From positions 1 to 46,938 of the IMG/VR virus record IMGVR_UViG_3300042328_000818: a DNA stretch of 46,938 bases. One strand, 5' to 3'. The translations under genes were made by a program, and so were the position numbers. Source of the stretch: a virus. Below, piece by piece: positions 1-46,938 of this stretch. Numbering within the stretch: position 1 is the first letter of the stretch; each line of letters starts with the position of its first letter. The notes beneath the pieces were generated by a model that saw nothing but the letters and a program-made list of their open reading frames with translations, searched no databases and had not been told where the DNA came from.

Positions 1-477
1 GTTACGTTATACGGAGAAATCGTTGGTTATCTTCCAGGCGAAAACAAAGAAATCCAACCTGGTTATCACTATAGTGTTCAACAAAATACTTGTGAGTTAT
101 TTGTTTATCGAATCACCAATACTAATACAGATGGCGTAGTGACGGAATATACATGGAGCCAGATTAAACAATTCTGTACTAAATTTGGATTAAAACATGT
201 ACCAGAGTTCTTCTATGGTTTCGCTAAAGATTTATACCCTGATATTAAAGTTGATGGTTACTGGAACCGAAATGTATTAGAACGTTTAATGACTGACTTT
301 AACTTAGAAAAGAAATGTCAGTATAATCCAGGTAAACCAGCAGAGGGTATCGTTATCCGTCAAGAAAAACTTTATGATTGTATTCCATTAAAATTGAAAT
401 CTTTTGCGTTTATGCAATACGAGACAAAATTATTGGATGCTGGTACCGCCGACATTGAAAGTGATCAAGGAGAATAA
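1..477 (+). CDS. RNA ligase, C-terminal part (5' end outside window)
   Basis: The frame is open from base 1, so this is the 3' part of a longer gene and the internal GTG at 139 is not its start. It belongs to the nucleotidyltransferase superfamily of ATP-dependent RNA ligases, which seal or repair RNA through a lysine-AMP intermediate. Visible signatures are a motif III-like LYGEIVGY near the first residues, motif IV EGIVIR, and a motif V-like LKLKSFAF close to the C-terminus. The nucleotidyl Lys (motif I) must lie upstream. It ends one base before the next gene. The RNA ligase subtype cannot be settled; a DNA ligase is less likely given the short C-terminus. Confidence 0.75.
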   Translation, partial: VTLYGEIVGYLPGENKEIQPGYHYSVQQNTCELFVYRITNTNTDGVVTEYTWSQIKQFCTKFGLKHVPEFFYGFAKDLYPDIKVDGYWNRNVLERLMTDFNLEKKCQYNPGKPAEGIVIRQEKLYDCIPLKLKSFAFMQYETKLLDAGTADIESDQGE

Positions 478-478
478 T

Positions 479-820
479 ATGGACAAAGAATTATTAGGTT
501 ATATTGATTCATTGGCGACTAAATTAAATGTAACTGCGGATAAATTATATGATGTATTCATGTTACAAGCTAATATCCAATTGGTAACGGATATTATTCA
601 AATTATTTTATCGTTTATTATTTTCGGACTTGCTATCGTTGGTGGTAGGAAGTTTGTTGATTGGGATGAACCTTCAATGATTGGTTTCTTAGTTGCAATA
701 GTTACCACGTTTTCATTGGTTGCAGTTTGTATCAATTTAAGTCAAATTGGCGAAATCTTAACTTTACTTTTTAACCCTGAGTATTGGGCAATCACTAAAA
801 TTTTAGGAAATAACCATTAA
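479..820 (+). CDS. Small membrane protein with two hydrophobic helices
   Basis: This encodes 113 residues starting MDKELLGY. I chose the ATG at 479 because AAGGAG lies just upstream, inside the end of the ligase gene. Two hydrophobic segments (about residues 37-58 and 70-98) separated by a short charged turn (KFVDWDEP) suggest a helical hairpin in the inner membrane. No family was recognised. Its position after the RNA ligase and before a strong terminator makes it the last gene of that transcription unit. A holin-like role is possible but unsupported. Confidence 0.7.
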   Translation: MDKELLGYIDSLATKLNVTADKLYDVFMLQANIQLVTDIIQIILSFIIFGLAIVGGRKFVDWDEPSMIGFLVAIVTTFSLVAVCINLSQIGEILTLLFNPEYWAITKILGNNH

Positions 821-840
821 CGTTTAGATACATTTAACAA

Positions 841-876
841 AAATCCTAGTCGGACTTCGGTTCTTCTAGGATTTTT
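841..876 (+). terminator. Rho-independent terminator
   Basis: A 9-bp perfect stem (AAATCCTAG with CTAGGATTT), a 16-base loop containing an internal CGGACTTCGG hairpin, and a T-rich tail. It closes the RNA ligase/membrane protein unit. Confidence 0.85.
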
Positions 877-888
877 ATTGTATTTCTA

Positions 889-1048
889 TAACCCACTGAT
901 TTATAAGACAATTTTATATTATCTAAAACAACGTAAGTCCTTGATTTATAAGGGCTTTCCTAAAAAGTAATAAAAAGCAGTATGGAACTCTTGGTATTTT
1001 TGTCGATTTTCATGTGTTTTACAAATTGTCTTATAAATCAATGGGTTA
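889..1048. repeat. 26-nt inverted repeat (889-914 / 1023-1048) with an internal third copy of its core
   Basis: The left arm starts TAACCCACTGATTT and continues into TATAAGACAATTT. The right arm is its reverse complement with one difference (C/T at the eighth position, still G-U pairable). The core TGATTTATAAG appears again in direct orientation near 952-962. The arms are 108 bases apart and no coding frame spans them. The arrangement could be a long RNA stem, a pair of protein-binding sites, or part of a replication origin. The AACCCAYTGATTT part recurs at 16298, 19565 and 21729. Confidence 0.75.
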
Positions 1049-1073
1049 GTGTACAAATAAATTGTATTAAACC

Positions 1074-1102
1074 TGGACAATCCAACCATTTTCGATTATA
1101 AT
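1074..1102 (+). promoter_or_regulatory. Sigma-70-type early promoter (TGGACA-17-TATAAT) with conserved leader
   Basis: TGGACA at 1074-1079 and TATAAT at 1097-1102 with a 17-base spacer. It is followed by a leader (CAACTTAGAAAGAAAC, then an AGGAGCGTTAAA ribosome binding site) nearly identical to those at 16364, 17028, 19631 and 26934. It drives the gene at 1149. Confidence 0.85.
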
Positions 1103-1148
1103 GATCACAACTTAGAAAGAAACATAAATTTTATAGGAGCGTTAAAAA

Positions 1149-1547
1149 ATGTCAACTAATTCAACAATCGCAATTAAAAACCAAGATGGTACAGTAGACC
1201 AAATCTATTGCACTTGGGATGGTGATTTATCCTATAACGGAAAAATCTTATTTGAAAATTATTCCGATATTGATAAAATTTTACAGTTGATTGCTTTAGG
1301 TAACCTTTCTGTTTTAAAACCAACTATCGAAGAATGTACTTTTCAAACTAGAGATAGAAATGAAGACTGGTACAGAAATAAACCAAACGAATTCGAAACA
1401 CTAGAATCTTATTATAAATTCATGAAATCTAATTCTTGTAAATTTAATTATTTATTCGTCGATAATCAATGGTTGGTATCGGAAGGAAATACGTCATTCT
1501 ATAGGTTAGATGACGCTTTATTATTCGCGGATATAGAAATTAATTAG
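1149..1547 (+). CDS. Conserved phage protein of the STIAI / WDGDLSYNG type
   Basis: 132 residues. The N-terminus (STNSTIAI, then GTVDQIYCTWDG and SYNGKIL) matches a small protein family common in large tailed phages, whose function I do not know. It is first behind a strong early-type promoter and an AGGAGCGTTAAA leader, so it is probably made early, when host-takeover proteins are expressed. It appears soluble, with no membrane segment. The first ATG after the ribosome binding site was used. Confidence 0.75.
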   Translation: MSTNSTIAIKNQDGTVDQIYCTWDGDLSYNGKILFENYSDIDKILQLIALGNLSVLKPTIEECTFQTRDRNEDWYRNKPNEFETLESYYKFMKSNSCKFNYLFVDNQWLVSEGNTSFYRLDDALLFADIEIN

Positions 1548-1560
1548 GACGGAGCCAAAC

Positions 1561-1980
1561 ATGACACCAATTGTATACAGTTCTTTGAATGTTACACACC
1601 GAATGGAATTAAAAGCGACTTCTAATTTCGCGGATTATCGCATACATAAACCTTATATTTGTTGCGCTTGGATGGATTTACACATCGATAAAGATGATAT
1701 ATACAATTATGAAGAAACCCCGTTCAAAATTAAAATAGTTTATATTCATCCTAATGCCGTTCTTGTACATAAAATAGATGGTAGATATACGATAACGGAA
1801 TTGAAAGTTGGTGATATAGTAAAATTCAATCAACTACAAATGCATGGATTATTACCAAGGAAACTAGCGAATTTAGTAGTCCAGAATAATAGGGCTAACA
1901 TTCCGGGATACAAGAAATGGAAAACTAAAATAGATTGTAATGCATTCAAAGCTAAATGTATTTGGGAGTGGGCAGAATGA
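1561..1980 (+). CDS. Hypothetical protein, 139 aa
   Basis: Not recognised. It is a soluble, beta-rich-looking protein with scattered Cys (ICCAW near residue 34, two more near the C-terminus) and a basic C-terminal third (KKWKTK). GGACGGAG precedes the ATG. It lies 13 bases after the upstream gene, and its stop overlaps the start of the nucleotidyltransferase by ATGA, so the three are likely co-transcribed and translationally coupled. Confidence 0.65.
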   Translation: MTPIVYSSLNVTHRMELKATSNFADYRIHKPYICCAWMDLHIDKDDIYNYEETPFKIKIVYIHPNAVLVHKIDGRYTITELKVGDIVKFNQLQMHGLLPRKLANLVVQNNRANIPGYKKWKTKIDCNAFKAKCIWEWAE

Positions 1981-2402
1981 AAACTTTAGTTTCGGCGTTT
2001 GGTAGAATGAATCCTCCTCACATTGGTCACATAACACTTATCGATGATGTCGTTTCTTTATCGGAAAAATTGAATGGAACTCCAAAAGTTTTCGTTTCTC
2101 ATTCCGAAGGAAATAAAAAGAATCCTTTACCGTATGATATGAAATCTAGGTTGTTGAATAAATGGACAGATGATGTCGTGGTGATAGATTACGATAATGA
2201 AGTCAAACAACCCGGGAACATTTTACATTACGCTCATAAACATTCATTCGATAGAGTTTATTTAGTTTGTGGTGATGATAGGTATGAAGAATACAACAAA
2301 TCTTTCATTGGATTCGCTAATAGTAGAGATTATTTCAATTTCGATAAAGTAGAAGTAGTACGAAGGAGTAACTATACAAATCAAATGACGGTACTCAAAT
2401 GA
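1977..2402 (+). CDS. Cytidylyltransferase-like (HxGH) nucleotidyltransferase, apparently shortened
   Basis: Starts MKTLVSAFGRMNPPHIGH. The HIGH signature with the preceding GRMNPP is the nucleotide-binding motif of the cytidylyl/NMN-adenylyltransferase superfamily, which transfers NMP to a phosphorylated partner. VSHSEGNKKNPLPYD and VCGDDRYEEY fit the phage branch of this family. The start at 1977 (ATGA overlap with the previous stop) is preferred over the upstream frame extension at 1956. At 141 residues it ends soon after the VEVVRRS strand, before the C-terminal SxxxxR segment usual in the family. It may therefore be truncated, and the following DNA holds broken frames. Confidence 0.75.
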   Translation: MKTLVSAFGRMNPPHIGHITLIDDVVSLSEKLNGTPKVFVSHSEGNKKNPLPYDMKSRLLNKWTDDVVVIDYDNEVKQPGNILHYAHKHSFDRVYLVCGDDRYEEYNKSFIGFANSRDYFNFDKVEVVRRSNYTNQMTVLK

Positions 2403-2848
2403 GAAATCTAGTGAAAGATAACGATTGGTTAAGGTTTGAAATAAATTGTCATATTCAAGCAACTAAAGAAGAAAAAGAAATGATTTTTAAATATATCGAA
2501 CGAACATTATAGGATACATTATACCATACGCGGAACGAGGTAATTGGATAGGTGAAGATGAAGTCGTATTGCCATCTAAATCTAAAGATTATATTTTATC
2601 TACACACGAAAAAGTAGATATATTACAAGTAAATGATGAAAATTATGAAATATACAAGCTCAAAGATTCGACAGATGAATCAATTTATTTAATTGGTAAC
2701 TTTCGTGATAACTTATTCGATGTCGTTGGATATATTAGAGGAAGATGTCATTTTATATCATGGTTTAGAAGATGATGATTTCGATGATAGAGTTTGGTTG
2801 TCAGATACAGAAAAATTAAGTACAAAGATTATATTGACGATAAAATAA
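2399..2848 (+). pseudogene. Frame-broken gene of unknown family (three frames)
   Basis: A 37-codon frame starts at the ATGA overlap (MRNLVKDNDWLRF) and stops at 2512. The protein-like sequence continues without a start in another frame (GYIIPYAERGNWIGEDEVV, to about 2740). It then switches again (EEDVILYHGLEDDDF) to a stop at 2848. Each piece has protein-like composition and together they would give about 150 residues. Two frameshifts therefore best explain it, by decay or by sequencing error. A short GTG/TTG-started ORF at 2569 would cover only the middle piece. Family not recognised. Confidence 0.6.
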
Positions 2849-2869
2849 TTTAAAATACACATAAAATTC

Positions 2870-2903
2870 CCGCATGCTCTTTTGAGTTATGCGGACATTT
2901 TTG
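2870..2903 (+). terminator. Rho-independent terminator
   Basis: Stem CCGCAT/ATGCGG (2870-2875 / 2889-2894) with a 13-base loop, followed by ACATTTTTG. It closes the unit that begins at promoter 1074. Confidence 0.75.
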
Positions 2904-2928
2904 TTTAAATACGTTTATAACAAACAAA

Positions 2929-3885
2929 ATGGATTTTAATATGAAACCCGTAGATAAATCAATATTAACTGTCTTGGCGGATATTTTAGGACTTGATCCA
3001 AAATCTAAAGATATCAATACGAAAATTTTGACCAGACTAAAAAACGATAAGACAATACCAAAGGAATTAAGAAACTCTGCGATGAGCGTTATTGTTCCAA
3101 CACCAAGCGAGAGTAAACAAATGAACTTTAAAGATTTTAGGAAAATGTTAGATGAAGCATCTTCTACTCTAGACACAATCCAAACAAATTATGGATATTC
3201 TAAAGTAGATCCTTCTGCTCAATTTAGTGGAACGGGCGTTTCGCCAGATACATTAGCGGATGACGACGATAACGGCATTCCAGACGATGCAGAAGAATTG
3301 ACATTCGAGGATTTAGTCAAATTAGGAGCTTATTCGCCAGAAGAATTAGTGGTGGCAGACCATGAAGATAAAGTAGTCGATGACCTTAATGATTTACAAT
3401 TCTTTAGTCCAGATGCAGTTTATGGTATGGAAGATGACACAGACGAAGGATTTATTGGTAGCCTAGACGACGATAAATATGAAACATGGGACCAGGAAAC
3501 AACGGACACATTGCGGAGCGTGAATGATTCTAGAGATTTCATTGGCAAATCTCTAAATGAAGCATTATCTATCCGTGGAAGGTTAGCAATCGGAAGAAGT
3601 ATGGCTAGACGAGCATCTCAACTATCACAAAAACGTAAATTATCACTTTCTAGGCCTTCTAGTCCATCAACTATAGAAAAAAGAGCTCATCACCTCGCGA
3701 ATGCTCTTTTTTATGCGAAGATGCTTAAAGGTAAAGATCCTACTTCTTTAACACCAGCAGAAAAACAACGATTGGAAGTTCTTCGTGCAAAAAACGCTCC
3801 ACGGATATCCAAGATGATCCCGAAGTTAATCCAAGTCGTTAAAACTAAAGAAAAGGCAAGATTATTGTCTAGACATTCACATTAA
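2929..3885 (+). CDS. Probable structural or head-associated phage protein with a basic C-terminal helix bundle
   Basis: 318 residues in two halves. The N-terminal half is acidic and Asp/Glu-rich (about 95-190, including DDDDNGIPDDAEE). The C-terminal third is strongly basic and helical (about 205-318: RGRLAIGRSMARRASQLSQKR, then LSPAEK-like LTPAEKQRLEVL). That layout recurs in hypothetical head or internal proteins of marine T4-like phages; the role is inferred only. Near residue 65 it contains MNFKDFRKMLDEA, resembling the capsid-targeting tags seen elsewhere in this window, so an internal start at 3121 is possible. Neither 2929 nor 2941 has a strong ribosome binding site, so the start is uncertain. 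Confidence 0.65.
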   Translation: MDFNMKPVDKSILTVLADILGLDPKSKDINTKILTRLKNDKTIPKELRNSAMSVIVPTPSESKQMNFKDFRKMLDEASSTLDTIQTNYGYSKVDPSAQFSGTGVSPDTLADDDDNGIPDDAEELTFEDLVKLGAYSPEELVVADHEDKVVDDLNDLQFFSPDAVYGMEDDTDEGFIGSLDDDKYETWDQETTDTLRSVNDSRDFIGKSLNEALSIRGRLAIGRSMARRASQLSQKRKLSLSRPSSPSTIEKRAHHLANALFYAKMLKGKDPTSLTPAEKQRLEVLRAKNAPRISKMIPKLIQVVKTKEKARLLSRHSH

Positions 3886-3899
3886 AATAAGGAATATAT

Positions 3900-4775
3900 A
3901 TGAGTTTATGGGGTAAAACAGGCGCGGAAATGAGCGTCCCGAAATATTTAACAGATGAACAACGTAAAAAAGCTATCTTTATAGACTCTACGAAAGCATT
4001 GGAACCAGACAACAAAGCAAAAGGTATAACATGTCCAGGTTGGTATTTGTATGATTCATTCAAAGATTCATCTGGTAAAATTAGACATAAAGCGGAATTA
4101 TTGATTCCAATGAATGCAACAACTACATCGATCAGCGACATAATCAACGTTACCGCGGTTGAAGTAGAGAAAACATATACATTAGATTTCTCTGTACAAC
4201 CAACTAATGTTAATGTCACTTCACCTTCTGCGGTAACATTCACCGCGACTGGTAGCATTTCTACTGGTGGCGGTACGATTAGTTATCAATGGCAAGAATC
4301 GATAGCCGCAACAGCAGATAAAAGTTTCATGACATTGACTAATACAGGTATCTATGGTGGAGTAACTACGCCGACGTTATCTATTATGAATACATCTGGT
4401 ATTACTTCCGTAGTTAATCCAGCTGGTACAACTGCAGCGACATTGAGAACAATCAATATAACTAATGCGGTTATAACAAATAATGAAAAATATATCGTTA
4501 CTATTGATACAGACGTGTTCACTTATGTTGCTGTACCTGGTTCTACTGTACAAACGATAGTTGCTGCATTAGCTGGTTTAATCAATGAACATGCGTCTTA
4601 TACAGCTGGTATAAACGATTCAGTGAATAACCAAATCGACATTACAGATGGAGCGGGTATCGTAGACATTACAGTTAAAAGTACGTCTATGAATAAACGT
4701 AAATATCGTGTAGTCATTACAGCAGCGAATGCTGTAGCAGAAACATCCAAATTTGGAACATTGACAGTAGCATAA
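3900..4775 (+). CDS. Virion structural protein with Ig-like domain
   Basis: 291 residues. The N-terminus (SLWGKTGAEMSVPKYL, then GWYLYDSFKDSSGKIRHKAE) resembles a structural protein family of marine T4-like phages, where it is found on particles. From about residue 97 an Ig-like beta sandwich follows (FSVQPTNVNV, ISYQWQES, LSIMNTSG, YRVVITA). The last strand is separated from the rest by roughly 95 residues that look like a separate beta/alpha module inserted in the fold (NEKYIVTIDTDVFTYVAV, TIVAALAGLIN). Surface decoration or carbohydrate adhesion is a reasonable inference. Confidence 0.75.
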   Translation: MSLWGKTGAEMSVPKYLTDEQRKKAIFIDSTKALEPDNKAKGITCPGWYLYDSFKDSSGKIRHKAELLIPMNATTTSISDIINVTAVEVEKTYTLDFSVQPTNVNVTSPSAVTFTATGSISTGGGTISYQWQESIAATADKSFMTLTNTGIYGGVTTPTLSIMNTSGITSVVNPAGTTAATLRTINITNAVITNNEKYIVTIDTDVFTYVAVPGSTVQTIVAALAGLINEHASYTAGINDSVNNQIDITDGAGIVDITVKSTSMNKRKYRVVITAANAVAETSKFGTLTVA

Positions 4776-4783
4776 ATTTAAAA

Positions 4784-4811
4784 TGAGGGACTGTTTATGG
4801 ATAGTCCCTCA
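4784..4811 (+). other. Strong intergenic hairpin without T-tract
   Basis: A perfect 9-bp stem (TGAGGGACT with AGTCCCTCA) with a 10-base loop between the structural gene and 4835. No U-rich tail follows, so it may stabilise the upstream mRNA end or be a processing site rather than an efficient terminator. Confidence 0.6.
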
Positions 4812-4834
4812 AAATTATAAAGAGATTTAATAAT

Positions 4835-5275
4835 ATGAAAAATACAACGATATCAATATCAGATGTTCAGAAGCACGATAATCCTGTTATCGATAATTTG
4901 TTGGCATTTAAGATATTAACTTTATTGACGATTCCGTTTGAGGAAATGGATGCTTTTAAATTGGGTATTATCAATAATCATGGGGATGTAATTAAACCAT
5001 ATTCGTTATTGACTACAGCAAAAGAAAAGGTAGCCGCTAATTATCTAATGCGGTTAATTATAACTATCAAACGGTTAATGTTTAAAACACCAAATGGTGA
5101 ATGGTATTTGAAGGATATGTCAAGGGCATTATTCCTTATTAAAGAATCTTATTATTCTTGTGATGATTCTTTGCTTATCGAAAATTTCTTAATGAATACT
5201 AAAATGGATTTACTTATAGAGGACAAATTTATTCAGGAGTTCAATAATGTCAGAGCAACCATTTATATGCAGTAA
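4835..5275 (+). CDS. Conserved T4-like phage protein, function unknown
   Basis: 146 residues, mostly helical. The segment with IPFEEMDAFKLGIINNHGDVIKP followed by a repeated LMRLIITIKRLM helix resembles a hypothetical family I associate with marine T4-like phages (pattern: DAYKLGIID...GK...RL..N.KR). Function unknown; it travels with structural genes. It overlaps the next gene by 29 bases in a different frame, which indicates coupled translation. Confidence 0.7.
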   Translation: MKNTTISISDVQKHDNPVIDNLLAFKILTLLTIPFEEMDAFKLGIINNHGDVIKPYSLLTTAKEKVAANYLMRLIITIKRLMFKTPNGEWYLKDMSRALFLIKESYYSCDDSLLIENFLMNTKMDLLIEDKFIQEFNNVRATIYMQ

Positions 5276-5831
5276 GGATAAAGCAATCGATAAAATAGAA
5301 TTAGCCATGGAAACTATAAAAGTCAATTCTGCCGCTATTTCAAAAATTACAGCTGTCCATGAAGAAAAATTAAATTCAATTAACTTGGAATTAGTAGAAT
5401 TATTTGGAATTTCTAAAATATTACATAACGATGCAGATTTATTAGAAAAGAATTTTCAAGAAAATTCTTCCGTTTCAAGTAAAATACTAGCCGTGCATGA
5501 TGAAAAACTACAACGCATACATGAAAAAATAAATGAATTATTTGAATCCTGTAGAACAATTAGTGGTAAATTAGAAAAGATACAAAAAGATTTGAGTTCG
5601 GAAATTGAACTATTAGAACAACAATTAGAAACAACTACAGACAACAAAAATATAACGGATTGCGTCAAATTCGATAATATAAAAGAAACATTTAAAGTAG
5701 AAGTTTCCAAACTAGATGATAGAATTAAGACACTAGAATCTTACAAGTATTTTATAGTTGGGGGAATTGTTATTTGCAGTTATATTATTGATCATATCGA
5801 CGTATTAACAGAACTATTAGCAAAACACTAA
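5247..5831 (+). CDS. Coiled-coil protein with C-terminal membrane anchor and internal duplication
   Basis: 194 residues. Two similar segments of about 25 residues are visible: ITAVHEEKLNSINLELVELF near residue 34 and ILAVHDEKLQRIHEKINELF near 83, indicating internal duplication in a long coiled coil. A single hydrophobic helix (YFIVGGIVICSYII, about 167-182) lies near the C-terminus, so the coiled coil probably faces one side of the membrane or a particle. Similar HEEKL-containing coiled-coil/anchor proteins occur in many phages with unknown roles. It is the last gene before a 0.5-kb noncoding region. Confidence 0.7.
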   Translation: MSEQPFICSKDKAIDKIELAMETIKVNSAAISKITAVHEEKLNSINLELVELFGISKILHNDADLLEKNFQENSSVSSKILAVHDEKLQRIHEKINELFESCRTISGKLEKIQKDLSSEIELLEQQLETTTDNKNITDCVKFDNIKETFKVEVSKLDDRIKTLESYKYFIVGGIVICSYIIDHIDVLTELLAKH

Positions 5832-5945
5832 TTTATAATATTTAGTTAACCCGTTGCCGCTCTATATGTTAGAACAGTTATTCTCGCTACCTAAATTTGT
5901 ATGTTTGATTTAGCTTTATCTTCGCTTACTATTTCTTGATGACTT

Positions 5946-5981
5946 ACCTTCTATAGCGATTAAACTATAGAAGGTAATTTT
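5946..5981 (+). terminator. Hairpin terminator, first module copy
   Basis: Perfect 11-bp stem ACCTTCTATAG / CTATAGAAGGT with 8-base loop CGATTAAA, followed by AATTTTGTATTT. The stem reads nearly the same on both strands, so it may work in either direction. Confidence 0.75.
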
Positions 5982-6015
5982 GTATTTCTCCAAAATAAAC
6001 ATTACTTTTGAAGAT

Positions 6016-6044
6016 TTTACTTTGTAGTGTCACAGTGGTATAAT
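6016..6044 (+). promoter_or_regulatory. Promoter TTTACT-17-TATAAT, noncoding module
   Basis: TTTACT 6016-6021, TATAAT 6039-6044, spacer 17. The spacer (TTGTAGTGTCACAGTGG) and the bases after the -10 (AACCAAGTGGTGGC) are shared with the promoter at 25101. Only noncoding DNA and a terminator lie within the next 110 bases. Confidence 0.8.
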
Positions 6045-6049
6045 AACCA

Positions 6050-6160
6050 AGTGGTGGCTGAAGTAGGGATTAATGCTTTATTGTTTTAACGTTTTATCTT
6101 CTCTTACTATTTCTTGATGACTTACCTTCTATAGTTTAATCGCTATAGAAGGTATTTTCA
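6050..6160 (+). ncRNA. Predicted short noncoding transcript (about 105 nt)
   Basis: Promoter at 6016-6044 and the terminator hairpin at 6124-6153 bracket this segment, which has no ORF with a ribosome binding site. The implied transcript begins near 6051 with GTGGTGGCTGAAG and ends in the 11-bp hairpin. A read-through leader for the gene at 6356 is the alternative. Purely a prediction from signals. Confidence 0.4.
6124..6160 (+). terminator. Hairpin terminator, second module copy
   Basis: Same 11-bp stem as at 5946 but with the loop inverted (TTTAATCG), followed by ATTTTCATATT. Confidence 0.75.
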
Positions 6161-6193
6161 TATTCAGGTAAAATAAATATTACTTTGTTCGAT

Positions 6194-6222
6194 TTTACTT
6201 TGTAGTGATTTAGTGGTATTAT
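6194..6222 (+). promoter_or_regulatory. Promoter TTTACT-17-TATTAT
   Basis: TTTACT 6194-6199 and TATTAT 6217-6222, spacer 17, in the third copy of the TTTACTTTGTAGTG element. It provides a roughly 130-base leader to the gene at 6356 and probably serves the primase unit. Confidence 0.75.
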
Positions 6223-6355
6223 AGCTAAGACGGCGTTTAAGTAAGGGTTTAATGCTCTTCTTTTAACTTCTCTCATCCTTTCCAATATTTCTTGAATTAA
6301 AACTTTACAAATTTAATTTTTTATATTAAAATCTATTTTTAAATTGGAGATATTA

Positions 6356-6790
6356 ATGAGAATTGATCAATTAACTGATAAAGAACAATTAATTTCATTA
6401 GAAAATAAATGGCATAAACTCGTCCGAATTGAATTTCCAACTCAATTTATACAAGACGAAGCATTAGATTTTGATTGTGATAATATTCGTTTCATCAATA
6501 ACCCTTCACTAGAAACACAATTAAAAGCAATTAGATTAAATCCAACTAATTTTTACTATATTAAAAATACAAAATATAATACAGTAAAAGTCTTAGCGGT
6601 TTCTTTATATGAACGTAATATCCTATTGATAGATAAACCAAGTGAGGACATAATTATTTTGGCTATATCTAAAGATGAAGCTATATTAGATATTCTTCGT
6701 CATAAAGGTGTATTTAAATACGGTAAAAATGGTAATAAAGATCTAACCGAATTACGAACATTAAGTAAAATTTCGAAATATATTTACTAA
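6356..6790 (+). CDS. Hypothetical protein upstream of primase, 144 aa
   Basis: Starts MRIDQLTDKEQ. TTGGAG lies 8 bases before this ATG, so the TTG at 6344 is part of the ribosome binding site rather than the start. Not recognised. The sequence is soluble, mixed alpha/beta (residues such as AISKDEAILDILRHKG) with a basic end. It sits 19 bases before primase in the same transcript, so a replication-linked or leader-regulated role is plausible but unproven. Confidence 0.65.
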   Translation: MRIDQLTDKEQLISLENKWHKLVRIEFPTQFIQDEALDFDCDNIRFINNPSLETQLKAIRLNPTNFYYIKNTKYNTVKVLAVSLYERNILLIDKPSEDIIILAISKDEAILDILRHKGVFKYGKNGNKDLTELRTLSKISKYIY

Positions 6791-6809
6791 TGATTATGAG
6801 AATATTAAT

Positions 6810-7823
6810 ATGAGTTCATATATAGATGATATGTTTATACATAAAATTTCTGTAAGATTACGGAATTTTAAACAAGTTACCCGTGAGAAATGGCAACATT
6901 CATGTCCTTTATGTGGAGATTCAAAAAAGAATAAATTAAAGGCACGTGGATTCATTTTTAGACACGGACAAAATATGTTTTATAAATGTTTTAACTGTTC
7001 GGCTTCAATGTCATTCGGAAATTTCCTTAAACAAGTATCTCCTTTCGATTATGAAGATTATGTAGTTGAACGTTATAAAAATGGATTAAACAAATATGCA
7101 CCACATAAAGATATCAAAGAAGTATTAACATACGAAACACCAAAGTTCGATAAAATACTAATCGAACGTAAAAAGATACTGGATAAGTTAATTCCAGCTG
7201 TAGATAATCCATCGTCATTGAAATACATACAATCCAGACAGATTCCAGAAGATAAATGGAACCTACTTTATTATACAGATGACTTTTGTGGATTCATTAA
7301 TTCTATTATTCCAGATAAATTCGATAAACCAACTAAACAACCAAGATTAGTTATTCCTTGTTTCAATGATAAAAAAGAAATAATTCAATTGACTGGTAGA
7401 GCGTTAGGTGATTCTAAAATGCGTTATATACATATAGCATTAAAGGAAGAAGAAAAGGTTTACGGAGTAGAAAGAATAGATTATACTAAACGAATTATCG
7501 CCGTAGAAGGACAATTCGATTCTTTATTCTTATATAATTGTATCGCTGCATCTGGTAGTAATTTCAACGGTAAATTTATCCAAGATAATAAAGATAATAT
7601 AACTGTTGTTTATGATAATGAACCACGAAGTAAAACTATCATGAAGTTGATGGAAAAAAGTATTAAAGATGGTTTTTCTGTTTGTATATGGAATGATACT
7701 ATTCATCAAAAGGATATTAATGAAATGTATTTAGCTGGTGTAGATGTTCAAAGATTTATTGAGCAGAATACATACAGTGGCATTGAAGCGCAATTGAAAT
7801 TTGGATTTTGGAGGAAATGTTGA
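6810..7823 (+). CDS. 61: DNA primase (T4 gp61-like)
   Basis: 337 residues, close to the usual length of T4 gp61. It makes RNA primers for lagging-strand synthesis together with the replicative helicase. A zinc-binding module lies at the N-terminus (CPLCGDSKK, Cys32/35; CFNC, Cys60/63), followed by a TOPRIM-type catalytic core with EGQFDSL (233-239) and YDNEPRSK (268-274) holding the acidic metal ligands. No helicase domain is fused. It follows the 6356 gene and precedes a small membrane ORF and thyX. Confidence 0.9.
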   Translation: MSSYIDDMFIHKISVRLRNFKQVTREKWQHSCPLCGDSKKNKLKARGFIFRHGQNMFYKCFNCSASMSFGNFLKQVSPFDYEDYVVERYKNGLNKYAPHKDIKEVLTYETPKFDKILIERKKILDKLIPAVDNPSSLKYIQSRQIPEDKWNLLYYTDDFCGFINSIIPDKFDKPTKQPRLVIPCFNDKKEIIQLTGRALGDSKMRYIHIALKEEEKVYGVERIDYTKRIIAVEGQFDSLFLYNCIAASGSNFNGKFIQDNKDNITVVYDNEPRSKTIMKLMEKSIKDGFSVCIWNDTIHQKDINEMYLAGVDVQRFIEQNTYSGIEAQLKFGFWRKC

Positions 7824-7869
7824 TCATTAAGGAACATTACCAGATATTGAATTAACAGATAAAGATTTT

Positions 7870-7995
7870 ATGATTATTGGAATTTCTATGGTTGTCGGAG
7901 GAATCTTATCGTTTATCTTAGGTTGGTGTCTTCATCGTGATTTCCTAGATAAAATCAATAAACCTAGAACAATTACATATCATGAAAAAGTTTAA
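7870..7995 (+). CDS. Small single-span membrane protein, 41 aa
   Basis: MIIGISMVVGGILSFILGW forms one hydrophobic helix followed by a basic tail (LHRDFLDKINKPRT). The same frame is open back to 7834 and reads GTLPDIELTDKDF before the ATG, but no ATG/GTG/TTG exists there, so either translation starts at 7870 or an upstream start was lost. No family recognised. Confidence 0.5.
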   Translation: MIIGISMVVGGILSFILGWCLHRDFLDKINKPRTITYHEKV

Positions 7996-8026
7996 ATTAT
8001 AGCAACTATATTATAAAGGAACACAA

Positions 8027-8734
8027 ATGAAAATTAGTAAAATGGGTGTATTATACGTTGACCACATGGGCAGTGACGTTTCTGTAGTAAATTCCGCAAG
8101 AGTATCAACTGCAAACGATAATCGTTTCAAAACTGAAATTGATAGTAAAGACGAAGGACTTATTCGTTACTTGGCGAGATTCAAACATAACTCACCGTTC
8201 ATGCACAATTCGATCACATTAAAACTCAAAGTGCCCATCTTCGTTGCAAGACAATTAGCTAAACATCAAGTAGGTGGGGTTATTAATGAAGTCAGTAGAA
8301 GATATGTAGACGAAGAACCAGAATTTTATTTTCCAGATTCTTGGCGTGCACGTCCAGAAAAATCAATTAAACAAGGTTCTGGTGGTGTAATTGATTTCGA
8401 TGATTCCTTTATGTATGACGCTGTACAAACTTGTCTAGATGCATATAATCATGCACTAGATAATGGAGTTGCACCAGAATTGGCTAGAATGGTTCTTCCA
8501 CAAAATATGATGACAGAGTTCTACTGGACAGGTTCATTATTCTTTTTCGATAGAGTACGATACTTTAGAGTTGATCATCATGCACAAGAAGAAAGTAGAC
8601 AAATTGGAAATATGATTGCAACTGAATGTGAAAAATTATTCCCTGTTTCTTGGAAAGAACTAGGTAAAAATAAACTTACACCAGACCCAGTAACAAAATC
8701 ATTCTGGACAAAAGTTAAAGAATTGTTTAATTAA
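8027..8734 (+). CDS. thyX: Flavin-dependent thymidylate synthase ThyX (phage type)
   Basis: 235 residues. ThyX makes dTMP from dUMP using FAD and methylenetetrahydrofolate. The ThyX signature appears as KHQVGGVINEVSRRYVDE (residues 79-96). Compared with the usual RHR-x7-S, the first and third Arg are Lys and Gln and the spacing is one residue longer, a variant I associate with phage ThyX proteins. HNSPFMHNS (54-62) and the C-terminal RVDHHAQEE (about 187-195) are also typical. AAGGA precedes the ATG. It opens the putative DNA-modification cassette, so production of a substituted thymidylate cannot be excluded. Confidence 0.88.
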   Translation: MKISKMGVLYVDHMGSDVSVVNSARVSTANDNRFKTEIDSKDEGLIRYLARFKHNSPFMHNSITLKLKVPIFVARQLAKHQVGGVINEVSRRYVDEEPEFYFPDSWRARPEKSIKQGSGGVIDFDDSFMYDAVQTCLDAYNHALDNGVAPELARMVLPQNMMTEFYWTGSLFFFDRVRYFRVDHHAQEESRQIGNMIATECEKLFPVSWKELGKNKLTPDPVTKSFWTKVKELFN

Positions 8735-8768
8735 AACTTTTTACAGCTAAACAGGAAAATAATAAATT

Positions 8769-9467
8769 ATGAAAAATTCTTTACCTTTACCACAAATTGA
8801 ACAAGTAGGACGCTTCCTCGTAGTAAGAGACGATATCTTACCAGGCGGAACTAAAATGCGTTATATGTTACCTTTATTACAAACTATTAAAGAAGATATT
8901 ATCATTTATGCTTCACCTGCTCAAGGTTATGCTCAAATTGCATTAGCTCACGTTTGTAAAATGCTTAATAAACAAGCAGTTGTTTTTGTCGCCAAACGAA
9001 AAGACATGCATCCTAGAACATTAGCAGCAAAGGAAGCTGGTGCGACTATTATTGAAGTCCCACATGGGTACCTTAATGTAGTTCAATCTAAAGCCAGAGA
9101 ATATGCTTTACAAACTGGAGGATTAGTAGTACCATTCGGAGTAGATGTTCCAGAAGCAATTCAGTATTTCGCGGAGGTAGCTAAACAACTAGATATTAAC
9201 CCTACTGAAGTTTGGGCTTGTAGCGGTTCTGGAACATTGATTCGTGGGTTACAAGAAGCATGGCCTAATGCGAGTTTTAACTCAGTTGCAGTTGGTAAAT
9301 CACCAAATGTCGGCAATGCTAAATTATGGATTGCACCTGAAAAATTCGAACAACCCGCTAAAATTAGACCTCCTTATCCTAGTGCAGATAATTATGATGC
9401 CAAAATTTGGAGATTTGTAGAAGAACACGGCTCTGACGGAGCATTAATTTGGAATGTAGGAAAGTAA
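8769..9467 (+). CDS. PLP-dependent enzyme, fold type II (tryptophan synthase beta-like)
   Basis: 232 residues. GGTKMR near residues 26-31 supplies the Schiff-base Lys29, as in ACC deaminase/D-cysteine desulfhydrase-type and threonine-synthase-type enzymes. SPAQGYAQIALAHV (49-62) matches the substrate-carboxylate loop, and CSGSGTL (151-157) is the Gly-rich phosphate-binding loop. It is shorter than cellular relatives (about 300 or more residues), so the second half is compact. The gene abuts the following methyltransferase with no gap and follows thyX by 34 bases. The substrate is unknown. PLP enzymes act in some phage thymidine hypermodification pathways, but this one is not clearly of those families. 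Confidence 0.8.
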   Translation: MKNSLPLPQIEQVGRFLVVRDDILPGGTKMRYMLPLLQTIKEDIIIYASPAQGYAQIALAHVCKMLNKQAVVFVAKRKDMHPRTLAAKEAGATIIEVPHGYLNVVQSKAREYALQTGGLVVPFGVDVPEAIQYFAEVAKQLDINPTEVWACSGSGTLIRGLQEAWPNASFNSVAVGKSPNVGNAKLWIAPEKFEQPAKIRPPYPSADNYDAKIWRFVEEHGSDGALIWNVGK

Positions 9468-10547
9468 ATGTTATTCGAAGATGAAGACGTAGAAAGTTTT
9501 ATTGATGATAATTCAAAAAAATTACCAAAAAATATAGAAATTACACACATGAATATTTCTATATTGGTTGATGGTTTAGCAACTGATTTTACAGATGAAC
9601 AATGTGACCAATTACGTCAAGATTGGTTCGAAAAACCAGACATTCATCTAGTAAGAAAACAATTACGAAGTATTAAAAATAAACAAACTAATATTGGACT
9701 AATTACAAGATATTATCTTAAACATATCATGTCTAATGTCATCGTTTATAATACAAAATGGTCTGTTACTGAACTATTACAAAGTAACGATTTAATCCGT
9801 TATCTTATTTTTAAAATTAGACAAAGCCCTAATGTTTTCGCGGGTTCAGACCTTGAAAACTTCGATACAATGTTACGGATCGGTTTTAGTGGTATTTCCA
9901 GAAAAATTACCAACTTCGCTATCGACACAGTAGACAGAATTTTACAAGAATATAATGTAAATGATAACTACTACGATTTCTCTTGTGGTTGGGGTGTCCG
10001 TATGATGGGTTCCATGAGAAATAATATCAATTATTTCGGAACTGACCCTAACCATGCTCTAGTTGAACAGTTGGCTTTAATTAAACAAGAATATGATTTA
10101 GTCAATAATACAAAAGCATCCGTTGATATTAGATGTCAAGGCTCTGAATATTTTATCCCTGAATGGGAAAATAAAATGGGCATAGCATTTAGTTCACCAC
10201 CTTACTTCGCATTAGAAGATTATCGTATCGGAGACCTTCAATCCTATAAAGAAGGTGAAACCAGCTATGACTCTTGGTTAAATGATTATTGTAGAGGAAC
10301 AATTAAAAACATTAAACGTTATTTAATTGTTGAAGGTTATCTTCTATTAAACATTAAGGCATACGGTAAATTCGATTTATACAACGATGTCAAAAAAATT
10401 ATTTACGAAGAAGGATTTATTTTCGTGGATGATATCCCATTAAAATTAATCACTAGACCTAATGGTAAACAAGTTTCTGAACAAATCATGGTTTTCAAGA
10501 AAACAGAAAAAACATTAACTAAACATATCAATGAATTTATAGGATAG
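9468..10547 (+). CDS. DNA methyltransferase, SPPY type (N4-cytosine or N6-adenine)
   Basis: 359 residues. A SAM-binding motif I reads DFSCGWGVRMMG (170-181), followed by YFGTDPN. The catalytic motif IV is SSPPYF (242-247), then ALEDYRIGD, the pattern of amino-methyltransferases acting on exocyclic N4 of C or N6 of A. The N-terminal 165 residues are helical and probably recognise DNA. It directly follows the PLP gene and precedes the C5-methyltransferase by two bases, so the phage carries two chemically different DNA methyltransferases side by side. Role inferred: protection from restriction or part of a composite modification. Confidence 0.82.
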   Translation: MLFEDEDVESFIDDNSKKLPKNIEITHMNISILVDGLATDFTDEQCDQLRQDWFEKPDIHLVRKQLRSIKNKQTNIGLITRYYLKHIMSNVIVYNTKWSVTELLQSNDLIRYLIFKIRQSPNVFAGSDLENFDTMLRIGFSGISRKITNFAIDTVDRILQEYNVNDNYYDFSCGWGVRMMGSMRNNINYFGTDPNHALVEQLALIKQEYDLVNNTKASVDIRCQGSEYFIPEWENKMGIAFSSPPYFALEDYRIGDLQSYKEGETSYDSWLNDYCRGTIKNIKRYLIVEGYLLLNIKAYGKFDLYNDVKKIIYEEGFIFVDDIPLKLITRPNGKQVSEQIMVFKKTEKTLTKHINEFIG

Positions 10548-10549
10548 AC

Positions 10550-12034
10550 ATGGAATTAAAATATCCATATACACTAGAAGATGTATATGAAGCAGCAAAA
10601 CAAAAACGGTTCACTGTTATCTCTACCTTTAGTGGTGGTGGTGGGTCATCATTAGGTTATAAACTAGCTGGTGGCGATGTATTAGTAGCAAATGAATTCG
10701 TTAAAACTGCAGCGGATACATATAACTTAAACTTTCCAGATACACCAGTTATTCAAGATGATATTAAAACGCTAATAGGAAAAGACTTCTTGGAATTAGC
10801 TGGTTTAAAAGTTGGTGAGCTAGATGTTCTTGACGGAAGTCCTCCATGTCATCCAGCAGGAACTTTAATTTTAACACAAAATGGTAATAAAGAAATTCAA
10901 GATATTGAAAAGGATGATATTGTATTAACTCATTTATCTAGATATAGAGTTGTTACAGGTACAACCAAAACAAAATATACTGGGAAACTAATTGAAATTT
11001 ATACAACGGATTATCCTATTGTAACTTGTACACCTAAACATGGTATTTATATTTTACGGGATAATATTGAACAATGGGTTGAATCTAAAGATTTAATTTC
11101 TACTGATTTACTTAGAATTCCTAATGAACAAAAATGGATTGAAATTAAAAATGTTAGTGTTGTAGATTTTGATGATTATGTTTATAATCTACATGTAGAA
11201 GAAGATGAATCTTATACTGCTAACTCAATCGCAAGTCATAACTGTTCAGCATTTTCAACGGCAGGTGCTAGAGAAAAAGGTTGGAATAAAGAGAAAAAGT
11301 ATTCTGATAATAAAAAGGTAACTAATATCGAGGATTTATTCCTAGAATTTATTCGAGTTGCAAACGATATCCAACCAAAGATAATTATCGCTGAAAATGT
11401 AGAAGGTTTACAGTTTTCAGAAGCAAAGAAAAAGTTACATGAGTTTTTAAACGAGTTTGAAAAGATTGGATATGTTATCCAATACGCGACTATTAAAGCT
11501 GTTGATTTTGGTGCACCACAACGTAGGGCAAGAACTATTATTATTGGAATTAGACAAGATATTTTTGATGAAACCGATGATTTCTTCCCTACTGGATTCT
11601 TTCCTGAACCATTACCGTTTAGACGAACGTTAAAAGATGCATTGGAATCATTAGAACAAACAGAAGAAGAAATTAATATCGCCAGGGATATTAATAAAGT
11701 TGGTAGTGCAGTTTATAATAAGATGCAAGAGTTTCCTTCTGAGAATTATGATGAAATCTTATCACCAAAAAAAAGTTATTTCCAGTTATATAAAACGAGT
11801 TGGAATCATCCTTGTCCGACATTAACTGCAAGTGTTGGTGGCGCCGCTAATGTTCATCCATTAGAAAATAGAAAATTTACTATTCGTGAATTTTATCGTA
11901 TAATGGCTCTACCAGATGATTATAAAAACACTGGTAATTTAATGCAACAATATGAACGAGTTGGTAGAATGCATTGTCCTTTTCCATTAGCTTATATTGT
12001 TGACCATATAGTAACTAAATTTCTAGGTAAATAA
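10550..12034 (+). CDS. DNA cytosine-5 methyltransferase interrupted by a mini-intein
   Basis: 494 residues including a 132-residue intein; the mature enzyme is about 362. C5-MTase motifs: I (TFSGGGGSSLGY, 26-37), IV (DGSPPC with the catalytic Cys at precursor residue 232 after splicing), VI ENVEGL (282-287), VIII QRRAR, IX RKFTIREFYRIMALPDDY. Motif X, normally Q-x-GN-[SA]-V, reads YERVGRMHCPFPLA here, placing Arg473 where the conserved Asn sits. The equivalent Asn-to-Lys change in engineered M.MpeI is known to allow carboxy-SAM use. Its stop overlaps the start of the CmoA-like gene by one base, supporting a shared pathway. Short target-recognition region. Confidence 0.9.
   Translation: MELKYPYTLEDVYEAAKQKRFTVISTFSGGGGSSLGYKLAGGDVLVANEFVKTAADTYNLNFPDTPVIQDDIKTLIGKDFLELAGLKVGELDVLDGSPPCHPAGTLILTQNGNKEIQDIEKDDIVLTHLSRYRVVTGTTKTKYTGKLIEIYTTDYPIVTCTPKHGIYILRDNIEQWVESKDLISTDLLRIPNEQKWIEIKNVSVVDFDDYVYNLHVEEDESYTANSIASHNCSAFSTAGAREKGWNKEKKYSDNKKVTNIEDLFLEFIRVANDIQPKIIIAENVEGLQFSEAKKKLHEFLNEFEKIGYVIQYATIKAVDFGAPQRRARTIIIGIRQDIFDETDDFFPTGFFPEPLPFRRTLKDALESLEQTEEEINIARDINKVGSAVYNKMQEFPSENYDEILSPKKSYFQLYKTSWNHPCPTLTASVGGAANVHPLENRKFTIREFYRIMALPDDYKNTGNLMQQYERVGRMHCPFPLAYIVDHIVTKFLGK
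10847..11242 (+). other. Mini-intein (132 aa, no homing endonuclease)
   Basis: Begins with Cys (CHPAGTLILTQNG, block A), has block B with TxxH (VTCTPKHG), block F (VYNLHVEEDESYTANS) and ends in SHN followed by Cys+1 (blocks G). All splicing residues are present, and there is no DOD or HNH endonuclease segment between B and F. Removal restores DGSPPC-SAFSTAG, the methyltransferase motif IV. The +1 residue is therefore itself the catalytic Cys. Confidence 0.92.
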
Positions 12035-12705
12035 TGAAAAATAAATTTGAATTTTCGGAGGCAAAGGAAGGATTTGATAATCATATATATCAATCGATAC
12101 CTGGTTACGATTCCTTATTCAATTTAACAGTTAATTTATCTCATCATTGGTTAAATGAAGATTCTTTACCAGTTATTGATATTGGTGGTTCTACTGGTAA
12201 ATTATTAAATAAAGTTCAGTTGGATACTGATATTAAAATTAAAAATAAATTCTTTAATATTGATCCAACTATATTTGAATCGTCAATTGATAATAATTTA
12301 GTTACATTTATTCATGAGAATGCACAAGATTATTTGAAAACCATCCGTAATAAAGCTCAGATTTTTTATTCTATTTTTACGCTACAATTCTTGGGTTCGT
12401 ATGAAAGACAGTTATTATTATCGTTAATGGTAGATAAACTAGATGATGACGGAGCTATCTTTATTGCTGAAAAGTTTTATATGGATACACCAGAATATCA
12501 AGAGTTATATTCTGTTATTTTAAAACAGATGAAACGCGAACATTTTAGCGATACGGATATATTGGATAAGGATAATAAACTATTAAAACATTTAAAGTTA
12601 AAAACTGAAAATGAGTTTATTACTGAAATGAATAATGCTGGTTTAAAGTGTACAAAATACTGGCAATCATTACATTTCAATTCTTATATTTGTACTAAAG
12701 TTTAA
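12034..12705 (+). CDS. CmoA-like SAM enzyme (carboxy-SAM synthase family)
   Basis: 223 residues. Aligned by eye to E. coli CmoA, which makes carboxy-S-adenosylmethionine from SAM and prephenate, it shares QSIPGYDS (Tyr25, CmoA Tyr39), DIGGSTGKLL (CmoA DLGCSLG), FTLQFLGSYERQLLL (nearly identical to CmoA FTLQFLEPSERQALL), AEKFYMD and a final YWQSLHFNSY. CmoA Asn132 aligns with Ile, and Arg199, which binds the carboxylate, has no clear counterpart (the region reads DKDNKLL), so the product is uncertain. No CmoB tRNA partner is nearby; the coupled upstream C5-methyltransferase is the obvious consumer. An ordinary small-molecule methyltransferase is the alternative. Confidence 0.8.
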   Translation: MKNKFEFSEAKEGFDNHIYQSIPGYDSLFNLTVNLSHHWLNEDSLPVIDIGGSTGKLLNKVQLDTDIKIKNKFFNIDPTIFESSIDNNLVTFIHENAQDYLKTIRNKAQIFYSIFTLQFLGSYERQLLLSLMVDKLDDDGAIFIAEKFYMDTPEYQELYSVILKQMKREHFSDTDILDKDNKLLKHLKLKTENEFITEMNNAGLKCTKYWQSLHFNSYICTKV

Positions 12706-12717
12706 TTAAACAATATT

Positions 12718-12740
12718 ACTCCCTTTTAATTTAAGGGAGT
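12718..12740 (+). terminator. Intergenic hairpin after the modification cassette
   Basis: 8-bp perfect stem ACTCCCTT/AAGGGAGT with a 7-base loop, embedded in a longer palindrome-like AT context. The tail is A-rich rather than T-rich, so attenuation or mRNA-end protection is as likely as full termination. Confidence 0.55.
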
Positions 12741-12761
12741 AAAATATTATACGGAGATAAA

Positions 12762-13040
12762 ATGATTTCAAAGTCACCAGATGAAATATTGAATACTAAA
12801 TATCAGTGTTCAGATTTATTACCTGAACCAGGTCCAAGAGTTGTTAAGGAATTGATTGATGAAATCCGTAGGTTAAGAAAAAGTTTAAATTATATCGTGG
12901 TTCCATATTCTTTACTGGAAGATGAATCTAAATCTAAAGGTTTAAACATTAATACATTTGCAGTAGAAATTGCTACAGATATTGAATTTTTGAAACAAAT
13001 AGCAATTAAAACATTACAAGGTGAACCTTTATATGTCTAA
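12762..13040 (+). CDS. Hypothetical protein, 92 aa
   Basis: Not recognised. A predicted helix with EIRRLRKSLNYIV follows a Pro-rich start (LLPEPGPRVVKELIDEI). ACGGAG precedes the ATG. Its last eight bases overlap the next gene's start (ATGTCTAA), so the pair is coupled. Both lie between the modification cassette and nrdB. Confidence 0.6.
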   Translation: MISKSPDEILNTKYQCSDLLPEPGPRVVKELIDEIRRLRKSLNYIVVPYSLLEDESKSKGLNINTFAVEIATDIEFLKQIAIKTLQGEPLYV

Positions 13041-13230
13041 TATAGTTTCTATAATGAATGTACATAAAGTTGGTACGGAATTCGATTTAAACCAGGTAGA
13101 ATCATATTCTTCGGAACCAGGGTTTATTGAATTAAGGTTTAAATCTGGTGGAACTTTAAAGATACTAGAATTTGACGAAAAGAAGAAAGGTTCTATATTA
13201 GTAGATTCAGAAACACATAAGAAGGTTTGA
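13033..13230 (+). CDS. Hypothetical protein, 65 aa
   Basis: Starts MSNIVSIMN at the overlap with the preceding stop; the in-frame TTG/ATG positions upstream are less likely. It is a small beta-rich domain (FIELRFKSGGTLKILEF, then GSILVDSET). Not recognised. Located 74 bases upstream of nrdB. Confidence 0.6.
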   Translation: MSNIVSIMNVHKVGTEFDLNQVESYSSEPGFIELRFKSGGTLKILEFDEKKKGSILVDSETHKKV

Positions 13231-13304
13231 CAGTTATTAACATTGCGTAATGTAGTAGATAATAAAGTCAAACGAACAAACTAAATTATTATAAGGAAAT
13301 ATGA

Positions 13305-14294
13305 ATGAGTAAAACTCATATTCAAGAGAAAACAGAAAGTTTCGTTATCCGTTATCCAGAAATTGATGAATTCACAGAACAACAATTGGATATTTTTTGG
13401 ACTGCGAAAGAAGTTAATGTAGAAAAGGATATTAATTCAATTTTAACTGATTTTACAGAAGCCGAACGTCACGGTGTCGTCACTACATTGAAATTATTTA
13501 CGTTGTATGAACTACGTGCTGGTGATTATTGGTCGGATAGATATAATAAAATCTTTAAACGCCCAGAATTCAAAGCATGGGCATCCGCTGCCAGTATGAT
13601 GGAACACTGTGTACATCGTAAGTTCTATAATAAGATTAACGAGTTATTACATTTGAACACAGATGATTTTTATTTAGACTATGTAAATGATCCAATTTTA
13701 AAAGAAAGAATGGATTTCGTTGAAAATGTAGTTTCCAGTAAAAATGATTTAATTTCATTAGCTGGATTTTGTTTAATCGAAGGATCAATTTTATATGGTT
13801 CATTTTCTTACTTGAAACACTTTCAATCGAATGGCAAAAATAAAATGCCAAATTTGGTGAGAGGAATTGACTTTAGCGTGAGAGATGAAGATTTACACTC
13901 GTTAGTTGGCGCATGGTCATTCAAATCGTTAAAAAGTCAATTAAAATTAAAAGCCTTACACGAAGATGCGTTACTAGATGATATTATAGAAATGGCAAAA
14001 ATCATATATGAACACGAATCTCGTATTATCGATATGACAGTAGAAAAAGGCGAACCAGAAAATTATAAAGCAGATGATGGTAAAACTTTTGTCAAATCTC
14101 GCATTAACATTTGTATGAACCGTCTGGGCTACGATGATATTTTTATAGTAGAAAGTAATCCAATCGCAGATTACTTCTATAAAGGAATTAAGAATTACGG
14201 ATTTAATGATGCTTTCGTTGGTATGAGTAATGAATATAAACGTTCATGGGATGAAACTAAATTCACAATTAAAGGAAAATATAAAAATGACTAA
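13305..14294 (+). CDS. nrdB: Ribonucleotide reductase class I, beta subunit
   Basis: 329 residues. It carries the metal site and tyrosyl radical needed by NrdA to reduce ribonucleotides to deoxyribonucleotides. Seen: MEHCVHRKFY (first His ligand and the radical Tyr four residues on), LIEGSILYGSF (second-half Glu ligand) and VRDEDLHSLVGAW (Glu/His ligands). In the first metal half the Glu sits four, not three, residues before the His, so the exact ligand should be checked on an alignment. AAGGAA precedes the start. It overlaps nrdA by eight bases in order B-A. Confidence 0.92.
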   Translation: MSKTHIQEKTESFVIRYPEIDEFTEQQLDIFWTAKEVNVEKDINSILTDFTEAERHGVVTTLKLFTLYELRAGDYWSDRYNKIFKRPEFKAWASAASMMEHCVHRKFYNKINELLHLNTDDFYLDYVNDPILKERMDFVENVVSSKNDLISLAGFCLIEGSILYGSFSYLKHFQSNGKNKMPNLVRGIDFSVRDEDLHSLVGAWSFKSLKSQLKLKALHEDALLDDIIEMAKIIYEHESRIIDMTVEKGEPENYKADDGKTFVKSRINICMNRLGYDDIFIVESNPIADYFYKGIKNYGFNDAFVGMSNEYKRSWDETKFTIKGKYKND

Positions 14295-15990
14295 TAAATA
14301 TGAACAATTATCCCGTGAACGTAAAGAACTTCAAGCAAAAGGATTGGTACCAGAATGGTTTATCACTGGTGGATATCAGCTATTCAAAGACAGATATGAA
14401 TATGATACAAATGGTAAATCGGTAAAGGGTCAATTTGAAAGAATCGCACAAACAGCTGCCAAACATTTATCTGGTATTGGTAAAGAACAAGAAGGATATG
14501 AATGGTTTTTCAAATTATTATGGAATGGTTGGTTATCTGCCAGTACACCTGTTTTATCTAACACAGGGACAAATCGTGGATTACCAGTTTCATGTTCTGG
14601 TAATGTAGTGGAAGATTCTATTGATGGGTTTTATTCTGCTTTAAGAGAAGTTGCTTTATTAACGAAATATGGATTCGGGACAGCTAGTTATTTAGGTGAT
14701 ATCAGACCAAGAGGTGCCACGATTTCCGATGGCAATAAAGCATCTGGCGTCGTCCCAGTATTTGAAGATTTCGTTAGGATGTCACAGAAAGTAACACAGG
14801 GGAATCGAAGAGGAGCATGGGCTGGTTATTTACCTATTGATCATGGAGATTTCTTTGAACTTTGTGACTGGATCACTGCTAATCCTGATAATGCCAACGT
14901 TGGATGGAATGTTTCGGATGAATTTACATCCGAATTAAACAATAATGATTTTGATGCAGTGTCGAGATTCCAACGAGCATTGAAATTGAAAATGGTAACT
15001 GGCAAAGGATATTTCTTTTTCCCTGATAAAGTCAATAGACAAGTTCCAGAAATGTATAAGAAACATGGTCTAACTGTCAAAGCAGCTCAATTATGTTGTG
15101 AAATTACATTATTCTCAGATGAAGAACATACATATACTTGTATTTTATCTTCGATGAATCTTTCTAAATATGATGAGTGGAAAGATACTGATGCAGTTTT
15201 CTGGTCAACTGTATTTTTAGATTGTATCTGTGAAGAATTCTTGTTAAAAGCAAGAGGAATCAAAGGTCTCGAAAAAGCAGTCAGATTTACAGAAAAAGGA
15301 AGAGCACTCGGTTTAGGTCAGTGTGGATTGCATACATATTTCCAGGATAATTTAATTCCTTTTGAATCATTAGATGCACAATTTAAAATGTGCGAAATGA
15401 GTGACCTAATCCAAAAAGAATCTCTGAAGGCTTCTAAATGGTTAGCGGAACAACTCGGTGAACCAGAATGGTGTAAAGGTTTTGGTGTAAGAAATACTCA
15501 CCTGCTGACGGCTCCCCCGACAAAATCTACTTCAACAATTATGGGAGGAATCTCCGAAGGAATTAATCCATTCCCTGCCAATACGTTTTCACAAAAAACA
15601 GCTGGTGGTGAAATTGATAGAATCAACCCTTCCTTGGTAACATTGATGAAATCCATTGATAAATTTACAAGAGAAGAAATTGAATCTATTGTGGATAATG
15701 GAGGTTCTGTACAACATGTAACTTGGTTAGATGAGCATAAGAAATCTGTTTTTAAAACTGCATTTGAAATGAAACAATCTACGATTTTAAGATATGCAGG
15801 ATTACGAAACAAATATATCGACCAATGGCAATCTGTTAATCTATTTATCCCATCTGATACACCAGAGGAAATTATTGCAGAATTACACGAAGACATCTTC
15901 AATGATGAAAATATATTAGGTTCATATTATATCTATACAAAATCTGGTTATAAACATCAATCCGTTGTACAATGCGAATCATGTCAATAA
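14287..15990 (+). CDS. nrdA: Ribonucleotide reductase class I, alpha subunit
   Basis: 567 residues from MTNKYEQLSR; AAGGAAAATATAAAA precedes this ATG, which overlaps nrdB's end, and the upstream in-frame ATGs lie inside nrdB. Catalytic features: GLPVSCSGN (first active-site Cys), AQLCCEITLF (thiyl-radical Cys and Glu of the NLCxEI motif, with the usual Asn as Gln), CILSSMNLSKY, and a C-terminal CESC redox pair that reduces the active site. It lacks an extended N-terminal ATP-cone, consistent with the shorter phage type. It works with NrdB to supply dNTPs for phage replication. Confidence 0.93.
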   Translation: MTNKYEQLSRERKELQAKGLVPEWFITGGYQLFKDRYEYDTNGKSVKGQFERIAQTAAKHLSGIGKEQEGYEWFFKLLWNGWLSASTPVLSNTGTNRGLPVSCSGNVVEDSIDGFYSALREVALLTKYGFGTASYLGDIRPRGATISDGNKASGVVPVFEDFVRMSQKVTQGNRRGAWAGYLPIDHGDFFELCDWITANPDNANVGWNVSDEFTSELNNNDFDAVSRFQRALKLKMVTGKGYFFFPDKVNRQVPEMYKKHGLTVKAAQLCCEITLFSDEEHTYTCILSSMNLSKYDEWKDTDAVFWSTVFLDCICEEFLLKARGIKGLEKAVRFTEKGRALGLGQCGLHTYFQDNLIPFESLDAQFKMCEMSDLIQKESLKASKWLAEQLGEPEWCKGFGVRNTHLLTAPPTKSTSTIMGGISEGINPFPANTFSQKTAGGEIDRINPSLVTLMKSIDKFTREEIESIVDNGGSVQHVTWLDEHKKSVFKTAFEMKQSTILRYAGLRNKYIDQWQSVNLFIPSDTPEEIIAELHEDIFNDENILGSYYIYTKSGYKHQSVVQCESCQ

Positions 15991-16031
15991 CTTAAATAAA
16001 TAAAAATAACAATTTAAAGGAATAAAAATAA

Positions 16032-16187
16032 ATGGCAATTAAAAAAACTTTTCAATGTGAAGAATGTGATAGTAATATTTCAATTACAGTAAAATCAAAA
16101 GAATTTACTTCTTTATCTGACATCCGTAACTGCCCAGTATGCGGAAGCCCGGTACCATACGAAGATGATGAATCAGATGATGATTAA
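16032..16187 (+). CDS. Small zinc-ribbon protein, 51 aa
   Basis: Two CxxC knuckles (CEEC near residue 9-12 and CPVC near 36-39), then an acidic tail (DDESDDD). Similar one-domain zinc ribbons occur in T4-like genomes; function unknown. It follows nrdA by 41 bases with an AAAGGA ribosome binding site and ends before a strong terminator, so it is the last gene of the nrd unit. DNA/RNA or protein contact is possible. Confidence 0.75.
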   Translation: MAIKKTFQCEECDSNISITVKSKEFTSLSDIRNCPVCGSPVPYEDDESDDD

Positions 16188-16201
16188 ATATTAAATTAAA
16201 C

Positions 16202-16242
16202 AAAACACCTAGATTGGTCTTTCCTTTCTAGGTGTTTTGTTG
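16202..16242 (+). terminator. Rho-independent terminator after nrd unit
   Basis: 12-bp stem AAAACACCTAGA/TCTAGGTGTTTT, 13-base loop, T-rich tail. Confidence 0.9.
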
Positions 16243-16297
16243 TTCTCCGCAACAACCGCGCAACCAAAACATTTATTTTCAACAACCATAAATCAGC

Positions 16298-16310
16298 AAC
16301 CCATTGATTT
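16298..16310 (+). promoter_or_regulatory. AACCCATTGATTT box
   Basis: 13-base element also found at 890 (one change), 1035 (reverse complement), 19565 and 21729. Here, as at 19565, it is followed about 30 bases later by CAACGTAAAATA and then by a TGGACA/TATAAT promoter. Proposed regulatory or origin-type site. Confidence 0.5.
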
Positions 16311-16363
16311 TGCTAGATATTGATTGTAAACCAACGTAAAATACAAGAAACTCAAAATAATGC

Positions 16364-16392
16364 TGGACAAGACAACCATTCCAACCTATAAT
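16364..16392 (+). promoter_or_regulatory. Early-type promoter with conserved leader
   Basis: TGGACA 16364-16369, TATAAT 16387-16392, spacer 17; leader with AACTTAGAAAGAAAC and AGGAGCGTTAAA. Confidence 0.85.
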
Positions 16393-16430
16393 GACCACAA
16401 CTTAGAAAGAAACCTTACAGGAGCGTTAAA

Positions 16431-16745
16431 ATGAGTAACCTAGTTAACAGTAAAATGAAAGAACTATTATTCCCAGTTCTAGTTCAAAACGGAGTAATCA
16501 TCCTAGATGATTATGATTATATTATCGATGTTATCTTTCCTGATAACTTCAAAGATAAAATGGAAGAAACATTTAAAAAATCTCGTTTAATTTATGCTTC
16601 AGATGAACTTACAGTTGAAAACGTTTATCAATTTTCCAACGTTTTTTATTTTTTCGATTGTGAATACTACGTTACAATTTTAGTTGACTTCAATAAAAAA
16701 ACTATTTCATTCAAAAGCGAACTTTTGGATTTAGAAAATGATTAA
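16431..16745 (+). CDS. Hypothetical early-type protein, 104 aa
   Basis: Not recognised. Soluble, with an aromatic core (QFSNVFYFFDCEYYV) and an acidic C-terminus. It is first behind the conserved promoter-leader cassette, so early expression is likely. It overlaps the next gene by eight bases (ATGATTAA). Confidence 0.65.
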   Translation: MSNLVNSKMKELLFPVLVQNGVIILDDYDYIIDVIFPDNFKDKMEETFKKSRLIYASDELTVENVYQFSNVFYFFDCEYYVTILVDFNKKTISFKSELLDLEND

Positions 16746-17019
16746 TCTACCTGAAAACGCAAGTTTATCAGAATATATCAAATACGGTAATCTTCCTGAA
16801 CAACTTACTTCACTGCTCGAAAAAGTAGATTCTAGATTAATCGAACTAGAAAAAGAAATGACCAGAATTACTAGACACGAAGAAGTTAGGGATGAACAAC
16901 TTTATTATTACAAAGAATTTATTTCCAGTGTCTTAGAAGCAACAAAAACAACTTCAAAACACAAAGACCTTACTAAATTCATCCAGTTGGAATTCGAAAA
17001 TAGTTTTATTGAACTCTAA
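16738..17019 (+). CDS. Hypothetical helical protein, 93 aa
   Basis: Predicted mostly helical, with a heptad-like central stretch (LTSLLEKVDSRLIELEKEM). Not recognised. It is coupled to the previous gene by an ATGATTAA overlap and followed nine bases later by the next promoter. Confidence 0.6.
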   Translation: MINLPENASLSEYIKYGNLPEQLTSLLEKVDSRLIELEKEMTRITRHEEVRDEQLYYYKEFISSVLEATKTTSKHKDLTKFIQLEFENSFIEL

Positions 17020-17027
17020 AATAAACC

Positions 17028-17056
17028 TGGACAACACAACCATTTCAACCTATAAT
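17028..17056 (+). promoter_or_regulatory. Early-type promoter with conserved leader
   Basis: TGGACA 17028-17033, TATAAT 17051-17056, spacer 17; leader almost identical to that at 16364. Confidence 0.88.
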
Positions 17057-17094
17057 GACCACAACTTAGAAAGAAACCTTACAGGAGCATTAAA

Positions 17095-17316
17095 ATGACA
17101 CAAATTACAGAATCCCAAATGAAAAGAACTAAAGATGAATGGGAAAAGATAGCGGGTGAATCATTACAACTAGAATCTATGTCAGGCTTAATTTCAGATC
17201 CAATCTACGCTTACGGTTCAGAACTTGCAGTGCTAAGATTATTCTATAAATTCGCTGGATCAGCTAAAGCAGCTTACAGTAAAAATTTACAAACTTGGTA
17301 TTTCATTAATAAATAA
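17095..17316 (+). CDS. Hypothetical early-type protein, 73 aa
   Basis: Small helical protein (KRTKDEWEKIAGES, then AVLRLFYKFAGSAKAAYSKN, and a terminal aromatic stretch TWYFIN). Not recognised. Placed directly behind a conserved promoter and AGGAGCATTAAA leader. Confidence 0.65.
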   Translation: MTQITESQMKRTKDEWEKIAGESLQLESMSGLISDPIYAYGSELAVLRLFYKFAGSAKAAYSKNLQTWYFINK

Positions 17317-17347
17317 TTCACTTTAAAACATTATTGGAGAAAATAAC

Positions 17348-17704
17348 ATGAGCATTCTAAATAAAATCTTTCCTAGATTCTTCGCTAACAAAATCGCTAT
17401 CGAACAAATAGAATCAGAAACCGTATTACAAGAAACCGATAATTTAACTCGTATCCTAGATGCAATTAAATTAGTTGGTGATAATAGAGAATGTGTTTTC
17501 GTTTCATTAACAACACCAGATTATAAACTACCTAAAGAAGTAGACGTGGAAATTAGAAGCGAAGAATTTTCGGATGCAGATTTCAGAATAGATTGGAACT
17601 ATAATTTAATGATAGAACTAGAAAAATTAGGTTATTATGCAGCAACCCGAGAAGGTAATAAAACAGGCCAAGCATTTTCTTCATTATTCATCATGGTCAA
17701 CTAA
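17348..17704 (+). CDS. Hypothetical protein, 118 aa
   Basis: Basic, hydrophobic N-terminus (ILNKIFPRFFANK) then an alpha/beta body (CVFVSLTTPDYKLPKEV, EKLGYYAATREG). Not recognised. TTGGAG lies ten bases before the ATG. It shares the transcript of 17095. Confidence 0.62.
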   Translation: MSILNKIFPRFFANKIAIEQIESETVLQETDNLTRILDAIKLVGDNRECVFVSLTTPDYKLPKEVDVEIRSEEFSDADFRIDWNYNLMIELEKLGYYAATREGNKTGQAFSSLFIMVN

Positions 17705-17718
17705 TACAGGTCGATTAT

Positions 17719-17973
17719 ATGGCAAACAAAACATCAAAAAATGATACAGTAGAATTTAAGCTACCTACCATGATTTTCGATACAGGAACAGAATTTACAT
17801 TCTACAACGATACATCTAGGATATTTATTCTAGTCAAAGGTAATGGTTTCTTTTATAAAGATGGTTATTACGAAACTAATATGATGCACACGAAATGGAA
17901 TGTGGAGAAAGATATTCTATCTAAGATTGGTTATACAGATGTCAATTTATTAGGAGGTTATCATAATGAGTAA
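17719..17973 (+). CDS. Hypothetical protein, 84 aa
   Basis: Beta-rich small protein (FTFYNDTSRIFILVKGNGFFYK). Not recognised. It overlaps the next start by eight bases (ATGAGTAA), indicating coupling. Confidence 0.6.
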   Translation: MANKTSKNDTVEFKLPTMIFDTGTEFTFYNDTSRIFILVKGNGFFYKDGYYETNMMHTKWNVEKDILSKIGYTDVNLLGGYHNE

Positions 17974-18304
17974 AACATATAGACGAAAACATTTAAAATC
18001 TAATCATTGTGGTGTAGTTAAAATCAATGGACTATTATATCAACATGGTTATTTTGGCGGAATGTACTTAGTAGATAAGCAACATAGAAAATTGAGTGTG
18101 GAACATTTTAATAAAATTATGGAAGCCAAGTATCATTCAGATACCGAACAATGGGGACAAGTTCCATCGCATTTCACAAGAATGTTAAACAAACTATATC
18201 GTTCGAGGATGAATCAACGCATTAAAATCGCTATCCTAAATGACGAATTGGAATCGTTGTCATTAGATAAGAGGTTGAATAACGCACGCTGGTGGTGGAC
18301 ATAA
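17966..18304 (+). CDS. Hypothetical basic protein, 112 aa
   Basis: Strongly basic (TYRRKHLKSNHCG at the start; RSRMNQRIKIA and KRLNNARWWWT at the end), which suggests nucleic acid contact. Not recognised. An AGGAGG motif lies about ten bases upstream of the ATG, inside the preceding gene. Confidence 0.62.
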   Translation: MSKTYRRKHLKSNHCGVVKINGLLYQHGYFGGMYLVDKQHRKLSVEHFNKIMEAKYHSDTEQWGQVPSHFTRMLNKLYRSRMNQRIKIAILNDELESLSLDKRLNNARWWWT

Positions 18305-18352
18305 CGAAAACCGATAGATTGCATCGAATTTCTAATTGTCACGGAGGTAATT

Positions 18353-18508
18353 ATGGTAGAATTTATTATGATTCCTATTATCACAGTGATATTAATATTA
18401 TTAGCATTTAGATTTATAACCGAAGAATGTAAAGTAGTAAAATTCGTGTGTAAATTTATAGAAGAAAGATACTTGGTTATACAATCAAAGAGGAAAATTG
18501 ATAAGTAG
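18353..18508 (+). CDS. Small membrane protein, 51 aa
   Basis: MVEFIMIPIITVILILLAF forms an N-terminal membrane helix, followed by a charged tail with two Cys and a basic end (QSKRKIDK). ACGGAGG precedes the ATG with good spacing. Not recognised; the topology fits an inner-membrane host-takeover peptide. Confidence 0.6.
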   Translation: MVEFIMIPIITVILILLAFRFITEECKVVKFVCKFIEERYLVIQSKRKIDK

Positions 18509-18530
18509 GTTTAAATAGTTATTTCATTCA

Positions 18531-18962
18531 ATGGATAACTATATGTGGTCATACAACGGTCAAGAATTCTCCGATGATTTTTCCGAATACATTGGTTTCG
18601 TTTATCTAATTACAAACACGACTAACGATAGAAAGTATATCGGCAAAAAACAATTCTTTTCTATTAATAGAGTAATGCGAACAGTTAAGTTGAAATCTGG
18701 TATTAAAAAACGTAAAAAAGTAACTCTAAAAACAGAATCCAATTGGAAAGACTATTACGGTTCATCTCATGAATTATTAGCAGACATTGAATTATTAGGT
18801 ATAGATAAATTTAAACGCGAAATTTTATATTTATGCAAAACCTTAGGTACATTAAGTTACATAGAAGCACGTTATCAAATGGACTTGAGAGTATTAGAAT
18901 CAGATGAATATTATAATGGACAAATCCAATGTAGGGTTCATAAAAATCACCTAAAACTATGA
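18531..18962 (+). CDS. Seg-like GIY-YIG family protein, 143 aa
   Basis: MWSYNGQEF, GFVYLITNTTNDRKYIGKK (GIY-YIG-type core with YIGK), NWKDYYGSSHELL and KFKREILYLCK match a compact, widespread phage family annotated as putative Seg-like homing endonuclease. The fold is that of the GIY-YIG nuclease domain alone, without a separate DNA-binding domain, so whether it homes is doubtful. The start could be at 18531 or at the MWSYNG Met at 18543. Confidence 0.75.
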   Translation: MDNYMWSYNGQEFSDDFSEYIGFVYLITNTTNDRKYIGKKQFFSINRVMRTVKLKSGIKKRKKVTLKTESNWKDYYGSSHELLADIELLGIDKFKREILYLCKTLGTLSYIEARYQMDLRVLESDEYYNGQIQCRVHKNHLKL

Positions 18963-18971
18963 GATAAGGAT

Positions 18972-19466
18972 ATGGAAGTTCAAATAAAATTTACATATAA
19001 CTATAGTGTTGACCTACTAAAGGTATATCATGAGTTATTAAACTGCGAATTCGTGGGACGTTATACCAGACCAGTTTCATATCAAGAAGCGGAAATTAAA
19101 TTAAAAGAACTATTAAAATCCCGTTTCTTAGATTCTACTCAAATGGCAGTTATGGAAATCTATTATAACGGTCAATTAGTCGGAATGAGCTTACCTAGGC
19201 ATACTTATACACAACAAGAAAAAGAATTATTTGTTGTAGATAACTCATACTATAAAATCGGTAAGATTATTATACTAAAGGAATTCAGGGGAAAGGGTAT
19301 TGCTAAAATAGCATGTAAACAATTCCTTAATGTTTATCATAAAGTAATGTATCATACTGCAGCTAATAATGAAATATCCTTAAAGTTAGTACAACAACTC
19401 GGAATATCCTATTCACATGTTGTTGAACTTGACGGTATAACATTTAAAGTTTTTAAAACAGGTTAA
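18972..19466 (+). CDS. GNAT-type acetyltransferase
   Basis: 164 residues. The acetyl-CoA binding motif A is visible as IILKEFRGKGIAKIACKQF (about 99-117, R/Q-x-x-G-x-A/G signature), followed by TAANNEISLKLVQQLG, typical of the GNAT C-terminal half. Substrate unknown; phage GNATs can modify host proteins, lysozyme inhibitors or nucleotides. It follows the Seg-like gene by nine bases and ends at a terminator. Confidence 0.75.
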   Translation: MEVQIKFTYNYSVDLLKVYHELLNCEFVGRYTRPVSYQEAEIKLKELLKSRFLDSTQMAVMEIYYNGQLVGMSLPRHTYTQQEKELFVVDNSYYKIGKIIILKEFRGKGIAKIACKQFLNVYHKVMYHTAANNEISLKLVQQLGISYSHVVELDGITFKVFKTG

Positions 19467-19467
19467 G

Positions 19468-19507
19468 AAAAACCTAGATTGGATAAGTTTCCTTTCTAGG
19501 TTTTTTG
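19468..19507 (+). terminator. Rho-independent terminator
   Basis: 11-bp stem AAAAACCTAGA/TCTAGGTTTTT with a 16-base loop and T-run; similar in sequence to the terminator at 16202. Confidence 0.88.
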
Positions 19508-19564
19508 TTGTTTGCGCGGTGACTGCGCGGTATATCAATTTATTTTTATCTAATATAAAATGTT

Positions 19565-19577
19565 AACCCATTGATTT
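19565..19577 (+). promoter_or_regulatory. AACCCATTGATTT box
   Basis: Same 13-base element as at 16298, followed by ATCAACGTAAAATA and the promoter at 19631. Confidence 0.5.
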
Positions 19578-19630
19578 TATTAATTATTCATTATAATCAA
19601 CGTAAAATATAAAGAAATCCCAAAAATAAT

Positions 19631-19660
19631 TGGACAGGACAACCATAATCCGTCTATAAT
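19631..19660 (+). promoter_or_regulatory. Early-type promoter with conserved leader
   Basis: TGGACA 19631-19636, TATAAT 19655-19660, spacer 18, with the AACTTAGAAAGAAAC leader and an AGGAGCGTTAAA ribosome binding site. Confidence 0.82.
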
Positions 19661-19704
19661 ATGTACAACTTAGAAAGAAACACAAATATTTAGGAGCGTT
19701 AAAA

Positions 19705-19923
19705 ATGAAAAAAGCATTAGTTAGTTTTAAAGATTACAACGGTTATAAAAACGTTAGATTCGTAATAGACCCTGATAAAGTAGAATGGAGAAAATCTTTA
19801 AACAAAGATCCTGAAGCAATCACAGTAATTGCAATGGTGGACGTTAAAAAGAGACAATTTGTTTTCGAAAAAGAAACTTACGATGTTTATCGGGATGGTT
19901 CAGTTAAAGTACAACAAGTATAA
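19705..19923 (+). CDS. Hypothetical early-type protein, 72 aa
   Basis: Small beta-rich, basic protein (ALVSFKDYNGYKNVRFVI; VKKRQFVFEKETYDVYRDG). Not recognised. First gene behind the conserved promoter cassette. Confidence 0.65.
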   Translation: MKKALVSFKDYNGYKNVRFVIDPDKVEWRKSLNKDPEAITVIAMVDVKKRQFVFEKETYDVYRDGSVKVQQV

Positions 19924-19944
19924 TTAAATTTAAGGACGTATATC

Positions 19945-20289
19945 ATGAAAGAATTAAAAGTTGAAGCTAAAAAAGAACTCGCTGGACAATTATTAGAATT
20001 GGCGATTAAACGTCAACTAGAACTTGATTCCGAATCAAAAGCAATTAAAACTTCTACTTGGAAATCCGCAGCAAAAGAAATTAGTAAAACCCACTTTCGT
20101 CGGATTATGGGAAAAGACTGGTTAGACGCAAATAAAACAGAATATGGTTTTTATTACGATCTAACTAAACAACAAGTTCAATTAGTAGACGATAAAATTG
20201 AAAACTTCAATAAAGGAGTTAGAATCCTAGAAGATTTAAAAGAAGAATTTCAAGGAACCAGTTATTTATTCCTTAACGGAAGCAGCTGA
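19945..20289 (+). CDS. Helical protein upstream of a frame-shifted HTH domain
   Basis: 114 residues, helical and charged (AKKELAGQLLELAIKRQLEL; NFNKGVRILEDLKEEF). Not recognised by itself. The last eight or so codons (from about 20264) probably come from reading the wrong frame: a helix-turn-helix sequence begins there one frame over. The original protein was probably this segment plus that HTH, about 165 residues. Confidence 0.6.
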   Translation: MKELKVEAKKELAGQLLELAIKRQLELDSESKAIKTSTWKSAAKEISKTHFRRIMGKDWLDANKTEYGFYYDLTKQQVQLVDDKIENFNKGVRILEDLKEEFQGTSYLFLNGSS

Positions 20290-20424
20290 ACTTATTGGTA
20301 AATCAACTTCAACTCTTTCACGAGCTATCACTGCTGGAAAGTTAATTGCAACAAAAATGATAAACGAGCTTACGAAATTGAAGCTGCTAACCTTGAAACA
20401 TTCAAAAGTTCATTAGTTGCTTAA
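20264..20424 (+). pseudogene. Frameshifted MerR/excisionase-like helix-turn-helix domain
   Basis: Without a start codon, one frame reads SLTEAAELIGKSTSTLSRAI then TAGKLIATK (20270-20356). After a run of five A it continues in another frame as NDKRAYEIEAANLETFKSSL to a stop at 20424. Together these form a classic LTEAA-type HTH with recognition helix and basic wing. Two frameshifts separate it from the open frame at 19945. It is either a decayed regulator or a sequencing artefact in homopolymers. Confidence 0.7.
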
Positions 20425-20433
20425 TTTTTATAT

Positions 20434-20465
20434 AAAGCCATCAAACTAAAATGATGGCTTTCCTT
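20434..20465 (+). terminator. Terminator hairpin
   Basis: 10-bp stem AAAGCCATCA/TGATGGCTTT with an 8-base loop; the tail TCCTTAAAGG is only weakly T-rich. Confidence 0.65.
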
Positions 20466-20479
20466 AAAGGAGCTTTAAA

Positions 20480-20560
20480 ATGTTATATGATTTTATTGGT
20501 TTATTTTGTGAAATAGTTCTTTTCTTGATAGATTATAAATTTATTTTTACAAAAAAGTAA
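20480..20560 (+). CDS. Membrane micropeptide, 26 aa
   Basis: MLYDFIGLFCEIVLFLIDY is one hydrophobic helix with a basic end (TKK). AAAGGAG lies nine bases before the ATG. It sits between a terminator and the next promoter. Small size limits certainty. Confidence 0.45.
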   Translation: MLYDFIGLFCEIVLFLIDYKFIFTKK

Positions 20561-20568
20561 AATAAACC

Positions 20569-20597
20569 TGGACAACACAACCATTTTTAATTATAAT
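20569..20597 (+). promoter_or_regulatory. Early-type promoter (leader divergent)
   Basis: TGGACA 20569-20574, TATAAT 20592-20597, spacer 17. The upstream half matches the other cassettes, but the leader (ACAAGTTAAGAAG) has diverged. Confidence 0.85.
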
Positions 20598-20643
20598 GAT
20601 CACAAGTTAAGAAGTTTCCTATTAAATTATCGAGGTTTATATC

Positions 20644-21666
20644 ATGGCCACCAAAGCAAAAACTGAAAAAAACAAAGAAACCATTGCTAAAGTTGAACGT
20701 TCAATTAAAGGTACTGGCGAACCAGTTGTTACAACTTCAAACTATAAAACGTCTTTAATTAAAGCATTAAATTATTATAATGCATTTAACACCAATAAGG
20801 ACGCTAAATCTTGGACAATTACTTACTTCAAAGATAAATCCTTGAAAGCGTTATTAACAACAATTCCTGAATACGAGTTTCACACTCTTGGTGCGTTATG
20901 CCGTATCCTTTCTAATGGTAATAAATTAGAACAAACTGAATTAAACTTCATCGAAAATAAAATTAATGAGTTTAAGTTAACAACTAGTCCAGTAGTAAAA
21001 GAACCTTCTTTACTTAAAGTAACAACTAAATCTAAAATCAATTCTATCCTTGATGACATTGATGGCAAAATCGACGATTTCATTTTAGCTGGTTATCCAG
21101 TTGATAAAATGATTTCATTCGGAATCACGGATAAAACACCAGCAGCAATTAAAGCAATCACTAAATATGTGAAACCTTTACTAGATGAGTTGAATGAAGT
21201 CCTAGAAGGTAAATGTGAACAGCTCAACGAATCCTACTCAAATGTTTCAGTTAAACAAATCAAAAACTTCATCTCGAGTTTAGAAACATTATTGGTTACA
21301 ACACCTAAAGTAACAAAAACTAAAGTCGTTAAAACTAAGATTAAAATCGCGCGTCAGATTAAGGAAACTGTAGTTAAAGTTAAATCCTTAGATAAAATTC
21401 AAGGTAATGGTAAAAGTATGTTGGTTATCCTTGATAATGATACTAAACAAGTTTCCTATTTCTTTTCTGGACGGTATTCTAAAAAATCGTTGAAGATAGT
21501 TGATAACCAAGTTAAAGGTTATACAAAGAATTATTCTAAAACGATTCCTTTCAGTAATGATATCACGGATAAAATTAAGGAAGGTTCGTTAAGTAAATTC
21601 TTTGGGAATGGTGAATTGGTCAACCCAGTGTTACCAGCTAACTATTCGATTTTACGCGAAGAATAA
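20644..21666 (+). CDS. Conserved phage protein of unknown function, 340 aa
   Basis: Lys-rich N-terminus (ATKAKTEKNKETIAK), then a helical domain (SLIKALNYYNAFNTNKDAKSW; TLGALCRILSNG), a Lys-rich linker (KVTKTKVVKTKIKIARQ, about 225-241) and a C-terminal beta domain (MLVILDNDTKQVSYFF; SLKIVDNQVKGY). I associate this layout with a hypothetical protein of T4-like marine phages. Its basic charge and own strong promoter suggest an abundant nucleic-acid-binding protein made early; this is inference. Confidence 0.65.
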   Translation: MATKAKTEKNKETIAKVERSIKGTGEPVVTTSNYKTSLIKALNYYNAFNTNKDAKSWTITYFKDKSLKALLTTIPEYEFHTLGALCRILSNGNKLEQTELNFIENKINEFKLTTSPVVKEPSLLKVTTKSKINSILDDIDGKIDDFILAGYPVDKMISFGITDKTPAAIKAITKYVKPLLDELNEVLEGKCEQLNESYSNVSVKQIKNFISSLETLLVTTPKVTKTKVVKTKIKIARQIKETVVKVKSLDKIQGNGKSMLVILDNDTKQVSYFFSGRYSKKSLKIVDNQVKGYTKNYSKTIPFSNDITDKIKEGSLSKFFGNGELVNPVLPANYSILREE

Positions 21667-21684
21667 GATTTTCGGTTAAAGTAC

Positions 21685-21716
21685 ATAAGGGATTTTCGAG
21701 AAATCCCTTTATTTTT
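21685..21716 (+). terminator. Rho-independent terminator
   Basis: About 11-bp stem (ATAAGGGATTT with AAATCCCTTTAT) and a short loop containing TCGAG, followed by TTTTTATG. Confidence 0.85.
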
Positions 21717-21728
21717 ATGTATTTCCGT

Positions 21729-21741
21729 AACCCATTGATTT
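21729..21741 (+). promoter_or_regulatory. AACCCATTGATTT box next to homing endonuclease
   Basis: Fourth exact or near-exact copy of the element, here without a promoter downstream. The minus-strand homing endonuclease begins about 60 bases later, so the original promoter cassette may have been interrupted or replaced. Confidence 0.45.
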
Positions 21742-21800
21742 ACGTTCAGAATCATCGTAGGAGACACGTTCTAGTTTTATCTATATAGTTTAACACTAAT

Positions 21801-22547
21801 TCATATTAAATCTAATGAGTTAGTTTTCTTTTTCTTAATTGGTTGCTTTAAATAACAATTAGGATTTAATACTTTTTCAATAATTTCATAACCCTTATAT
21901 TTCATATTTGAAATAATATTCCATAATTTATATTTTCTAATGAAATTGTTATATTCATTCCATTGTAAATGTACAATTTCATTAGTAGGCGTTTTAATAA
22001 CTATCAATTTATATTTTTTAAGATTAGGATCTTTTAATTTAGTTTCCCTAACTTTCGCAGCGTTAGTTCCGATTCCTTTATATTCACCAGAAATTACTCG
22101 TGGATCATTAGGAGTTGTACACAAAGTTTCACCTAAGCAGTTAATAAAAGTCGTTTTGTTATCACCAAATCTTCCATTTTTACATCCTTTAACTTTATCT
22201 CCTTGACCAAACATTGGGTTATTTTCATTCGAAACATCTCGACCAAACATTCCATTTTTAGTTGCAAAAGATTCATTTATATATAAAGTAGATTTTACTA
22301 CATTCAAACATTTCTGTAATTTACTTTCTTTTTCTAGTATAATTTGTCTATCATTATAACTATATACAATTTTAGTTTTGAATTTCGAAGGATTATCTTT
22401 TAATTCTTGCTCCCAAATTTTTTTATATTTTTTAGATTTTACAGAACCTCTATAATTACGATTTATTATATTTTCTACGGAAGTAGAACCAATATAAAAA
22501 GGAGGCATTTTATTTCCAGAATATATTGTTAGATATACACAATACAT
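21801..22547 (-). CDS. Free-standing GIY-YIG homing endonuclease (Seg type)
   Basis: 248 residues from MYCVYLTIYSG; AGGAATAATAAC precedes this ATG, so I prefer it to the ATG at 22574 nine codons upstream. GIY-YIG core: VYLTIYSG and PFYIGSTS, followed by YRGSVKSKKYKK and an ILEKESKLQ helix with the catalytic-type Glu. NUMOD3-like DNA-binding repeats follow (KNGMFGRDVSNENNPMFGQG; KNGRFGDN). It is the only minus-strand gene in the window and lies between a terminator and rnh, as expected for an intergenic mobile gene. It probably cuts this locus in phages lacking it. Confidence 0.85.
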   Translation of the reverse strand: MYCVYLTIYSGNKMPPFYIGSTSVENIINRNYRGSVKSKKYKKIWEQELKDNPSKFKTKIVYSYNDRQIILEKESKLQKCLNVVKSTLYINESFATKNGMFGRDVSNENNPMFGQGDKVKGCKNGRFGDNKTTFINCLGETLCTTPNDPRVISGEYKGIGTNAAKVRETKLKDPNLKKYKLIVIKTPTNEIVHLQWNEYNNFIRKYKLWNIISNMKYKGYEIIEKVLNPNCYLKQPIKKKKTNSLDLI

Positions 22548-22595
22548 GTTATTATTCCTATATATGTTATACATTATTTTTATTTAAAGGATTTT

Positions 22596-23492
22596 ATGAT
22601 TTTAATTGATTGGTCTGGAATTGCTCTTGCAAATGTCCTTGCACAGCAGACATTACTTAAAGATGCTTCAGCAGAAAAAATTACGTCTATTTGTAGACAT
22701 ACTATTTTGAATACAATTTTGAGTTATAAACGTAAATATGGTAGAAAGTATGGCGAAATAATCATTGCTTGTGACGGTAGAAATTACTGGCGAAAGGAAG
22801 TTTTTCCTCCATATAAATATAAACGCAAAAAAGATAGAGAAGAATCTGGATTTGACTGGGATTCATTATTTAAAGCAGTGGAACAAATTAAGTCGGAACT
22901 TATCGAATTATTTCCATATAAAGTCATTCAGCTCAACGAAGCAGAAGCCGACGACATTTTCAGTATAATTTGCAAATATAGTCAAACGAATGATATTGAC
23001 GATAGTTTTTTTGATTCAGATCCTAAACCAATTTTGTTGATGACTTCGGATAATGATATGATTCAACTACAAAAATATCATAATGTTTCTCAGTATAGTC
23101 CTCTAAAAAAGAAAATGATTATCGCCAACAAGAAAGAAGTGCAAGCTAAACTTCTTGAGCATATCGTTAAAGGCGATTCGGGTGATGGCATACCCAATCT
23201 ACTTTCAAAAGATGATGTCTTTGTTACTGGAACTAGACAAACACCAATGTCAGCAAAACGTTTAGCGGAGTTCCATGAACTTGGTTTCGAAGCATGCCGG
23301 TCAGATGAAGAACGTAGAAACTGGCAACGTAATGAAACATTAGTTAATCTAGATAAAATCCCAGATTGGTTAGAAACTAATATCATTCATAGTTATGAAA
23401 CAACTAAACCAGTTAGAGACTTAAATAACATAATGAACTATCTTATTAAAAATCGTTGCAGTATGTTAATGAACGAATTGGAGAATTTCTAA
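22596..23492 (+). CDS. rnh: RNase H / 5'-3' exonuclease (T4 rnh type)
   Basis: 298 residues; T4 RNase H is 305. It removes RNA primers and adjacent DNA from Okazaki fragments before ligation. FEN-family acidic residues are visible: LIDWSG (Asp5), ACDGR (Asp60), EAEADD (115-120), TSDND (150-154) and GDSGDGIPN (193-201), the helix-hairpin-helix metal/DNA contact. AAAGGA lies before the ATG. It starts 49 bases from the divergent homing endonuclease. Confidence 0.9.
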   Translation: MILIDWSGIALANVLAQQTLLKDASAEKITSICRHTILNTILSYKRKYGRKYGEIIIACDGRNYWRKEVFPPYKYKRKKDREESGFDWDSLFKAVEQIKSELIELFPYKVIQLNEAEADDIFSIICKYSQTNDIDDSFFDSDPKPILLMTSDNDMIQLQKYHNVSQYSPLKKKMIIANKKEVQAKLLEHIVKGDSGDGIPNLLSKDDVFVTGTRQTPMSAKRLAEFHELGFEACRSDEERRNWQRNETLVNLDKIPDWLETNIIHSYETTKPVRDLNNIMNYLIKNRCSMLMNELENF

Positions 23493-23493
23493 A

Positions 23494-23676
23494 ATGTCTA
23501 ATTATGGACTACGACTAATGAATAAACCAACTGAAGATGAAATCAGAATCCTAGCTTACTTTAAATATATTCAAGGTAACGAAGACACTGATAAAAATTG
23601 GGTCGATGCAGAAAATGAATTAAATCATTTATTCTATAAGGTTCAACATCAAACAAGTTACGATTACAACATTTAA
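23494..23676 (+). CDS. Small protein resembling DUF2934, 60 aa
   Basis: TEDEIRILAYFKYIQGNEDT then NWVDAENELNHL has the pattern of the DUF2934 helical domain (IR.RAY..W...G......W..AE.EL). Function unknown. It starts one base after rnh ends and shares its transcript. Confidence 0.6.
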   Translation: MSNYGLRLMNKPTEDEIRILAYFKYIQGNEDTDKNWVDAENELNHLFYKVQHQTSYDYNI

Positions 23677-23705
23677 ATTATTATAACATTATTAAGGAAA
23701 TTGAA

Positions 23706-23993
23706 ATGGCAATTAAACCGTTATACGACAGAATTATTGTTAAACGCGACGAAAAAGAAGATACGACAGCTGGTGGTATTATCCTTTCACAAACTAACGA
23801 TAAACCAACACAAGGTACAGTTAAAGCAGTTGGTAATGGAACTATCTTAGCAGATGGAACAATTGTTCCATTGATCGTTAAAGTTGGCGATAGAGTTTTA
23901 TTTGGTAGAGGAGTTGGTATTGAAGCAAAAGTTGATGATGAAGTATTACTAATCATGAAAGAACATGAGTTATTAGGAATCTTGGAGAAGTAA
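23706..23993 (+). CDS. groES: GroES-type co-chaperonin
   Basis: 95 residues with the complete Cpn10 pattern: IKPLYDRIIVKRDE, a mobile loop (EDTTAGGIILSQ) that binds GroEL, VGDRVLFGRGVG, and a C-terminal EHELLGILEK. It caps GroEL during folding. T4 uses the unrelated-looking gp31 for its capsid protein, whereas this phage carries a conventional GroES, presumably for its own head protein. AAGGAAA precedes the ATG. Confidence 0.93.
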   Translation: MAIKPLYDRIIVKRDEKEDTTAGGIILSQTNDKPTQGTVKAVGNGTILADGTIVPLIVKVGDRVLFGRGVGIEAKVDDEVLLIMKEHELLGILEK

Positions 23994-23994
23994 T

Positions 23995-24543
23995 ATGACA
24001 TTAAAAATGATGTGTGAAATCTTAAACGATATCGATAAAGCTCCAGATGTAGTAAGAGAATTAAAAAGACATTTACCTAATCAATCATTAAAACAATTAC
24101 TGGGTTCTGCTTTTATCCCTAAAGGTAAATTTAAACTACCACCTGGAGCTCCACCTTATAGAATTTCTACTGCACCTAAAGATACAAACAGTACAAATTT
24201 ATTATATGAATCTAAGAAATTAGATAAATTCCGTGACCCTAATATGAAACAATCCAGACGAGAAGAATTATTCATTAAAACATTGGAAGAATTGTTCTCG
24301 GAAGAAGCCTCTATCTTAATCGCGGTTAAGGATCAAATCCTAGAATCTATTTTTCCTAACATTACTTTACAAAAAGTAATCGAAGCTGGTTATTTTGGAC
24401 AACCATGGTTTCCAGAAGATTGGGTAGATCCAATGATCGAATGGAAAAAGGAAAATCAAGTAAAAGAAGTAACACCAGTTATTTCTATTGAACAAGTAGA
24501 AGTGAAACAAGAAATTAAACCAAAACAAACAAGGAAAAAATAA
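23995..24543 (+). CDS. Conserved T4-like phage protein (DUF6433-like), 182 aa
   Basis: TLKMMCEILNDIDKAP, then LKQLLGSAFIPKGKFKLPPG, PPYR and a helical RREELFIKTLEELF resemble a hypothetical family I remember from T4-like marine phages as DUF6433. The C-terminus is Lys/Gln/Glu-rich. It ends in a run of six A at the stop codon; the next ORF lies in the -1 frame and has no standard start, so a frameshift fusion is possible. Function unknown. Confidence 0.7.
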   Translation: MTLKMMCEILNDIDKAPDVVRELKRHLPNQSLKQLLGSAFIPKGKFKLPPGAPPYRISTAPKDTNSTNLLYESKKLDKFRDPNMKQSRREELFIKTLEELFSEEASILIAVKDQILESIFPNITLQKVIEAGYFGQPWFPEDWVDPMIEWKKENQVKEVTPVISIEQVEVKQEIKPKQTRKK

Positions 24544-24770
24544 TTGCATTATCATACGAATACTTTAAACAATCTGTTTACACTACAACATTATCGGAAA
24601 GTGAAGAAATCTTAACGCTTGAAGAAGGTGCAGAAACTTCATTTTCAGATAACGATTTAGATTCTGCTATCAAACAAACAATCATTACATTCACTAAACA
24701 ATTAGACAATTTGAAATTAGCGAAAACATTGAATGATTACTTAACAGAAAAACTCAAACGAGCTAAATAA
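24543..24770 (+). CDS. Probable 75-aa protein with ATT start or produced by frameshift
   Basis: The frame reads ALSYEYFKQSVYTTTLSE, resembling the capsid-targeting-type starts MLNYEDFKQSVLEEAL at 25823 and MLTFKEF at other loci, but no ATG/GTG/TTG is present. The ATT at 24543 lies eight bases after AAGGA, and ATA at 24540 is the other choice. Alternatively, -1 slippage on the A-run would fuse it to the previous gene. The rest is helical (IKQTIITFTKQLDNLKLAKTL). Confidence 0.6.
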   Translation: MALSYEYFKQSVYTTTLSESEEILTLEEGAETSFSDNDLDSAIKQTIITFTKQLDNLKLAKTLNDYLTEKLKRAK

Positions 24771-24771
24771 T

Positions 24772-24954
24772 ATGACCGATATTTTTCATAAAATTGAACA
24801 CGAAGCTACACACATCGCTAAAGAAACTGGTAAAGCAATCGAAAATGCAGCAGAAGGCGCGGTAGCTAAAACCGTTGTAGATACTGTGATTAGCGCATTC
24901 GAAAGTGGCGAAGCCGAAGAAGTTTTAGAAGTTACAGCAGAAGCAATCGTATAA
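24772..24954 (+). CDS. Hypothetical Ala/Glu-rich protein, 60 aa
   Basis: Helical, amphipathic (HKIEHEATHIAKETGKAIEN; AVAKTVVDTVISAFESG). Not recognised. It starts one base after the previous stop and ends just before a strong terminator. Confidence 0.6.
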   Translation: MTDIFHKIEHEATHIAKETGKAIENAAEGAVAKTVVDTVISAFESGEAEEVLEVTAEAIV

Positions 24955-24965
24955 ATTATTAATTA

Positions 24966-25008
24966 AAAGAAACCCTAATAGAAATTAATCTGTTAGGGTT
25001 TCTTTTTG
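24966..25008 (+). terminator. Rho-independent terminator
   Basis: 13-bp stem AAAGAAACCCTAA/TTAGGGTTTCTTT, 14-base loop and T-run; ends the rnh-groES unit. Confidence 0.9.
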
Positions 25009-25039
25009 TGTTCTCGCTGTCTAAATCATTTTCGTTAAT

Positions 25040-25069
25040 GTTTATCTGGACAAATAAAACCAGATAAAC
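25040..25069. other. Perfect 10-bp intergenic hairpin
   Basis: GTTTATCTGG (25040-25049) pairs with CCAGATAAAC (25060-25069) around a 10-base A-rich loop. It sits between a terminator and the promoter at 25101, and has no T-tail. The interval 24955-25247 has no gene. Confidence 0.6.
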
Positions 25070-25100
25070 AACATAAAAATAAAACATTACTTTGTTAGAT

Positions 25101-25129
25101 TTTACTTTGTAGTGTTACAGTGGTATAAT
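25101..25129 (+). promoter_or_regulatory. Promoter TTTACT-17-TATAAT (repeat family of 6016)
   Basis: TTTACT 25101-25106, TATAAT 25124-25129, spacer 17. The surroundings from about 25084 to 25155 match 6004-6070, including AACCAAGTGGTGGC after the -10. Confidence 0.82.
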
Positions 25130-25247
25130 AACCAAGTGGTGGCGGAAGTAGGATAGAGCGGGTAATAAATTTATTCTGTTGTATTTCTATCGACTTCTTG
25201 ATAATATCTTTAAATATAAATATATAAAATAATTAAAGGTATTATAT

Positions 25248-25568
25248 ATGAAACCAACTAAAATTGAAAACTGGAAAGGTGATATCCTAGTTGCGTCTAA
25301 AGGGACGATGTCAACAGGTGTTAGTATTACTTCAATCAATAATATAATTTTCGCGAGTCCGTCTAAATCCCAAATATCTGTTTTACAATCTATTGGTAGA
25401 GCATTAAGATTACAAGAGGGTAAACAAATTGCACATTTATATGATATCGGGGATAAGTTATTTGATAAAGGTCAACCAAATACTACATTTAAACATTTGG
25501 AAGAGCGTATCAAGATTTATGCCAAAGAGCAATTTAAATTTAAGTTACATGTTATTCAGTTAAAATGA
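25248..25568 (+). CDS. UvsW-like helicase, C-terminal fragment
   Basis: 106 residues corresponding to the end of a T4 UvsW-type SF2 helicase. GDILVASKGTMSTGVSI is motif V-like, and LQSIGRALRLQEGK is motif VI with the arginine finger, followed by the usual C-terminal helix. Motifs I to IV, including Walker A, are absent and not present upstream. It has its own ATG behind a promoter and weak AAAGGTATT leader, so it may be translated, but cannot be an active helicase alone. Full-length UvsW unwinds recombination and replication intermediates. It is either a remnant of rearrangement or a separate regulatory domain. Confidence 0.75.
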   Translation: MKPTKIENWKGDILVASKGTMSTGVSITSINNIIFASPSKSQISVLQSIGRALRLQEGKQIAHLYDIGDKLFDKGQPNTTFKHLEERIKIYAKEQFKFKLHVIQLK

Positions 25569-25599
25569 TTGTACAGTTAGGGTTCAACTATAGTATAAT
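25569..25599 (+). promoter_or_regulatory. Promoter TTGTACA-like / TATAAT
   Basis: TTGTAC at 25569-25574 (or TGTACA one base on) and TATAAT at 25594-25599, spacer 18-19; upstream of the broken MLTFKEF gene. Confidence 0.6.
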
Positions 25600-25625
25600 T
25601 ATTCTAAAAGTAAACGGACTATAAA

Positions 25626-25775
25626 ATGTTAACATTCAAAGAATTTAAATAAGATGTATTAGAACAGATTTTAAATGAAATCTTATGAACATTGGATTGA
25701 ATTTAAAGGAACTAAAGATATTTGGGTAATATAGAAGACCATTTAAAAAAGCGTATGGCAATCACTGATAAATGA
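25626..25775 (+). pseudogene. Decayed gene with capsid-tag-like start
   Basis: MLTFKEFK, then a TAA stop, then DVLEQILNEIL in the same frame and another stop. Further fragments in other frames read HWIEFKGTKDIWV and IEDHLKKRMAITDK before 25775. The first part is nearly identical to the starts of the genes at 34866 and 43427. It keeps a promoter but has multiple stops, so it is a relic of a member of that family. Confidence 0.6.
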
Positions 25776-25822
25776 TTATAAATCAAAACTTTAAATAAAT
25801 AAAACACAACAGGAATAAAAAT

Positions 25823-26137
25823 ATGTTAAATTACGAAGACTTTAAACAATCTGTTTTAGAAGAAGCATTAGGGGGTTTAGATAGTGGTGAAACCATTATT
25901 AATGAAGCATTACAAGATCACGTTAAAGATAAATTTGATACTGTTTCTTGGAAAGTAAATAAAGTAGATGATGGATTCAAATGGGAAGTATATGGAGCTA
26001 AATATCAAAAACCAAGCGAAACATTAGAAGATGGAACTGAATCAACTAGAGCAAAAGCAACTGGTAAAGCGAAAAAAGTTGTAATGAAATATCGCAAGTC
26101 GGATAAAGAAGTTGCAGCTGAACGAGATGCTGGTTAA
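25823..26137 (+). CDS. Putative internal head protein, 104 aa
   Basis: Starts MLNYEDFKQSVLEEALGG, a pattern like the T4 internal-protein capsid-targeting sequence followed by an [LI]xE site for the head protease (here LEE then A). The body is a small beta domain (SWKVNKVDDGFKWEVYG) with a basic tail (KATGKAKKVVMKYRK). If the tag works, the cleaved 90-residue protein would be packaged with DNA and injected. No enzyme family recognised. AGGAATAAA precedes the ATG. Confidence 0.65.
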   Translation: MLNYEDFKQSVLEEALGGLDSGETIINEALQDHVKDKFDTVSWKVNKVDDGFKWEVYGAKYQKPSETLEDGTESTRAKATGKAKKVVMKYRKSDKEVAAERDAG

Positions 26138-26150
26138 ACTAGATTAAGTA

Positions 26151-26194
26151 AAGAAAAACCTCTATTGGATTAGTCCTTTAGAGGTTTCTTTTTG
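26151..26194 (+). terminator. Rho-independent terminator
   Basis: About 13-bp stem (AAGAAAAACCTCTA with TAGAGGTTTCTTTT, one mismatch), 14-base loop and T-rich tail. Confidence 0.85.
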
Positions 26195-26371
26195 TGTTCA
26201 ATATAGGGAACTAAGTGTTATAGTTGATCATGGATAAGCAGTTGTTCTCGTTGTTCTAACCAGTGGATACGCTGTAGAATTTCTAGAACCTAGATAAGTT
26301 ATAAGGTTTTTAAACAAATTTAGAACATTGTTCTCGTTTTGATAATCAGTATAGTTAATTTATAGTTGAGA

Positions 26372-26588
26372 ATATACTTATCCAATCGATAAAAGTATAT
26401 ACCATATAAACACGTCAGTGTTTATCATTTACTGCGTAAATGTTCTTTATGCTTTTGCTTTTATCCATTGCTACAATGTTTTACCCTTGTGGTTTTAGAG
26501 AAGCAACAGCGTTTTACACTGCGTGTAAAAATAACACTGCCGTGTTATGTAGTCCAAGGTTTTTATTTAGTTGTTCTAGAGAAACAAC
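26372..26588. repeat. Array of short perfect hairpins in a gene-free region
   Basis: Stems: ATATACTT/AAGTATAT (26372-26400); ATAAACAC-GTCA-GTGTTTAT (26406-26425), immediately followed by CATTTAC-TGC-GTAAATG (26426-26442); TTTTACAC-TGC-GTGTAAAA (26512-26530), immediately followed by ATAACAC-TGCC-GTGTTAT (26531-26548); GTTGTT/AACAAC (26570-26588). Stems differ in sequence yet keep pairing, and three loops are TGC or TGCC. The whole interval 26195-26930 has no supported gene; the 64-codon TTG-started frame at 26710 looks accidental. Confidence 0.75.
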
Positions 26589-26704
26589 AAGGAAAGCATG
26601 AGACTTACAGAGACTTACCCAGACGGATACCCGTTTAACCACGAGAGTATATAAGGTTTTTCTTGGATCTCGATTTTTACCAGTAGATTTATTTTCTAAA
26701 AAGT

Positions 26705-26733
26705 TTTACTTGTTTTCTATTCATTGGTATAAT
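26705..26733 (+). promoter_or_regulatory. Promoter TTTACT-17-TATAAT in gene-free region
   Basis: TTTACT 26705-26710 and TATAAT 26728-26733, spacer 17. No convincing ORF follows before the next promoter at 26934. Confidence 0.7.
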
Positions 26734-26737
26734 GCTC

Positions 26738-26870
26738 CTAGAGAAAAGCGTCTAAGAATCATTCTGAATGATCGATCAATGATCTCTAGTCTTGTACCAT
26801 ACTACACTTCGTTTCGTATGTTTGCCTACGTTATCACTACGGCAAATGTATATTATCTTTTCATTAATGC
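26738..26870 (+). ncRNA. Predicted structured noncoding RNA
   Basis: Downstream of the promoter at 26705, the predicted transcript can fold with CTAGAGA pairing TCTCTAG around an inner ATCATT-CTG-AATGAT hairpin, then a CATAC/GTATG hairpin and a TTTGCC/GGCAAA hairpin. No clear terminator is visible, so the 3' end is a guess. No ribosome binding site or start codon suggests a protein. Confidence 0.35.
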
Positions 26871-26933
26871 TTTTCTAGAAATGCTTTATTCATCATTACT
26901 CTGAATATTTCTTGGAACCAACCAAAATAAACC

Positions 26934-26962
26934 TGGACAACGCAACCATAACAACCTATAAT
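26934..26962 (+). promoter_or_regulatory. Early-type promoter with conserved leader
   Basis: TGGACA 26934-26939, TATAAT 26957-26962, spacer 17; AACTTAGAAAGAAACCTTA leader and AGGAGCGCGTTAAA ribosome binding site. Confidence 0.88.
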
Positions 26963-27004
26963 GATCATAACTTAGAAAGAAACCTTATTTAGGAGCGCGT
27001 TAAA

Positions 27005-27511
27005 ATGAACATTATCGATAAAGCGTTACAATTCGCAACAGAAAAACACGAAGGTCAAGTAAGAAAAGTATCTGGCGAAAAATATATCACACACCCAATT
27101 TTCGTTGCTGAACTTTGTCGTAAATATAAAACATCTAAGAACCTTGATTCACTTATCGTTTCTTGCTTATTACACGATGTTGTTGAAGATTGTGGAGTTA
27201 CCATCGATGAAATTAGATCTACTTTTGGTGATTTAACCGCTAACATAGTCGATGAATTAACAACCGACGTTGAACAAGTTAAAGTATTAGGTAAAACAAC
27301 ATATCTTGCAATTAAAATGGTTAATATGTCATCTTACGGATTAACATTAAAATTACTAGATAGATTAAGTAACGTAATGGATAATCCAACCGAGTCATAT
27401 AAGAAATCTACTATCGACATTATCCAATATGTTAAAAATGTTCGGGGTTTAAATAAAACACAAACTGCTATCGCATTGGATATTATACTAGAATGTATTT
27501 GGGGGAGTTAA
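27005..27511 (+). CDS. HD-domain (p)ppGpp hydrolase-like protein (MESH1/SpoT type)
   Basis: 168 residues. KHEGQVRKVSGEKYITHP and LLHDVVEDCGVTIDEI (HD motif) match the hydrolase domain of SpoT and small alarmone hydrolases; DRLSNVMD provides the later Asp-containing motif. No synthetase or regulatory domain is attached. It would cleave ppGpp or a related nucleotide, which could blunt a stringent response during infection. First gene behind a conserved early promoter, supporting a takeover role. Substrate untested. Confidence 0.82.
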   Translation: MNIIDKALQFATEKHEGQVRKVSGEKYITHPIFVAELCRKYKTSKNLDSLIVSCLLHDVVEDCGVTIDEIRSTFGDLTANIVDELTTDVEQVKVLGKTTYLAIKMVNMSSYGLTLKLLDRLSNVMDNPTESYKKSTIDIIQYVKNVRGLNKTQTAIALDIILECIWGS

Positions 27512-27512
27512 T

Positions 27513-27752
27513 ATGATAAGTTTCAAAAGTGTAACCGATATCGAGTTTTCTTATTATGGAACCGATTACTTAGATATCAGTAGAAATGTTGGTGATTACG
27601 ATTTAGATTTTCAAATTTGTTTACCTATAACGGAAATAGAAAATTTAATCGAAACATTACAAGAAATTTCTAAAGAGCATAAACAAGTGAAGGCAAATTT
27701 TATTAAACGTAAAATTAACGAACTACACACATTAGGAATAACCAATGACTAA
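27513..27752 (+). CDS. Hypothetical protein, 79 aa
   Basis: Acidic N-terminal half (GTDYLDISRNVGDYDLDFQ) and a basic helical C-terminus (HKQVKANFIKRKINEL). Not recognised. It starts one base after the HD gene and overlaps the next by eight bases. Confidence 0.6.
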   Translation: MISFKSVTDIEFSYYGTDYLDISRNVGDYDLDFQICLPITEIENLIETLQEISKEHKQVKANFIKRKINELHTLGITND

Positions 27753-27909
27753 AAAAGAATTATTAAAATTACTAGAAGATTTTAAAGATGAAACCGAACT
27801 TAAATGTTCTTGTTTTGATTCTGGAGCGAATCAACGATTAGTTTTAACATTCAACGATAAGGACGTTTTCATAGATAAAGGTAAGACATCTGTAGAAATT
27901 GTTTTATGA
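27745..27909 (+). CDS. Hypothetical small protein, 54 aa
   Basis: MTKKELLKLLEDFKDET, then a CSCFD stretch and a beta segment (RLVLTFNDKDVFI). Not recognised. Its ATG overlaps the preceding stop (ATGACTAA), which supports real translation. Confidence 0.55.
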   Translation: MTKKELLKLLEDFKDETELKCSCFDSGANQRLVLTFNDKDVFIDKGKTSVEIVL

Positions 27910-27947
27910 TATCATTATGAACTTAACCGTTATATTAAAAGGTTTAT

Positions 27948-28334
27948 ATGTCTAAAATCAATAATACTTTTTATCTTAATCCAAAACTAACATTATCATT
28001 AAACCACGATACATTAGATGATTGTTTAACATGGTTTGGTTGTCCAGAATCTATAGAATCGCTTGGATTAGAAATTAGTTGTGGTGATGGTTTATTCCTT
28101 CAAGATTTAGTAGATGACGCTTTTTCTAAATCTGGATATGACATCGATAATGATTATAGCTCACCCGAATGGGATCTAGTTTCAAAATATGAAGGTGAAT
28201 GTGATTTCAATTTAATCCGTAGGAAATCCGATAACGCTTTATTGACAGATGTCAAATTGTCGTTTATTTATGACGATGATATTGGTTATGAAACAAACGT
28301 TAAAATTACAGGTAAGAAATATGTTCCGATTTAA
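27948..28334 (+). CDS. Hypothetical acidic protein, 128 aa
   Basis: Rich in Asp/Glu, with CGDGLFLQDLVDDAFSKSG and EGECDFNLIRRKSDN. Not recognised; it could be an inhibitor-type or DNA-mimic protein by charge alone. It overlaps the next gene by 14 bases. Confidence 0.6.
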   Translation: MSKINNTFYLNPKLTLSLNHDTLDDCLTWFGCPESIESLGLEISCGDGLFLQDLVDDAFSKSGYDIDNDYSSPEWDLVSKYEGECDFNLIRRKSDNALLTDVKLSFIYDDDIGYETNVKITGKKYVPI

Positions 28335-28590
28335 AACATTGAGAAAATTACAATCGGTGAATAGAGGACGAGGACATTACAATTACAATGTACCTTATTC
28401 TAAATGGACAAGTAACTTACATTTACACCTAGTTATTATGTTCAATTCAACAGATTATGTCAACAACAATTATGATAAATTTAAACTCAAACGAACGGAC
28501 CGTATGCAAATTAATATCGAAATACACTTGACCAAGTTCCAATGCGATGAACATGAAAATTTATGTAAGTATTCCTATGCAAAGTTATAA
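28321..28590 (+). CDS. Hypothetical basic protein, 89 aa
   Basis: MFRFKTLRKLQSVNRGRGHYNYN start, chosen because the ATG lies at the end of the previous gene; the TTG at 28249 lies deep inside it. Basic, with a beta region (LHLHLVIMFNSTDYV; MQINIEIHLTKF). Not recognised. Confidence 0.55.
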   Translation: MFRFKTLRKLQSVNRGRGHYNYNVPYSKWTSNLHLHLVIMFNSTDYVNNNYDKFKLKRTDRMQINIEIHLTKFQCDEHENLCKYSYAKL

Positions 28591-28822
28591 TTTAATCCTG
28601 AAAGTGTTAATTAATAGAGTCAAATTACAAAAAGCAGAATCTAATTTTGTTTGTAGAAATTATAAACATACATTTGGTTCTAGGTTCTTCGATAAAATGT
28701 GTTCAATGGTTTATCATAAACGTAAAACTTTCTTTCACATCAAAAATTTACCAGCTATTTATTTTGATAAATCGAAAGATGCAAGGAAAGTCAGGTTAAT
28801 GTTAAAACTAGGAAGATATTGA
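28547..28822 (+). CDS. Hypothetical basic protein, 91 aa
   Basis: Start at MNMKIYVSIPM (or the second Met at 28553). Very basic (LINRVKLQKAESNFVCRNYKH; KDARKVRLMLKLG). It shares character and beta-rich opening with the preceding protein, with which it overlaps, so the two may be diverged duplicates. Not recognised. Confidence 0.55.
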   Translation: MNMKIYVSIPMQSYNLILKVLINRVKLQKAESNFVCRNYKHTFGSRFFDKMCSMVYHKRKTFFHIKNLPAIYFDKSKDARKVRLMLKLGRY

Positions 28823-28831
28823 AAATAAACC

Positions 28832-28860
28832 TTTACATTTAGTTAATGACCAACTATAAT
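28832..28860 (+). promoter_or_regulatory. Promoter TTTACA-17-TATAAT
   Basis: TTTACA 28832-28837, TATAAT 28855-28860, preceded by AAAATAAACC as in other cassettes; serves the membrane protein/dCMP deaminase/endolysin unit. Confidence 0.8.
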
Positions 28861-28890
28861 CATTACATATTAAGAAATTAGGACACTTAA

Positions 28891-29100
28891 ATGTTAAAAG
28901 AACAATTAAAAAGAAAACTTCGGAATTATACGATTTTATCTTTGTTATTTACTGCTGGGTTATTCTTTGCGGCAACCGAACAAGTCAATGTATTTGCATT
29001 TTTCGGATTGGTTACTGTAGATATTATTTCGATGATTAGAATTTACCAAGTCAATGAAACATTAGAACGTGAATTTGGTTACTATTGGGGTTCAAAATGA
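28891..29100 (+). CDS. Small membrane protein, 69 aa
   Basis: Two hydrophobic segments (YTILSLLFTAGLFFAA; VFAFFGLVTVDIISMI) after a basic N-terminus (KEQLKRKLRN), a holin/antiholin-like layout. The lambda-R-type endolysin is three genes downstream in the same unit, so a lysis role is worth considering but unproven. Its stop overlaps the next start by ATGA. Confidence 0.65.
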   Translation: MLKEQLKRKLRNYTILSLLFTAGLFFAATEQVNVFAFFGLVTVDIISMIRIYQVNETLEREFGYYWGSK

Positions 29101-29843
29101 AACAAACTAAAATTGATTATTATATGCAAGTCGCTGAACTAACAGCAAAACAATCACATGCAAAGAAATTACAAGTTGGTGCAATTGCAGTAGTCAATAA
29201 TCAAATCATTGGTGAAGGTTGTAACGGAACACCTGCGGGTTGGGAAGATAATGTTTGTGAAGATGAAAATGGAATGACATTTGATTATGTAACACACGCG
29301 GAATCCAACCTTCTATCTAAACTCTGCCGTAGTACGATATCGTCCGAAGGCGCGACTGTATTTATTACACACAGTCCTTGTATGCAATGTAGTAAAATTT
29401 TAGCTGGAGCTGGTATCTCTAAAATTTATTACAAAACAGAATATCGTTTGACCGATGGAATCGATTTTCTAAAACGACGTGGAATCGAAGTTATTAAGGT
29501 AGGATCTACAAACGATAATATTGATTTAATATTAGAAAATAACAAACGTAAAATTATAGAATCACTTGGTGAAGGGATTATCGTTAAATCAACCGATCCA
29601 GATAATCCTAATCTATTATCACTAGAAGATGAAGATGGTCCACTTTATTTTATATTTGAAGATGATTATGTTCATTTTATTCAAAATAGACAAATATTCA
29701 AAGTTGATAATATGGTAACATACTTAAAATATGCGAATGATGAACCATTATTATTTGCATGCGAAACCGATGTAGAAATTGAAGAATGGGGTTCGGATTT
29801 AAACACACAAACTAAATGTAAAATGAATATGGAGTTAATATGA
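29097..29843 (+). CDS. cd: dCMP deaminase with C-terminal extension
   Basis: 248 residues. It converts dCMP to dUMP, the precursor for ThyX. Zinc site: HAES (67-70, His ligand and proton-shuttle Glu) and CMQC (95-98). The deaminase core ends near residue 135, and a further 110 acidic residues follow (NPNLLSLEDEDGPLYFIFED) that the T4 enzyme lacks; this extension could be a second domain fused by readthrough. The start at 29097 uses ATGA coupling. Confidence 0.88.
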   Translation: MKQTKIDYYMQVAELTAKQSHAKKLQVGAIAVVNNQIIGEGCNGTPAGWEDNVCEDENGMTFDYVTHAESNLLSKLCRSTISSEGATVFITHSPCMQCSKILAGAGISKIYYKTEYRLTDGIDFLKRRGIEVIKVGSTNDNIDLILENNKRKIIESLGEGIIVKSTDPDNPNLLSLEDEDGPLYFIFEDDYVHFIQNRQIFKVDNMVTYLKYANDEPLLFACETDVEIEEWGSDLNTQTKCKMNMELI

Positions 29844-29977
29844 GTAATAGTGCAACACATGGTGGTAAAGGTTCTAAACCAAGACCAATTAGCGATCAAA
29901 AGAAATTCTCGGATAACTGGGATTTGATTTTTGGTAAAAAAGACAAATCACAAGAAGAACAGAAAAATGACAAGTAA
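29840..29977 (+). CDS. Conserved small phage protein, 45 aa
   Basis: MSNSATHGGKGSKPRP then FSDNWDLIFGKK is a recurring tiny protein in T4-like phages, function unknown. Coupled by ATGA to the deaminase and overlapping the endolysin start. Confidence 0.7.
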   Translation: MSNSATHGGKGSKPRPISDQKKFSDNWDLIFGKKDKSQEEQKNDK

Positions 29978-30434
29978 AAATATGAAAGCCTTTCTAGATA
30001 TGATTTCTCATTCGGAAGGCACTTATAATCTAGGTGATAGAGGTTATAATTGCATTTGTGGAGGTTCGTTATTTAATAACGGATATGTTGATCACCCTAG
30101 AATCGTCGTTGACTTACCTAAGTTAGGTATCAAATCAACAGCAGCTGGAAAATTTCAAATCTTGGCAAGATATTACGATGTTTACAAGAAACAATTAAAC
30201 TTACAAGATTTTAGTCCTGATTCACAAGATAAGATTGCTATCCAACTAATCAAAGAATGTAAAGCCACGGTTGACATTGAAAATGGAGATATTAAAACAG
30301 CTATCCAAAAATGTAAATCTAGATGGGCTTCGTTGCCAGACATTTCAACAGGCAAATCAGATTATGGTCAACGAGCGGAATCCGTAGATGTGTTATTAGC
30401 TGCTTACACTAAAGCTGGTGGGACGTTAGCATAA
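29967..30434 (+). CDS. Endolysin, lambda R-type lytic transglycosylase
   Basis: 155 residues from MTSKNMKAFLDMISHSEG; the ATG overlaps the previous gene's end and is preferred over 29931. It resembles lambda gpR throughout: AFLDMISHSEG with catalytic Glu17, NCICGGSLFNNG, DHPRIVV, KSTAAGKFQIL, LQDFSPDSQDKIAI, RWASLPD. It cleaves peptidoglycan for host lysis. No signal peptide, so release needs a holin. Confidence 0.9.
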   Translation: MTSKNMKAFLDMISHSEGTYNLGDRGYNCICGGSLFNNGYVDHPRIVVDLPKLGIKSTAAGKFQILARYYDVYKKQLNLQDFSPDSQDKIAIQLIKECKATVDIENGDIKTAIQKCKSRWASLPDISTGKSDYGQRAESVDVLLAAYTKAGGTLA

Positions 30435-30694
30435 TGATCAATCGAATTATTTGCGCTGCTAATTACTACCCGTCAATTGGTATTACCATCTTAGGAGTAA
30501 GACATTATTGTTCTATGATGGTTAAACAGATCGAACAATTACCACAGTATGATTTTACACAATTAGGCTGTATTCAAGGTTTCATCGATAAAAATGGAAT
30601 TTTCCACGATAGATATTCTGCTTGGAAGATAGCAGATGAAGTAGGGCAAATAATTCGACGGGTTGGTGGTGATAACAAAAAAGTTATTCAGTGA
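30434..30694 (+). CDS. Conserved phage protein, 86 aa
   Basis: IICAANYYPSIGITILGVRH, QGFIDKNGIFHDRYSAWKIA and GQIIRRVGGD match a hypothetical protein widely present in T4-like and other large phages. Function unknown. Coupled by one-base overlap to the endolysin. Confidence 0.72.
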   Translation: MINRIICAANYYPSIGITILGVRHYCSMMVKQIEQLPQYDFTQLGCIQGFIDKNGIFHDRYSAWKIADEVGQIIRRVGGDNKKVIQ

Positions 30695-30699
30695 AAACC

Positions 30700-30728
30700 T
30701 TTACTAACTGCAATTAATGTGTTAGAAT
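30700..30728 (+). promoter_or_regulatory. Promoter TTTACT-17-TAGAAT
   Basis: TTTACT 30700-30705 and TAGAAT 30723-30728, spacer 17, upstream of the broken tagged gene. Confidence 0.65.
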
Positions 30729-30753
30729 GGAATCTTAATTTTAAGGATAAGAA

Positions 30754-31333
30754 AATGAAGACATTTAAACAACTAAGAAATGGCGATAGCAGTTCAAGGT
30801 GATATGGAAGAATTTATTCCTGTTGATTACTGTACAGTTCAGGTTACACAATCTAAATATCAAAATGTTGGTTCAATTGAAACTGCACATGGTAAAAAAC
30901 TTAATATTATGCAATTGATTGGACCAGTTCATAAATTTAATGTTGGTTATTATACAAATAAAAACGATGAAGTTTTATTTGCTATTGTTGCGGAAATCGA
31001 ATTTTCTAAAATTAGTAATGTATTAGAATATAAGAATGTATTTAATGTCGATTATGTTGTAGTTGCTAATAGTGTACAAGGAAGGGGAATAGCAAAATCC
31101 ATGTATAGATTCTTCGTTAAAACATTAAAAATGACTATTCTTGGTGATTCCGAACAGTATTTTGGTGCAAAAAATTATGGGCTAAATTAAGTATCGATAT
31201 TCATATTAATAAACGTTTAGAACATAATGCCGTAATAGAACACGGTCACCTTGATCATGAATTCGATAAAAGAGTTTGGTCAAGAACAGAAGAAAAGAAA
31301 AATATTAGATTAGTTTTAAGTGATATTAAATAA
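30754..31333 (+). pseudogene. Acetyltransferase-like gene broken by two frameshifts, with capsid-tag-like start
   Basis: ATG at 30754 (after AAGGATAAGAAA) reads MKTFKQLR, then fails. The main body is in another frame from 30780 (AVQGDMEEFIPVDYCTVQ, ANSVQGRGIAKSMYRFF, a GNAT-like RGxG/A motif). It ends at GDSEQYFGAKN near 31180, where one missing A in a six-A run breaks the frame. The true continuation is LWAKLSIDIHINKRLEH, then FDKRVWS and IRLVLSDIK to a stop at 31333. Restored, it is a known phage GNAT-type layout. The open 30780-31190 part may still be translated. Confidence 0.7.
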
Positions 31334-31342
31334 GGTGATAAA

Positions 31343-32128
31343 ATGAAATGCATTGGAGCAATTATTGGAGATACAATCGGATCGATTTATGAATTCGACA
31401 ATGTTAAAACCAAAGACTTCGAGTTATTCACTCCAGGTTCTTGTTTTACAGATGATACAATTTTAACTATTGCCATCATGAAATCATTACTAGATGATGA
31501 ACCATTCGAACAAAACCTAAAATACTTCGGTAGAAGATATCCTAGGGGTGGATTCGGTGGAATGTTTAAACAATGGTTATTATCCGATGATATGTCCGCA
31601 TATAATAGTTACGGTAATGGTTCGGCTATGCGAGTTAGTCCAGTCGCTTATGTATCAGATGATATTGATACGGTTTTGGATTTAGCCAAACAAACTGCAG
31701 AAGTAACACATAACCATCCAGAAGGTATTAAAGGTGCACAAGCAACCGCATTAGCTATCTTACTTGCCAGACTTGGTTATTCTAAACCAGAAATTAAACT
31801 AGAAATCGAAACTAGATTTGGTTATGACTTAGATAGAACAATCGATGCAATTCGTCCTAACTTTAAATTCGATGAAACTTGTCAAGGAACAGTACCAGAA
31901 GCTATCATCGCTTTCTTGGAATCTACCACATTCGAAGATTGTGTCAGAAATGCGATAAGTTTATCTGGCGATTCTGATACGATTGCAGCTATAGCTTGCT
32001 CTGTGGCGGAAGCGTATTATAAAGAAATTCCACAGTTTATGATTGATGAAACGTTAAAACGTTTACCAGACGAATTCAAGGAAATTCTTGAAAGATTCAA
32101 TGTGAAATTTGTAACTAAGGAATCCTAA
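31343..32128 (+). CDS. ADP-ribosylglycohydrolase (DraG family)
   Basis: 261 residues. It removes ADP-ribose from proteins or nucleic acids. Metal ligands are visible: GDTIGSIYE, FTDDT (residues 35-39) and SGDSDTIAA (about 207-215), with NGSAMRVSPV and AEVTHNHPEGIKGAQ typical of the family. The gene starts nine bases after the broken acetyltransferase and overlaps its neighbour by one base. In a phage it could reverse host ADP-ribosylation defences or its own ADP-ribosyltransferase marks; no such transferase is seen in this window. Confidence 0.9.
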   Translation: MKCIGAIIGDTIGSIYEFDNVKTKDFELFTPGSCFTDDTILTIAIMKSLLDDEPFEQNLKYFGRRYPRGGFGGMFKQWLLSDDMSAYNSYGNGSAMRVSPVAYVSDDIDTVLDLAKQTAEVTHNHPEGIKGAQATALAILLARLGYSKPEIKLEIETRFGYDLDRTIDAIRPNFKFDETCQGTVPEAIIAFLESTTFEDCVRNAISLSGDSDTIAAIACSVAEAYYKEIPQFMIDETLKRLPDEFKEILERFNVKFVTKES

Positions 32129-32586
32129 TGAAAGTTTTAATTTCACCAGAAAATAGTTATATTAAATTGACTGTGGTTGCAGCAGAACGCTTTATAGAAT
32201 TATCGGGTTGTGATCGTTCCGATTATATTATTGAATACGAAGGTGGTGAATATGTAGAAATATCCTATGATGATTCATTTAGAACAGACCCTTTATGGAT
32301 ACAAGTTTATGAAGAAATTGGTCCACTATTCTCGGTAGACACAGTGGAGTTAGTAGAAATTCCTGATAATTCTAATTTCTATATTCGGCATCATGATTGG
32401 GCTGGTGAAAATGTAGTGTTACAGACATTCGATTTCGACAAAAATAAAATTAAATCTTTGTTGCCTGGTTACTGTAGTGATACAATCGACGAAGTAATTT
32501 CATTGTTACGAACCAAACCAAACCTTAGTACTATTCGAACCGAAACATTACAATCCAGTGTAGATTCACTTTATAATCATCAATAA
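32128..32586 (+). CDS. Hypothetical acidic protein coupled to ADP-ribosylglycohydrolase
   Basis: 152 residues, acidic, with SGCDRSDYIIEYEGGEYVEIS and FYIRHHDWAGENVVLQTFD. Not recognised. One-base overlap (TAATG) with the hydrolase suggests a functional pair. Confidence 0.62.
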   Translation: MKVLISPENSYIKLTVVAAERFIELSGCDRSDYIIEYEGGEYVEISYDDSFRTDPLWIQVYEEIGPLFSVDTVELVEIPDNSNFYIRHHDWAGENVVLQTFDFDKNKIKSLLPGYCSDTIDEVISLLRTKPNLSTIRTETLQSSVDSLYNHQ

Positions 32587-32617
32587 AAATTTATATATTT
32601 CATTTGAGGAATTAATT

Positions 32618-33445
32618 ATGGATGAAAAGGAAGAAATTCCATTAAACATTTATTATTGCAGTGATTTACATTTGGAATTTCATAATATAGATTTAGATAC
32701 ATTTAATGTACCCAATTCTAAAGATTCTATTTTATTATTGTGTGGTGACATCGCAAATATAGAAACTTTACTTCGTGACAATAAAGCGTATAATGATTAT
32801 TCAGAAGAAAGTCATTCTATAGATTTCTTTAATTTTATCACCAATAACTTTAGAAAAATCATTTACGTCACTGGTAATCATGAACATTATTTACAAAATG
32901 ATATTAATACTGGTGTTAAAGATTTAAAGTTAGTGTTTAAACGATATAATAATTTACACATTGTGTCGGAAGGCGAATTGATTGAAGTAGACGATACAGC
33001 CTTTGTTTGTGGAACAATGTGGACAGATTTTAATAACGAAGATCCTATTACTCTAATGAACGCACCCAAGATGATTTCTGATTTTAGACAAATAGTAGAT
33101 GGACATTTCACTGTCAAACCTTCTACGATTTTAAAGAAATTCAAAAGTTTTAATCATTGGGTAGATTCATTGGATTTATCTTCTTATAATAAAACAATCC
33201 TAGTGACACATCATTCTCCTACTTTTAAGGTAGTGCACCCAATTTATGAGAATGAACGTATAATGAATGGATTATTCGCTTCTAATTGTGAAAAATTATT
33301 GAGTAAATTCGATTATGCATTTTATGGACATATGCACCAAGGATTAGACGTAGAAATAAATGATTGTAAAGTTTTAAGTAACGCAAGAGGTTATCCTAAC
33401 GAATTAGGATTATATATTTTTAAATTAAAATGTATAGGAATTTGA
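32618..33445 (+). CDS. Calcineurin-like metallophosphoesterase
   Basis: 275 residues with all metal motifs: SDLHLE (15-20), GDIAN (43-47), GNHEH (86-90), THHSP, and GHMHQG near the C-terminus. It hydrolyses phosphomono- or diesters; the substrate is unknown. It is distinct from gp47 at 45563 and more like single-domain phage phosphoesterases. TGAGGAA precedes the ATG. Confidence 0.85.
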   Translation: MDEKEEIPLNIYYCSDLHLEFHNIDLDTFNVPNSKDSILLLCGDIANIETLLRDNKAYNDYSEESHSIDFFNFITNNFRKIIYVTGNHEHYLQNDINTGVKDLKLVFKRYNNLHIVSEGELIEVDDTAFVCGTMWTDFNNEDPITLMNAPKMISDFRQIVDGHFTVKPSTILKKFKSFNHWVDSLDLSSYNKTILVTHHSPTFKVVHPIYENERIMNGLFASNCEKLLSKFDYAFYGHMHQGLDVEINDCKVLSNARGYPNELGLYIFKLKCIGI

Positions 33446-33447
33446 AA

Positions 33448-33621
33448 ATGAGATTCGACCCATTGAAATTAAAAGAATATGCGATGTCGGATGGATACGC
33501 TAAAGTAGATGGTTACACTGGTCCATTTCGCTTAGATGGTAAGGTAGTTTATTTTGATAATACAAAAAATAAATATATTCCTGCTAATAACGTTTATATG
33601 TATATCAAAAATAAATTGTAG
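33448..33621 (+). CDS. Hypothetical small protein, 57 aa
   Basis: Start at MRFDPLKLKEYAMSDG, with AGGAATTTGAAA directly upstream; the in-frame ATG at 33430 lies in the preceding gene. Beta-rich (YAKVDGYTGPFRLDGKVVYFD). Not recognised. Confidence 0.55.
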   Translation: MRFDPLKLKEYAMSDGYAKVDGYTGPFRLDGKVVYFDNTKNKYIPANNVYMYIKNKL

Positions 33622-33682
33622 ATATAGCAAGGATACTAGGTTCAACCCTATTTCAATCGTTAGTCATTTTAAAAGGTATCAA

Positions 33683-34270
33683 ATGAATTGCAAAAATAAA
33701 TGTAAATGTAAAAATAAAACAAATTGTGGTAAAGTAGAAAAATTATCTGAAATTAATATTATTGGAGACAACATGACAGTACCAGTGAATACAATCGTTT
33801 ATGATTTAACAGATACACCAACATTTACCATCGATTCGATTCAAGATGTCAATGCATTCAATAACGAATATACTCATCCAACATATAATCAACTCGCAGG
33901 TTATTCTGTCAAAACTCATCCAGATATTTTTGGAGATGTTGAACGATTTCAGATTGCTGGTGATCAAATTCCTGGACAAACTCTACAAGATTTGTATGTC
34001 AATTTAATCACTGAAGAATATAATGAATTCATTGAAGCAGTGAAAGCGGGTGATAGGGTAGGACAATTGGATGGAATTTTGGACATGATTGTAGTTTCAG
34101 TTGGATATGCTCGTGCAGCTGGCTTTAACTTTAATGAATCTTGGGATGAGGTTCAAGCTAGTAATATGAGTAAAGTTGATCCGACTACTGGTAAATGTAT
34201 TAAAGACAATAATGGTAAAATTCAAAAACCTGCAAGTTACTTTAAACCAAATTTAAAACCATTTGTATAA
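33683..34270 (+). CDS. MazG-like NTP pyrophosphohydrolase
   Basis: 195 residues from MNCKNKCKCKNKTNCGK, or 165 from the second start at 33773 (MTVPVN), which also has a good GGAGACAAC site. The core helix LITEEYNEFIEAVKAGD (EExxE metal-binding pattern) and LDGILDMIVVSVGYARAAG (second ExxD-like helix) identify the all-alpha NTP-PPase superfamily. These enzymes hydrolyse nucleotide triphosphates to monophosphates. The 30-residue Cys/Lys-rich N-extension is odd and could bind metal or nucleic acid. Confidence 0.75.
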   Translation: MNCKNKCKCKNKTNCGKVEKLSEINIIGDNMTVPVNTIVYDLTDTPTFTIDSIQDVNAFNNEYTHPTYNQLAGYSVKTHPDIFGDVERFQIAGDQIPGQTLQDLYVNLITEEYNEFIEAVKAGDRVGQLDGILDMIVVSVGYARAAGFNFNESWDEVQASNMSKVDPTTGKCIKDNNGKIQKPASYFKPNLKPFV

Positions 34271-34286
34271 GTTTTAAATTATGAGG

Positions 34287-34314
34287 AAGGAGTTCCACGA
34301 AAGAACTCCTTTTA
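34287..34314 (+). terminator. Rho-independent terminator
   Basis: 9-bp stem AAGGAGTTC/GAACTCCTT with a 7-base loop, followed by TTACTAAATTAG. Confidence 0.8.
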
Positions 34315-34362
34315 CTAAATTAGTTTTAAAATTTTATAAACTGTACTTATAGGAATTATATT

Positions 34363-34866
34363 ATGAAAAAATTATTATTGTTATTACCGTTAGTTGTAAC
34401 CGCATGTTCTGATGATAAAAATAAGCATATCGAACAAGTTCAACCAGTTATCATTCAACCACAAGGTGTACCTACTCAACCAGTTGCACCTATCATTATT
34501 AATCAACAACCAGCTCAACAAAGTAATACTGGTGACACTATTACCAATATGGCAGTCGGTGCATTAGCTGCACATGCAATATCTGGAGCATTAAATGATA
34601 ATAAGGATACACCTACGCATACAACCATCATTAAAGAAAAAACGGTTTATGTAGATAGACCAGTAGAAGTGCAACATACTACAAGTAATCCTGCGCAGGT
34701 ACAACCATTTGTTCCAGTTAAATCCTCGATGAATATGGATAAACTATCTGAATCTGCTAAACAACCAGTATTACCACCAGCAGCTCAACAAGTAAAATCT
34801 TCATTAGATATGAGTAAATTGTCGGCTACACCTAAAATGAATTTGTCGAAATTGAGCAGAAAATAA
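34363..34866 (+). CDS. Pro/Gln-rich lipoprotein, 167 aa
   Basis: Signal sequence KKLLLLLPLVVTAC with the lipobox ending at Cys15 (VTAC) predicts a lipidated protein, and Asp+2/+3 (CSDD) suggests inner-membrane retention in Enterobacteria-like hosts. The rest is low-complexity Pro/Gln/Val, with one hydrophobic Ala/Gly helix (ITNMAVGALAAHAISGAL) and repeated KLSxxxK segments at the end. Phage lipoproteins often block superinfection or help lysis; which applies here is unknown. Its stop overlaps the next ATG (TAATG). Confidence 0.75.
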   Translation: MKKLLLLLPLVVTACSDDKNKHIEQVQPVIIQPQGVPTQPVAPIIINQQPAQQSNTGDTITNMAVGALAAHAISGALNDNKDTPTHTTIIKEKTVYVDRPVEVQHTTSNPAQVQPFVPVKSSMNMDKLSESAKQPVLPPAAQQVKSSLDMSKLSATPKMNLSKLSRK

Positions 34867-35468
34867 TGTTGACATTTAAAGAATTTAGAAATCAGTTAAT
34901 AATGGAGGTGCCACAACGAATTGGAAGGATGGACACTTTCATTTATACCGATTTTAAAGCTAATCGTCATTTATATGAAATAGCTAAAAATTTGCAACAT
35001 TCAATTATTAAAAATATAAAACCTGGTGTTGATTTAATTCAAGTCAATAACGATGTATATTGTACGGATGATAATTTATTACAAATAACTTATGTATTAG
35101 GTTTTGACGAACAAACAATCGAAGAATTAAAAGGAAAAGTTATTTCACAAGCTATAGTTTGGTCAAATCAAAATGTGGAATATACTAAAAATTTACCAAC
35201 CGAAATGTTTTGGAATTTCCTATTCAATAAAACGAATTGTATCATGACAGATAAACAACAATCTGATAAAGGTGAAAGGTTTTGGTGCGCACAAATAAAA
35301 ACTGCTTTTATTAAAAAATTGAATGTTTATAAATTTAACTCTAATACAAAATCTTTATATTCATATAATGATGTAGATGAAGTTCTAGGAGATAAAGATT
35401 TTGTTTATAGTAAAAATGAAAGTACCCGTGAAAATAAATTAGTTATCACTTCTAGGAAACTAACATGA
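34866..35468 (+). CDS. Putative tagged internal protein, 200 aa (paralog of next gene)
   Basis: Starts MLTFKEFRNQLIMEV, a capsid-targeting-like leader with an [LI]xE cleavage site (IME). The body resembles the next gene: QQSDKGERFWCAQIKTAFIK, KLNVYKFN here against GDYYWKYCIEDAFEN, KLNVYLYD there. That TxxGxxFW...LNVY pattern occurs in phage proteins of unknown function. If processed in the head, the product would be injected. The two genes overlap by four bases (ATGA). Confidence 0.68.
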   Translation: MLTFKEFRNQLIMEVPQRIGRMDTFIYTDFKANRHLYEIAKNLQHSIIKNIKPGVDLIQVNNDVYCTDDNLLQITYVLGFDEQTIEELKGKVISQAIVWSNQNVEYTKNLPTEMFWNFLFNKTNCIMTDKQQSDKGERFWCAQIKTAFIKKLNVYKFNSNTKSLYSYNDVDEVLGDKDFVYSKNESTRENKLVITSRKLT

Positions 35469-36052
35469 CGATAGATTTACGTTCTACTATGATAGGTATT
35501 ATCGATTGTGAAGCTCCATTCATTGCAGACAAATCGTTATTATTCGATAACATAACTATATTCAATGAAATTAAAAACTCCCCATATAAATTTCATTCTA
35601 ATATAAATGAAGAATTAGTCGATATTCATATACTGCAATTAGATAATTCGTATTACTGTGTAGATAATGAAATAAATAGAATAACAGCTAAAATTTCATA
35701 TAAAGTAGAACAAAATGATATCATTGGAACGTTTGTTTATCAAATTGGAGTATTTTTAGAAACTAGAAGATACATTGGTTACAATTTCAGTTCTAAAATT
35801 ATTTTTGACTATATATTAAAAGAATATAATTCTTTGATGTTGGATTGTGATAGGACTTGGCTAGGTGATTATTATTGGAAATATTGTATAGAAGATGCAT
35901 TCGAAAATAAATTGAATGTTTATTTGTATGATTTATTACATAATTCATTAGAGCAACTTTATACCATTCCAGATGATAATATATTTTCTGGAGATAATAT
36001 CAAATCAGAAAATTTTAAACGAATAGTCATTTCAAATAATAAATTAGGATAA
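35465..36052 (+). CDS. Untagged paralog of the 34866 protein, 195 aa
   Basis: Same architecture as the upstream protein (YYCVDNEINRITAKISYKV aligned with YCTDDNLLQITYVL; RTWLGDYYWKYCIEDAF; KLNVYLYD) but it lacks the MLTFKEF leader. This tandem duplication suggests one copy acts in the virion or new host and the other in the producing cell. Function unknown. Confidence 0.68.
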   Translation: MTIDLRSTMIGIIDCEAPFIADKSLLFDNITIFNEIKNSPYKFHSNINEELVDIHILQLDNSYYCVDNEINRITAKISYKVEQNDIIGTFVYQIGVFLETRRYIGYNFSSKIIFDYILKEYNSLMLDCDRTWLGDYYWKYCIEDAFENKLNVYLYDLLHNSLEQLYTIPDDNIFSGDNIKSENFKRIVISNNKLG

Positions 36053-36055
36053 TTA

Positions 36056-36265
36056 ATGCCAACACCATACATAGAAAAATTAGCTAAAGAACATAATTTA
36101 CCAGTGGATAAAGTAGAATCCTACTGGGAGAAAGCTAAGGTATTAGCTGGTAAAGCAGGTCATAAAGAAGATTATGCTTATATCACTGGAATCGTTAAAA
36201 AGATGGTAAACGAAGTAGAACACATAGATTACATTTCTAAGTTTATAGATTCTCAAAACGTGTAA
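36056..36265 (+). CDS. Conserved small T4-like protein, 69 aa
   Basis: MPTPYIEKLAKEHNLPVDKVESYWEKAK and YAYITGIVKKM match a recurrent small phage protein of unknown function, a helical fold with a Lys-rich surface. Follows the paralog pair by three bases. Confidence 0.72.
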   Translation: MPTPYIEKLAKEHNLPVDKVESYWEKAKVLAGKAGHKEDYAYITGIVKKMVNEVEHIDYISKFIDSQNV

Positions 36266-36278
36266 TATTTATGCAAAA

Positions 36279-36497
36279 ATGAACATACTAGAAAGAGTTC
36301 AATTATGTTATCCTAAGAAAGTGACATACACGATACAATACGAACAAGAAACTGGGTACATTTTATTCGATACCAATATTCCTATCAGCGAAATGAAAAG
36401 TTTCAATGTAGAAAAATTCAATGATTTAATGAAAGAAAGGAACTGTAATTATAAACCTAGCAATTTCGGTGGCAATCTAAGGCTAACTATAATTTAA
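36279..36497 (+). CDS. Hypothetical protein, 72 aa
   Basis: Beta-rich with VTYTIQYEQETGYILFD. Not recognised. The upstream ribosome binding site is weak (no clear AGGA), so expression may rely on coupling. Confidence 0.55.
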   Translation: MNILERVQLCYPKKVTYTIQYEQETGYILFDTNIPISEMKSFNVEKFNDLMKERNCNYKPSNFGGNLRLTII

Positions 36498-36540
36498 GGA
36501 AACCTCCATTAAGATTAAGTTCTTTTTGGATGTTTCTTTT
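36498..36540 (+). terminator. Imperfect terminator hairpin
   Basis: GGAAAC..CCA pairs with TGG..GTTTC around a 23-base loop, followed by TTTTG; the stem has internal mismatches. Confidence 0.45.
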
Positions 36541-36555
36541 GTTTAAAAATAAAGC

Positions 36556-36584
36556 TGTACATCATGATATTTTCAAAGTATAAT
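36556..36584 (+). promoter_or_regulatory. Promoter TGTACA-17-TATAAT
   Basis: TGTACA 36556-36561, TATAAT 36579-36584, spacer 17; preceded by AAAATAAAGC as at 37903. Confidence 0.82.
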
Positions 36585-36611
36585 TCATTTTAACTTGATA
36601 GGGAGGTAAAA

Positions 36612-36836
36612 ATGAAAACAAACATTATTTTAGATAAAGATAGTATAGAATTAGTAACAACTGGATTAGCCGAGTTATTTCCTAAAACTGAAAATTCTTA
36701 TTCTATAGGATTTCAACGTTGGACTAAACTAACAAAGAAACAATTAAAAGAAATTTCGATTTACTTCGATTTCAACATCCCAGCGATTAAAAATGCATTA
36801 CAAACACAAACTTTCGAAGACATTTTAGGACAATAA
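36612..36836 (+). CDS. Hypothetical protein upstream of the clamp, 74 aa
   Basis: Helical C-terminus (TKLTKKQLKEISIYFDF). Not recognised. GGGAGG precedes the ATG. Two bases separate it from the clamp gene, so joint expression is likely. Confidence 0.6.
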   Translation: MKTNIILDKDSIELVTTGLAELFPKTENSYSIGFQRWTKLTKKQLKEISIYFDFNIPAIKNALQTQTFEDILGQ

Positions 36837-36838
36837 TC

Positions 36839-37894
36839 ATGAATAAAACTCTACACAAAAACTCAATCAAAATGATCAAAACTCTTACGAGTAACCGTCA
36901 TATAATGAAAGCACTCAACTTCATTCAAGTAGGTGAAGGTTCAATCAATGTTACAGACTTGGACACTTATATTACGATTAGAGATAATAAATTCCTAGGT
37001 AAGATTAATTTAGTAGAAACCAAACAATTCACTTCCTTGTTCGATAAATCATTCGATGGTTTAATTCAAAATAACGATAAATGGTCAGTCGGACAAATTA
37101 CGTTGACACAAGATACAGATGATGTAGAATATCCTTGTATACAAAATGTAATGCCTTCTGTATTGGATAAAGTAGAACATTGGTTAACATTAACTCCAGA
37201 ACAATTGTCGTTCCTATTAGAAGGAACAGATAAATTTATGGGTAAAAATGATGTTCGTTATTATCTAAATGGTATCAATATACAAGTAACAGTCGATGGC
37301 TTATCTGTAGTCGCGTCAGATGGTCATAAATTATTAATTCAACAAACATCGGTTAAACCTAATTTCGAACAGTCTGTTATCATTGGTAGAACAGTGACTA
37401 AATTATTATCATCTATTAAACCAGAAACAAATATCGAAGTTAGTCTTATCAAAACAGATGACGAATACCTCCTAATTAAATTAGAGTTCGATAACGTGAC
37501 CATTGTATCAAGACTAATCAATTCAAAGTATCCTAATTTCGAGAAAGTTATACAACAACAATTTAGTTATACTACTATCAAAGATATTAAAGAATGTTCT
37601 AAAATCCTAAAAGGTATTAAACATTTCGTTACTGATAAATTAAAAGGAGTCAAGTTTTATATTAAACCCGATGGAATCAAAGTCACAAACGAAAAAGATG
37701 TAGAGTTATGCGAATTACCAATAATTATAACTGACCATAAATTAGATTGCATTGGACTAAATTACGATTATCTAATTAGTTTATTCGATAATAAAAACTT
37801 AAACAATCCAAGGTTTAAAATTTCCGAAGATAATTCATGTATCATTCTTGAAGATGACAATGTCAAATTAGTACAAATGGCGATGCGCATTTAA
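36839..37894 (+). CDS. DnaN-like DNA polymerase sliding clamp
   Basis: 351 residues, close to bacterial beta clamps (about 366) and far longer than T4 gp45 (228). Seen: VRYYLNGINI followed by VVASDGHKLLI (domain 2 signature RxxLxGI...ATDGxRL), then SRLINSKYPNFEKVI (the SRLIxGxYPxY signature), and a C-terminal KLVQMAMRI like the bacterial PMRL end. It should form a dimeric ring tethering polymerase to DNA. The gene lies among ligase and other replication genes. Whether it replaces a gp45 clamp or adds to it cannot be seen here. Confidence 0.82.
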   Translation: MNKTLHKNSIKMIKTLTSNRHIMKALNFIQVGEGSINVTDLDTYITIRDNKFLGKINLVETKQFTSLFDKSFDGLIQNNDKWSVGQITLTQDTDDVEYPCIQNVMPSVLDKVEHWLTLTPEQLSFLLEGTDKFMGKNDVRYYLNGINIQVTVDGLSVVASDGHKLLIQQTSVKPNFEQSVIIGRTVTKLLSSIKPETNIEVSLIKTDDEYLLIKLEFDNVTIVSRLINSKYPNFEKVIQQQFSYTTIKDIKECSKILKGIKHFVTDKLKGVKFYIKPDGIKVTNEKDVELCELPIIITDHKLDCIGLNYDYLISLFDNKNLNNPRFKISEDNSCIILEDDNVKLVQMAMRI

Positions 37895-37902
37895 AATAAA
37901 GC

Positions 37903-37931
37903 TGTACAACTAGGCATTTACAAAGTATAAT
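37903..37931 (+). promoter_or_regulatory. Promoter TGTACA-17-TATAAT
   Basis: TGTACA 37903-37908, TATAAT 37926-37931, spacer 17, directly after the clamp stop codon. Confidence 0.84.
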
Positions 37932-37960
37932 GTCCGTATATTAAATTTTAGGAGGTCCAA

Positions 37961-38137
37961 ATGTTCGAATTAATAATTTCAGTTACTTTACTCATCAACG
38001 GCGAAATGATTACACAATCAAATACACAAAAGTTCAACTCGTTGGAAACTTGTCAATCGATTCAACAAATAGCAGAAGATGGACTACAACAAGATTCGCA
38101 AGATATTATATTGGGTTATTCGGTTACTTGTAAATAA
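37961..38137 (+). CDS. Hypothetical small protein, 58 aa
   Basis: MFELIISVTLLINGEMITQ then FNSLETCQSIQQIAED and a terminal Cys (TCK). AGGAGG lies before the ATG. The hydrophobic start could be a signal or membrane segment. A pair of Cys fits small disulphide-containing periplasmic phage peptides. Not recognised. Confidence 0.6.
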   Translation: MFELIISVTLLINGEMITQSNTQKFNSLETCQSIQQIAEDGLQQDSQDIILGYSVTCK

Positions 38138-38154
38138 AGGAAGTTTGGTAATAC

Positions 38155-38183
38155 TGTACAACTTCGCTTTAATGTATTATAAT
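38155..38183 (+). promoter_or_regulatory. Promoter TGTACA-17-TATAAT
   Basis: TGTACA 38155-38160, TATAAT 38178-38183, spacer 17, upstream of DNA ligase. Confidence 0.84.
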
Positions 38184-38215
38184 GGTTTTAAATTAACAAA
38201 CTAGGAGTTTTCAAA

Positions 38216-39529
38216 GTGTATTCAAATATTCTATCTATCATCGAACAATTAAAGTCCGATAATTCTAGACTTTTCAAAGAACAAGTCCTTAAAGATAACG
38301 TAGATAACCAATTATTGAAATCTGTTCTTATTAGAGCACTTGGTTCACATATTCAATACTACCAACGTAAAATTCCACAGTATACACCTAACTTCGATGG
38401 TTCATTAGAACTTATCGAAGCATTAGAAAAACTTAACGATTTAGCAGATAGAAAAGTTACTGGTAATGCCGCTATCGCGTACCTATCCGATATTTTATCT
38501 AATGTACACGAAGATGACGCTAAAGTTATCGAGTTGATTATTAAAAAAGACTTGGATTGTGGAGTTCAAACTTCTACAGTCAATAAAGTTTGGAAAGGAT
38601 TGATTCCTGAATTCGAAACGATGTTATGTTCACCTGTTACAGATAAACTTATCGAACAAATGAAGTTTCCTGCAATCGTCCAGCTAAAAATGGATGGTGG
38701 AAGGGTTAACGTAGTTGTTAATAATGGTATTGTAACGTTCTTCACTAGAAACGGCAAAACCTTCGACATTCAAGGTCAATTAGAGCAAGAATTCTTAGCT
38801 GCAGCTAACGGTAAAAATCTAGTATTCGATGGCGAGTTACTTATCGATAATAACGGACTAGATGAATCCAGAAAAGTCGGTAATGGTATTTTTAATCGTT
38901 TAATTAAAAACACCGCAGATAAAGAAGATTGCGATAGAGTAGTCATTACACTTTGGGACGTTATCCAATATGATAAATGGGTAGACGAAAAAGATCCAAC
39001 ATCATATTCGGACCGTTTCGCTTTATTAAATTCATTGTCATTCGATAAACGCATTCGAATCGTGGAATCTACTACAGTTAATTCTTTCGAGGAAGCGCAG
39101 ATTATTTGCGATGATTATATTTCGAAAGGTTTCGAAGGGGTTATCATTAAAGATCCTTCTTCTATCTGGGAACCAAAACGTTCTAAACAACAAGTAAAAT
39201 TAAAAGCGGAAGAGGAAGCGACACTTCGTATTATTGGAATACAAGAACACAATAAACGTTCTGGTCAAGTAGGTTCTTTATTATGCGAAACCGAAGATGG
39301 TAAATTACAAGTATCTGTTGGTTCTGGATTAAATGATTTAGATAGGGTTAATATCACCGAAGCAGACATTGGAAAAATAGTCGTTGTAAAATATAACGAA
39401 GTGATTACGTCTAAAGGTAAAGATAAAGCGAGTTTATTTCTTCCAAGATTCCCAAAACTAAATGCTAAAGATCCATTAGAATTTAGATTAGACGTAGATG
39501 TAGCAGATACATTATCTCACCTAAAATAG
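38216..39529 (+). CDS. 30: ATP-dependent DNA ligase (T4 gp30-like)
   Basis: 437 residues; T4 ligase is 487. It joins Okazaki fragments and nicks. Motif I QLKMDGGR carries adenylated Lys158; FDGELLID is motif III-like, GFEGVIIKD motif IV and QQVKLKAEEEA motif V; an OB-fold C-terminus follows. The start is GTG with TAGGAG upstream. An N-terminal helical DNA-binding region (residues 1-130) is present, shorter than in T4. Confidence 0.92.
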   Translation: MYSNILSIIEQLKSDNSRLFKEQVLKDNVDNQLLKSVLIRALGSHIQYYQRKIPQYTPNFDGSLELIEALEKLNDLADRKVTGNAAIAYLSDILSNVHEDDAKVIELIIKKDLDCGVQTSTVNKVWKGLIPEFETMLCSPVTDKLIEQMKFPAIVQLKMDGGRVNVVVNNGIVTFFTRNGKTFDIQGQLEQEFLAAANGKNLVFDGELLIDNNGLDESRKVGNGIFNRLIKNTADKEDCDRVVITLWDVIQYDKWVDEKDPTSYSDRFALLNSLSFDKRIRIVESTTVNSFEEAQIICDDYISKGFEGVIIKDPSSIWEPKRSKQQVKLKAEEEATLRIIGIQEHNKRSGQVGSLLCETEDGKLQVSVGSGLNDLDRVNITEADIGKIVVVKYNEVITSKGKDKASLFLPRFPKLNAKDPLEFRLDVDVADTLSHLK

Positions 39530-39537
39530 GATTTAAT

Positions 39538-39798
39538 ATGACACATATCGATTGTCTTAGAAAACTTGGTTATCTAGCGATGACACCTGGAAATAAATTA
39601 GTCCCAGCTAGAACTTATCTTATTAAACACTATTGCAATAAAACAGATAAGTTCGAGGAAGTTGAATACTTTAATGAATTCCATTCACAAGTCAAGTTTG
39701 CACATTTTGGTGATGATAAACTTGATATAAATCAAATTTCAGTCTATAAGAATATTAGTAATCCTGATGAACGTCCATTATTTAAGGAATTATTATGA
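39538..39798 (+). CDS. Hypothetical protein, 86 aa
   Basis: MTHIDCLRKLGYLAMTPGNKLV, with an aromatic middle (EYFNEFHSQVKFAHFGDD). Not recognised. It lies eight bases after ligase and overlaps the next ATG by ATGA. Confidence 0.58.
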   Translation: MTHIDCLRKLGYLAMTPGNKLVPARTYLIKHYCNKTDKFEEVEYFNEFHSQVKFAHFGDDKLDINQISVYKNISNPDERPLFKELL

Positions 39799-39896
39799 AT
39801 GTACTAGGTTATGTATTAGTCATCTTTTTGTTACCATTAGCATTTGAGTTATTAGCTATTTGTTTTGAACGTATCGTAGGAGACGATTTAACATGA
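39795..39896 (+). CDS. Membrane micropeptide, 33 aa
   Basis: MNVLGYVLVIFLLPLAFELLAI is a single membrane helix with an acidic tail. Coupled by ATGA overlaps on both sides, which supports translation in spite of its size. Confidence 0.55.
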   Translation: MNVLGYVLVIFLLPLAFELLAICFERIVGDDLT

Positions 39897-40099
39897 TGGT
39901 ACCATCAAAATCATACTTTAACCAACTAACTGGATGTTCAGCTACATTAACAATTGGATGTGACGAAATAGATGTAATTATCGCATCAGAACCATTTGTT
40001 GTAAATTCAGAAACTAGAGTAACAGTCCTCAGAAAAGATAAATCACTACAAGCTATAGGGTTACAGTTCCTAAAACTTAACACGGATTATTTTCAATGA
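39893..40099 (+). CDS. Hypothetical protein, 68 aa
   Basis: Beta-rich (CSATLTIGCDEIDVIIAS; ETRVTVLRKDKSLQ). Not recognised. ATGA-coupled to its neighbours. Confidence 0.58.
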   Translation: MMVPSKSYFNQLTGCSATLTIGCDEIDVIIASEPFVVNSETRVTVLRKDKSLQAIGLQFLKLNTDYFQ

Positions 40100-40188
40100 T
40101 TACTTTATTTGGAATGATAGTTATTTTAATTATTACAACATTCGTTTTAGTGAGTTATAATATGAAAGGAGATAACGATGAAAATTAG
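40096..40188 (+). CDS. Membrane micropeptide, 30 aa
   Basis: MITLFGMIVILIITTFVLVSY, one hydrophobic helix. It starts in an ATGA overlap and overlaps the next small ORF by 11 bases; AAAGGAGATAACG near its end is that ORF's ribosome binding site. Confidence 0.48.
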   Translation: MITLFGMIVILIITTFVLVSYNMKGDNDEN

Positions 40189-40279
40189 TTATTCCATTGA
40201 CGCTGAACATAATGTATTAACTATTCGTCAAAATAATGAATCATTAGTGACCAGTTTCATTAAAACAATTACAGTATAG
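40178..40279 (+). CDS. Hypothetical small protein, 33 aa
   Basis: MKISYSIDAEHNVLTIRQNNESL; a clear AAAGGAG lies eight bases upstream. Not recognised. Confidence 0.5.
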   Translation: MKISYSIDAEHNVLTIRQNNESLVTSFIKTITV

Positions 40280-40289
40280 GAAATTAGTC

Positions 40290-40709
40290 ATGATTAGTAC
40301 AATACCAGCGGGTTATATCGTTTCTATCACTACTTATGAGAATGATGGCGATAATTATAGAACAGATGATTACTTTGGTTTAACGAAAGAAGAAGTTAAT
40401 TTCTATAAATGGATCACTTCATTCTTCAATAGAAATTCATCTACGTTTGGTAATACAGAAGTAGATCTCGATAAAATCGAATCAATTAAAAATCAATTCG
40501 AGCCAAGTGAATTTCCAACATTCGCTAAATTATTAGATGAATATTTATCTGAATTTGACAATAATTCTACAACAGAAGAAATTCAATGGTTCGATAATTG
40601 GGTTTCATCTATCGTCGATGTATGGTTCGACGGTGATTATTATAGAAAAGTGGATTCTGTTCAAGTGTTATGGAACCCTGAATTAGTACAATTTATTGAA
40701 GTCGAATAG
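40290..40709 (+). CDS. Conserved phage protein, 139 aa
   Basis: VSITTYENDGDNYRTDDYFGLT followed by KEEVNFYKW resembles a hypothetical phage family that opens with an ITTWENDADxY segment. Acidic, soluble. Function unknown. Confidence 0.65.
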   Translation: MISTIPAGYIVSITTYENDGDNYRTDDYFGLTKEEVNFYKWITSFFNRNSSTFGNTEVDLDKIESIKNQFEPSEFPTFAKLLDEYLSEFDNNSTTEEIQWFDNWVSSIVDVWFDGDYYRKVDSVQVLWNPELVQFIEVE

Positions 40710-40720
40710 GAGAAATAAAA

Positions 40721-41353
40721 ATGAAAACTATCAAAGCTAAATTTACAGATTTTGTATTACGTCAAGATAAAATAGAAAACCTTAATCATAAACAATTCTT
40801 TAATGATTGTATGAAAGAAGTTTGTGGCGTGACTTTATCAAAATACGACTCAGAAAATGAACCTAAATTTACACCTGCATTAATTCAAGTCAATTGCGAT
40901 CCAGGGATGTACAAAGGAAATTTCAGTAGAGTTTCATTTAACTCATTATATCCTAACATCATTTATTCGCATATTGATTTAGACTCACAAAATGTAACCG
41001 AGCTATTACACTTATATTTGAATTATAAAAATGATCTAGATTATTCAAAGGAACTTTGGATATATTTGAAAGTATGTGCAAGTTCATTATATGGTAGTTA
41101 CCTAACTTCCAATGAACGTTCATTAGTTACCGAAAGAGCAAGACGTTATTTATTAGATTTTAAATATTTAGTGGAAACCGTTCATAATAGTAAGGTTTAT
41201 TATATCGATACAGATATGTTAATCATCGAAAATTTTAGAAATGATACTATCGATTTCTTTAAAAGTATAATTGGGATTAATATTCCAATCATTTTCGAAA
41301 ACAGTAAATATGGCTTTGTTTTCGAGAATAAAAAGAAATTTACATTTATTTAA
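40721..41353 (+). CDS. Miniature family-B DNA polymerase-like protein, 210 aa
   Basis: The sequence keeps the order of PolB palm/fingers motifs: A as VSFNSLYPNII (72-81; canonical D-F-x-SLYPSII, with the catalytic Asp read as Ser), B as LKVCASSLYG (116-125; canonical K-x3-NSxYG with Asn as Ser), and C as YYIDTDM (160-166; canonical YxDTDS). After motif C a strand and ENKKKFTFI match the KKxY segment. There is no exonuclease domain and the thumb is minimal. Two of three key positions are changed, so it is probably inactive as a polymerase. It may be a DNA-binding or regulatory derivative. AGGAGAAATAAAA precedes the ATG. Confidence 0.72.
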   Translation: MKTIKAKFTDFVLRQDKIENLNHKQFFNDCMKEVCGVTLSKYDSENEPKFTPALIQVNCDPGMYKGNFSRVSFNSLYPNIIYSHIDLDSQNVTELLHLYLNYKNDLDYSKELWIYLKVCASSLYGSYLTSNERSLVTERARRYLLDFKYLVETVHNSKVYYIDTDMLIIENFRNDTIDFFKSIIGINIPIIFENSKYGFVFENKKKFTFI

Positions 41354-41361
41354 TATAAGTG

Positions 41362-41397
41362 CGTCCTAGTTGCATAATAGTAACTAGGACGTTTTGT
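41362..41397 (+). terminator. Rho-independent terminator
   Basis: 10-bp stem CGTCCTAGTT/AACTAGGACG, 10-base loop, TTTTGTT tail; it overlaps the ribosome binding site region of 41412. Confidence 0.88.
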
Positions 41398-41411
41398 TAG
41401 GAGAAATAAAA

Positions 41412-41651
41412 ATGAACGATGAACTATCTATTCGTGTTGTACAAGGATTTGTAGAACTTGTAAGTGGCGAAGATAATAATTTTAAAATTGTATGTATGTC
41501 ATCTATTAAAACAAAGGCAGAAGAAGGATTAAATGAATTTGTTTTAAACGCTATCGATGAGTATCAAGGAAGATTCTTTTTATTTAATTCAGCAACCCAA
41601 CGGACATTCTTGAATAATACAATTATAGAATTTAATAAAGGAAAGAAATGA
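41412..41651 (+). CDS. Hypothetical protein, 79 aa
   Basis: MNDELSIRVVQGFVELVSGED start after TAGGAGAAATAAAA; the TTG at 41394 lies in the terminator. Mixed alpha/beta. Not recognised. Because the terminator lies directly upstream, expression depends on readthrough or an unseen promoter. Confidence 0.58.
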   Translation: MNDELSIRVVQGFVELVSGEDNNFKIVCMSSIKTKAEEGLNEFVLNAIDEYQGRFFLFNSATQRTFLNNTIIEFNKGKK

Positions 41652-41767
41652 ACCACATTTTAACTATAACTTGTATTTCTACAGAACCTAAAGGTTAGCT
41701 ACATTCATGCACCATTTTGAAATAAATACAAAATTTAAGTTATAATAAACATTTTATAAAATAAACC

Positions 41768-41796
41768 TGTACAACTACATCCATATACAGTATAAT
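41768..41796 (+). promoter_or_regulatory. Promoter TGTACA-17-TATAAT
   Basis: TGTACA 41768-41773, TATAAT 41791-41796, spacer 17; preceded by AAAATAAACC. Confidence 0.85.
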
Positions 41797-41822
41797 ATCA
41801 TTTTATCACTTAGGAGGTTAAC

Positions 41823-42293
41823 ATGAAAATTTATTTTGATATGGATGGAGTTTTATCTGATTATGAAGCTGGTTATAATTTATTATATCCAAACGCAGAC
41901 ATCAATAATAAACCAGAACTGGACAAAAACAAAGAAACTTTCGCAAAAAATAAATTCTTTGAAACACTACCAGTTATCCAACCTGGTTTTAAATTACTAT
42001 TAGATTGCTATAATTTAGGATTTGACGTAGAAATCCTTACTGCAGTTGGTGACAATGATCTAGAAGAAAATACAAGACAAAAGTTTATTTGGATCCAACA
42101 AAACGTTCCTTTTAATATCAAATTTAATGCAGTAAAGAAAGCAAAAGATAAAGCTATCTACGCCAATGAAAATACCCTCCTTATCGATGACAGAATTAAA
42201 TCAATTACACCATTCGAACAAGCTGGTGGTAAATGTTACTTTTTTACTTTAAATAGTAAAATAGAAGATTTATTCTTACAATTTAAAATATAG
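41823..42293 (+). CDS. HAD-family 5'(3')-deoxyribonucleotidase-like protein
   Basis: 156 residues. MKIYFDMDGVLSDYEAGY carries the HAD nucleophile and acid (Asp6, Asp8). EILTAVGDND and LLIDDRIKSITPFEQAGG supply motifs II and IV with the acidic pair. Small phage HADs of this type act on nucleotides or 3'-phosphate ends. AGGAGG lies just before the ATG, behind its own promoter. Confidence 0.8.
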   Translation: MKIYFDMDGVLSDYEAGYNLLYPNADINNKPELDKNKETFAKNKFFETLPVIQPGFKLLLDCYNLGFDVEILTAVGDNDLEENTRQKFIWIQQNVPFNIKFNAVKKAKDKAIYANENTLLIDDRIKSITPFEQAGGKCYFFTLNSKIEDLFLQFKI

Positions 42294-42492
42294 GAATAAA
42301 TTTATACGAAGTTTTATCTGGTGGAGTAGCAACTGTGTTTCTAATTAGTATAAATACGATTATTACTAATACGGAAATATATCATGAAAATAACTAAATA
42401 TAATAAAGTTTATTTCTATTTTACCACCAATCGATGATAACTCATATTCTTCCGTTTTCTTTGAAACTAAAATTCGTAAAGAACTTACGAAT

Positions 42493-43377
42493 ATGTTTAA
42501 GCATATAGGATCGTGGAGATGTAAAGATTATTGGTTAGTTAGAGGTTATACAGAAGAACAAGCTCAAGAAGAAATTGATAAACAACAACGTAAAAGTTCA
42601 TTCTTCTGTATAGAATTTTATACTTCTAGAGGTTTCACGGAAGAATATGCAAAACAAGAAATCTTTAAGTTACAACAACCAAATTCATTAAAATCTAATA
42701 AAAAACGAAAATTTGACTATTGGTTAGATTTAGGTTATTCGGAAGAAGATTCTAAAATGAATGCAAATAAAGGTTCTTGGCGTTGTATTGAATATTGGTT
42801 AGCTAGAGGATATACAGAAGAAGGTAAAAAGTTACGAAATAAAATGAGCGATAGTGTAACGTTAGAATACCATATCGAAAAATATGGTGAAGTTGAAGGT
42901 CCAGTAAAATATAATGAACGGTGTTTAAAAAATGCAAGACCTGGTGAATTAAATGGACAGTTTGGTAAGCCTGTACCAATTGGATCTGGACGAGGAATTA
43001 GTGGTTATTATAATGAACATTATTTTAGATCACTTTATGAATATTTTACACTAAAATACTTCGAACAAAATAATATTAAATTTAGCTGTAATGATTTAGC
43101 TCTAAGTAAAAATCCATTAAAAATTTCAATTAAATTTCAATTCGAAGATAAAACTTATAATTATATCCCTGATTTCATTATTAATGATAAAACAATCGTA
43201 GAAGTAAAGGCTACATGGGATTTAAAACAAACAAAAACAATTTATAAATTAAAAGCGTTAGAAGAATTTATCGAAAAATCTGAAACATATACGGACTATA
43301 AAATTCTTACAGATAAAGAATTAAATTTTGATTATGCTTTATTAAAATCAGATATAGATAATAATATCGTTAAATAG
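42493..43377 (+). CDS. Homing endonuclease-like protein: four HTH-type repeats plus PD-(D/E)xK nuclease
   Basis: 294 residues. Four approximate 28-residue repeats open the protein (GSWRCKDYWLVRGYTEEQAQ; SSFFCIEFYTSRGFTEEYAK; KFDYWLDLGYSEED; GSWRCIEYWLARGYTEEG), as seen in some phage homing proteins and likely contacting DNA. The C-terminal nuclease has IPDFIINDKTIVEVKATWD (D-x8-ExK). The same frame is open upstream (ILPPIDDNSYSS, ETKIRKELTN) without a start, while a 17-codon ATG frame at 42384 (MKITKYNKVYFY) ends at 42437, so the 5' end may be frameshifted. It probably spreads by cutting alleles lacking it. Confidence 0.75.
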   Translation: MFKHIGSWRCKDYWLVRGYTEEQAQEEIDKQQRKSSFFCIEFYTSRGFTEEYAKQEIFKLQQPNSLKSNKKRKFDYWLDLGYSEEDSKMNANKGSWRCIEYWLARGYTEEGKKLRNKMSDSVTLEYHIEKYGEVEGPVKYNERCLKNARPGELNGQFGKPVPIGSGRGISGYYNEHYFRSLYEYFTLKYFEQNNIKFSCNDLALSKNPLKISIKFQFEDKTYNYIPDFIINDKTIVEVKATWDLKQTKTIYKLKALEEFIEKSETYTDYKILTDKELNFDYALLKSDIDNNIVK

Positions 43378-43426
43378 TTAATGGAAAAGTGGAACGATTC
43401 AATAAAATACTTAAAAAGGAATTAAA

Positions 43427-44329
43427 ATGTTAACATTTAAAGAATTTAATAGTCAACGACTAGACGAAAAACTCATCACTTTCGGAGGAAAAGCATACCC
43501 GAAATTTAATAACGTGGTACTAACAATGGGAGGTTCTGCTTCGGGTAAATCTTTTATCGCTAATAACTTACTAGGTATTGAGGGTTGGAAGTTTGATGTT
43601 GATCGTTTAAAGGAACTCGCGATTAAAGCTCCGATGTTTAATGAGAGGGTAAAACAAGAAACTGGAACGGATTTATCTAAAATTGATTTAAAGAATCCAG
43701 AAAACGTCAGTGTTATCCATGATATCTTAGGTGGAATTTATAATATCGATAAGAAAGCTCTTAATACGCAAGTATATTCAATCCTTACTGCAGATAAAGA
43801 ACATAAACCAAATTTAATTTTTGATGTAACGTTAAAAAGTATTGATAAGTTAGGTGAAATCACTAGAAACGTTATTAAAGCTGGTTATAAAAAGGAAAAT
43901 ATTCATATTGTTTGGATTGTTAATGATATTGAGGTTGCGTATAAACAGAATGCTCAACGTTCACGGACAATTGATACTGATATTTTATTGAGTACACATG
44001 AAGGTGCTGCATTAACGATGCATAAGATATTGGAAATGGGTGATAAGGTAAAAACCTATATGGATGGTGATATTATCATTGCATTTAATAAAGCTGGTGT
44101 TGAATTGGTTAAGTCTGGGATTGGTGATAAATTTACAACTGATGATTCCTTTATTATTGGACGTAAATCTAAGACTAAAGATGGAATATTAAAAACTGGA
44201 CAATATTTAAAGTCGGCGGATTATGTTTATGTTAAGCGTAAAGGTAAAACACAAACTAAACCAGTTGATCTTCAACAAGAAGTGATCGATAAAATTAAAC
44301 AATATACACCAGAAGTAGGTACTTGGTAA
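43427..44329 (+). CDS. P-loop kinase (zeta-toxin-like) with capsid-targeting-like leader
   Basis: 300 residues. The leader MLTFKEFNSQRLDEK resembles T4 internal-protein tags with an LDE cleavage site. Walker A GGSASGKSF lies at 35-43, then WKFDVDRLKE (55-63) in the substrate-pocket position of zeta-toxin and polynucleotide-kinase-like enzymes, LIFDVTLKS (about 140-148), and RSRTIDTD with QNAQRSR as the lid Arg region. The ATP-dependent substrate is unknown. If packaged and injected, it could act at once on the next host. AAAAAGGAATTAAA precedes the ATG. Confidence 0.75.
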   Translation: MLTFKEFNSQRLDEKLITFGGKAYPKFNNVVLTMGGSASGKSFIANNLLGIEGWKFDVDRLKELAIKAPMFNERVKQETGTDLSKIDLKNPENVSVIHDILGGIYNIDKKALNTQVYSILTADKEHKPNLIFDVTLKSIDKLGEITRNVIKAGYKKENIHIVWIVNDIEVAYKQNAQRSRTIDTDILLSTHEGAALTMHKILEMGDKVKTYMDGDIIIAFNKAGVELVKSGIGDKFTTDDSFIIGRKSKTKDGILKTGQYLKSADYVYVKRKGKTQTKPVDLQQEVIDKIKQYTPEVGTW

Positions 44330-44333
44330 AAGT

Positions 44334-44362
44334 TTTACTTCTTCTTTATTATAAAGTATAAT
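44334..44362 (+). promoter_or_regulatory. Promoter TTTACT-17-TATAAT
   Basis: TTTACT 44334-44339, TATAAT 44357-44362, spacer 17, upstream of gene 55. Confidence 0.72.
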
Positions 44363-44388
44363 GATCATTTTACTTTAATGGATTTTAT

Positions 44389-45186
44389 ATGACAGAAGTT
44401 ACAGAAAAAAGACAAAAGCATAATTATATAGATAATAAAGAATTTTATCTTGCATTATTAGATAGACGCGAACAAATTGATATTGCATTATTGGAACAAG
44501 TTAAAGATGAACCAGATGAATATAAACGTAGATTTGATATCATTGAATTTGCAAAAACAGACGCGGAAATAAATAAGGCCAGAAAGAAAGGCGATACAAC
44601 AGAACATTTTAAATTAGTGAAACAAGTAAAGAAAAATAAAACCCTTAAATTTCCACAGGTATCGAACTACATCGGAAGTTGTTTTATTAAAATTGCAGAG
44701 AATTTCGCTAAAATTCAAAATAGTAAACATTCTTACGCCAGATATACATTTAAAGATGAAATGATTCAAGACGCTATTTATAACTGTTTACATTATATCG
44801 ATAACTTCGATGCGCGTAGAGGTAAAAATCCGTTTTGTTTCTTTACTACTTGTGTTTGGCATTCCTTTGTCCATAGAATTCACGAAGAACGGAAAGAATT
44901 AGCGACCAAACAAAAAATGATCAAAAATTTCGATGTCGATAAAATATCTGTCCAAGGACACGATAATGTCGATATGGTCAATGAATACATAGATCAAATT
45001 AAATCATATTTGACGGGGGTAGATTATTCCGAATATTACGATAATAAAAAAGAAGAAATCAATAAAACCATGAACAAAAGGGAACGTATTCCAAAAGAAC
45101 TCCGTAATTCTCTATTAGATTTCTTATGCACGCAAGACGATTCGTCCATCGATATAATTACAGAAGAATCTTTCGAACTAATTTGA
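44389..45186 (+). CDS. 55: Late-promoter sigma factor (T4 gp55-like)
   Basis: 265 residues; T4 gp55 is 185, so this one has extra N- and C-terminal segments. gp55 directs host RNA polymerase to late promoters with the clamp as activator. The core is sigma-region-2-like: VSNYIGSCFIKIAENFAK, then DEMIQDAIYNCLHYIDNFDA, RRGKNPFCFFTTCVWHSF and VHRIHEERKE (about 90-170). It lies directly before gp47, as a T4-like order would predict. In T4 the partner is gp45; here a DnaN-like clamp is present instead or in addition. Confidence 0.88.
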   Translation: MTEVTEKRQKHNYIDNKEFYLALLDRREQIDIALLEQVKDEPDEYKRRFDIIEFAKTDAEINKARKKGDTTEHFKLVKQVKKNKTLKFPQVSNYIGSCFIKIAENFAKIQNSKHSYARYTFKDEMIQDAIYNCLHYIDNFDARRGKNPFCFFTTCVWHSFVHRIHEERKELATKQKMIKNFDVDKISVQGHDNVDMVNEYIDQIKSYLTGVDYSEYYDNKKEEINKTMNKRERIPKELRNSLLDFLCTQDDSSIDIITEESFELI

Positions 45187-45192
45187 TATATT

Positions 45193-45226
45193 AACTCAGT
45201 TGGATTTTATTCAACTGAGTTTTTGT
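45193..45226 (+). terminator. Rho-independent terminator
   Basis: 10-bp stem AACTCAGTTG/CAACTGAGTT, 9-base loop, TTTTG tail, after gene 55. Confidence 0.88.
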
Positions 45227-45239
45227 TTTTGGAGTAAAC

Positions 45240-45563
45240 ATGAAAAAAGAAGTTTTCATTAAAGGTGACTTATCGTCTGTTTGGTTATTGACAGATGAAA
45301 TCGAAACTGTTCTATCTTTAGTTAATTGTTCTAAATTTAACAAATTATTTCTAGATTGGTTCCATAATCAATCAGAAGAAAAATTTAAAGAATTAAAGAA
45401 ATATTCAAAATTTATGCTATCGGATTTCACAACGAAAATCATAATCAAAGATTATGCGGGTATGCACCTTCCTTGTATTAAAATTATAGACACAACAAAT
45501 AAATTAAAAATAGTGACCAGAGTTGGTTTCGGAATCTACATTAATATTAAGGAAATTGAATAA
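45240..45563 (+). CDS. Hypothetical protein between gp55 and gp47, 107 aa
   Basis: Mixed fold (VWLLTDEIETVLSLV; TKIIIKDYAGMHLPCIKII). Not recognised. TTGGAG precedes the ATG and the stop overlaps the gp47 start by one base (TAATG), so it is coupled to the recombination nuclease. Confidence 0.6.
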   Translation: MKKEVFIKGDLSSVWLLTDEIETVLSLVNCSKFNKLFLDWFHNQSEEKFKELKKYSKFMLSDFTTKIIIKDYAGMHLPCIKIIDTTNKLKIVTRVGFGIYINIKEIE

Positions 45564-46621
45564 TGAAAATCGCGATGTGCGGAGATGTCCATGTTGGAAG
45601 TAGAAATGCATCTACTGTTATGCTCAATTATACGGCAAGATTCTTTAATGATTTATTGATTCCGTATATGAATAAACATAATATAGATCAACTCGTTACA
45701 CCAGGAGATTTATTCGAATCCAGAAAACAAACGAATAATAATTGTTTACATGATGCAAAGAAATTAATTTTCGATAAACTACAATCCGCTGGTATTACAT
45801 TACATGTCACAATCGGTAATCATGACATCTTTTATAGGGAAACGTTAGAAGTTAATACACCAAACCTATTACTGTCGGATTATCCTAATGTCAAAATATA
45901 TTCTAAACCAACTAAAGTAGTATTCGATAAAACGTCGGTAGATATGATACCTTGGATTTGTGACGAAAATAGATTGGAAATAGCTAAATTCGTCAATGAA
46001 TCTAATTCTACTTTCGCGTTTGGTCATTGGGAATTCAGTGGTTATGATATGTATCGCAATATACCATCACACGGAGGAATGTCTATAGATGATTATAAAC
46101 GATATTCGGAAGTGTTTTCTGGACATTACCATACTAAATCAAAAAAAGAAAACGTTAGGTATCTTGGTACACCAGTAGGTACCACATGGCAAGATTATAA
46201 TGACCAAAAAGGATTCTATGTACTAGAAACAACAACAGGAGAAGTAGAATTTATTCCTAATCCAGAAACTGTATTCGACATCATAGAATACGACGATTCC
46301 AAAGAAGATTATTCCAAACACGATACATCTATTTACAATGGAAAATATATTAAAATCATTATTTTGAATAAAACGGATTATTATAACTATGATTTATTTC
46401 TAGGAAAAATATTTAATTCTGGATGTAACGATATTAAAATCATCGAAGATATGTCTGCATATAAGAATGGCGAATTAGACGAAACCATAGATTTAGCAGA
46501 TACAAGGGAAATTTTAAATCATTATGTAGATACATTACCAGATGACAATATAGATAAGGATAAAGTTAAAATGTTATTGAACAGATTGTATATCGAATCG
46601 GTTAATATGGTGGTAAATTAA
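45563..46621 (+). CDS. 47: Recombination endonuclease subunit gp47 (Mre11-like)
   Basis: 352 residues; T4 gp47 is 339. Mre11-type nuclease motifs: MCGDVHVG (5-12), TPGDLFESR (46-54), IGNHDIF (84-90), GHWEF (154-158) and SGHYH (186-190). With gp46 it resects DNA ends for recombination-dependent replication. The next gene starts one base after its stop, in the usual 47-46 order. Confidence 0.92.
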   Translation: MKIAMCGDVHVGSRNASTVMLNYTARFFNDLLIPYMNKHNIDQLVTPGDLFESRKQTNNNCLHDAKKLIFDKLQSAGITLHVTIGNHDIFYRETLEVNTPNLLLSDYPNVKIYSKPTKVVFDKTSVDMIPWICDENRLEIAKFVNESNSTFAFGHWEFSGYDMYRNIPSHGGMSIDDYKRYSEVFSGHYHTKSKKENVRYLGTPVGTTWQDYNDQKGFYVLETTTGEVEFIPNPETVFDIIEYDDSKEDYSKHDTSIYNGKYIKIIILNKTDYYNYDLFLGKIFNSGCNDIKIIEDMSAYKNGELDETIDLADTREILNHYVDTLPDDNIDKDKVKMLLNRLYIESVNMVVN

Positions 46622-46938
46622 ATGATTAAATTTAAAAAAGTAAGATGGAAGAATTTCTTATCGACTGGCAATGCATTCAGTGAAATTGATTTAGATATTG
46701 GTAAACCTATTTTAATCTCTGGTAATAACGGCGGTGGAAAATGTGTTTTTTCGAATACTAGAATCACGGTCGAACAAGAAATTCCAAATAAACCTGGACA
46801 TTATCATGTTTTATATACAACAGTTGGCGAAGTATATGATTTATTTCAATTGAATCCTAATAGAACAGATTTATTTGTTAATACTAGAAATGGTTATAAA
46901 CGTATCATTACCGCAGATATTACAAATAAATCTGTTCT
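46622..46938 (+). CDS. 46: Recombination endonuclease subunit gp46 (Rad50-like), 5' part, intein-containing
   Basis: The first 40 residues match the SMC/Rad50 ATPase start of T4 gp46 (FKKVRWKNFLSTGNAFSEID then LISGNNGGGK, Walker A). The P-loop is broken after its Lys by an intein. The gene runs off the window end. gp46 is the ATPase partner of gp47. Confidence 0.88.
   Translation, partial: MIKFKKVRWKNFLSTGNAFSEIDLDIGKPILISGNNGGGKCVFSNTRITVEQEIPNKPGHYHVLYTTVGEVYDLFQLNPNRTDLFVNTRNGYKRIITADITNKSV
46742..46938 (+). other. Intein in the gp46 P-loop (N-terminal part only)
   Basis: From Cys41 the reading frame leaves the Rad50 pattern: CVFSNTRITVEQEIP is an intein block A (Cys1, then the TxI strand), and GEVYDLFQLNPNRTDLFV continues in hedgehog/intein style. 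The expected +1 Ser/Thr of GGGK-S/T and the C-terminal HN lie beyond the window, as does any endonuclease domain. Confidence 0.78.

Follow-up and report, generated by a model that had tools for sequence, protein, structure and literature searches.

A putative stand-alone, shrunken family-B DNA polymerase palm in a T4-related phage and four huge phages

A short open reading frame (ORF) in a T4-related phage raises the question of what a 210-residue protein may be doing with the motifs of family-B DNA polymerases (PolBs) when some of its catalytic residues are altered. We use 'the window' for the whole stretch of DNA analysed here, a virus record 46.9 kb long that probably represents a genome fragment; the features of the ORF and its immediate surroundings are collected in Table 1. 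As the first-pass annotation had stated, the gene runs without frameshift from ATG to TAA and is preceded by a good ribosome binding site. The probability of a 210-codon frame staying open by chance, at the base composition of the window, is about 8e-9. Frame 0 was coding-like (+0.195 bits per codon; the remaining two forward frames scored -0.14 and -0.20), with a score lower than those of the known genes in the window (+0.26 to +0.47 bits per codon).

Table 1. Features of the small PolB-like gene and its flanks (positions in the window)
Feature	Positions	Strand	Remarks
Upstream ORF, 139 aa, phrog_2290 (unknown function)	40290..40709	+	stop codon overlaps the ribosome binding site
Ribosome binding site, GGAG	40709..40712	+	8 nt 5' of the ATG; overlaps the stop of the preceding ORF
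Palm-only PolB-like protein ORF, 210 aa	40721..41353	+	ATG at 40721; TAA ends at 41353
N-terminal extension, residues 1-60	40721..40900	+	
Motif A, residues 72-81, SFNSLYPNII (in VSFNSLYPNII)	40934..40963	+	Ser72 at the position of the catalytic Asp
Motif B, residues 117-125, KVCASSLYG	41069..41095	+	Lys117 kept; Asn replaced by Ser
Motif C, residues 161-165, YIDTD	41201..41215	+	D163 and D165 kept; both Asps present in 5/5 members
KKxY-like segment, residues 204-207, KKKF	41330..41341	+	protein ends 3 residues on; no thumb
Terminator-like hairpin, 13 pairs, then T-rich tract	41361..41392	+	directly 3' of the ORF

Motifs A, B and C follow one another in the order of a PolB and lead to a KKxY-like segment, and the Asp of motif A and the Asn of motif B are both replaced by Ser, all as previously annotated. 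The motif spacing, on the other hand, had been called sensible and turned out to be shorter than in ordinary PolBs in all three intervals: 45 residues from A to B (109-151 in the gp43 of related phages), 44 from B to C (58-60) and 43 from C to KKxY (76-87). Two independent curated PolB models matched the protein over different motifs, namely Pfam PF00136 (residues 57-84, E 0.0093, under the curated cut-off) and NCBIfam TIGR00592 (residues 116-181, E 3.9e-5, far under the curated cut-off). A single-sequence AlphaFold model was poor (mean pLDDT 37.5); when it was submitted to Foldseek, the top three matches were PolBs, none of them at E ≤ 0.001.

In a tblastn search of phage records with the window ORF no match was found at E ≤ 0.01, and PHROGs held no family for the protein. 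A first homologue appeared once the limit was relaxed to E 10: a stand-alone 216-aa ORF of the 634-kb phage LR745206.1, which matched along most of the window ORF at E 0.09. Through this ORF we reached a likewise stand-alone 210-aa member in the 642-kb phage LR756502.1, the two proteins matching each other at 7e-7 when the whole collection was searched, and a three-member profile added a 291-aa protein of LR756504.1 (636 kb, E 1.4e-7) and a 456-aa protein of LR756501.1 (735 kb, E 2.3e-6). The profile search for relatives in other phages, which had been proposed as a check, thus returned homologues in four uncultured phages of 634-735 kb. The window protein was also recovered in the opposite direction: a profile built from the LR745206 and LR756502 proteins only, searched against all ORFs of the window and of 64 loci, matched the window ORF at 1.5e-6 and full-length PolB at only 0.28, so that the window ORF outscored every true PolB in that set.

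Against the PDB, the three-member profile gave 52 matches, all to PolBs (best 5.3e-7), and the five-member profile gave 51, of which 50 were PolBs (best 4.1e-8, continuous from motif A to KKxY). The PolB-palm identity proposed at first is therefore backed by profile homology as well as by the four homologues. No protein-primed polymerase occurred among the matches of either profile, and an A-to-B interval of 45 residues leaves no room for TPR insertions, which speaks against the suggestion of a protein-primed mini-polymerase relative. T4 and RB69 structures were likewise absent from the PDB matches of the small family, and consequently a recent duplication of gp43 is not favoured. A profile of eight full gp43s matched the window ORF no better than shuffles, so we base the identification on the family profile. 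With MAFFT, the gp43 palms were wrongly aligned to the window ORF owing to the long fingers of gp43.

Beyond these five phages, the three-member profile was run on fourteen further phage records, among them a Lak phage and one of 462 kb, and found no member. IMG/VR was scanned with the protein, with the three-member alignment and with motif patterns at the short spacing, which yielded nothing beyond another copy of the window phage. No relative was seen in a protein scan of bacterial and archaeal genomes, where three motif-pattern matches contained stops and were read as chance, and none was found in plasmids or in the related T4-like phages. Other members matched glycosyltransferase, deformylase or heavy-metal models, but no two members had such a match in common, and we attributed these to chance as well. 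In Pantoea phage Phynn, ORF 26 is annotated as 'DNA polymerase', but the family profile had no match in that genome; this ORF adjoins a homologue of the window ORF at 43427.

The four huge-phage proteins could be aligned with the window ORF at 21-26% identity. All five members have shortened fingers and a shortened C-to-KKxY interval (A-B 45, 49, 48, 51 and 74 residues; B-C 42-47; C-KK 38-43), and none has an exonuclease or a recognised thumb; the thumb is absent or down to a tail of 3-43 residues, the LR756501 protein carrying about 200 extra C-terminal residues. A stretch before motif A weakly resembles the N-terminal extension of the window protein in LR756501 and LR756504, and is shorter in the other two. 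The D-x-D of motif C and one lysine of KKxY are invariant, and the motif B Lys is kept in four of the five. The motif A Asp, by contrast, is replaced in four members, by Ser in three and, if aligned correctly, by Glu in one: the motif reads SFNSLYP in the window and in LR756502, SFKDFYP in LR756501, DFNSLYP in LR745206 and ELNQVIQ (alignment uncertain) in LR756504. The family alignment showed no conserved acid that might compensate. The claim that the gene is maintained holds at the level of the family, where motif C and the KKxY lysine persist at about 24% identity; it does not extend to the window copy taken singly, whose sole near relative is identical.

That near copy lies on a 16-kb IMG/VR contig whose DNA is 99.98% identical to the window over 12.4 kb, and which therefore belongs to the same phage. 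The window holds T4-type genes for a sliding clamp, DNA ligase, RNase H, the late sigma factor gp55 and gp47; it ends just past gp47, and a replicative polymerase is absent from it. Among seven related T4-like contigs, gp43 lies on the same strand 11-18 kb downstream of gp47 in six and 3 kb downstream in the seventh, so that, by synteny, the gp43 of this phage most likely lies simply outside the fragment, beyond the right end of the window, and is expected to be its real polymerase. No exonuclease or thumb remnant was found beside the small ORF or elsewhere in the window.

Some other genes of the window deserve mention. An ADP-ribosylglycohydrolase (PF03747, E 5.6e-33) is encoded at 31343-32128, near a metallophosphoesterase at 32618-33445. 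The ORFs at 34866-35468 and 43427-44329 share an N-terminal MLTFKEF peptide, which we take to resemble a T4-type capsid-targeting N-terminus; the latter ORF belongs to phrog_5268, and one of its homologues carries the annotation Zeta toxin domain protein.

Each of the four huge phages encodes a PolB besides the small protein. In at least two of them (LR745206 and LR756502) this polymerase is split into two genes within the fingers, the halves lying on opposite strands some 100-130 kb apart with their motifs intact (at ~120.5-121.9 kb and 255 kb in LR756502.1, and ~131 kb and 234 kb in LR745206.1; loci L087-L092). A PolB split within the fingers was also seen in a T4-like contig (G021, ~46-49 kb; L071/L080), here as two neighbouring open frames (493 and 379 codons). 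Divergence was compared in one pair, LR745206 and LR756502, whose PolB halves are 81% and 72.8% identical and whose small proteins are 24% identical; the median for 64 other matched ORFs, from sampled regions, is 52%. Given the separate PolB and this difference in identity, the small protein is an extra, fast-evolving PolB-palm protein. Its gene surroundings vary among the phages.

Many unrelated small ORFs of LR745206 and LR756502 share a C-terminal peptide of the approximate form R-[DEN]-x-K-[LI]-x-x-[IL]-G-[IL]. In sampled 20-kb stretches of LR745206.1 and LR756502.1 (L099-L118, e.g. L105:2407-18885) it occurred in 36 of 236 and 57 of 292 ORFs, where 0.4 were expected in each from its internal frequency. 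Its synonymous codons vary, so that it resembles a tag at the protein level. The two small PolB-like proteins end in it, the replicative PolB halves do not; the peptide was absent from the window, the T4-like loci and the samples of LR756504, LR756501, LR756500 and Lak-A2. In the same stretches, 46 of the 528 sampled ORFs begin with an MK[YH][LI]K-x-[FY]-[NE]-like peptide, reminiscent of the T4 capsid-targeting sequence.

Taken together, the sequence comparisons indicate that the window ORF encodes a shrunken PolB palm with short fingers, one of a family that has members in at least five phages. In PolBs, the Asps of motifs A and C bind two catalytic metals, the motif A Asp coordinating both, while the motif B Lys touches the triphosphate and KKxY touches the primer duplex. 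Because a two-metal site lacking the motif A carboxylate should not support efficient synthesis, most members are predicted to be catalytically dead. Retention of motif C, of the lysine and of KKxY could preserve binding of nucleic acid, of a nucleotide or of a replication partner, and the protein might then serve as an accessory or a decoy without catalytic activity, working at phage or host DNA ends or forks. We give about even weight to this reading, i.e., a stand-alone palm that is mostly non-catalytic and binds nucleic acid or a partner. The dominant-negative, DNA-binding or regulatory role put forward in the first-pass annotation is a reasonable inference along these lines, and the fast divergence would fit a conflict with a host factor. 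However, both motif C Asps are strictly conserved, more than a purely dead protein needs, and the LR745206 member, with its motif A Asp, could be active.

The same residues may be read as those of an active minimal nucleotidyltransferase or polymerase, consisting of a palm and short fingers, in which motif C provides the essential metal binding and the motif A carboxylate is either not needed or contributed from elsewhere. The invariant D-x-D and KKxY lysine, the motif B Lys in four of the five members and the motif A Asp of the LR745206 protein are all in keeping with this, and divPolA2, a thumb-less accessory polymerase encoded beside a regular PolB, offers a precedent (PMC11348598). Ser, though, is not expected to stand in for a metal-coordinating Asp, the alignment offers no conserved acid in compensation and there is no thumb for gripping the primer-template, and we regard an active enzyme as unlikely. 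About as improbable, in our estimate, is a decoy or antagonist directed against a host factor or a defence that recognises phage polymerases. Such a role would account for the fast evolution, with 24% identity between phages whose PolBs are 73-81% identical, and variable gene surroundings agree with it; but rapid divergence can arise in other ways, the protein retains active-site residues and we identified no defence system that targets an isolated PolB palm.

The motif A and B substitutions, the codon score below those of other window genes and the lack of a homologue in related T4-like phages might instead betray the decaying remnant of a recently truncated polymerase gene. We consider this quite unlikely, as the frame, the ribosome binding site and the terminator are intact, homologues of similar design and motif spacing exist in four other phages, no exonuclease or thumb remnant lies alongside and the protein is nearer to the huge-phage family than to gp43. 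Nor is the ORF a gp43 fragment. Least probable of all is that it supplies one part of a split replicative PolB, acting in trans with other subunits: split PolBs do occur in these phage groups (LR745206, LR756502 and the adjacent halves of G021), but a protein combining motifs A, B and C with shortened fingers overlaps both halves, the huge phages already hold both halves with intact motifs, and the motif A Asp is missing. A broader idea, which we advance as possible rather than probable, is that of a class of isolated-palm phage proteins, common to very large and T4-like phages, in which motif C is essential and the motif A Asp is not, and which evolve under conflict in a new job beside the replicative polymerase; that job could be to sense nucleotides or DNA ends, or to carry out an unusual phosphotransfer.

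Irrespective of its actual function, the mostly non-catalytic palm favoured here resembles the family-B palm (PF00136; thermococcal PolB, Pol alpha) in its ordered motifs A, B, C and KKxY and in a significant, continuous profile match. It differs from family-B polymerases in that an exonuclease, an N-terminal domain and a recognised thumb are lacking, the fingers are about half as long or less, and the motif A Asp and motif B Asn are replaced. With the T4-like gp43 of related phages it shares the PolB family; those gp43s, unlike the small protein, are frames of 833-908 codons with intact motifs and much longer spacings, and at 210 aa the window protein lacks the exonuclease, full fingers and thumb, and the more than 800 aa, of a replicative gp43.

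Exapted, inactivated PolBs are known, namely poxvirus F12, the C-terminal half of Pol epsilon and herpesvirus UL8 (PMC4304020, PMC7544198). Like them, the window protein would be a PolB derivative that has lost catalytic residues and has another role beside an active PolB: PolB homology is present, the catalytic loss is partial, and a separate PolB is encoded in the huge phages, the genome of the window being incomplete. F12 and the C-terminal half of Pol epsilon, however, are large proteins of several domains, and F12 has had most of its palm catalytic residues replaced (PMC4304020, PMC7544198); the window protein is a palm only, and in the small phage family the loss is partial and motif C is invariant. 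Exapted DNA polymerases as such are thus already known; the small PolB-palm family was previously unlabelled. It suggests that a PolB palm can persist alone, without exonuclease and thumb, in phages with another PolB, and that it can evolve much faster than the PolB of the same phages (one pair compared). With the motif A Asp present in one and missing from four, the five proteins make a test set for a palm without motif A catalysis, and provide a lead on function in otherwise unannotated giant phage genomes.

In the literature searched we found no description of a PolB counterpart of divPolA2, the accessory family-A polymerase of Caudoviricetes that has no known thumb (PMC11348598). The two share an extra palm protein without known thumb or exonuclease, the presence of a regular PolB and variable neighbourhoods; divPolA2, unlike the small family, belongs to family A, is predicted to be active and carries an unrelated N-terminal domain (PMC11348598). 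Among phage proteins, divPolA2 is the nearest concept to the small PolB-palm family (PMC11348598).
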